Part shown: positions 1-32,357 of the stretch, piece after piece
Layout: each line of letters opens with the position of its first letter
Position numbering within the stretch: the stretch's first letter is position 1
Notes under the pieces: generated by a model
What the model was told of the DNA's origin: nothing
The model's input: only the letters and a program-made list of their open reading frames with translations
Databases searched by the model: none
Program-made: the position numbers and the translations under genes
IMG/VR virus record: IMGVR_UViG_3300029989_000109
Coordinates: 1 to 32,357 of that record
DNA from: a virus
Strand: one strand, 5' to 3'
DNA length: 32,357 bases

Positions 1-1652
1 ACGCCTGCGCTGTCCGCAGTCCTGCGCAAAAAGTCGAGCTGCCCGGCGGCCGTGGCGCTGTTTTTGTAAATGGCGTCCAGCGCCCGGCGCGTGGACTCCA
101 ATTCGGTGTTTGACTTCCAGAAGGCCGCGCCCAGCTCGGAGACCTTGCCGACCAGATAGCCGATGCCGTTGGCAATCAGGTTGCCGCCGGTGATCTGGCC
201 CATGCCCGTGCTGAACGCGGCGCGTGCCTTGTCGGTGAGCGTCAGCGTGCCCTCGATTTGCCGCAGGCTCAGCTCTAACTCCTTGATTTTTGCGTTGCCT
301 GCCGCAAAGGCGCTCTGCAGCCCGGCCCCAGTGGCACTGCTGCTGGTGCGGATGGTGTCCATCGCGGCGCGCACCCGTGCAATTTCCGACTGCAGCTCCT
401 GGGCGCTGCGCACGCCGACCGTGCTGTATGCATTTTTCAGCGCCGTGGCGGCGGCGGCAGCAGCCTCGGCCAGGCGCTTTTGCTCAGCGGCGGCGGCTTG
501 CTGCGCTATCGTAGAACGCGCAGTTTCGGCGGCTAAAAACCGCTCAGCCTCAGTTAGCAGATCAGCAGCGCGCTTGGCTTTGGCAGCAGCTTCCGCCGCT
601 TCAACGATGGCAAACGCATCACGCTGCCATTTATCCGCTGCATCGCTGGCAGCCTGTTTGGCGGCAGCAGTGGCAGTAGCCAGACGCTGCTGTTCAGCGG
701 CAGCAGCGGTGGCGGCAGCGGTTGTTTTCCGCGTCTGGGCTTCAGCCTCGTGCTGGGCTGCGATTTCAGCAAGCAGGGCATTGCGCCCTTTTACAGCCTG
801 CTCTTCCGCTGCTTTTGCCTGAATAGACAGCAGCCGGTCAGATTCGCGCATTTCGTCAGCGGCTGCTTTTGCGGCGGCGGCGGTAGCGGCAGAATTTTTC
901 AGAGCTCTAGCCAGGTCATCAACCTGGGTTCTCAGCCCGGCTTCTGCGGCGCCGAGGGCTTTTTGGGTTTGCGCCAGGCCGGTTCCCTCAACCCCCAGCG
1001 CCTTGAGTGCAGTGCGCGATGCGTCCAGGGCGCGATTGGTGTCGCCAAGGTCAGCCGACAGCCTGCGGGTGGCGCTTTGGGCGCGCTCATATTCGGCGGT
1101 CAGGGCGCGCTCGGACTGCTCGGCGGCTTTTGCGCTGGCAACATCCGTCTTCAGTTCGTCGTTTTTTTGCTTGAGGCTTATGCGCAAATCGGCAATGGTG
1201 GTGCGCAGCTGGCTGTTAGCGTTTTTGTATTCGTCGGTGCCGCGCGCGGCGCCGGTGTAATCTGTGCGCAGCTGCACCAGGGCGGCGCGCTGCTCGGCCA
1301 GTTTGTTTTTGGTGTCGGCTACCACCTGGGCGGCAGCGGCCTGGGCGCTGGTCATGGCCTGGGTGCTGGCCTGCGCGGTGCGCAGGTCACCGGCCAGCGC
1401 CTGCAGCTCCCGGTCAGCCGTGTTCAGCGCCTGGCCGACCTGGCCAGACTCCAGCTTCAGCGCCCTGAAGGTTTCAATCGCCTGCTGTTTTTCGCCCAGG
1501 GCCTTGAGCGCATCGGCGGCGCTCAGGGCCTTGGTCTTCAAATCCCCGTCCAGAGTGCCAGCCAGCCCGCGCAGTGTCTTTTCGAGGGTATCGACGCTGG
1601 CCGTTCCGCTGACGGCCGCCTCGATGTCGTACTTGATTTTTGGTTCTGCCAT
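1..1652 (-). CDS. Tail tape measure protein, N-terminal part (runs off the window)
   Basis: The reading frame is open from an ATG at 1652 down to the window edge, so only the first 550 codons are seen. The protein begins MAEPKIKYDIEA and is dominated by Ala/Gln/Lys/Glu-rich heptads that predict a very long coiled coil. Near the left edge a more ordered segment appears (around LESTRRALDAIYKN), typical of the conserved N-terminal domain of siphovirus tape measure proteins. Such proteins set tail length and enter the cell envelope during DNA injection. The gene follows the tail tube gene after only 31 bp, as part of a minus-strand tail operon. Composition, place after the tail tube and length above 550 residues fit lambda gpH; a different long coiled-coil tail protein is the only real alternative. 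The C-terminus is not visible. Confidence 0.88.
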   Translation of the reverse strand, partial: MAEPKIKYDIEAAVSGTASVDTLEKTLRGLAGTLDGDLKTKALSAADALKALGEKQQAIETFRALKLESGQVGQALNTADRELQALAGDLRTAQASTQAMTSAQAAAAQVVADTKNKLAEQRAALVQLRTDYTGAARGTDEYKNANSQLRTTIADLRISLKQKNDELKTDVASAKAAEQSERALTAEYERAQSATRRLSADLGDTNRALDASRTALKALGVEGTGLAQTQKALGAAEAGLRTQVDDLARALKNSAATAAAAKAAADEMRESDRLLSIQAKAAEEQAVKGRNALLAEIAAQHEAEAQTRKTTAAATAAAAEQQRLATATAAAKQAASDAADKWQRDAFAIVEAAEAAAKAKRAADLLTEAERFLAAETARSTIAQQAAAAEQKRLAEAAAAAATALKNAYSTVGVRSAQELQSEIARVRAAMDTIRTSSSATGAGLQSAFAAGNAKIKELELSLRQIEGTLTLTDKARAAFSTGMGQITGGNLIANGIGYLVGKVSELGAAFWKSNTELESTRRALDAIYKNSATAAGQLDFLRRTADSAG

Positions 1653-1683
1653 GACATTCTGTTCTGGGTGAGGAAATCAGGCT

Positions 1684-2445
1684 TTAGGTATTGCGAAAGC
1701 GCACTTCGTAGGCGTTGGTCTTGCCGGGCGGCACCACCAGCGTTCCTTCGAGATCAAAACCAGCGAAGTCGCTCGCCAGGAAGTCAAATCCCTTTTTGGT
1801 AGCCATCACGGCCTCCCAGGCTTCACACTCAATTTCCTGCCCGTTGACCTTGTTGATGCCTTCAAACACTGCACGCACACGGATTTGCGGACGCACACCG
1901 CCGACAATCGTGGTCGCGTTGTAGGCCTGTGCCGTACCCGTTACATGCAGCTCATCGCCGGTGGAAATTGCCCCGGTGGACAGTGGCTTGATTTCGCCGG
2001 TCAGGTAATTGACGGCGTAATCGGTGCCCTTGACATAAGTCGTGGTGCCTGTCGTGTCTTTCACAGCAAAGCCAGCTTCGACCACGTTGCGCATGGACAG
2101 CTTTACCCATTTGTCCAGTTTTGCAATCACTGTGTCGGCGATGGCACCGGCGCCCTGGGAGTCTTCGCGCACAACGCCCTGGAACTGCAGGGCCATAGCG
2201 TCTTTGGACGCTGCCGAAATCGTGATGGCGATTTTGGTTGGCTTACCGATGATGACGGTGGCAATCGCCTGGCCATAAGCGGCACGGCTTTTGGTCGTCT
2301 TTTCCTTGATGTCAGAGTCCGGTGTGATCTCGAACTTGTCGGCGTCCATCGTGTCGCCCAGGCCGCCCCAGGTCTGGGTATCAGGATCAAAAATATCGAA
2401 GCGAACTTCGCCAGATCCAAGAATGGCAGGTGCAATTTGAGACAT
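1684..2445 (-). CDS. Major tail tube protein
   Basis: A 253-residue protein beginning MSQIAPAILGSGEVRFDIFD. An upstream in-frame start exists, but it would place the start inside the terminator hairpin at 2458-2490, so the ATG at 2445 is preferred. The fold expected from its alternating beta-rich segments and the motif WGGLGDTMDADKFEI fits tail tube proteins of long-tailed phages (functional analogue of lambda gpV), which stack as rings around the tape measure. Position between the tail terminator gene (upstream) and the tape measure (downstream) agrees. It is the first gene after a terminator, so it may be made mainly from read-through or a local promoter. Assignment is by context and general character rather than a diagnostic motif. 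Confidence 0.75.
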   Translation of the reverse strand: MSQIAPAILGSGEVRFDIFDPDTQTWGGLGDTMDADKFEITPDSDIKEKTTKSRAAYGQAIATVIIGKPTKIAITISAASKDAMALQFQGVVREDSQGAGAIADTVIAKLDKWVKLSMRNVVEAGFAVKDTTGTTTYVKGTDYAVNYLTGEIKPLSTGAISTGDELHVTGTAQAYNATTIVGGVRPQIRVRAVFEGINKVNGQEIECEAWEAVMATKKGFDFLASDFAGFDLEGTLVVPPGKTNAYEVRFRNT

Positions 2446-2457
2446 GAGAGTCCAATC

Positions 2458-2490
2458 AAAAAAAAGGCCGCTGCACAATGCAAGCGGCCC
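2458..2490 (-). terminator. Intrinsic terminator between head-joining and tail tube genes
   Basis: On the minus strand GGCCGCT pairs with AGCGGCC (2483-2489 with 2466-2472), with three more inner pairs (TGC with GCA), followed at once by eight T residues (2465-2458). It lies between the end of the tail-terminator gene (2518) and the start of the tail tube gene (2445), so it could cut tail expression relative to head expression unless late transcripts are antiterminated. Confidence 0.8.
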
Positions 2491-2517
2491 GTAGGTCACA
2501 AAAAAAACGACACGGTG

Positions 2518-2964
2518 TTAATTCGGGTCGCGGTACTCGACGCTGAAGCTGCCCAGCACCAGGCTGCCCCCGACATCGATGTTTTCCAGGCGGTAGCTCA
2601 CATCGCCTTCAGTCAGCGCACCGGTGCGCAGAGTTGGGGGCAGGCCCGCCAGCGCCGAGCGCACAGCCCGCTTGGCGGCGCGGTAGTCTCGGTGCGCGCC
2701 GAGCCGGGGCGCATCGCTGCGGTGGATGACGCCGACGGTGAAGGTAAAGACGCGCTTTTGCAGCTGCCCTGGCTGCTCTCGAAAGCTGTCGGTGGCATCC
2801 TCATAAAACACCACCCGTTCGCCGTCGGCCAGGTCAGATGCGCGCACCGGGTTATCGCGCACCAGCACGCCAGCCAGATCCGGCGCAGCACGCAGCGCGG
2901 CCACCACCGCTTCACCGATGGCAAAGGGTGCGCCTTGCGGCAGGATGTCGGGCGCGGCGCTCAT
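2518..2964 (-). CDS. Tail terminator / tail completion protein (gpU-like)
   Basis: A 148-residue protein with the compact alpha/beta layout of phage tail terminators: an N-terminal helix that includes AIGEAVVAALRAAPDLAGV, beta strands around GERVVFYED and KRVFTFTVGVIHRS, a long basic helix (YRAAKRAVRSALAGL), and C-terminal strands ending in SVEYRDPN. In lambda, gpU caps the finished tail tube and fixes its length. The start ATG overlaps the stop of the upstream head-tail joining gene (ATGA, 2961-2964), a sign of translational coupling. Order (capsid, joining protein, this protein, tail tube) matches lambda E-FII-Z-U-V with Z displaced. I see no catalytic motif; the call rests on size, strand pattern and place. 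Confidence 0.68.
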   Translation of the reverse strand: MSAAPDILPQGAPFAIGEAVVAALRAAPDLAGVLVRDNPVRASDLADGERVVFYEDATDSFREQPGQLQKRVFTFTVGVIHRSDAPRLGAHRDYRAAKRAVRSALAGLPPTLRTGALTEGDVSYRLENIDVGGSLVLGSFSVEYRDPN

Positions 2965-3290
2965 GCGCTTGCGCTGCCCAGCAGCACCTCTATTTCGAGG
3001 CCATCGTTCAGCCGGGCTGGCGCATCCAGCACCCGGTAAGCGGTCCCGGCTGGCGCGTCAGGGCTGGCCTGCTGGGCCAGCAGCTTGTCACCGGCCAGTA
3101 CGTCCTGGCCAGCTGCAAAGTGGGCCACGCGCACCGCCGACATGGCGCGCCCGTCCAGCGCCTTTTCATCCACTGCGCCCGTCACCAGCATGATGGTGAT
3201 ATCGGCAGCACCAGGGCGGCGCCGGGTGTAGGGCGCGGCAAAGTCCGGGCCGAAGAACACGGCTGCCAGGTCGGCGTACAAGTCAAGCAT
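2961..3290 (-). CDS. Head-tail joining protein (gpFII-like)
   Basis: A 109-residue, beta-rich protein starting MLDLYADLAAVFFGPDFA. Its length is close to lambda gpFII (117 residues), which attaches to the head connector and provides the site for tail docking. The segment ALDGRAMSAVRVAHFAAGQDVL followed by YRVLDAPARLNDGLEIEVLL is the typical strand-rich pattern seen in proteins annotated as head-tail attachment or ATP-binding sugar transporter-like phage proteins. It lies five bases after the major capsid gene and overlaps the tail-terminator gene by four bases. Assignment is by family pattern and gene order, with no catalytic residues to check. Confidence 0.65.
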   Translation of the reverse strand: MLDLYADLAAVFFGPDFAAPYTRRRPGAADITIMLVTGAVDEKALDGRAMSAVRVAHFAAGQDVLAGDKLLAQQASPDAPAGTAYRVLDAPARLNDGLEIEVLLGSASA

Positions 3291-3295
3291 GGCGG

Positions 3296-4315
3296 TTACA
3301 GCACCTTGGCGCGGAACGTGGCATTGATGCGATACGGCACCAGCAGCGGCGCCGACTGCATGAGCAGGAAACGAGCAGATGGGTCGTCTTCAAGCCAGCT
3401 CTTGGCGAAGTAAGGCACAGAGGTCAGGCTGTCGTGGTCCAGGATGGCGCCGTAGTGGCGAACACCTTCGACCATATCGCCAGCAGCGCCAATCACCGTT
3501 CCAGCTGGCAAGAATGGGGTTTCTTCGCTGGTTTCTGGGTCCACATACCAGCCGCTGTAGGTGTAGATGGCGAACTGGTCCACCATGCCCTGGAACACCA
3601 TGCCTTCTTTTTGATGCGCGTCCTGCGTCATCGTCGAGTTGCCCCGGTAGCGATCCAGGCGGCTCTTGACTTCAGCGTGCTTGCGGAAGACCTTCCAGGT
3701 ATCAATGTCCATCGTCACATCGGTCAGGGCCACACCGGTGCTTTTAACCATCGTGTCCGACCAGTCCTGCAGGTCGTCCAGCGGATTGATGCCAGTGTCG
3801 CTCCACAGGCTGCCAGCAGGCTTGGTGACGGTGTGCTCAGCCTTGCGGCCAAAATCGACCTCCACCGCTGGGTAATCCGGGCTGGACACGACAACCTTAC
3901 CATCCATCATGGCCTTGACAGCCATCCATTCACTGCGGCGCTCCAGCATTTCGATCTGGTCCTGCAGATCAGATACCAGCAGCATTTGCATGCGCTCGGC
4001 CATGCTGTACTGGCCACCACCGATGGTTTCACCCATTGCACGCTTCAAAGCCCGATTTGGCGAAAAGATGCGCTTGTCCTTGACATAAGCGGGCTTGAAG
4101 GTGGAGGTCTGGAAACCGTGGCTCTTGACCACCTTACCCGCCACCAGCGGCGAAACGAACGGCGCCATCCGGCGGGTTTTGTTTTCGATGTCAAAGTGAA
4201 TTTGCTCGACCTCGCTCTGCGCAGTGCTTGTGAAATAGCGGGCAGCAAAACCAGCTGCTGGCAACTTCAAGCTGCGCACAATTTCGACCAAAACGTCAGT
4301 GCTGAAAATATCCAT
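3296..4315 (-). CDS. Major capsid protein (lambda gpE family)
   Basis: A 339-residue protein, nearly the same length as lambda gpE (341). It shows the family features: an N-terminal segment with FTSTAQSEVEQIHFDIE and TRRMAPFVSPLVAGK, followed by an HGFQTSTFKPAYVKDKR region that forms the extended arm/E-loop part of the HK97-like fold, the spine-helix region (AERMQMLLVSDLQDQIEMLER), and a C-terminal half with beta strands ending FLLMQSAPLLVPYRINATFRAKVL. It builds the icosahedral head. It lies three bases after the decoration gene and before the head-tail joining gene. Confidence is high because length, motif order and neighbours all agree. Confidence 0.93.
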   Translation of the reverse strand: MDIFSTDVLVEIVRSLKLPAAGFAARYFTSTAQSEVEQIHFDIENKTRRMAPFVSPLVAGKVVKSHGFQTSTFKPAYVKDKRIFSPNRALKRAMGETIGGGQYSMAERMQMLLVSDLQDQIEMLERRSEWMAVKAMMDGKVVVSSPDYPAVEVDFGRKAEHTVTKPAGSLWSDTGINPLDDLQDWSDTMVKSTGVALTDVTMDIDTWKVFRKHAEVKSRLDRYRGNSTMTQDAHQKEGMVFQGMVDQFAIYTYSGWYVDPETSEETPFLPAGTVIGAAGDMVEGVRHYGAILDHDSLTSVPYFAKSWLEDDPSARFLLMQSAPLLVPYRINATFRAKVL

Positions 4316-4318
4316 GAT

Positions 4319-4696
4319 TTATGCACCTCCCAGTGCGGTGATGAGGTAAATGGCCATTGCCTTGAGGCCAGCAGCAACGCTGGCACGGGTGTGGCCTGCG
4401 CCGTAAATCACGGAATCAGCCACAAAGTCGCCCCGGGTGTAAGTGATCGTTGCCTTGTCGCCATCGGTTGCATCGGTGTCGTCCACCAGGATGGAATAGG
4501 GCACTTCCGAACCATCGGTAGCGGCTGCGAGTGACAGAACCGACTTTCCGCTCGCAGTGATTTTGCCCAGCAGCGCACCGCGCTTGAGGTTTTGGCCAGC
4601 CAGCAAAATGGCAGGTTCACTGAGCAGCAGCTCGGGGTTAACCACCAGCTCATCTGGGCTGTAGCTGTCGATTTTAAAAAGTGCAGTGGCTGACAT
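4319..4696 (-). CDS. Head decoration protein (gpD family)
   Basis: A 125-residue protein, slightly longer than lambda gpD (110). Typical family signatures include the segment NPELLLSEPAILLAGQNLKRG followed by ALLGKITASGK, then the acidic, beta-rich SILVDDTDATDGDKATITYT and the C-terminal helix around AAGLKAMAIYLITAL. gpD trimers bind the threefold sites of the expanded capsid and stabilise it after DNA packaging. The gene lies between the protease/scaffold gene (2-base gap) and the major capsid gene (3-base gap), exactly the lambda C-Nu3-D-E order. Confidence 0.9.
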   Translation of the reverse strand: MSATALFKIDSYSPDELVVNPELLLSEPAILLAGQNLKRGALLGKITASGKSVLSLAAATDGSEVPYSILVDDTDATDGDKATITYTRGDFVADSVIYGAGHTRASVAAGLKAMAIYLITALGGA

Positions 4697-4698
4697 TC

Positions 4699-5076
4699 TT
4701 AGGCTCCTTTGATGCCGTTAAACAGGGCCAGCGCACTCTCTGCCACCGAGCGGGCAGTTGGCTTTTCAGGTGTATCAACCGGGGCAGCAGCATGCTTAGC
4801 GGCTGGCGGCGCGTCGGCAAAGTGCGCGGCGGCGGCGCCGTTCATGCGCACGCGCTCAGCAGCCAGGACGGCTACGGCGGCTTCGGCGCCGGTGGTCTTG
4901 CCGTCGGTTGCCAGCTGCTCAATCAGGGCTTCATGCCCGGACAGCGACTGGCCGCGCACGTCGGCAATGCGCTGGCGTTCAGCAGCAGCACCGGCGGCCT
5001 GGGCACTGGCAGAAAATTCGGTTTTGAGTTGAGCAAACAGCGCGGGGTGCTGCTGCTCCAGGGTGGCACGGTCCAT
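4699..5076 (-). CDS. Internal in-frame scaffold protein (Nu3-like)
   Basis: Within the protease gene, an internal ATG at 5076 is preceded on the minus strand by GAAAGG about seven bases upstream, a fair ribosome binding site. Translation from it would give a 125-residue protein beginning MDRATLEQQHPALF, rich in Ala, Glu and Gln and predicted mostly helical, as expected of a capsid scaffold. Lambda makes its scaffold Nu3 the same way, from a start inside gene C in the same frame. The function is inferred from this arrangement; the internal start itself is seen in the sequence but its use is unproven. Confidence 0.6.
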   Translation of the reverse strand: MDRATLEQQHPALFAQLKTEFSASAQAAGAAAERQRIADVRGQSLSGHEALIEQLATDGKTTGAEAAVAVLAAERVRMNGAAAAHFADAPPAAKHAAAPVDTPEKPTARSVAESALALFNGIKGA

Positions 5077-6015
5077 AGCGGAGCCTTTCGGTGGTTCAGG
5101 GTTGAAATTGGAGTTGGCCGGCGCGATGGCAGGCTTTGGTGGTAGGCCGCCCAGCGCAAAAACGGCTTTGCGGCGCGTAGTGAACTTGTCGGGATTGGTA
5201 GCCAGTTGCTCCACCATCGAGTCCACAGTGGAATAACCGTCCACCAGGCCACGATCAATGGCCTGCTGGCCAATGAACACACGGCCGTCAGCCATTTGCG
5301 CGAGCACGTCGCCGGTGCTGGCGCCGCGATTGGCAGCGACGGCATCGACAAACACGCTGTAGAGGTGATCGACCTGGCCTTGCATATAGGCCTTACCCTC
5401 TTCAGACAGCGGGCCGGTGGCGCTGGCAATGCGCTTGTATTTCCCGGCGGTGATTTCGGTGGTGGTGCCCTTGGCCTGCGGGTCGTAGTTGTGGTTGGCT
5501 ACCACGCCAATGCTGCCGACCTGCACTGTCGGGCCGCTGATGTACACGGCATTGGCCGCGCTGCCCACCCAATATGCGGCGCTGGCCAGTGTGGCCTCGC
5601 TCACGGTCACGATGGGCTTGATGGCAGCCAGTTCGCGCACCGTGGCACCCAGCTCAGGCGTGCCGAACACGGAGCCGCCGGGCGAGTCAATCGCCAGCAC
5701 CATCGCTTTGATGCGCGGGTCGGCAATGGCACTTTCGATCTGCATCCCGGCCATCTGGGTAGAGATTCCGCCGCTGATGCGGCTGAACATATTTGCCTTC
5801 GGCGCCATCACGCCGTCCAGCGTCAGCACGGCCACGCCGCCCTGACGGATCTGGTAATCCTGCTGCTCGCTGGCCAGCGGGCGACCCAGGCGGGCCTCGA
5901 TGGCGTCGATGTCGATCTTGTCGCCGCGCAGGTGCGAGGCATAGATGGCCTGGATTTCGAGCAGCTGCTCGGGCAGGATGGCCCACGCCGAGGTTAGGAG
6001 GTCGAGGAGCTTCAT
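4699..6015 (-). CDS. S49-family head maturation protease (lambda gpC-like) with fused scaffold domain
   Basis: A 438-residue protein starting MKLLDLLTSAWAILPEQ; a longer in-frame extension upstream overlaps the preceding gene and is not used. Residues about 60-265 are a ClpP/SppA-fold peptidase: LTLDGVM, the oxyanion-site motif AIDSPGGSVFG (109-118), the likely nucleophile S145 in ATLASAAYW, and the likely general base at K192 in TAGKYKR, followed by GPLSEEGKAYMQ as in SppA. Residues from M314 are Ala/Gln-rich helices that look like a scaffold. In lambda the protease gpC and scaffold Nu3 share this arrangement; protease and scaffold act inside the procapsid and are then degraded. The start is one base past the stop of the upstream small membrane protein. 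Confidence 0.9.
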   Translation of the reverse strand: MKLLDLLTSAWAILPEQLLEIQAIYASHLRGDKIDIDAIEARLGRPLASEQQDYQIRQGGVAVLTLDGVMAPKANMFSRISGGISTQMAGMQIESAIADPRIKAMVLAIDSPGGSVFGTPELGATVRELAAIKPIVTVSEATLASAAYWVGSAANAVYISGPTVQVGSIGVVANHNYDPQAKGTTTEITAGKYKRIASATGPLSEEGKAYMQGQVDHLYSVFVDAVAANRGASTGDVLAQMADGRVFIGQQAIDRGLVDGYSTVDSMVEQLATNPDKFTTRRKAVFALGGLPPKPAIAPANSNFNPEPPKGSAMDRATLEQQHPALFAQLKTEFSASAQAAGAAAERQRIADVRGQSLSGHEALIEQLATDGKTTGAEAAVAVLAAERVRMNGAAAAHFADAPPAAKHAAAPVDTPEKPTARSVAESALALFNGIKGA

Positions 6016-6016
6016 T

Positions 6017-6298
6017 TCAGTGCGCCAGCTTGAGAAAAATGGTGAAAGTTGCGCTCCCGATGACGGCAACGACAGCCCAGATGCCCACGCCGCGATTGAT
6101 GAGGCGATCTACCTTCTTGTCCGACTCAAGCTGGGCTCTTGCAAGTGTCTCCAGACCTTTTTCAGCAACCTCAAGGCGGTGATTTTGGTTGGATTGCCGT
6201 TCTTCAAACAGTACCAGTCGGCTCACAGCCTCTGCGAGCTGGTCAAGCTTTCGCTCAAGCCGGGAAAGCTGGGAGGGGGACTGCAAATCTTCGTTCAT
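6017..6298 (-). CDS. Small coiled-coil protein with C-terminal membrane segment
   Basis: A 93-residue protein starting MNEDLQSPSQLSRLERKLDQ. Residues about 8-65 form a heptad-rich coiled coil; residues about 71-90 (GIWAVVAVIGSATFTIFLKL) form one hydrophobic membrane segment close to the C-terminus. This plan recalls XhlA-type haemolysin/holin-associated proteins and small membrane proteins found among phage genes, but no family-defining motif is visible. It overlaps the portal stop by four bases and ends one base before the protease start, so it is translated with the head operon. Its place between portal and protease is odd for a lysis-related protein. Role unknown. Confidence 0.7.
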   Translation of the reverse strand: MNEDLQSPSQLSRLERKLDQLAEAVSRLVLFEERQSNQNHRLEVAEKGLETLARAQLESDKKVDRLINRGVGIWAVVAVIGSATFTIFLKLAH

Positions 6299-7896
6299 GG
6301 TGCTGGTGTTTCATTCGAGGGTTGTGGGGCAGCAGCGCCCGCCTTGGGCACCGGCAGCAGATCAGCATCGCGCAGCTTGTCCTGCTCGGCTTTTTTGGCG
6401 TCAAACGTCTGGTTGAAATCGCTGCCGAACAGCTCAAACTCAGCACGCTCACGGGTCATCAGGCGGGCATCGATGGCGGCGGTGTAGGCGGCCACTTCGT
6501 CCTTGGGGTTGATGGAGCCCATGCTGTCGCCATGCCACTGCGCACGGGTGTAGGCCCAGCGCATCAGCGGATCAGCAAAGAAGCCGGGCGCACTGACACG
6601 GCCGCTGGCAACAGCTTCGGCCAGCCACGTTTCATAAATCGGCTGACAAAAGCTGTTGGCCAGCCAGGCGCGCACGCCACGGAAATAGATCCAGGCATCG
6701 AGCAGCGCGGCCTTGCTGGCGCTGTAGCTGCTGTTGAACTGTTTCATCAGCAGCTCGTGCGGAATGCTCAAGGCCATACCGACCTGGCGCAGCATGGCGA
6801 TGGTGAACGGGTCAAAGTTGACATTGGGCCGGGATGGGTCGGCAAACGTGGCCTTCTCGCCCTTGGCTAAGCCGACGACAGCACCCTGGCCGAGCTGAAT
6901 ATCGTCGCCCGCCGTGTCGGCACCCTCGGAGCCGGAAAAAACCGGTGCAGCATTGCCATCCGGCGACTCAATGAACACGGTGAAATAGGCGCTGATGACG
7001 GCGGCTGCAATCTCGGCTTCGGTGTAGCGGGCCAGCTGCTTGATGATGCCGACGATGGGCGCCAGGTAAGGTACACCGCGCGGCATGCCAGGGCGCAGCT
7101 TGCGGAAGTGGTGCAACACACGGCGGCGCCCGCTGGGGCCGATGGCCTGAATCCACTCGCCCTTGTACAGACTTTCATTGCCCGAGAAAATAGCTGCGCC
7201 GGGGTGCTGGTCGTAGATGTAGTAGGCCAGTGCCGCGCCGTTCACATCCATTTGCACACCACCGGCCACGGTGGCTGTGTCCATCGCGCCGAGCGGGTTG
7301 CCCACACGGTCGGCTTCGATCACCTGAATGCGCAGGCGGTAAGGATTGGTGCGTGTCGGCTGGGCATCGGGCAAGACGGTTGCACAGTCGCCGCTTTCAA
7401 GCGTAGCGCGCAGCACCAGCGCCTGCAGCTCGTAAAAACTCTGGGCGTTACAGATGTCGCATTCAACACCTTCGGTAAACAGCGCGAACTCAGCTTGCGT
7501 TTTCCGCTTCCAGACTTCGAGTTGCTCGACCGCCCAACCGAGAATGTCGCGGTTTGGCTGGGCGCTGAGCGCCAGACCAGTGCCAACTACGCGATCCACG
7601 TTGGTGTTGATGGCACCCACGGCAATCGGGCTGGTGCGCGCCAATTCGCGGGACTGGCCACGCTGAGTTGGCAACTGCCGCAACGTGTCGGCGCGGGCGT
7701 CCCGCGCACGGGGGCTCCAGCCACGGGTGCCCAGATTTCTGCCCTGGCCGCTGGCGGGGCCGTCATGTGCAGAGGCTTGCAGGCCGTTGGCGCCGTCAAA
7801 GCCCATCAGCACCTGGGCCTGCAGGCGGGTCTTGGCGCGGTCAAGCGCCCATGCTGGCGCCACCGCAGTCAGAACGCGGTCAAACAGGTTTGGCAT
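6295..7896 (-). CDS. Portal protein (lambda gpB family)
   Basis: A 533-residue protein, the same length as lambda gpB (533). It has the family pattern: N-terminal basic segment, SRELARTSPIAVGAINTNVDRVVGTGL, then ESGDCATVLPD, RIQVIEADRVGNP, the clip/stem region with RRVLHHFRKLRPGMPRGVPYLAPIV, and ALSIPHELLMKQFNSSYSASKAALLD. Portal dodecamers form the DNA entry channel at one capsid vertex and dock the terminase and the head-tail connector. It starts three bases past the stop of gpW and its stop overlaps the next gene (ATGA). The C-terminal tail is Pro/Ala-rich, as usual. High confidence from motif order and length. Confidence 0.94.
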   Translation of the reverse strand: MPNLFDRVLTAVAPAWALDRAKTRLQAQVLMGFDGANGLQASAHDGPASGQGRNLGTRGWSPRARDARADTLRQLPTQRGQSRELARTSPIAVGAINTNVDRVVGTGLALSAQPNRDILGWAVEQLEVWKRKTQAEFALFTEGVECDICNAQSFYELQALVLRATLESGDCATVLPDAQPTRTNPYRLRIQVIEADRVGNPLGAMDTATVAGGVQMDVNGAALAYYIYDQHPGAAIFSGNESLYKGEWIQAIGPSGRRRVLHHFRKLRPGMPRGVPYLAPIVGIIKQLARYTEAEIAAAVISAYFTVFIESPDGNAAPVFSGSEGADTAGDDIQLGQGAVVGLAKGEKATFADPSRPNVNFDPFTIAMLRQVGMALSIPHELLMKQFNSSYSASKAALLDAWIYFRGVRAWLANSFCQPIYETWLAEAVASGRVSAPGFFADPLMRWAYTRAQWHGDSMGSINPKDEVAAYTAAIDARLMTRERAEFELFGSDFNQTFDAKKAEQDKLRDADLLPVPKAGAAAPQPSNETPAP

Positions 7897-7899
7897 GGG

Positions 7900-8127
7900 T
7901 TACAAGGCTCGGATGTAGCGCACACGGCGCACGCCGCTGGCTGTGTTTTGCAGGCGGTCAATCTTTTCCGTGAGCGTCACTATTTCAGCGCGCACTTCAG
8001 CCAAGTCAGCACGACGGTTTTTACGGGCGCTGGAACTGTGCCCGGCAGAGTATTCCTGCGACTCCAGAATCTTGGCCTCCGCTACAAGATAGGAAGCACG
8101 GCGCGCCTTGAGTTCTTCAAGCGTCAT
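7900..8127 (-). CDS. Head-tail joining protein (gpW family)
   Basis: A 75-residue basic protein starting MTLEELKARRASYLVAEAKI, close in size to lambda gpW (68). Two helices (about 1-22 and 36-62) with a short turn rich in Ser/Arg between them, and the hydrophobic beta-like tail, match the gpW fold, a small ring protein that plugs the portal after packaging and recruits gpFII. It lies directly before the portal gene, as in lambda (A-W-B), and overlaps the upstream gene by four bases. Confidence 0.8.
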   Translation of the reverse strand: MTLEELKARRASYLVAEAKILESQEYSAGHSSSARKNRRADLAEVRAEIVTLTEKIDRLQNTASGVRRVRYIRAL

Positions 8128-8825
8128 ACGCCACCCTTTTGCATGATTTTTTCAATCGCCGTCGAGAACTCTTCAGCGAAGTATTTCTGGGCGGTCTTTT
8201 CAACCACGCCTGTGAAATTCAGGCGCGGACGGTATTTCGGCTGAGTCATTGTGAAAATAAACAGCGGCGTGATCGTGCGGCCTGCGCCCTTTCCGCTGCG
8301 CATCCAAATGCCGCGTGTCTTTTTCCGCCCCACTTCACCGGCGAACATGCCGCCGCCCTTGAAATTCTGGGTTTTTAGTTGGTTGAGGATGCTGCGCACC
8401 CGTGGGCCGGGCACGTTGCCGAATGCGTCGAGAGCCATTTCGCGGGACGGAACCACACGTTCACCGCTGCGCAGGATGCCCATGTAGCGCAGGGCTTTTT
8501 CAAGCCCTTTTTCGCGCCGGGCGCCGCCCTCGACTTCCGGCTGCAGAAAGTTCTCGGGCACCACGCCAGAGCCCGCCGTGTTCTTCACCATCACGCGGGC
8601 CGACAGCGTGCCTGTCGTTGAGGGCTGCACAAACAGGCTGTTCAGCGTGTAGGGCGTGGGCCGGTCAAAGACGCGGCGCATTTCAGCGGGTAAATCGTCT
8701 TTGGCGGCGCGCTGGGCGGTTTTTGTCAGCGCGGTGCTGGCGGCATAGGGCATCACACGCGTAGGAATCCCCTGCACTTCGCTGATCATCTGGGCGATGG
8801 AGCCGGTGGCGGTGATGTTGAGCAT
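8124..8825 (-). CDS. Putative minor tail/morphogenesis protein (gpZ-like)
   Basis: A 233-residue basic protein. The segment MPYAASTALTKTAQRAAKDDLPAEMRR near the N-terminus resembles the opening of lambda gpZ-type minor tail proteins, where a run of Ala-rich helix precedes a basic segment, and the C-terminal part (FIFTMTQPKYRPRLNFTGVVEKTA) also fits that group. gpZ is needed to connect tail to head in lambda. If so, its position, upstream of gpW rather than between FII and U, is shifted compared with lambda. No strong ribosome binding site is seen before the ATG. An unrelated phage structural protein is the alternative. Confidence 0.5.
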   Translation of the reverse strand: MLNITATGSIAQMISEVQGIPTRVMPYAASTALTKTAQRAAKDDLPAEMRRVFDRPTPYTLNSLFVQPSTTGTLSARVMVKNTAGSGVVPENFLQPEVEGGARREKGLEKALRYMGILRSGERVVPSREMALDAFGNVPGPRVRSILNQLKTQNFKGGGMFAGEVGRKKTRGIWMRSGKGAGRTITPLFIFTMTQPKYRPRLNFTGVVEKTAQKYFAEEFSTAIEKIMQKGGV

Positions 8826-8856
8826 GGTTCAGGGATATTTTCGGTAGAAATAAAAA

Positions 8857-8886
8857 AACCCCGGCCACTGGTTGAACAGTGAACGG
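8857..8886. terminator. Bidirectional terminator
   Basis: CCCCG (8859-8863) pairs with CGGGG (8884-8888 region) and the inner CACTG with CAGTG, around a small mismatch. The hairpin is preceded by seven A and followed by a T run, so it can work on both strands. It lies just upstream of the gpZ-like gene, and would stop minus-strand transcripts from the terminase side unless they are antiterminated, insulating the plus-strand accessory gene at 9108. Confidence 0.75.
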
Positions 8887-8948
8887 GGCTTTTTGAGGCC
8901 AGAAAAGGCTTGTTTTTCGGGTTTTTGGTGCTTTTTTAAGGGTTTTTT

Positions 8949-9087
8949 CAGGTAAGCGTAGTTGGGGGACTTACCTGTATTGGTGCCAAATATAGGGCAA
9001 AGTGTCAGGTGTTGTCACGACCTATTTTGTCAGGTCTAGACCTGACAAAATAGGACTTGACAAAGTATCAGACAATGTAGTTACAAA
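8949..9087 (+). promoter_or_regulatory. Palindrome-rich control region of the accessory gene
   Basis: The region carries a perfect 34-bp palindrome at 9021-9054 (arm CCTATTTTGTCAGGTCT, no loop), a further TGTCAGGT half-site at 9003-9010, and an 8-bp inverted pair CAGGTAAG/CTTACCTG at 8949-8956 and 8970-8977. Two bases past the big palindrome is a consensus -35 (TTGACA, 9057-9062); a matching -10 is weak (TACAAA at 9082-9087, spacing 19). The layout suggests an operator for a dimeric or tetrameric regulator controlling the gene at 9108. The regulator is not identified. Confidence 0.5.
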
Positions 9088-9107
9088 AACGAAACCCATT
9101 TACCAAA

Positions 9108-9527
9108 ATGCAAAACAGATCAGTCCCTATCATCCCGCGCTACACGCGTATTTGTAAGCAATGCGGCACATTGAACAACGGTGAAAGCCAAGGAGGACTT
9201 CCTGGTAGTGGCTGGATTGAGGTTGTGCTGTGGCTGTGCTACATCGTGCCTGGGTTGATTTACTCAATCTGGCGACGTGGAAAAAAGAATGTGACCTGCT
9301 CGGCCTGTGCCAGTAGGGATCTGATCCAGGTCGGAACCCCCGTGGGCGCGCAGCTGGCGCGGCAGTATCACCCTCAGGCCATCATTGCAGAAAGTGGATC
9401 ACTTCTCCCTCCCGAGGCCAAAAAAGCACCACCTCCTTCCGCTGCACGCATCTTTAAGACAATTGGCCTACTTCTTTTGGCTATTTTTGTGATCGCGTTC
9501 ATTTCAGGCGTTATCTCTCGAATGTAA
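9108..9527 (+). CDS. Zinc-ribbon membrane protein, likely a moron
   Basis: A 139-residue protein on the strand opposite to all the surrounding late genes. It has a CKQCG pair near residue 16, a hydrophobic hairpin (WIEVVLWLCYIVPGLIYSIW, about 36-55) that resembles the small Pmp3/YqaE-like membrane hairpins, a second pair CSAC (about 64-67) completing a CxxC-CxxC zinc ribbon, a Pro/Ala linker, and a C-terminal membrane segment (about 115-137). With its own regulatory region and flanking terminators it fits the definition of a moron, a gene added to a phage and expressed from the prophage. The function is unknown; a membrane-level superinfection or stress role would be speculation. There is no strong Shine-Dalgarno sequence, and base composition is lower in GC than its neighbours. 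Confidence 0.75.
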   Translation: MQNRSVPIIPRYTRICKQCGTLNNGESQGGLPGSGWIEVVLWLCYIVPGLIYSIWRRGKKNVTCSACASRDLIQVGTPVGAQLARQYHPQAIIAESGSLLPPEAKKAPPPSAARIFKTIGLLLLAIFVIAFISGVISRM

Positions 9528-9550
9528 GGCTAAATGTCCTAACCACGGGC

Positions 9551-9596
9551 GGGCCGGATGCATTGATGGCCATCACAGCCGGTTTTTCAAGCCTGT
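9551..9596 (+). terminator. Possible terminator of the accessory gene
   Basis: Two CCGG tetramers flank a TGATGGCCATCA palindrome and are followed by five T. The stem is imperfect and overlaps the end of the HTH gene on the other strand, so this is a weak call. Confidence 0.35.
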
Positions 9597-10099
9597 TCCA
9601 GTTCCTGCCGTTCGGCGCGCCGCGCCAGCGTGGCGCAATGGGCATCCTGGTTGTCTGCTGCGATGGCGCTGGCAGCGCTGGACACCCGCACCCGGAAGGC
9701 GGTTAGCCGCGCATAAAAATGCTGGCGTGAAATGCCTAGTGCATCTGCGGCGCGCTTGATGGGCTTGACGCGGTACACGTAGTAGGCATCAAACACCTGG
9801 CGGTCGATGGAATCGCGCGGCTGGCTGATATAGGCAGTGTGAAACGCCGCCAGATCAGCGCTGCAAATCGCATCCACGACCACCACAGGGCGGGTCGCAC
9901 CGGACAGGCGGCCCAGCACGGTCCCGGCCAGCGGGGCCGGGCCGTACAGGCGGCGCGTACGGCACCATCGCGCCCAGCTTTCGCACAACGCGTCCAGATC
10001 TCGGTCGCGCTTGTTGTGGGCGGAGAGCTGCTCGCCCTGATCAATCGGGGCCGGGGCGACGAAGACGGCAGTACGTCCTGGGCCAGTATCAAAAGTCAT
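9587..10099 (-). CDS. HTH protein next to terminase, Q-antiterminator-like candidate
   Basis: A 170-residue protein. The N-terminal half contains CESWARWCRTRRLYGP; the C-terminal half has YYVYRVKPIKRAADALGISR followed by QHFYARL, a helix-turn-helix of the sigma-region-4 type. This two-part plan (a WxxW-like segment, then YxxxxSxxxxAxxLgis-type HTH) resembles phage Q-type antitermination proteins and related late regulators, but I cannot see residues that settle it. Its start overlaps the terminase large-subunit stop (ATGA at 10096-10099), so it is translationally coupled to terminase, an unusual place for a Q gene, which normally precedes the late promoter. Alternative: an uncharacterised terminase-associated DNA-binding protein. 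Confidence 0.6.
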   Translation of the reverse strand: MTFDTGPGRTAVFVAPAPIDQGEQLSAHNKRDRDLDALCESWARWCRTRRLYGPAPLAGTVLGRLSGATRPVVVVDAICSADLAAFHTAYISQPRDSIDRQVFDAYYVYRVKPIKRAADALGISRQHFYARLTAFRVRVSSAASAIAADNQDAHCATLARRAERQELEQA

Positions 10100-12096
10100 G
10101 AGAGTCCTCTACTGAGAATGCGTCTGCGCTGGACGGGTTTAATAAATGGGGTGCTCGCCACCGGCGCCGCCACTGGGGCGATGACGGGTGGCGCTGGCGA
10201 GGCGGCCAGGTCAATGTTTTCAGGCGCTGCAGGCGGCGTGGGCGCAGCGAACAGGTCGGGCGTGATGTCGTCGCGGATGAGCTTTTTGCGCAGCCGCGCC
10301 CAGTCCAGGGCGCTCCACTTGTCCAGGCGCAGCTTGAATGCGATGGCCAGGCTGTAAACGCACAGATCAAGCGCCTCATTGCGGACGTGGGCATCCTTGT
10401 GCCAGACCTCGACGACGTTGCCGCCGCGCAGTTTCTGGATTTTTCGCTCGGCCAGCAGTTGCTCGAACCAGGCCTGCTCGATGTGTTTGTGAAAGTGCAT
10501 GGCGCCGGGGCCAGCTGGCAGCTCGATGCGGTTGAAAATCCAGTCTTTGGCCACGTCAGTGCCGACTATCCACAGTTCTGCGCCTGCGGGGTCGCGCTGG
10601 CCGCCCCAGTCAATCTCCTGTGCGCTGGGCTTGGCGCTGATGATGGGCCGATTCGGACGGCTGGCGCCCCTCAGGATGACGCAGCCGCTGGCGCGGCAGC
10701 TGGCACCGTAGTGGTACACGTCCTGCGTGTTGGCGCCGCCGGAGTCAATGCCCCAGGCGCTGATCGGGATGAGGGCGCCGCTGACATGTTGGAAAGGTGT
10801 GCGCCGGATCTCGTCGAGCCGCGCCCACACGCTGCCGGGCGTCTCAGGCGGCACGCTGGGGCTACCCCAAAGCACGATGTAGTCCATCACCCAGCGCTCC
10901 ATGCCCGGCCCCCACGCGTCGATTTGCACTTCGAGGCGGTCTGGCTGGGTATCGACGGACATGGTGACGACCAGGGCGGCGTCGGGCAGCGTGCGCGGCG
11001 GGTAGTTTTCGGCACGGTCCACCAGGGCTTGCACGGTGGTCACACCCTTGCTGTGGTCGTAGGGCAGCGCCAGGCGCGTATTGTAGAAGGCCTGTATCTT
11101 GGTTGGGTCGCCTTTACGCAGGTCTTCTTCGGCCGCATCGTGCATACGGGCCAGCTCCAGCCAGCTGGTCCAGCCCATCGGGGCGTAGAGCTGGCTGATG
11201 GTGAAGCTGATGGTGCCGTCTTTGTTGACGGCCGTGGGCACCCAGTCGCCGCGCGCGAGCATATTGGTCTTGCTGTATTCGTCAATGAGGGCGCCGCAGT
11301 CGGGGCACATCATCTTGGCCCAGGTCAGCGCCTCGTCGGTGCGCATGTTTTCAAAACTGAGCGCATGGGCGTGGCCGCAGTGCGGGCACGGGACGTGGAA
11401 GTAGCGCTGGTCGCCTTTTTCAAACAGCTCAAGGATTTTGCTGATGCCGCGCGGGCGCTTTGGGCTGCTGGAGTAGTACCACTTGCGGTTGCGGCCGTAT
11501 GTGGAGCCGCGATTTTCAAAAATCTCCACCGGGTCGCCCTGCCCTTGCAGGTCTGATTCCCAATCGTCAATCTCGTCGCCGTAGCCGTAGCGCGCGGGGA
11601 TTTCGGCCAGGTTGGCGGCGCTGCCAGCGGTGGCAATGTGCAGCGTGCCGCCTCGGAATTCTTTGGTGCTGTCGGTGTTTTTGCCTTCGCGGGTGCGCGG
11701 CTTGGCGAACAGGTCTGTTACGCGTGGCGTGGCCTTGATGGTCTTGTTGATGCGGGCGCTGAGCCGCGCGGCCAGGTCGCCCGAGGGCATCAGGGCGAGG
11801 ATGTTGGCTGGCGCGGCGTCCACGATGGCCATCAGCCAGTTCATGGCCGTCTGCGTTTTGAGCATCTGGCTGGCGGCCATCACGACCACGCGGGTGCAGG
11901 GGTGGCCGGGGCTTAAGACGTGCATCACTTCGCGGGCGAATGGCGTGCGGTCAATGCTGTACTTGCCGCCTTCGGCGTTGCCGTCGGTGGGGATGTAGGC
12001 GTGGTCGTCTGACCACTCATCAACCCACATCTCAGGGTCGGGCAGCAGACCGGCCATAAAGGCGTCGCGGTAGGCGCTCTGGCCGCAGGCAAACAT
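10096..12096 (-). CDS. Terminase large subunit (lambda gpA family)
   Basis: A 666-residue protein when started at the ATG at 12096, which overlaps the stop of the small subunit (ATGA) and is better placed than an in-frame upstream start. The ATPase domain shows a Walker A-like motif (AASQMLKTQ, about 74-82) and Walker B with catalytic acid (GYGDEID, about 171-177). A four-cysteine zinc site follows (CPHC about 237-240, CPDC about 264-267). The C-terminal nuclease domain contains acidic residues in SVDTQPDRLEVQIDAWG and GIDSGGANTQDVYH. The enzyme cuts concatemeric phage DNA and pumps it into the procapsid through the portal. Length is near lambda gpA (641). Confidence 0.95.
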   Translation of the reverse strand: MFACGQSAYRDAFMAGLLPDPEMWVDEWSDDHAYIPTDGNAEGGKYSIDRTPFAREVMHVLSPGHPCTRVVVMAASQMLKTQTAMNWLMAIVDAAPANILALMPSGDLAARLSARINKTIKATPRVTDLFAKPRTREGKNTDSTKEFRGGTLHIATAGSAANLAEIPARYGYGDEIDDWESDLQGQGDPVEIFENRGSTYGRNRKWYYSSSPKRPRGISKILELFEKGDQRYFHVPCPHCGHAHALSFENMRTDEALTWAKMMCPDCGALIDEYSKTNMLARGDWVPTAVNKDGTISFTISQLYAPMGWTSWLELARMHDAAEEDLRKGDPTKIQAFYNTRLALPYDHSKGVTTVQALVDRAENYPPRTLPDAALVVTMSVDTQPDRLEVQIDAWGPGMERWVMDYIVLWGSPSVPPETPGSVWARLDEIRRTPFQHVSGALIPISAWGIDSGGANTQDVYHYGASCRASGCVILRGASRPNRPIISAKPSAQEIDWGGQRDPAGAELWIVGTDVAKDWIFNRIELPAGPGAMHFHKHIEQAWFEQLLAERKIQKLRGGNVVEVWHKDAHVRNEALDLCVYSLAIAFKLRLDKWSALDWARLRKKLIRDDITPDLFAAPTPPAAPENIDLAASPAPPVIAPVAAPVASTPFIKPVQRRRILSRGLS

Positions 12097-12695
12097 CAGG
12101 CGGCATCCCCTGCCGGTGTGGCGCGCACGCAATCGGCCAGCACCTGGCGCAGCGCCTCGCGCAGCATGCGTTCAAGCTCGAACGGATCTGACACCGGTGC
12201 CAGCAGCGGGGCGATTTTGGTTGGCAGGCCCATCAGGCGGTCGCGCAGGGTGCGGGCCTCGGTGTAGGCGGCGCGCTCCACGTCGGCTTTTTCAACCAGC
12301 AGGCCTTCGGCTTGCATGCGGCTGATGCGGGCTTTGGCGGCTTCTTCGCGCTCGCGCAGGGACCGGGCTATTTTGAAGTTGGCGCCGTGGTCTTCGGTGT
12401 AGTGGTGATCGAAGTCGCCATCGTCGGCGCTGGCGCTGGACTGGGCGGGCGTGGGCAGCTCGGTGACGATGCCAGCACGGGCCTTGGCACGGGTCTCGGC
12501 GGCTATGCTCTGGCCGAGATCAGCGGTGGCGGCGATTTGCAGGCGGACGGTATCGACATGCCAGGTGCCATCAGCCTCTGGCGTGATGCGGCCGGCGCTT
12601 TTGAGCTGCGACACGCGAGCGGTCGAGACACCCAGCGCGACGGCCAGGGCTTTTTGGCTGGAGACGGTAGCTGGTGGCGCAGCGCCATCTGACAT
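12096..12695 (-). CDS. Terminase small subunit (Nu1-like)
   Basis: A 199-residue protein from the ATG at 12695 (MSDGAAPPATVSSQKALAV). A TTG at 12716 with a GGGGG tract before it would add seven residues and is a real alternative, since the ATG has no clear ribosome binding site. Residues about 11-40 form a winged-helix DNA-binding motif (SQKALAVALGVSTARVSQLK), followed by a coiled, Ala/Glu/Arg-rich part and a C-terminal segment that would bind the large subunit. The small subunit recognises the packaging start site. It directly precedes and overlaps the large subunit, and an intergenic stretch of palindromes lies upstream (12717-12855). Confidence 0.85.
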   Translation of the reverse strand: MSDGAAPPATVSSQKALAVALGVSTARVSQLKSAGRITPEADGTWHVDTVRLQIAATADLGQSIAAETRAKARAGIVTELPTPAQSSASADDGDFDHHYTEDHGANFKIARSLREREEAAKARISRMQAEGLLVEKADVERAAYTEARTLRDRLMGLPTKIAPLLAPVSDPFELERMLREALRQVLADCVRATPAGDAA

Positions 12696-12716
12696 TGTGA
12701 ACAGGCTATCGCTCAA

Positions 12717-12855
12717 TTAACCCCCAGGAGGGAGTTAACCCAGTTAACCGGGTTAACGTGCTTTGAAAATGCTTCCAGCAAAAAAACCACGGGGGTCGAA
12801 TTACCCCCACGGCCACCTGCGCCGGGAGTACCTACACGGGGGTCGGCCACCACGA
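12717..12855. other. Repeat-rich intergenic region, candidate cos/packaging site
   Basis: The stretch before the small terminase gene contains three GTTAAC units spaced nine bases apart (about 12736-12759), which also form an inverted pair GTTAACCC/GGGTTAAC. Further on are the direct repeat CACGGGGGTCG (two copies, 12789-12799 region and 12836-12846 region) and an inverted copy of GGGGGT as ACCCCC between them. In lambda, cosN and the Nu1-binding sites lie just before Nu1. The position and repeats fit, but no cohesive-end sequence can be proven from sequence alone. Confidence 0.3.
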
Positions 12856-13824
<969 letters not shown>

Positions 13825-13842
13825 GGCAGTCTCCCTAAGTTA

Positions 13843-14682
13843 TTAGCTATCTCGAACCAAAGGATTGACAGCACAGCCCTGCCCTTGCGCTGCAGCAGCC
13901 AGGACGCGCTCCATTGCAGCCACTGAGCCCGCAGCAAACTCGCTGGCATGGCGCAGCAAGCTCAGAGATAGCTGGACTTCGTCGTGATACTTGTGGGCCA
14001 AGGCCTTGCCCAGCGTCATGCCATCGACGACCCGCTTGACATCAGCCAGGCTGGCACCGTCAGTGCGAATGCAGGGCGTGTGGTAGGCCACGCGGCGCGC
14101 CAGGTGCTCACGGCTCAGCTCGTAGGCTTCGCGGGCCATCGCCCAGGCGCTGGCGTCGATCAGGGCTTGCTGGGCGGGTGTGAGCGGTACCGGCTCGCTT
14201 TGGCCCGACAGCAGCAAGGCGCGCACGTCAATGCTGTCGGGCGCGGTCTTGGCCGGGGTGATGCTGGCATCGGGAGCCGGGTAGCCATACGCGACCAAGG
14301 CATCAAGCACCCTTCTCTCACAGGCGATGAAGTAGCGCCGGGCTTCGCGGCCCTGTTCGTTGTTTTCCACCATCGACAGCTCTTTGGCCATATCGAGGGT
14401 CAGGTGGTAGTCGATTGATTTACGATCACCACCATGAACTTGATTCCCCCGATTTGGTGAATCAAGTTTTGTACTCCCCAAATCGGGGGAGCTCAAATTC
14501 TTCACTGTGATGAAGTCCACGCCTTCGACAAAGCCGAATTTTCGGATGCGGCCCTTAATCCAGGTATTGAAGTCGCGCTTGACCTGCATGAAGGCATGCA
14601 GCGTGCGGGCGTCGCAAAGTTGAACAGATTGGGAGTTGAGGGTTCCGGTGAAAACGGGAACGAGCGCGAGCGAATCAGCCAT
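13843..14682 (-). CDS. AntA/AntB-type antirepressor
   Basis: A 279-residue protein. Residues about 20-120 form the AntA/AntB domain: QLCDARTLHAFMQVKRDFNT, WIKGRIRKFGFVEGVDF, then DYHLTLDMAKELSMVENNEQ and GREARRYFIACERRVL, all diagnostic. Such proteins counteract prophage repressors and can trigger induction. The C-terminal region (about 180-275) is helical and differs from the KilAC type; its role is unknown. The gene lies downstream of the Cro-like gene on the same strand and 18 bp before the DUF1376 gene, so it belongs to the rightward (minus-strand) early transcript. A 13-bp perfect inverted repeat (14445-14457 and 14478-14490) lies inside the coding sequence. Confidence 0.9.
   Translation of the reverse strand: MADSLALVPVFTGTLNSQSVQLCDARTLHAFMQVKRDFNTWIKGRIRKFGFVEGVDFITVKNLSSPDLGSTKLDSPNRGNQVHGGDRKSIDYHLTLDMAKELSMVENNEQGREARRYFIACERRVLDALVAYGYPAPDASITPAKTAPDSIDVRALLLSGQSEPVPLTPAQQALIDASAWAMAREAYELSREHLARRVAYHTPCIRTDGASLADVKRVVDGMTLGKALAHKYHDEVQLSLSLLRHASEFAAGSVAAMERVLAAAAQGQGCAVNPLVRDS
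14445..14490. repeat. 13-bp inverted repeat inside the antirepressor gene
   Basis: TCCCCCGATTTGG (14445-14457) and its exact reverse complement (14478-14490), separated by 20 bases. It falls in a variable loop of the AntA domain and encodes LSSPDLG and DSPNRG. It could fold in the messenger RNA or bind a protein. Confidence 0.85.
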
Positions 14683-14965
14683 GATTTGGCCTCCAAAGAC
14701 TGCGGTTTACAAAAACCGTCGCCCTCGTGACCAAACGATGGCGGCAGCTCGACGGGTTGGTCAACCGGGCAGCCCTTGCGAGAACCGGCAGGCCCTTGCG
14801 GGCCTCCCATCGAGCCGCCAAAACTGGAGGCACAAATAGAGAAGCCGCAAATCCTGTGCGGATACTGCGGCTTTCGTCGCAGGACTGATTCAGGTGACCA
14901 AACCCGGCCGCGCAATGTGGCGCGACAGGCGTAGTATAGACCCGATAAACCAAGGAGTGCAAGCA
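14683..14965 (-). promoter_or_regulatory. Structured leader region upstream of the antirepressor, possible Ash-like leader peptide
   Basis: No conventional gene fills this 283-bp stretch. On the minus strand it holds a frame that reads FSICASSFGGSMGGPQGPAG and, further on, PSFGHEGDGFCKPQSLEA, a composition that recalls the Ash family of small phage proteins, and this frame runs on into the antirepressor gene in a different phase. The DNA also has hairpins: GAAGCCGCA/TGCGGCTTT (14841-14849 with 14866-14874, one GU pair) and AGGCCC/GGGCCT (14790-14805). It may be a translated leader or an attenuator; the Ash resemblance is from memory and weak. Confidence 0.35.
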
Positions 14966-15193
14966 ATGACCCGCGACAAACTGGCCCAATTTATGAGAAG
15001 CCTGCCCAATATCGACACCCCCATGCCCATGAACCCGGACGCAATGGCTGAAACGCTGCTTCTTGAGTTGGAAAATAGCTGGGATTTGCTGCCAAAGACG
15101 ACGCAAGCTGCCATGCTTGGCGTGGCCACCAACCTGAAACGCTACGGCGTCGATGAGGCGTTCACTGACCTTCATTCCACGGCCTCATTCTGA
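14966..15193 (+). CDS. Small hypothetical protein on the opposite strand
   Basis: A 75-residue acidic protein starting MTRDKLAQFMRSLPNIDTP, preceded by AAGGAG eight bases before the ATG, which decides this start over a longer in-frame one. It is helix-rich (AMAETLLLELENSWDLLPK) with no motif I recognise. A TATAGA hexamer at 14935-14940 could be a -10 box, but no good -35 is present. It points against the surrounding minus-strand early genes and ends about 60 bp before the stop of the Tad2-like gene. Function unknown; the strong ribosome binding site is the main support. Confidence 0.6.
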   Translation: MTRDKLAQFMRSLPNIDTPMPMNPDAMAETLLLELENSWDLLPKTTQAAMLGVATNLKRYGVDEAFTDLHSTASF

Positions 15194-15235
15194 GATAGCT
15201 CAATAGGCACCAGCACGGTCTTGACACCGTGACGA
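15192..15235. repeat. Direct repeat copy A (remnant of a gene 3' end)
   Basis: About 44 bp starting GAGATAGCTCAATAGGCACC match 15701-15744 with roughly seven differences, 509 bp apart. Copy B is the real 3' end of the gene at 15708-16034 (TVLVP then stop); copy A keeps the same codons (KTVLVPI) without the gene. Together they bracket the Tad2-like gene. Confidence 0.8.
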
Positions 15236-15255
15236 CAAGCACTTCTTACCATCAT

Positions 15256-15678
15256 TTAAACGACCCGAACCCAGTCTTTGGCCAGCGAATCCACCTGGCC
15301 GGGCTGCCATCCATTGACCACCTGCCCTTGCTCATTCATCAGGCACAGGCATGGCAAAAATTCAACGTCGCGGCCGAGGCCCATCAAAAGCGCCTTCGCA
15401 GAGGCTGGAAGCGTTTTGACGATTTGCAAAAATGCCTTGGACAAGGTATCGCCAGGGCGCAAAAAGACAAACATGGCGTCGGCATGCCAGCCAACACGCT
15501 TCACGCAATGGCCAGCCTCTAAATCTGCAACGGCGCCGCCAATATCCATCAACGCCAGCTCATACGTGCCAGGACGCGGAATGCTCTGGGTAGTGCAATA
15601 GCCATTGCAATTGGCGCCGCCCTGGTGGCAGGAAACGCCGCAGACATGCGACTTCACAATGGTTTTTTTCTCGTTCAT
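15256..15678 (-). CDS. DUF2829 / Tad2-like protein (candidate Thoeris anti-defence)
   Basis: A 140-residue protein. Residues about 43-140 match the DUF2829 pattern now linked to Tad2: ALMDIGGAVADLEAGHCVKR followed by VGWHADAMFVFLRPGD, and at the C-terminus GQVVNGWQPGQVDSLAKDW. Tad2 of phage SPO1 binds and sequesters the cyclic ADP-ribose-type signal made by the Thoeris ThsB protein, so the effector is not activated. Many DUF2829 members have no tested role, so anti-defence is an inference here. An unusual N-terminal extension (about 1-40) has four Cys and two His (HVCGVSCHQGGANCNGYC), suggestive of a metal site. The gene is flanked by ~44-bp direct repeats. Confidence covers family membership more than activity. 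Confidence 0.7.
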   Translation of the reverse strand: MNEKKTIVKSHVCGVSCHQGGANCNGYCTTQSIPRPGTYELALMDIGGAVADLEAGHCVKRVGWHADAMFVFLRPGDTLSKAFLQIVKTLPASAKALLMGLGRDVEFLPCLCLMNEQGQVVNGWQPGQVDSLAKDWVRVV

Positions 15679-15700
15679 GGTTGACCTTTTGAAATTTCCA

Positions 15701-15744
15701 GAGATAGCTAAACAGGCACCAGCACGGTTTTGACATCGTCACGC
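15701..15744. repeat. Direct repeat copy B (3' end of the upstream gene)
   Basis: Partner of 15192-15235; it contains the last codons and the stop of the gene at 15708-16034, plus the junction motif AGATAGCT. Confidence 0.8.
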
Positions 15745-16034
15745 CCCTTCGCGTCGCGGCACTGGCGCGGCTCCGAGCGCAGCAGCCAGCCGTCGCGCAC
15801 CATTTCAGACACGCGCCCGGCAAAGTTGCCATCCCCTACCCGGCCGCGAGCGCCGCCCAGCTTGCCGGGCTGCTGTTCGTAGAGGCGCTGGATTTCCGTC
15901 GCCGTCATATCGACCACGCCGCGCCCATGCGCATGGCGCACGATGTCAAGCACGTCGCGCTTCATTTGCGAGAGCTTTTTCGGCTTCGCTGCAGGCGCTG
16001 CAGGTTCTAGCAATGTTTCAGACACGCGGCCCAT
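15708..16034 (-). CDS. Hypothetical protein with winged-helix-like core
   Basis: A 108-residue basic protein. Residues about 24-80 (QMKRDVLDIVRHAHGRGVVD, then TATEIQRLYEQ, then GRVSEMVRDGWLLRSE) look like a winged helix: helix, turn, recognition helix, beta wing. It may regulate transcription or take part in phage DNA processing; I cannot name a family. It follows the RHH-type gene on the minus-strand early transcript. The ATG sits in GAGATAGCTATATG, where the junction motif AGATAGCT overlaps the ribosome-binding position, so its translation start is weakly supported. Its 3' end is duplicated at 15192-15235. Confidence 0.65.
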   Translation of the reverse strand: MGRVSETLLEPAAPAAKPKKLSQMKRDVLDIVRHAHGRGVVDMTATEIQRLYEQQPGKLGGARGRVGDGNFAGRVSEMVRDGWLLRSEPRQCRDAKGRDDVKTVLVPV

Positions 16035-16076
16035 ATAGCTATCTCATTCATTCGGGTTGATAAAACGCAAGGGAGT

Positions 16077-16301
16077 TCATGCCCCGCCCTTGCCATCAGC
16101 GGCGGTGGCCAATGGATTGATTTGGGCGCAACGCAAGAGCAAAGTAGCCCGATGAAACTCAGCTTCGACAGCACTCTCAAGCACCGGCAACAAGTAGTCA
16201 GCACGGCTCTTGTGCTTATCCACCATCATCAAAGCATCAATTTTTGTGGCCAGCGAAGCGGGCACGTCAAAGCGCAGTTCAATCATTTTTTCAGTAGCCA
16301 T
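16077..16301 (-). CDS. Small ribbon-helix-helix-like protein
   Basis: A 74-residue protein from the ATG at 16301 (MATEKMIELRFDVPASLATK), preceded by GGGGG eight bases upstream. A beta strand (MIELRFDVP) followed by two helices (SLATKIDALMM and SRADYLLPVLESAVEAEFH) is the layout of Arc/MetJ-type ribbon-helix-helix DNA-binding proteins. Such proteins act as small repressors, often in phage immunity or as antitoxins; no toxin partner is seen next to it. It lies downstream of a nested hairpin structure (16329-16425) on the same strand, which may attenuate it. Confidence 0.65.
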   Translation of the reverse strand: MATEKMIELRFDVPASLATKIDALMMVDKHKSRADYLLPVLESAVEAEFHRATLLLRCAQINPLATAADGKGGA

Positions 16302-16328
16302 ACGAAGAACCCCCAAAAAGAAAAGCCC

Positions 16329-16425
16329 CCTGCCGCCCCGGCGCGCCCAAGCCCGGCGCTTGCCTGCGCCGGGAAGTTGAGGGAGACAACGCTAAAAACA
16401 GGCGCGCCGGTATCGCAGCGGCAGG
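16329..16425 (-). promoter_or_regulatory. Nested hairpin element before the RHH-like gene
   Basis: Three concentric perfect stems: CCTGCCGC/GCGGCAGG (16329-16336 with 16418-16425), CCGGCGCGCC/GGCGCGCCGG (16338-16347 with 16401-16410, ten pairs) and CCCGGCGC/GCGCCGGG (16352-16359 with 16366-16373). On the minus strand the outer stem is followed by a pyrimidine tract (CTTTTCTTTTT), so it may act as a terminator or attenuator between the genes at 16440 and 16301. Confidence 0.65.
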
Positions 16426-16439
16426 AGGAAAAAACAGCA

Positions 16440-16706
16440 TCATTTGCGCCCGATGAAGGCAATCAGCAGCTCACCGACCGCGCCCAAAAACCGTTGAAAG
16501 CGGCCAGCCTGGGGCGTAGCGCGGATGGCCAGCGCCACCGGGGCAGTGCATTCGTCAGCATCGCCACGCGGCACCATGCTGAAGGAGTTTCCGCTGGGGA
16601 CCGGCGCCGCGCCGCTGACCGACAGCACACGGGCGCAAGGCTCGCAGATAGCCGAGTCCTGATAATTGCACAGGTACACCGTGCTGTCGCCAAGGCCATA
16701 TTTCAT
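16440..16706 (-). CDS. Hypothetical Cys-containing small protein
   Basis: An 88-residue protein starting MKYGLGDSTVYLCNYQDSAI, with a very good ribosome binding site (AGGAGG, eight bases before the ATG). Three Cys lie near the N-terminus (C13, C21, C24) and a fourth at about 53, so a zinc or disulfide site is possible. The C-terminal part has an amphipathic or hydrophobic stretch (FLGAVGELLIAFIG). I recognise no family. It belongs to the minus-strand early transcript; its leader is a 60-bp repeat of the leader of the next upstream frame (16707-16766 and 17219-17278). Confidence 0.65.
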   Translation of the reverse strand: MKYGLGDSTVYLCNYQDSAICEPCARVLSVSGAAPVPSGNSFSMVPRGDADECTAPVALAIRATPQAGRFQRFLGAVGELLIAFIGRK

Positions 16707-16766
16707 GATCTAACCCTCCTGCCCTGTTTTGGAGCTATCTCGTTTACGGTCAACGGCCCGGCGCGG
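16707..16766 (-). repeat. Leader repeat copy 1
   Basis: About 60 bp, 47 of 60 positions matching 17219-17278, 512 bp away. Copy 2 contains the 3' end of the Cro-like gene; copy 1 is a degraded version of that gene end plus the ribosome binding site of the gene at 16440-16706. Confidence 0.75.
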
Positions 16767-16848
16767 GGCTGGGGCTACCAGTTCAACAATGGTGGCCGAG
16801 GTTGCTTTACATTGGGAGTTCCTCAACACCCCAAGAAAGGCCCCGGCC

Positions 16849-17070
16849 ATGCAATTACCGAACATCGTTCACCCCAGGAAATTCAGCATCAATGGCTACG
16901 TTTTTCAAGTGGTCTCGTACATCGGGCTGACCGACCAGCAGGCCGCAAAAATTGCTATGCATGGCTATCGCTCCCGCAAGTGGCTGAAGAAAAACCAGAA
17001 AGAGGATCAGAAAAAAATTCACTCGCAGTTATGGATGGGAGATCAAGACTCGCTAGGGCTGCTTGGGTAA
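16849..17070 (+). CDS. Small conserved-looking hypothetical protein on the opposite strand
   Basis: A 73-residue basic protein starting MQLPNIVHPRKFSINGYVFQ, with AAAGG nine bases before the ATG. The pattern HPRKF-NG-F-VVSY followed by LTDQQAAKIAMHGYRSRKW and the C-terminal QLWMGDQDSLGLL resembles a small protein often found in Burkholderiales genomes; its role is unknown to me. It points against the surrounding early genes and overlaps by 116 bp a minus-strand frame at 16955-17218. It lies inside a segment bracketed by the 60-bp repeats, so it may have come in as a cassette. Confidence 0.6.
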   Translation: MQLPNIVHPRKFSINGYVFQVVSYIGLTDQQAAKIAMHGYRSRKWLKKNQKEDQKKIHSQLWMGDQDSLGLLG

Positions 17071-17218
17071 GCCACACCTCCCGGCGAGACAGGGAAATAC
17101 TCCTGCGCCTGCCAGGCAAATACAGCAGCACGCCACCTTTGGCGTCAACAGAAACCGCCGACAAAAAACTCCTGATTGCCGACTGCTTCAGGCGTTTGAG
17201 TGTTCTGGCGCTGGCCAT
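16955..17218 (-). CDS. Possible small protein after the Cro-like gene
   Basis: An 87-residue frame starting MASARTLKRLKQSAIRSFLS with a purine-rich AGGGAAGGGGGG tract before the ATG; the start is one base pair short of overlapping the Cro-like gene stop. A basic N-terminal helix is followed by strands and a Ser-rich end. It overlaps the plus-strand frame at 16849-17070, so only one may be real, or both may be expressed at different times. No family recognised. Confidence 0.4.
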   Translation of the reverse strand: MASARTLKRLKQSAIRSFLSAVSVDAKGGVLLYLPGRRRSISLSRREVWLTQAALASLDLPSITASEFFSDPLSGFSSATCGSDSHA

Positions 17219-17278
17219 CTCAACCCCCCTTCCCTGCTTGGCAGATATCTCGTTCACGGTCAGCGGCGCGGCGCTGCT
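17219..17278 (-). repeat. Leader repeat copy 2
   Basis: Partner of 16707-16766 (47 of 60 positions alike). It spans the C-terminal codons and stop of the Cro-like gene and the ribosome binding site of the following frame. Confidence 0.75.
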
Positions 17279-17552
17279 CTGTTTCCATCCGGCGGTTGGG
17301 AATCAACACCATGCCAGCAGATACTTGCTGCTCAGCAGCGAGATTGGTATCGGCAGATACCTCCTTGAGCCTGGTCATGTTTGGCATAAAAAGATCAGGC
17401 CGATCCACCTTGACTTGGGCCGGTATCCCGCGTGTAAGCCAGTTCTGCACACGCTGCTGACCACCAGCCTTGATGTATCCCAAAAGTTTTGCGACTTTGG
17501 AGGGTCCACCCAGATCGATGATGAGTTTTTTATCGGAATTTTTTTGATCCAT
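17220..17552 (-). CDS. Cro-like regulator
   Basis: A 110-residue protein starting MDQKNSDKKLIIDLGGPSKV. Residues about 8-50 (LGGPSKVAKLLGYIKAGGQQ, then RVQNWLTRGIPAQVKVDRPD) match the short HTH domain of Cro/YdaS-type phage regulators, where GG-S-VA-LLG starts the first helix and W-RGIP ends the recognition region. The C-terminal half is polar and likely disordered. It is divergent from the CI-like repressor gene with 37 bp between starts. Its promoter (17559-17587) places the transcription start almost exactly at the ATG, so it may be translated leaderless; no ribosome binding site is seen. It would repress the early promoters and help lytic choice. Confidence 0.8.
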   Translation of the reverse strand: MDQKNSDKKLIIDLGGPSKVAKLLGYIKAGGQQRVQNWLTRGIPAQVKVDRPDLFMPNMTRLKEVSADTNLAAEQQVSAGMVLIPNRRMETEQRRAADRERDICQAGKGG

Positions 17553-17558
17553 CGCGAG

Positions 17559-17587
17559 ATTACACACCGCGTTTACAAAAAAGTCAA
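17559..17587 (-). promoter_or_regulatory. PR-like promoter of the Cro-like gene
   Basis: On the minus strand TTGACT (17587-17582), a 17-base spacer and TGTAAT (17564-17559). Predicted start falls at about 17552, the A of the ATG. An operator (TAAACGCGGTGTGTAA, 17575-17560) covers the second half of the spacer and the -10 box, in the same register as at the other early promoter (18699-18727). Confidence 0.8.
17560..17575 (-). promoter_or_regulatory. Operator OR1-like
   Basis: TAAACGCGGTGTGTAA on the minus strand; 13 of 16 positions match the operator at 18711-18726 (TAAACAAGGTGTTTAA). It overlaps the -10 box, so binding of CI or Cro would block RNA polymerase. Confidence 0.65.
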
Positions 17588-17589
17588 TC

Positions 17590-18078
17590 ATGACGTTTAA
17601 CAACACCATGTTTAACGACGGGACAATCAAAGATGTGCCCGATATCCATCCATCCACTCAACGCCTGTACCAGGCAGCCAAAGACCTGCGCGATGTGACA
17701 GGCCTGTCGGCGGTAGCCCGGCTGCTGGGGGCGACCCCGCAAATTGTTAAAAATTGGGAATCCAGAGGTGTCTCCAGCGATGGCGCGCTGCTGGCGCAAA
17801 AGCTCATTGGCTGCAATGCAAACTGGCTTCTCGAAGGTGTAGTGCAAATGCGCGATACCACCTGGTCGCCCACGCCGCCAGACACTCAAGTTGGCAGCAT
17901 CCAGCCGAGCGCTTCGCTTTATGCGTTTAAAGCTGAGCCCGACTGGCCATTTCGCACCATCACAAAAGATGAGTTTGCCCAAATTTCAGAATTTGATCGA
18001 GGGCAAATTGAGGGCTTCATCAAGAGGCTTTGCCAAGCCACTCAGCAACAACCAAAGGCGAATGGAGCATCCAGCTAA
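17590..18078 (+). CDS. CI-like prophage repressor without protease domain
   Basis: A 162-residue protein. Residues about 20-75 form a lambda-repressor-like HTH (STQRLYQAAKDLRDVTGLSA, then VARLLGATPQIVKNWESRGV, then SSDGALLAQKLIGCNANWLL). The C-terminal part ends with DWPFRTITKDEFAQIS and RGQIEGFIKRL, a tail seen in CI-like repressors, but there is no S24/LexA-type peptidase (no Ser-Lys dyad region), so RecA-stimulated self-cleavage is not expected. Induction may rely instead on the antirepressor at 13843-14682. The first ATG (17590) has only a poor ribosome binding site; a second at 17608 is possible. An operator-like site (17598-17614) lies within the first codons. Confidence 0.85.
   Translation: MTFNNTMFNDGTIKDVPDIHPSTQRLYQAAKDLRDVTGLSAVARLLGATPQIVKNWESRGVSSDGALLAQKLIGCNANWLLEGVVQMRDTTWSPTPPDTQVGSIQPSASLYAFKAEPDWPFRTITKDEFAQISEFDRGQIEGFIKRLCQATQQQPKANGASS
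17598..17614 (-). promoter_or_regulatory. Operator OR2-like
   Basis: Minus strand TAAACATGGTGTTGTTA; the first 13 bases match the 18711 operator at 12 positions. It lies upstream of the PR-like promoter and inside the first codons of the repressor gene, so it may serve autoregulation. Confidence 0.5.
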
Positions 18079-18220
18079 ATTCATTCAGGGAGGGGCAAAA
18101 ATCCTTACCTTCCAGCCACGGCAATCTCAAACGCCCGAGACCCAGCCGGGCTAAGAGGCAAGCCCCACCAATGGCATAATATTTGCAACTATTTGTTAAT
18201 AAAATCATGGGGGATTTCAG

Positions 18221-18631
18221 TTGAAAACATTCTTTTTATCAGCGTGCCTATCAATTTTTCTGAGTGCTTGCGGTGGCGGGAGTAGCGATTCCCCCTCATC
18301 CAGCCAGACCTCAACAAAAGACCCATCAAAAACCATTGCAGTGACTTACAACGTCAGCCGGGCCAACGCAACTGCGGCCAAAGACCCCCTCTCCGACTTT
18401 GTGTCGCTGACTTACTCGGATGGAGCTGGCGGCATCATTCAAAAAAATGTAGTGCCACCGTTTTCCAACACCTTCATCGTCCGAACAGGTGATTTTTTGT
18501 ATATTTCTGCCCAGGCCAGCGACACTGGCGGCAACATCACCACATCCATCACGGCCAACACCAAACTGCTTAAAACAACAACGTCCAGCGGACCATTCAA
18601 CATCGCCACAGCCTCTGGCAGCTGCTGCTGA
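18221..18631 (+). CDS. Small secreted lipoprotein in the rex position
   Basis: A 136-residue protein starting at a TTG, preceded by GGGGGA six bases upstream; the only nearby ATG is out of frame and closes at once. The N-terminus MKTFFLSACLSIFLSACGGG is a lipoprotein signal peptide with the lipobox LSAC and a Gly-rich tether, so the protein should be lipidated on Cys17 and exported. The rest is Ser/Thr/Asn-rich and beta-like with no known domain; it ends in CC. It lies downstream of the repressor on the same strand, as rexAB do in lambda, and ends at a terminator, so it is probably expressed in the lysogen. A role in blocking superinfection is plausible but unproven. Confidence 0.75.
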   Translation: MKTFFLSACLSIFLSACGGGSSDSPSSSQTSTKDPSKTIAVTYNVSRANATAAKDPLSDFVSLTYSDGAGGIIQKNVVPPFSNTFIVRTGDFLYISAQASDTGGNITTSITANTKLLKTTTSSGPFNIATASGSCC

Positions 18632-18651
18632 CGCCCCTCATCCGCTTCACC

Positions 18652-18675
18652 AACCCGCCCTGAGCGGGTTTTTTT
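18652..18675 (+). terminator. Terminator after the lipoprotein gene
   Basis: AACCCGC (18652-18658) pairs with GCGGGTT (18664-18670), loop CCTGA, then a run of T to 18675. It ends the repressor-lipoprotein unit just before the next promoter. Confidence 0.9.
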
Positions 18676-18687
18676 ACGCCCGCAACA

Positions 18688-18702
18688 TAAACACCGTGTT
18701 GA
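18688..18702 (+). promoter_or_regulatory. Operator OL2-like
   Basis: TAAACACCGTGTTGA, 12 of 15 positions like the 18711 operator and 23 bp from it. It overlaps the -35 box of the early promoter. Confidence 0.55.
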
Positions 18703-18727
18703 CACAAGCATAAACAAGGTGTTTAAT
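18699..18727 (+). promoter_or_regulatory. PL-like early promoter
   Basis: TTGACA (18699-18704), a 17-base spacer, then TTTAAT (18722-18727): a near-consensus sigma-70 promoter. Predicted start about 18734. No protein gene starts within the next 630 bp on this strand; instead the transcript would begin with the structured region 18728-19343. Two operator copies overlap it. Confidence 0.9.
18711..18726 (+). promoter_or_regulatory. Operator OL1-like
   Basis: TAAACAAGGTGTTTAA; TAAACA and TGTTTA form a palindrome around AGG. It covers the end of the spacer and the -10 box, exactly as at the PR-like promoter. Confidence 0.7.
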
Positions 18728-18733
18728 TCAGCC

Positions 18734-19343
18734 TGTGCCGGACAGAAATGTTCACAGTCTGATCCCAGGCCGGGCATGGTCCCTTAACAAATTGAGAGTG
18801 ATGACAGCGGCGGAATGCGCAGGCTGATGCGCAAGGTTCTCTACCGCTGGCCCCATTCCAGCCCATGCGTGCGAGCAATCGCCGACCGGAGCCTGATGTG
18901 AGGATGAAGTTGCCAGCAAGCCGGACGGATGACAGCACCGGCCCGCCTCTGCCATCACTCTCAATGGAAATTGTCGATACGCGGCGGCCACTGGCCCCCA
19001 GCTCTGCCCGAGGCGGCTCAAGACCTCGAAAAATTGCACGGCTGGCCCGTGTCGATTCCATAAAAAGCGCCCATCGCTGTGGCGCGGTAACAGCGAGAGC
19101 CCAGCCCTGAGACGGGCGGCACCAACCCTTCCCCTAGTGGAGCCGGATCGAGTCACCGGCACCGCCCTGCGCGAGCGGGGCATCAAGTAAGCGGGTTGCA
19201 CTATGCAAGCTAGGAGGCCCAAAGCAATTCCTGGCTGTCTGACCAACCCGCTTACTGGATGGAACCGCTCACAAGCCGAGGGATAGCAGCAGCTCCTCGA
19301 AGTCCATCAACTCTCACCCAGCCCGCGCCCAGCGGGCTTTTTT
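18734..19343 (+). ncRNA. Candidate large structured non-coding RNA (about 610 nt)
   Basis: Between a strong promoter (18699-18727) and an intrinsic terminator (19320-19343) no convincing protein gene exists on either strand, yet the sequence folds extensively. Paired segments read by eye: 18791-18803 with 18953-18965 (13 perfect pairs) enclosing 18805-18810/18844-18849, 18816-18820/18829-18833 and 18920-18924/18938-18942; 18966-18969/19056-19059 and 18974-18981/19048-19055 (one GU) enclosing 18986-18990/19043-19047 and 19009-19013/19024-19028; an H-type pseudoknot, 19067-19071/19081-19085 with 19074-19080/19090-19096; 19104-19107/19114-19117; 19142-19146/19156-19160; 19186-19198/19244-19256 (13 perfect pairs) enclosing 19208-19215/19229-19236; 19258-19263/19303-19308 enclosing 19277-19281/19295-19299. 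It could be a stand-alone RNA like the large phage RNAs GOLLD or ROOL, or a cis-acting antitermination leader. I do not recognise a known family. Confidence 0.72.
19320..19343 (+). terminator. Terminator at the end of the structured RNA
   Basis: AGCCCGC (19320-19326) pairs with GCGGGCT (19332-19338), loop GCCCA, followed by six T. It lies 25 bp before the first gene of the early operon, so early genes need read-through, antitermination or another promoter. Confidence 0.92.
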
Positions 19344-19367
19344 ACGCCCATACCACTGGAGGCCAAA

Positions 19368-19985
19368 TTGAACACACCCTTCCCCACCCAGACCCGCGCA
19401 GACCCCTGCACGAGCCCGCTCACCCTCTACCGCGCCAACGTCGCGTTGCCGGACAGCATGGGCCAGCCACGGCAAGAGCGCATCGTGTTTTTCGAGGTGC
19501 CGACACAGCAGGCTGGCACCTTCAAGGTTTTTTCTCATCTAGAAAATCTGCTGGCCACAGCGTGGAGTGTTTCCACCGAAGACTGGGTGGAACGCGGCCT
19601 GATCTACAACACCTGGAGCGAGCAGGATCTGTTCGATTCAAGCGCTGGTGAAGGTGATTCACGACTTTTTGAGACCGCCTGGGGCGTGCCCAAAGGCATC
19701 TATTACGCCAACGCCGCCGACGTTGATTTGTTTGTCACGCCCCGCACCCGCGCCCGGCTGGACAAAGCGATGGAGGCGATCACCAATGCGCCCAAGAGCG
19801 TCGCCGCCAAGCACCTGCTTCGCCGGATGCAGCAGGATGGACGACTGGCTTACCTCATGGACCCGCTCACCACGTCTTACGAGCTGCTCACGGCAGAAGT
19901 CGCCGCCGCAACCGGCCAGGACGTGGAGAGCTTTCGGAAAGCGTTCGAGGCCACGCTGAAATACACCCCAGTGAGCCGAGGATGA
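19368..19985 (+). CDS. Hypothetical protein, first gene of the early operon
   Basis: A 205-residue protein that starts at TTG, five bases after a GGAGG ribosome binding site; no ATG start fits as well. It has a beta-rich N-terminal half (ERIVFFEVPTQQAGTFKVFS) and a helical C-terminal half (RARLDKAMEAITNAPKSVAA, LLTAEVAAATGQDVESFRK). No family recognised. Its stop overlaps the next start (ATGA, 19982-19985), so it is translationally coupled to the OB-fold-like gene. As the first gene after the structured leader and terminator it may be an early regulator or DNA-metabolism protein, but nothing in the sequence shows which. Confidence 0.75.
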   Translation: MNTPFPTQTRADPCTSPLTLYRANVALPDSMGQPRQERIVFFEVPTQQAGTFKVFSHLENLLATAWSVSTEDWVERGLIYNTWSEQDLFDSSAGEGDSRLFETAWGVPKGIYYANAADVDLFVTPRTRARLDKAMEAITNAPKSVAAKHLLRRMQQDGRLAYLMDPLTTSYELLTAEVAAATGQDVESFRKAFEATLKYTPVSRG

Positions 19986-20341
19986 CCGAGCCGACCACCC
20001 TCCCCATCCGCGCCTACCTGCGCATGCGCGCTGGCACCTGCGTGGCAGCTGACACCACGCGCGGCGTCGTGCTGACGCTGCGTGACACCGGCGGGCTCTT
20101 CCCGGACGGCATCACCGTGCAGTGGTTGGGCCGGGAAGCTGCCGAGTTCTACGACGAACACCAGGGTGATTTGGTGTCCGGCCGCTGCCTGGACATGGAG
20201 CTTTTCCACTTCCGCAGCGTGCAGAACCAGCTGCGCGCCAGCGTCAAGACCTGCCAGCTTGCGCCCCTGGCGCCCAGCTGGGCCAAGCATGCCGACAAAC
20301 CCGAACCCACCCCTCCAACCCCTTCGCTACGCCTCGTATGA
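19982..20341 (+). CDS. OB-fold-like protein (possible ssDNA-binding)
   Basis: A 119-residue protein. The middle part (GVVLTLRD, then GITVQWLGREAAEFYDEHQG, then DLVSGRCLDMELFHFRSVQN and QLRASVKTCQLAP) alternates strands with a helix in the way of OB-fold single-strand DNA-binding proteins, where V-W-G-A-Y is followed by G-D-V-G-R. The C-terminus is Pro-rich (EPTPPTPSLRLV) rather than the acidic tip of bacterial SSB. It overlaps both neighbours by four bases. A role in phage replication or recombination is inferred from fold pattern and operon, not from a diagnostic motif. Confidence 0.6.
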   Translation: MTEPTTLPIRAYLRMRAGTCVAADTTRGVVLTLRDTGGLFPDGITVQWLGREAAEFYDEHQGDLVSGRCLDMELFHFRSVQNQLRASVKTCQLAPLAPSWAKHADKPEPTPPTPSLRLV

Positions 20342-20889
20342 CCCATTCAGCCACCAAACCCTACGCGCCCCAGACCCACTCGCTGCCTGGCCGCCTTGTC
20401 AAATTTTTCAGCGCCAATCTTGAAGAGGAACTCAGCGCCGACGACATCACCCTGAAATTTGACGTGCAGCGCAACAAGCTGCATTCGAATCTCCAGCTCG
20501 CTGTTGAGCACAACTGGCTTGCCCGCGACGGCAGCATTTACTCAGCAGGCAGCCAGATCCGCGACAAAGCGCTGGTCGTGCCGCTCACGCCGAGCGACTT
20601 CCCGCGCATCGAAAGCCGCAAGGCGAAGGTCCACTGCCTCCACATGCTGGACGTGGAATCCTTGCGGGTCGAAACAGGTGTGCCCTACATGAAAAGGGCA
20701 AGCAAAGGTGACCATAAATGGGAGCCGCTTTTCGCCAAGCTGACCAAGCCGGACCAAAGCATCGCTGTACCCGCCAAGGTCAAGGGCGCGCTGGCCGCCG
20801 CAGTGGCAAAGCGCAACAAACAAAAGCGCGGCACGTTCGCCATCGCACTGACCAGCGCCGACCAGGCCCGCGTGTGGAGGCTGGCATGA
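20338..20889 (+). CDS. Hypothetical protein with winged-helix-like segment
   Basis: A 183-residue basic protein. Residues about 28-70 (NLEEELSADDITLKFDVQRN, then KLHSNLQLAVEHNWLARDGS) look like a helix-turn-helix with a short wing (IYSAG). The C-terminal Ala/Lys-rich part (AKVKGALAAAVAKRNKQKRG, then TFAIALTSADQARVWRL) may bind nucleic acid. No family recognised. Overlaps the OB-fold-like gene and the following membrane protein by four bases each. Confidence 0.7.
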   Translation: MTHSATKPYAPQTHSLPGRLVKFFSANLEEELSADDITLKFDVQRNKLHSNLQLAVEHNWLARDGSIYSAGSQIRDKALVVPLTPSDFPRIESRKAKVHCLHMLDVESLRVETGVPYMKRASKGDHKWEPLFAKLTKPDQSIAVPAKVKGALAAAVAKRNKQKRGTFAIALTSADQARVWRLA

Positions 20890-21035
20890 GCGACACCCTG
20901 ATGACTCTTGCCGCCATTTTGGTAATCGGCGGCTGCATGTTGGGCTCTGCAGGTAAACGCATCGGCGTTGCCATCGCAGTTTTTGGAATTTTTGTTGCCT
21001 GGGGCATTGCCATTGCAGGTGCAACAGGTAACTAA
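20886..21035 (+). CDS. Two-segment small membrane protein
   Basis: A 49-residue protein starting MSDTLMTLAAILVIGGCMLG; two hydrophobic segments separated by SAGKRIG, then FGIFVAWGIAIAGATGN. The ATG overlaps the stop of the upstream gene (ATGA). Such tiny proteins are often missed. Role unknown. Confidence 0.6.
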   Translation: MSDTLMTLAAILVIGGCMLGSAGKRIGVAIAVFGIFVAWGIAIAGATGN

Positions 21036-21050
21036 TAAAGGGAGAAATCG

Positions 21051-22502
21051 ATGAATATCGACACTGAAAATTCAAAGGCCCGCAGCACCGCCTACCTCTG
21101 TTACTTCCTTGCCGCGCTGGTAATGCTGGTCACGGCTTGGTTCATCATCGAGGGCATCCAAGCCACCGAGCCGGACAGCTCCGCGCGATACGCAAAAATA
21201 GCCGCCGGCATCCTGCTGGTCATGCTGCAGGCTTTTGCTTTTAATACTGCAAGCAAGTGGAGCGAGTTCTCAGGCCCACTGCGCCTGCTGGGCTGGTGTG
21301 TACTTGCCCTGCAAATCACGCTGATGAGCTTGACTCAGATCGCTATAGGTACCAGTGCAGGCAAGACCGCTGAACTCAGCACGGCAACGGTCGCAGAGGT
21401 CAGGGCTCAGGCCGAGGCCACACGCAAAAATGCTGACACCCTGCGCGACTCGGCAAACAAGCTCAACAAGAGCAAGCACGGCTTTCTGAATCAGCAAGGC
21501 GGGGAAAATGCCGCCGCAGCCGCAAAAGAAACCGCCGCAGCCGCCAGCGCACAGAACAAACTTCAAAGCCTGCAAGTCGCGGCTGCCAGCACGCCAATTA
21601 TCGAGATGATCGGTAAATGGGGCTTGATTGCGCTGGCCATCGCAATCAGCCTAGTGTTTGAATTTGCAAGCATCATACTGATGCACACGGCTGGCAAGCT
21701 GTCCCGCCGCGCCGACTCGCAGCCGGTTGATCAGCAGATTCTTGTAATGCTGCAGCAGATGCGCGGTGACGCACCGGCATCCCCTTCCCTGCCTGCAGCG
21801 CCAACCAAGCAGGATCAGTCCGACAAGCGTGGCCCAGCCACCGCCGCTGCGCCGCCACAGCCTGCGTTTGACTTCGGGTTTATCCCGAGCAAGCCAGCCA
21901 ATGCCAGCGCAGTAGAGGCACGGCATAACGCACCCAGCTCAGGCGAATTGTGGGCAGCTCCCCGGCGGGATTACTTCCTTGCGCCAGCACCCCAAGAGCC
22001 AGCCAGCACCATAAAGCCCGAACAGCTACCGACCCCAGTTGACGCACCTGCAGCGCCCGCCTCCCCCGTCTCGCCGCCTGATGCATCTATTTACGCACTT
22101 TCAAGAGGTGCGTCTAAACAGACGCACCCATCCCCTGCAAGTGCGTCTGAACAGACGCACCAGATGCAAAAAGGTGCGTCCAAACAGACGCACCCTGCGT
22201 CTGTTGCACCAAAGGAAAAACGCAGCCGAAAAGCCAGCACTGCAGTGGCGGGCGGAAAAAAGATGGACACCGGCACCGGCCCGCATGACGGCTACCGCTT
22301 CCGGCGCGTCCAGGCCGCCATTGAGGCCCGGACGCTGACGCCAGGACTGCGCACGATCCAGCGCGCAGAGGGCGGGGGAGCCCCAGTGGTGCGCGGATAT
22401 TTGGCAAAGATGGTCGAGATGCGCCTCATCAAGCTCAATGCCGACGGCACCTACGAGCTGGTTGAAGCCGACAAATCACAAATGCAACTCACAGGAGTCT
22501 GA
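21051..22502 (+). CDS. Membrane protein with coiled coil, iteron-like repeats and C-terminal winged-helix segment
   Basis: A 483-residue protein with a good ribosome binding site (GGGAG). Three membrane segments are near the N-terminus (about 15-36, 47-66, 79-99), then an Ala/Gln/Lys coiled coil (about 105-175), a fourth membrane segment (about 190-212), a long Pro/Ala-rich linker, three copies of a GASKQTHP-like peptide (about 353-385), and a C-terminal part (about 415-475: RFRRVQAAIEARTLTPGLRT, then VVRGYLAKMVEMRLIKLNAD) that looks like a winged helix. No family recognised. The odd mix of membrane anchor and DNA-binding-like end could tether DNA to the membrane. The peptide repeats are encoded by palindromic 33-bp repeats (22107-22194). 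Confidence 0.75.
   Translation: MNIDTENSKARSTAYLCYFLAALVMLVTAWFIIEGIQATEPDSSARYAKIAAGILLVMLQAFAFNTASKWSEFSGPLRLLGWCVLALQITLMSLTQIAIGTSAGKTAELSTATVAEVRAQAEATRKNADTLRDSANKLNKSKHGFLNQQGGENAAAAAKETAAAASAQNKLQSLQVAAASTPIIEMIGKWGLIALAIAISLVFEFASIILMHTAGKLSRRADSQPVDQQILVMLQQMRGDAPASPSLPAAPTKQDQSDKRGPATAAAPPQPAFDFGFIPSKPANASAVEARHNAPSSGELWAAPRRDYFLAPAPQEPASTIKPEQLPTPVDAPAAPASPVSPPDASIYALSRGASKQTHPSPASASEQTHQMQKGASKQTHPASVAPKEKRSRKASTAVAGGKKMDTGTGPHDGYRFRRVQAAIEARTLTPGLRTIQRAEGGGAPVVRGYLAKMVEMRLIKLNADGTYELVEADKSQMQLTGV
22107..22194. repeat. Three palindromic repeats with a 33-bp period (iteron-like)
   Basis: Units at 22107-22128 (arms GGTGCGTCT/AGACGCACC, loop AAAC), 22140-22161 (arms GTGCGTCT/AGACGCAC, loop GAAC) and 22173-22194 (arms GGTGCGTC/GACGCACC). 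Starts are exactly 33 bp apart, about three helical turns; 11-bp spacers differ. A partial fourth unit may follow (GCGTCTGTTGCACC, to about 22210). They lie in frame within the membrane protein gene. Confidence 0.9.
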
Positions 22503-22504
22503 AC

Positions 22505-22816
22505 ATGCTCAGTCAAATGCAATTCGGCAACTTTCAGTTGTCCCTGCTGGTGCTCACGGCGCTGGTGGCGTTTGCCATCGACCTGCACGGGAACGTCAAG
22601 CGCGACAGCTACCTGGGCGCAAGCCTGAACGCGCTGATGGTCTGCATCTACCACCTTGCACTTTTCAAAGTCGCACGAAACGTGATGCCTGCCGATGTGC
22701 TGGCATACCTGACCGGCTGGCCGCTGGGCGTGATGGTCAGCACGGCGTTTTACAAAGTCTTCTGGCGCAAGTCACTCAAGCCGGTCGTATCAACATCAAC
22801 GAGGAAATTGGCATGA
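22505..22816 (+). CDS. Small membrane protein
   Basis: A 103-residue protein starting MLSQMQFGNFQLSLLVLTAL, with AGGAG seven bases before the ATG. Hydrophobic stretches at about 10-26, 42-58 and 66-86 suggest two or three membrane segments; the C-terminus is basic (WRKSLKPVVSTSTRKLA). Its stop overlaps the start of the cytosine methyltransferase (ATGA). No family recognised; the plan is like holins or superinfection-exclusion proteins, but its place in the early operon argues against a holin. Confidence 0.65.
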   Translation: MLSQMQFGNFQLSLLVLTALVAFAIDLHGNVKRDSYLGASLNALMVCIYHLALFKVARNVMPADVLAYLTGWPLGVMVSTAFYKVFWRKSLKPVVSTSTRKLA

Positions 22817-24549
22817 AGCGCGATAACTTCACCCTGCCGCTGGCGCTGCTGGACGAACTCATCATCGACAACTTCGCAGGCGGCGGTGGCGCATCCGAAG
22901 GCATTGAAGAAGCCTTTGGCCGCCCGGTGGATATTGCCATCAACCACAACGCCGAGGCGCTGGCCATGCACGCAGCCAATCACCCGCACACCGCCCACTA
23001 CTGCGAAAGCGTGTGGGATGTGGACCCCATCGAGGTCACCCGCAACCAGCCGGTCGGCCTGGTGTGGCTGTCGCCGGACTGCAAGCATTTCAGCAAAGCC
23101 AAGGGCGGGAAGCCCGTCGAAAAGAAGATTCGCGGCCTGGCCTGGGTGGCGCTGCGCTGGGCGGCCAAATGCAAGCCGCGCGTCATCATGCTGGAGAACG
23201 TCGAAGAGTTCCGCACCTGGGGGCCGCTGCAGATCGACGCCGAGGGCAACGCCCGGCCAGACCCCAGCAAGAAGGGCCAGACCTTCCGCAGCTTCGTGCG
23301 CCAGCTCGAAGGGCAGGGCTACGCAGTGGACTGGCGCGAGCTGCGCGCTTGTGATTACGGCGCGCCGACGATCCGCAAGCGCTTCTTTCTTGTGGCGCGG
23401 CGCGACGGCCTGCCGATCTGCTGGCCCAAGCCCACGCACGGCGCGCCGGGCAGCAAGGAAGTCAAGTCCGGCAAGCTCCAGCCCTGGCGTACCGCTGCCG
23501 AATGCATCGATTGGAGCATTCCATGCCCGTCGATTTTCGAGCGCAAGAAACCGCTGGCCGAGGCCACGCTGCGCCGCATCGCCAAAGGCGTGATGCGCTA
23601 TGTGGTGGAGTCGGGCAACCCGTTCATCGTGCCGCAGGCGCAGGACGGCGCTTACGTAGCGCCCACGCTGGTGCAGACCGGCTACGGCGAGCGCGAAGGC
23701 CAGGCACCGCGCGCGCTGGACATTGGTAAGCCACTGGGTACGGTGGTGGGCGGCGCAGCCAAGCACGCGCTGGTGTCGGCCTTCCTCGCTAAGCACTACA
23801 CCGGCGTGGTGGGCAGCGACCTGCGCGACGGCCTGGGCACCATCACCAGCTCAGACCATCACAGCCTGGTCACGGCGCACATGGTCACCATCGACAACCA
23901 GTCGAGCCAGAGCGGGCAGTCGGCCATCACGGCGCCACTCAAGACGACGGTGACAGAAAACCGGCATGCGCTGGTTGCCGCGCACCTGGTCCACATGGGC
24001 CACGGCGAGGGCAAGGACGGCGGCAAGCGCTTCAGCCACGGCGTGCGTGACATCGAAGACCCGCTCAACACGGTCACCGCCAGCGGCGTGCCGGGCGCCA
24101 TCGTCACCAGCAGCCTGATCAAGCTGCGCGGCACCAGCAGCACGGCCGCCACCGACGAGCCGCTGCACACGGTTAGCGCTGGCGGCCAGCACCACGCCGA
24201 GGTGCGGGCCTTTTTGCTCAGCTACTACGGCACCGACCAAGACCCGCAAATCGGCGGGCCGCTGGCCACAGTCACCAGCCGGGACCGCTTCGGCCTGGTG
24301 ACCATCAAGGGCCAGGACTACCAGATCGTGGACATCGGCCTGCGCATGCTCTCGCCGCGCGAGCTGTTCCACGCCCAGGGCTTCCCGGCCGACTACATCA
24401 TCGGCGACGACGCAGGGCAGGGCCTGCACCTGACCAAGAGCGCGCAGGTCCGCATGTGCGGAAACAGCGTTTGCCCGCCGCTGTCCGAAGCGCTGGTGCG
24501 GGCCAACTTCGCCCACGAGGCATTGATTTACGGAAGTCAAGCAGCATGA
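22813..24549 (+). CDS. C5 cytosine-specific DNA methyltransferase
   Basis: A 578-residue protein starting MKRDNFTLPLALLDELIIDN, with GAGG eight bases upstream. Family motifs are present in order: I, DNFAGGGGASEG (19-30); IV, SPDCKHFS with the catalytic Cys90; VI, LENVEEF (E128); VIII, IRKRFFLVARR; IX/X, MLSPRELFHAQGFP and RMCGNSVCPPLSEAL. Motif IV reads PDC rather than PCQ, a variant seen in phage enzymes. Between VIII and IX is a long target-recognition region built of four or five repeats of about 50 residues (PLGTVV...HALVSAFL; PLKTTVTENRHALVAAHL; PLNTVTASG; PLATVTSRDRFGLV). It probably shields phage DNA from restriction; no cognate nuclease is nearby. Confidence 0.95.
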   Translation: MKRDNFTLPLALLDELIIDNFAGGGGASEGIEEAFGRPVDIAINHNAEALAMHAANHPHTAHYCESVWDVDPIEVTRNQPVGLVWLSPDCKHFSKAKGGKPVEKKIRGLAWVALRWAAKCKPRVIMLENVEEFRTWGPLQIDAEGNARPDPSKKGQTFRSFVRQLEGQGYAVDWRELRACDYGAPTIRKRFFLVARRDGLPICWPKPTHGAPGSKEVKSGKLQPWRTAAECIDWSIPCPSIFERKKPLAEATLRRIAKGVMRYVVESGNPFIVPQAQDGAYVAPTLVQTGYGEREGQAPRALDIGKPLGTVVGGAAKHALVSAFLAKHYTGVVGSDLRDGLGTITSSDHHSLVTAHMVTIDNQSSQSGQSAITAPLKTTVTENRHALVAAHLVHMGHGEGKDGGKRFSHGVRDIEDPLNTVTASGVPGAIVTSSLIKLRGTSSTAATDEPLHTVSAGGQHHAEVRAFLLSYYGTDQDPQIGGPLATVTSRDRFGLVTIKGQDYQIVDIGLRMLSPRELFHAQGFPADYIIGDDAGQGLHLTKSAQVRMCGNSVCPPLSEALVRANFAHEALIYGSQAA

Positions 24550-25436
24550 AAACCGCCGTGAGTGTCTCCACCATTACCCGGCCGGCCCTGCGCTATCACG
24601 GTGCCAAGTTCCGCCTAGCGAGCTGGATCCTGCAGTTTTTCCCGCCGCATCGGATTTATACCGAGGCCTTCGGCGGTGCCGCTGGCGTGCTGCTGCAAAA
24701 GCCAGCCAGCTACGCCGAGATTTACAACGACCTCGACAGCGACGTGTGCAACTTCTTCCGGGTCTTGCGCGACCCGTCCGCTCGATTGCAGCTGATGCAG
24801 GCTTGCCAACTCACGCCCTACGCGCGCGAAGAGTTCGAGGAAGCCTTTGAAGCGACTGAAAACGACATCGAGCGCGCCCGGCGCCTGGCCATCCGCGCCC
24901 AGATGGGGTTTGGCTCTGCTGGGGCTACGAAGGGGATTACGGGTCTGCGCATTGACACGAAGCGCAAGCACGGCACCGCACAGCAAGACTGGGTGTCCTA
25001 CCCGGCGGCGATTGCGGCGGCTGGCCAGCGGTTTGCCGGTGTTTTGATTGAGAACCGGCCAGCCCTTGAGGTGCTGCAGCAGCACGATGACCCCGACGCC
25101 CTGCACTTTGTGGATCCGCCATACATGCACAGCACTAGGGTGATGCGGGTGCGAACTGCGGGCAAAGCCACAGGCGCGTACCGGCACGAGCTTTCCGACG
25201 AAGAGCATGAAGAGTTGCTGGAGGTGCTGGACGGACTGAAGGGCATGGTGGTATTGAGCGGATACGCAAGCGAGGCCTACGACCTGCATCTGGCGCACTG
25301 GCGCCGCTTTACTACCGAGGCGCGCATCTCTGCGGGCCGTGGTACTGCCGTGCGCATGGAGGTGGTCTGGATAAATCCCGCATGCGCCGCAGCGCTGCAG
25401 GGCACTAGCGGCGGACTCTTCGCGGAGGCCGCATGA
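24546..25436 (+). CDS. Dam-like N6-adenine DNA methyltransferase (D12 class)
   Basis: A 296-residue protein; the ATG at 24546 overlaps the previous stop (ATGA) and is preferred to an upstream in-frame start. Motif I-like YHGAKFR (17-23) with EAFGGAAGV (40-48) forms the AdoMet site; the catalytic motif is DPPY (190-193). The C-terminal motif SGYASEAYD is also typical. It methylates the exocyclic amine of adenine. Paired with the C5 enzyme and with no restriction gene, it likely protects the phage genome or alters regulator binding. It overlaps the next gene by four bases. Confidence 0.93.
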   Translation: MKTAVSVSTITRPALRYHGAKFRLASWILQFFPPHRIYTEAFGGAAGVLLQKPASYAEIYNDLDSDVCNFFRVLRDPSARLQLMQACQLTPYAREEFEEAFEATENDIERARRLAIRAQMGFGSAGATKGITGLRIDTKRKHGTAQQDWVSYPAAIAAAGQRFAGVLIENRPALEVLQQHDDPDALHFVDPPYMHSTRVMRVRTAGKATGAYRHELSDEEHEELLEVLDGLKGMVVLSGYASEAYDLHLAHWRRFTTEARISAGRGTAVRMEVVWINPACAAALQGTSGGLFAEAA

Positions 25437-25654
25437 AAACCCCCGACCTATTCCCCGAAACAAAGCCGCCCAGGGCGCGGCACCGGGTGCTGATGCACGT
25501 CAGCGACGCGCGCGGCGACGGGCCGCCGGATGACGTGTGGTGCCAGATGACCTGCGTGCGCTGCGCGGCTGAAACCGACTGGCTGCTATTCAGAAGCGTC
25601 ACCGAATCCAAGCGCGGTATCCCGTGCCCGGACTGCAACAAGGAAAAATCTTGA
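25433..25654 (+). CDS. Small zinc-finger-like protein
   Basis: A 73-residue protein starting MKTPDLFPETKPPRARHRVL. CQMTCVRC (38-45 region) and CPDC (67-70 region) form a likely four-cysteine zinc site. It overlaps the adenine methyltransferase gene upstream and the next gene downstream. Such tiny proteins occur in many phage early operons; the role is unknown. Confidence 0.7.
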   Translation: MKTPDLFPETKPPRARHRVLMHVSDARGDGPPDDVWCQMTCVRCAAETDWLLFRSVTESKRGIPCPDCNKEKS

Positions 25655-26166
25655 CCACCGACAACGAAGCCATCTACCTGGCAGTTGACCTGTTCCAGGG
25701 CGACGAATCCGAATTGGCGTGCCGCACAGTGAAGATGGTGACGACACGCAAAGACCACCAATGTTCGGAGCAAGACCACCGAGAAGCCCACATCATCCCG
25801 GCCGGGCAACGAGCGCGGCACGAACGCGCTCTGGTTGACGGGGATTTCTGGGGCAGCTATTACACCTGCACCGCCTGTTTGGACCGCTTCATTGCCGGCA
25901 AAGGCAACCCCATGAAACTTGTATTTGACCAAAAAGGCACCTGGAAGGCGAAGGACGCCGCAGAGCAATGGTGTCGAGACAACGGCGTTTCGTTTGGTAG
26001 CTCGTGCGACATTGGGCCAACTGGGCTACTGCGCGGTAACTACCGCATTGCGAAGTGGCGCAACCTGACCCTCAAGGAGCGCTCGCAGCTCGACGGGACG
26101 ATGGACGGCGACTTGCGCGAAGGACCGGTGACGATCACCCTGCGCGACAAGGCGCCGAATGTCTGA
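25651..26166 (+). CDS. Hypothetical Cys/His-rich protein
   Basis: A 171-residue protein starting with TTG, six bases after AAGGA, and overlapping the upstream stop (TTGA). A zinc-binding segment is likely: TTRKDHQCSEQDHREAHIIP, then GSYYTCTACLDRF, similar to small phage proteins with an R-K-H-C motif followed by a CxxC, although the second Cys of the first pair appears replaced here. The C-terminal half (GLLRGNYRIAKWRNLTLKER) is basic. Right after the stop, in the same frame, lies a 33-codon remnant that looks like part of a regulator (26167-26262). No family named. Confidence 0.7.
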   Translation: MTTDNEAIYLAVDLFQGDESELACRTVKMVTTRKDHQCSEQDHREAHIIPAGQRARHERALVDGDFWGSYYTCTACLDRFIAGKGNPMKLVFDQKGTWKAKDAAEQWCRDNGVSFGSSCDIGPTGLLRGNYRIAKWRNLTLKERSQLDGTMDGDLREGPVTITLRDKAPNV

Positions 26167-26263
26167 TCGAAAAATGGACAGATCCAGCAGCTGGTCAGCA
26201 TCGCCAGCGTTTTCAAAATCACCGCCGACCAGCTCGGCCGCAACCGCATTGGAGATTGACCCC

Positions 26264-26914
26264 ATGACTACCGAAACCCAAAAGACCGAAAAAGCCCTCG
26301 CAGCCCTCGACACGATGGCCACCATCTGGGCGGCTAGGATTGATCTCAGCGGCACTGTGCAGATCATGCTCAATGTGCCTGCTGAGCACCGCCAGAAAAA
26401 GCTGATCGAATTCATCAAGCAGGCGCACGTCGAAGGCTTGTTCGATGGATTTCATGGCGCGAAATCGTTGCAAGTGCCTGCGGGTGATGCGCGCAAAGCC
26501 GACATGAGCGATGCGGAATACATCGACGCCCTGGAGTACGAAGTGCGACGGCTTGGAACCCTGTTGAGCACTGGTGACCCGGCCATGCCTGTGATTGGCT
26601 CTTACGAAAAGTCACTCGTCCGCCAGTCCGACGCCCACGCGGCGCTGGCCGCGAAGAATGCCGTCATTGCCAGGCAGAGCGCCGTCATTGATGCGGCCGA
26701 AGAGTGGTGGTCAGAGCGCACCCCAAAAGACCGTCAGGAGGGCGAATTGATGAAGGCGCTGGCAACACTGAACGGAGATTGGGAGGGTTGCGAGGGATGC
26801 GACCACCAATGCGACGAGCCTTGCATGCCTGCAACTGTCGTGCAAATCCATGCGTCGATTGACGCGCACCTGAAAAAGCTAGATACCAAAACCCAGGAAG
26901 GCGGTGCAGCGTGA
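26264..26914 (+). CDS. Hypothetical protein, coiled coil with Cys cluster
   Basis: A 216-residue protein; the ATG at 26264 follows GGAG by about nine bases and is preferred to an in-frame start 105 bp earlier. It begins MTTETQKTEKALAALDTMAT; a helical middle (YIDALEYEVRRLGTLLSTGD and AALAAKNAVIARQSAVIDAA) suggests a coiled coil, of a kind common in phage early proteins, and a Cys cluster follows (CEGCDHQCDEPC, about 180-191). No family recognised. It overlaps the next gene at GTGA. Confidence 0.65.
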   Translation: MTTETQKTEKALAALDTMATIWAARIDLSGTVQIMLNVPAEHRQKKLIEFIKQAHVEGLFDGFHGAKSLQVPAGDARKADMSDAEYIDALEYEVRRLGTLLSTGDPAMPVIGSYEKSLVRQSDAHAALAAKNAVIARQSAVIDAAEEWWSERTPKDRQEGELMKALATLNGDWEGCEGCDHQCDEPCMPATVVQIHASIDAHLKKLDTKTQEGGAA

Positions 26915-27240
26915 GCCGCCTGATGCAAGCCCCGCGCGTGGAGGTGGGCGCCACCATCAAGCTGACCGAGGCAGAGCTGCGCGCCCTGGAAGCCCTGGCC
27001 GGATACGGCGACGACGGTTTTCTCAAGGTCTTCTATGAGCACTTGGGCAAAGCCTATTTGAAGCCTCACAAGGCCGGGCTGAAGTCACTCTTTGCTGTCA
27101 TCCGCGCAGACCTCAGACCCATCATGGCGCGGGCTGACGCAGCGAAAAAAGCATTTGCACTTCGCGATCCGGTGATCCGCAGTCGCGAAGAACACGACAA
27201 CCTGATCAAGCGCCTGACCGAACAAAAAGAAAAACCATGA
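26911..27240 (+). CDS. Hypothetical small protein
   Basis: A 109-residue, mostly helical basic protein with a GTG start overlapping the upstream stop. Motif KLTEAELRALEALAGYGDDG with FLKVFYEHLGKAYLKPHKAG suggests a compact helical domain; a charged C-terminal helix follows. No family recognised; operon place is the only clue. Confidence 0.7.
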   Translation: MSRLMQAPRVEVGATIKLTEAELRALEALAGYGDDGFLKVFYEHLGKAYLKPHKAGLKSLFAVIRADLRPIMARADAAKKAFALRDPVIRSREEHDNLIKRLTEQKEKP

Positions 27241-27686
27241 ACACCCAACTCACCAGCGCCAAATCCATCATCCAACCCAAAGCGCCCGCCGGGCGCGGCT
27301 GGGAGCAGGTCAAAAACAATATGACTGGCAAGCTTGATGCACTGGGCTACCCAAATCAGACCTGGTATCACTACCAGACCGGCCTGCTGGCCATCTCGGC
27401 TGTCGAAGTGGCTACCGACCCCGGCCAGCCCAGCCTCGGCCCGGAATACCACCTGAGCATCAGCGCCGCCGGAGCCCGCTGCAGCACCGCCGATGCGCTG
27501 TGGGTGCTGGCGCAGTTTGACCTGAGCGATGCCAAAGAGGACAACCACGTCCCCCACGGCAGGGTGCGCAACTTCTGGCGCCCGGTGGCGGACCACCTGT
27601 CCGGCTACGAATGCCACTGCGTCAACGATGAGCCCGCCGTGCGCGAGGACAAGGGCGACTACGTCTGGAGAGGGGTGACATCGTGA
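27237..27686 (+). CDS. Hypothetical phage protein
   Basis: A 149-residue protein beginning MNTQLTSAKSIIQPKAPAGR. The central region (GPEYHLSISAAGARCSTADA, then LWVLAQFDLSDAKEDNHVPH, then GRVRNFWRPVADHLSGYECH) reads like a conserved family found in betaproteobacterial phages, but I cannot name it. It overlaps both neighbours by four bases. Confidence 0.7.
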   Translation: MNTQLTSAKSIIQPKAPAGRGWEQVKNNMTGKLDALGYPNQTWYHYQTGLLAISAVEVATDPGQPSLGPEYHLSISAAGARCSTADALWVLAQFDLSDAKEDNHVPHGRVRNFWRPVADHLSGYECHCVNDEPAVREDKGDYVWRGVTS

Positions 27687-27907
27687 GCGCCAAAGAATAC
27701 CCCGCTGGCGCCCTGGTGCGAATTGTGGATATTTGCCGCCACAAGTCCGGCGCGCCGGGCCTGCTGCCCATCAACCGCAGCACCTGGCACCGATGGCTTA
27801 AAAACGGTACCGTCCCGGAAGGCACTGCGCTTGCCGGGTCAGCAACGAAAGTATGGCCGGTTGAAGTCGTTTTAGGCTTGGCCAAGGCTTCGCCGCCTCA
27901 GGCTTGA
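27683..27907 (+). CDS. AlpA/excisionase-like small HTH protein
   Basis: A 74-residue protein with GTG start overlapping the previous stop. VRIVDICRHKSGAPGLLPIN then RSTWHRWLKNGTVPEG and a C-terminal VWPVEVVLGLA have the layout of AlpA/MerR-type excisionase HTH domains (helix-turn-helix with S-W-W then a short wing). It is the last early-operon gene and ends 10 bp inside the convergent integrase gene, the usual place of an excisionase. It would direct integrase to excise the prophage. Confidence 0.68.
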   Translation: MSAKEYPAGALVRIVDICRHKSGAPGLLPINRSTWHRWLKNGTVPEGTALAGSATKVWPVEVVLGLAKASPPQA

Positions 27908-29115
27908 GCGGCCAGAGCCTCAACCTTGTCAGCCAGAAACTGCAGCGCCCGCGTGCGCTCATCCGCCAGTTCGGCATGGGTGTACGCGGCCACCACGGCG
28001 CTGCGCTCCTGGTGCGACAGCAGCAGCTCGACAACATCGCGCCCAAAGCCATGCTCACGCAGCAGCGTGGCGGCAGTGCCCCGCGTTCCATGCGGTGAAA
28101 ATTCCGGCACGCCAAAATCCAGCCTTTTGAAAAAATGATTCAGCGTGGCGTCGCCGATAGCGCGGCCACAGCCACCAACAAAGCGGGTAGGGAAGACGTA
28201 CTCCCCTGAGCCGGTGATCTTGTGCAGGTAGCGCAGCAGCTCGACAGCCTGGCGCGACAGATACACACGGTGCGGCTGGCCCATCTTCATGCGCCCGGCC
28301 GGGATGTCCCACTTCCCGCTATCCATATCCATTTCGGCCCATCTGGCCAGGCGCAGCTCGGTCTTGCGCACCATCGTCAGCATAAGCAGCTTGGCGGCAT
28401 AGACGGTGATCACCATCGCATTGCGCTGCAGGTCCAGCTGGCGCCAGAATGCGCCAATTTCATTGCCGACCAGGTGCCGGTGGTGCGTTTTCGGCGGCAC
28501 CACGACAGCGCCGCGCACGGCGGTGGCTGGGTTGGTGTCCACCAGCAGCTTGCGAATGGCAAAGTTATAGACCTGCTGGATCAGGGACCGGCAGCGGTCA
28601 GCAGTCGTCGGGATGTGCTTATTGGCTTCAATGATGGCCAGCACGTCGCGGGGGCGCACGTCAGGCAGCGGCATGCTGCCGATCCTGGGGCAGATGTACA
28701 CATCAAAAAACCGAATGCACTGGGCGCGGTATGTGTCCGAGCGGTAAAACAGGGTTTCAGCCACCCAGACTTTTGCAAACGCCTCGAACGTCACGTCCCG
28801 GTCAGCCTCAGCCTGGGCTTCAGCGGCGGCCTCTTTTTTATGCCGTGAGGGGTCAATGCCGCTGGCCAGCTGGGCGCGCATCTTTTCATGGGCGTCTCTG
28901 GCCTCGACAATGCTGATCTGTGGGTAAGGTCCAATGGTGACCTTGGGCCTGCGCCCATCAATGCGGAAGGTGTACCGCCAGACTTTGGAGCCGCCGGGCA
29001 GCACCTCAACATATAACCCCCCGCCGTCCGTGAGGGTGTAAGCCTTGTCGGCAGTTTTGGCAGCGTTGAGCGTTGCGGGCTTGAGTTTGTAGTTGACGTG
29101 GCGCTGCTTGCCCAT
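27898..29115 (-). CDS. P4-type tyrosine-recombinase integrase
   Basis: A 405-residue protein starting MGKQRHVNYKLKPATLN at 29115; a longer in-frame extension crosses the repeat region and is not used. N-terminal DUF4102 arm-binding domain (LTDGGGLYVEVLPGGSKVWR, residues 28-47), a core-binding domain (about 105-205) and the catalytic domain with Arg250 (MVRKTEL), H342 and R345 (HGTR), H368 (LSHQE) and Tyr378. It integrates the phage genome by site-specific recombination. The ribosome binding site GGAG sits in the first of several TGGAGCC repeats. The neighbouring icd 3' end suggests that the attachment site is there. Confidence 0.95.
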   Translation of the reverse strand: MGKQRHVNYKLKPATLNAAKTADKAYTLTDGGGLYVEVLPGGSKVWRYTFRIDGRRPKVTIGPYPQISIVEARDAHEKMRAQLASGIDPSRHKKEAAAEAQAEADRDVTFEAFAKVWVAETLFYRSDTYRAQCIRFFDVYICPRIGSMPLPDVRPRDVLAIIEANKHIPTTADRCRSLIQQVYNFAIRKLLVDTNPATAVRGAVVVPPKTHHRHLVGNEIGAFWRQLDLQRNAMVITVYAAKLLMLTMVRKTELRLARWAEMDMDSGKWDIPAGRMKMGQPHRVYLSRQAVELLRYLHKITGSGEYVFPTRFVGGCGRAIGDATLNHFFKRLDFGVPEFSPHGTRGTAATLLREHGFGRDVVELLLSHQERSAVVAAYTHAELADERTRALQFLADKVEALAAQA

Positions 29116-29180
29116 AATGGCTCCATGATAAAAATCTATTGGCTCCATGAAGCCATTTATGCATATTATGGAGCCAATTC
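29116..29180. promoter_or_regulatory. Integrase control region with GGCTCCAT repeats
   Basis: Two direct copies of the form TGGCTCCATGA (about 29118-29128 and 29140-29150) and one inverted copy: ATTGGCTCCAT (29138-29148) and its exact reverse complement (29168-29178). The copy next to the gene supplies the integrase ribosome binding site. They may be integrase/excisionase arm sites or an autoregulatory operator. Confidence 0.6.
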
Positions 29181-29229
29181 TGGAGCTTTTGCGGCGCACT
29201 GCAGACGTACAAAATAGGACACCATGCAA

Positions 29230-29270
29230 CAAAAAAAGCCCGCAGCCTCAGAGGCAACGGGCTTTTTTTG
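29230..29270. terminator. Bidirectional terminator between integrase leader and icd
   Basis: AGCCCG and CGGGCT form the outer stem, GCCTC/GAGGC the inner stem; seven A precede and seven T follow. It would end icd transcripts on the minus strand. Confidence 0.88.
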
Positions 29271-29298
29271 CGACGCTATGCAACGCGCTGCAACACGC

Positions 29299-30552
<1,254 letters not shown>

Positions 30553-30630
30553 GTGCAGAAGTCTCCTGTAAGCATCAGTGGCATACGCGGGGTTCACGCC
30601 ACTTTCTGCAGTTTTGATAAAGGCCAACAA

Positions 30631-30661
30631 ATTCTAGCCCAGGGCTAAAAAATCATTTCAA
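30631..30661 (-). promoter_or_regulatory. Possible icd promoter
   Basis: On the minus strand TTGAAA (30661-30656), a 19-base spacer and TAGAAT (30636-30631). The spacer is long and contains the palindrome TAGCCCTGGGCTA, so the call is tentative. Confidence 0.35.
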
Positions 30662-30711
30662 CTGACTTCGGTCAAAATATCAGCCTTGTGTAGTTTTTAG
30701 AGGTGTCGTTT

Positions 30712-31239
30712 ATGCGGGATGGTCAATGTCAATCGGGTGTTTTGTGGCGCTTCACGTCAGGTGTCTTGCCTCTTCGGAAAACCGGCCAGCGCCTGCTAGG
30801 GATGCTCTTGGCCGTGGCCTTGGGGTCGCCGCTGTGGGCCGTGGCGCAGGAAGCGCCGCAAATGAATCTCCAACGCACCAAGCTGTCTATCGGCATGCAT
30901 GTGATTGATGTGCAAATGGCGCTGACGCCTGAACAGCGCCAGACCGGCCTGATGCTGCGCAAAAGCATGCCGCAGCACGAGGGCATGATCTTTGTCTTTG
31001 AGCGCGCTGGCCAGCAATGCTTCTGGATGAAAAACACCCTGCTGCCGCTGACCGCCGCTTTCGTCGCCGACGATGGCACGATTGTGAATCTGGCCGACAT
31101 GAAGCCGCAAACCACCACACCACACTGCTCGACCCAGCCAGTCCGCGTTGTGCTGGAAATGAACAAAGGCTGGTTTGCCAAAAAAGGCATCAAAGCGGGC
31201 AGCAAGCTCGAAGGGCCGCTGTTTGCCGAGGCGCGCTGA
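30712..31239 (+). CDS. DUF192-family secreted protein
   Basis: A 175-residue protein from the ATG at 30712, preceded by AGAGG eight bases upstream; a GTG nine bases earlier is possible. After a basic start, a hydrophobic signal segment (LLGMLLAVALGSPLWAVAQE) suggests export. The DUF192 core shows MALTPEQRQTGLMLRKSMPQ, then HEGMIFVFE, FWMKNTLLPLTAAFV and GTIVNLADMKPQT, which form the family's conserved pattern. The function is not known; it is a common chromosomal gene, divergent from icd and convergent with sodB. Confidence 0.92.
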   Translation: MRDGQCQSGVLWRFTSGVLPLRKTGQRLLGMLLAVALGSPLWAVAQEAPQMNLQRTKLSIGMHVIDVQMALTPEQRQTGLMLRKSMPQHEGMIFVFERAGQQCFWMKNTLLPLTAAFVADDGTIVNLADMKPQTTTPHCSTQPVRVVLEMNKGWFAKKGIKAGSKLEGPLFAEAR

Positions 31240-31267
31240 CCCCTGAAATTGCTCAGGTATTGCCATC

Positions 31268-31296
31268 AAAAAAGCCGACATCAAGTCGGCTTTTTT
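31268..31296. terminator. Bidirectional terminator between DUF192 gene and sodB
   Basis: AAGCCGAC and GTCGGCTT pair around ATCAA; A run before and six T after, so it serves both converging genes. Confidence 0.92.
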
Positions 31297-31319
31297 ACGG
31301 GCGGATGCGGATTAACGCA

Positions 31320-31901
31320 TCAAGCGAAATTGGCTTGGGCAAATTCCCAGTTCACCAAATTCGACAGGAAGGTTTCCACGAACTTGGGACGCATGTTGCG
31401 GTAGTCGATGTAGTAGGCGTGTTCCCACACATCGACGGTCAGCAGCGCCTTGTCGGCGGTGGTCAGCGGCGTGCCTGCGGCGCCGGTGTTGACGATATCG
31501 ACAGAGCCGTCAGGCTTCTTGACCAGCCAGGTCCAGCCGGAGCCAAAGTTGCCGACGGCGGACTTGACAAAGGCTTCCTTGAACGCGGCGTAGGAGCCGA
31601 ACTTGGCGTTGATCGCCTCAAGCAGCGCGCCGACAGGCTCGCCGCCGCCAGCGGGCTTCATGCAGTTCCAGAAGAAGGTGTGGTTCCAGATCTGGGCGGC
31701 GTTGTTGTAGATGCCGCCGCTGGACTTCTGGATGATCTCTTCGAGCGTCATGGCCTCGAACTCGGTGCCCTTTTGCAGGTTGTTCAGGTTCACCACATAA
31801 GCGTTGTGGTGCTTGCCGTGGTGGTACTCAAAGGTTTCCTGGCTGTAATGGGGAGCCAGTGCGTCGATTGCAAACGGGAGCGGCGGGAGCTTGTGTTCCA
31901 T
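31320..31901 (-). CDS. sodB: Iron superoxide dismutase
   Basis: A 193-residue protein with all four metal ligands: H27 (YHHGKHH), H74 (IWNHTFFW), D157 and H161 (DVWEHAYYIDYRN). Gln70 before the second ligand (AAQIWNH) is the mark of the iron type rather than the manganese type. It removes superoxide in the cytoplasm. GAGGA lies upstream of the ATG. It lies 60 bp downstream of xseA on the same strand. Confidence 0.97.
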   Translation of the reverse strand: MEHKLPPLPFAIDALAPHYSQETFEYHHGKHHNAYVVNLNNLQKGTEFEAMTLEEIIQKSSGGIYNNAAQIWNHTFFWNCMKPAGGGEPVGALLEAINAKFGSYAAFKEAFVKSAVGNFGSGWTWLVKKPDGSVDIVNTGAAGTPLTTADKALLTVDVWEHAYYIDYRNMRPKFVETFLSNLVNWEFAQANFA

Positions 31902-31961
31902 GATTTTTTCCTCGTGGTTGTTGATGAGATGCCCTTTGACATTCCACGGGCATTGTAAAAA

Positions 31962-32357
31962 CTAAATCAAACGCGGGTGCGACACCGTCAAATCGACCTG
32001 CCCTTCGGCAAGGATAGCGCGCACCGGCTGGCCAATATGCGTGTTTTTCGCGGCTGTGATAGGGCGGCCCTGCATGTCGGCCAGCCAGGCATAGCCGCGC
32101 TGCAGCACCAGTTGAGGATCGAGCAGTTCCAAGCGCAACTGCACCCGTTCGAGCCGCTGGCGACGCAACTGCAAACTGGCGGCAACATCTTTCGGAAAAT
32201 CCGTTTCAAACGCCACCAGCCTACGCGTTTCCTGCTGCAGGGCCGACTGCATCGCGTGGCTCAGGCTTTGGGCCAGCGCGGTCAGTCTGGCCTGCTGGCG
32301 CGTCACCAGGTGCGACGGCTGGCTAACCCGCGATGCCGCCCAGTCTAGGCGCTGGCT
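31962..32357 (-). CDS. xseA: Exodeoxyribonuclease VII large subunit, C-terminal part (runs off the window)
   Basis: The frame is open to the right edge, so 131 codons of the C-terminus are seen. The end, LLDPQLVLQRGYAWLADMQG followed by RPITAAKNTHIGQPVRAILA, is the conserved C-terminal strand region of XseA; before it lies the long coiled coil. The enzyme degrades single-stranded DNA. A GTG at 32306 is internal, not the start. Confidence 0.92.
   Translation of the reverse strand, partial: SQRLDWAASRVSQPSHLVTRQQARLTALAQSLSHAMQSALQQETRRLVAFETDFPKDVAASLQLRRQRLERVQLRLELLDPQLVLQRGYAWLADMQGRPITAAKNTHIGQPVRAILAEGQVDLTVSHPRLI

Follow-up and report, generated by a model that had tools for sequence, protein, structure and literature searches.

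A widespread phage-borne RNA family with covarying hairpins and an exchanged interior, represented in the leader region of a viral genome

The stretch of DNA analysed here (the window, 32,357 nucleotides, IMG/VR record IMGVR_UViG_3300029989_000109) contains at positions 18734-19343 some 610 nt that appear to carry no gene, and the question is what such a stretch encodes. A previous sequence-only reading had described it as a candidate large structured RNA lying between a near-consensus promoter and an intrinsic terminator, either a stand-alone RNA or a cis-acting antitermination leader. Both boundaries are present. The sigma-70 promoter (TTGACA-17-TTTAAT, read directly, 11 of 12 consensus bases) is located at 18699-18727 and the terminator at 19320-19343, both on the + strand, as are all features of the RNA given below; transcription from the 18699 promoter would be expected to start near 18734. 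The open reading frames of the stretch had no credible Pfam or PHROG match, in agreement with the claim that it holds no believable gene. The two perfect 13-bp helices that had been reported were found at 18791-18803/18953-18965 and 19186-19198/19244-19256, and an H-type pseudoknot can be drawn at 19067-19096, as proposed. Among 150 dinucleotide shuffles of the 611 nt, only two had an inverted repeat as long as 13 bp and none contained two of them. The minimum free energy of the leader was -266.2 kcal/mol (z = -6.55 with respect to shuffles), with z of about -4.5 for positions 18791-18965 and likewise for the remainder (18966-19344), while the first 57 nt showed no comparable folding excess.

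The covariance models of GOLLD, ROOL and HEARO gave no match in the stretch, even at E 5, which upholds the statement that this RNA is neither GOLLD nor ROOL. The Rfam tRNA model recognised no cloverleaf in it, and the only Rfam matches obtained up to E 5, weak ones of terminator-like or plant and animal microRNA type, were taken as chance. With respect to the surroundings, the genes at 19368-22502, on the 3' side of the terminator (205, 119, 183 and 483 aa), had no Pfam or PHROGs match, and a search for relatives of the downstream protein found none. The window also contains a C4 antisense RNA at 14737-14825 on the - strand (49.4 bits), adjoining an AntA/AntB-type antirepressor gene (13843-14682, - strand).

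A first homologue was provided by Acidovorax phage AP1, the sole match in a distant-similarity search of phage genomes. The AP1 copy lies in an unannotated stretch of about 850 nt framed in the same way as that of the window, with a promoter (TTGACA-17-TACAGT) upstream and a terminator followed by a gene after it; an Xre regulator gene is found nearby upstream. The alignment between the window and AP1 was limited to two blocks, GGCGGAATGCGCAGGCTGATGCGCAA and CAGCACCGGCCCGCC, which are joined by a helix that AP1 keeps with changed bases. Scanning IMG/VR with the first block, and separately with only the second, gave at least about 180 loci, and most loci carrying one block also carried the second. 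The elements share a single plan. A P1 stem of any sequence, mostly of 5-21 bp, is followed by AAU and by the hairpin P2 (GCGCA-GGCUGA-UGCGC); then come an interior of 19-178 nt (median 74) and the hairpin P3 (GCCGG-AGAUCAGCA-CCGGC), which is joined to the 3' strand of the stem (P1') without any linker.

The covariance model of this plan, R1, was built without the window and nevertheless matched it at 18804-18952 with 62.5 bits and an E value of 1.3e-13 (4.6e-14 with filters off); no other match above 12 bits was obtained in the rest of the window. The whole module, from P1 to P1', covers about 175 nt (18791-18965). The outer part of its P1 stem is the first 13-bp helix, with the 5' strand at 18791-18803 perfectly complementary to 18953-18965, and the inner part is formed by GGCGG at 18809-18813, which pairs with 18943-18947, so that the 3' strands of the stem occupy 18943-18965. 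The AAU follows the stem, and P2 with its GGCUGA loop is located at 18817-18832, the variable interior (87 nt) at 18833-18919 and P3 (GCCGG-ACGGAUGACAGCA-CCGGC), abutting P1', at 18920-18942. The CAGC of the P3 loop (18933-18936) is complementary to the GCUG of the P2 loop (18823-18826).

The scaffold is conserved and covaries, which is the test that the sequence-only reading had itself named. In a set of 88 elements with unlike interiors, from which the window and AP1 were left out, 91.1% of the cells were paired, compared with 79.8% in shuffles and 31-47% when the alignment was slid. Double-sided changes affected 282 cells against 94 in shuffles, and the covariation score was 0.288 against 0.081. 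At least four pair types were present at most pairs of the P1 stem, and compensatory changes were also found in the stems of P2 and P3. A second set, made up of 61 elements retrieved through the P2 motif only, was 97.5% paired versus 80.3%, in an alignment that was made to model R1 and hence leans toward the structure. Given that the first finder fixed GGCTGA and CAGC, the invariance of the loops in the 88-element set is partly due to selection; the conservation of each loop was judged on sets whose fetch pattern omitted the other hairpin. Where it was unselected, the P3 loop was CAGC in 46 of 56 elements and CAGU in seven more. A loop-loop contact between the GCUG of P2 and the CAGC of P3 is plausible from this complementarity, and its pairs hardly vary, so that covariation cannot prove it; a chromosomal form from Pseudomonas, with GACUGA and ACCAGC, keeps only three of the five loop-loop pairs.

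A structured phage RNA is thus present, with the R1 match and the strong covariation of its homologues behind it. The idea of one large conserved 610-nt RNA was not supported, since the conserved unit is only the module of about 175 nt and the demonstrated homologues are confined to it. The 3' half of the leader (18966-19343) is structured, with the pseudoknot and the second 13-bp stem, perfectly complementary around a 45-nt interior (19186-19256), and no homologue was found for it. It contains at 19139-19162 a companion hairpin (GGAGCCGG...CCGGCAC), one of a kind that is overrepresented around R1-family elements: hairpins of the form CCGG..CCGGCAC occur at 0.18 per kb within 600 nt of elements and at 0.016 per kb beyond, an elevenfold difference. 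Overall, the stretch appears to encode a non-coding transcript whose 5' part belongs to a widespread phage-borne family. Neither the window nor nine other loci gave an Rfam match for R1-type RNA, and the motif was not found in the open-access papers searched. The R1 family is a widespread RNA family absent from Rfam and is borne by many phages whose hosts are Gram-negative.

In addition to AP1, model R1 finds phage P1 (two copies), HK620, mEp460, PAJU2, SopranoGao, Magnus, IME207 and ST4; mEp460 carries a C4 RNA as well as its R1-family RNA, as the window does. With a composite 57-nt query and a permissive E limit, at which some matches are chance or partial, hits were obtained in 212 phage records, in 354 plasmid records and in 1,003 of the 5,426 E. 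coli genomes. Matches were present in 23 of 149 genomes of Pseudomonas species, and a thin sample of the class gave 2 in 229 under stricter filters. Among named genome contigs, the P2 block was found almost exclusively in beta- or gammaproteobacteria. P1 and HK620 are classical model phages, and around one fifth of the complete E. coli genomes contain the family as well, so that laboratory strains are immediately available for work on its function.

The interior of these elements is hypervariable, with 213 distinct interiors among 233 elements, and it folds only slightly above chance (mean z = -0.56). Its mode of change was revealed by pairs of close relatives. The flanks of L013 and L042 are identical at 96.2% over 398 nt upstream and at 98.75% over 400 nt downstream, while their interiors, of 49 and 103 nt, have an identity of 0.40; those of L078 and L216 (47 and 100 nt) have an identity of 0.36 between flanks that are 99.7% identical over 344 nt and 94% over 400 nt. 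The interiors of L013 and L071 (49 and 145 nt, near-identical flanks) reach 0.28, and by the same measure unrelated interiors of like length average 0.57. The converse was also observed, the interiors of L163 and of the second copy of phage P1 differing at one position within different P1 stems. In phages carrying two or three copies, the interiors differ between copies. Unrelated interiors between flanks of 94-99% identity indicate that the interior is exchanged as a cassette between conserved hairpins, which clearly marks the RNA as modular and probably as subject to diversifying selection. Fixed hairpins and a closing stem framing a swapped interior suggest a platform for changeable RNA effectors.

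Our preferred reading, to which we would give a probability of roughly 0.6, is that the 5' part of the leader is an R1-family member in which a stable scaffold presents an interior that acts as a trans effector in phage-host conflict. The loops of P2 and P3 would touch through GCUG and CAGC and hold the two ends together, as the elbow and acceptor stem do in tRNA or in the tRNA-like part of tmRNA. This scaffold would stabilise the RNA, and the stable frame could be cut out of a longer transcript or be produced independently; in the window, the strong promoter at 18699 would drive synthesis of the module within a 610-nt array ending at 19343. The effector would be the interior, working in trans on a quickly changing partner, either through base pairing or as a decoy for a host protein that binds RNA or tRNA. 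Its fast exchange points to a partner that changes too, most simply host defence or a rival phage, and from this we infer a role in phage-host conflict; decoy and base pairing are not separable by sequence.

A base-pairing sRNA proper, whose scaffold protects the ends and whose interior carries seeds against mRNAs of the host or of competing phages, in the way of PasD and STnc100, prophage sRNAs linked to Hfq, is a possible but somewhat unlikely account. The diversity of interiors is consistent with it, as are the topology that STnc100 shares with R1 elements and its occurrence in their arrays, and one report describes a structural link between PasD and STnc100 and RIL-seq targets for PasD1 and PasD2 (PMC13192938). 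However, many interiors are partly self-paired and the terminator tail typical of Hfq-binding RNAs is absent from most phage copies. The PasA-D sRNAs were also considered as members of the family and rejected, as the accessible part of their description holds no such core, and the highly expressed ncRNAs of EHEC (PMC5331693) could not be tied to it.

It is more doubtful that the scaffold and its neighbours imitate parts of tRNA and thereby sequester anticodon nucleases or other defence proteins that act on tRNA, an alternative to which the genomic surroundings lend some appeal. Genes for tRNA lie within 1.5 kb of 27 of the 233 elements (25 on the same strand) compared with 1.1% of control points, within 600 nt of elements there is a tenfold enrichment of T-arm fragments that lie outside tRNAs, and anticodon arms like that of initiator tRNA (GGGnTCATAnCCC) were found 11 times near elements and 0 times in 1.67 Mb farther away, it being noted that some of the loci counted are near-duplicates, mainly of phage P1. 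The hairpin upstream of the element often overlaps the P1 stem, and several hold tRNA-like bodies, with lengthened acceptor stems in L194, L266, L282 and phage P1. Moreover, P3 abuts the P1 stem in the manner of a T arm and the P2 loop begins with GG. Against this, the P3 loop is not a T loop, CCA is not conserved, 206 of the 233 elements have no tRNA nearby and no tRNA-acting partner was identified.

Some of these loci deserve separate description. The upstream hairpin of L194, which overlaps the P1 stem, resembles a tRNA with a D arm, a TCC anticodon arm and a T arm, on an acceptor stem lengthened to 13 bp and without CCA. In L145 (12654-12829), ARAGORN called a tRNA-Phe within the interior of an element. 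In phage P1 (L184, 2230-3350), about 1 kb between tRNA-Thr and tciA consists of alternating inverted repeats, CACAACAGGTAAGRGYA and TGCTCTTACCGTTGTGRTGAA, which frame two R1-family copies, tRNA-like hairpins and an STnc100-like module.

The antitermination leader, the other option of the sequence-only reading, would require that the nascent RNA bind RNA polymerase, in the manner of HK022 put, and carry it through the terminator at 19320-19343 into the operon from 19368. The modules of the window and AP1 are preceded by a strong promoter and followed by a terminator with a gene behind it, that of HK620 is placed between tQ and the annotated qut site, and some copies have a terminator directly downstream. 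Terminators just 3' of P1', found in 17 of 200 unique elements (8.5%) versus 3 of 461 controls (0.65%), also speak for free-standing units, and some members look like complete transcription units. The chromosomal form is present in ten Pseudomonas genomes (L318-L327). Its RNA measures about 190 nt and is preceded by a conserved promoter region (AATCGTTCTAAAAA); compensatory changes affect P1, P3 and a stem within the interior, and a terminator follows P1' at a distance of about ten bases. The genes beside these copies differ between species and none of those seen was phage-like. Three copies of this RNA gene had no Rfam match and it is apparently an unlisted sRNA. With a promoter and a terminator of their own and without phage genes, the Pseudomonas copies make an RNA that stands alone and acts in trans the likelier of the two options. 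The copies of IME207 and ST4, which are encoded on the other strand from the structural genes around them, weaken the leader further; HK620 already has Q at that place, and wholesale exchange of the interior is not expected for a polymerase-binding element. Antitermination is improbable, though conceivable for the window, and leaves the family unexplained.

A near-consensus promoter was found within 130 nt of just 4 elements out of 200, and many elements must therefore belong to longer transcripts. In L015 and L145 a promoter lies 12 nt before the P1 stem. That the elements merely serve as processing or insulating hairpins of phage tRNA or leader transcripts, with no trans function of their own, is very improbable, given that their location in non-coding arrays and the frequent overlap of the P1 stem by an upstream hairpin would fit such a role but conserved P2 and P3 loops, an exchanged interior and free-standing chromosomal genes are not needed for it.

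Returning to the scaffold with a trans-acting interior, we tentatively extend it, at rather less than even odds, to an RNA chassis common to phages of beta- and gammaproteobacteria, in which effector inserts directed against host defences or rival phages are recombined between two conserved hairpins, and on whose plan siblings such as STnc100 are also built. If this were true, the chassis would be the RNA counterpart of proteins with swappable specificity domains.

In comparison with known systems, GOLLD, ROOL and HEARO are also structured RNAs linked to phages or mobile elements, but the conserved unit of R1 is much smaller. The put RNA of HK022 is a structured phage RNA between a promoter and terminators, from which, by description only, the R1 family differs in its conserved free-standing copies and exchanged interior. 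The stable RNAs C and D of T4 (species 1 and 2) resemble R1 RNAs in being stable phage RNAs, within a tRNA cluster, and rnaC ends in a T-arm-like hairpin; they were discarded as relatives because R1 did not match them (L192). As in tRNA and the tRNA-like domain of tmRNA, a 5-bp hairpin of R1 elements stacks directly onto the closing stem, another hairpin lies close to the 5' end, a variable insert separates the two and a loop-loop contact is possible; R1 elements differ in having a P1 stem of 5-21 bp, a P3 loop unlike the T loop and, in the window, no Rfam match. A tRNA with a CCA end had been considered in view of 7-bp P1 stems followed by ACCA or TCCA, but the tails after P1 are mixed (ACCC 14, CATG 10, TGTG 9, ACCA 4, others); CCA does not consistently follow the stem and the R1 RNA is therefore not a tRNA.

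The closest likeness is to STnc100 (RF02076), a prophage sRNA of gammaproteobacteria verified by Northern blot in EHEC (PMC5331693) and carried by Stx2 phages (PMC12370729). When its Rfam consensus structure was compared with R1 by eye, both showed a P1 stem, which in STnc100 is followed by GAAU, a 5-bp hairpin with a 6-nt loop, a long interior and a 5-bp hairpin abutting P1'. STnc100 is also found in the R1-element arrays of Magnus (above the gathering score) and of ST4 and phage P1 (both below it). Its conserved loops and sequence are different and its Rfam model adds further 3' structure; R1 does not match the STnc100 region, nor did the STnc100 model match the window (18650-19400, up to E 5). 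The same topology with no match between models makes STnc100 a sibling in form and not a family member, and the R1 plan thereby offers a common layout for unexplained prophage RNAs, namely STnc100 and possibly its relative PasD.
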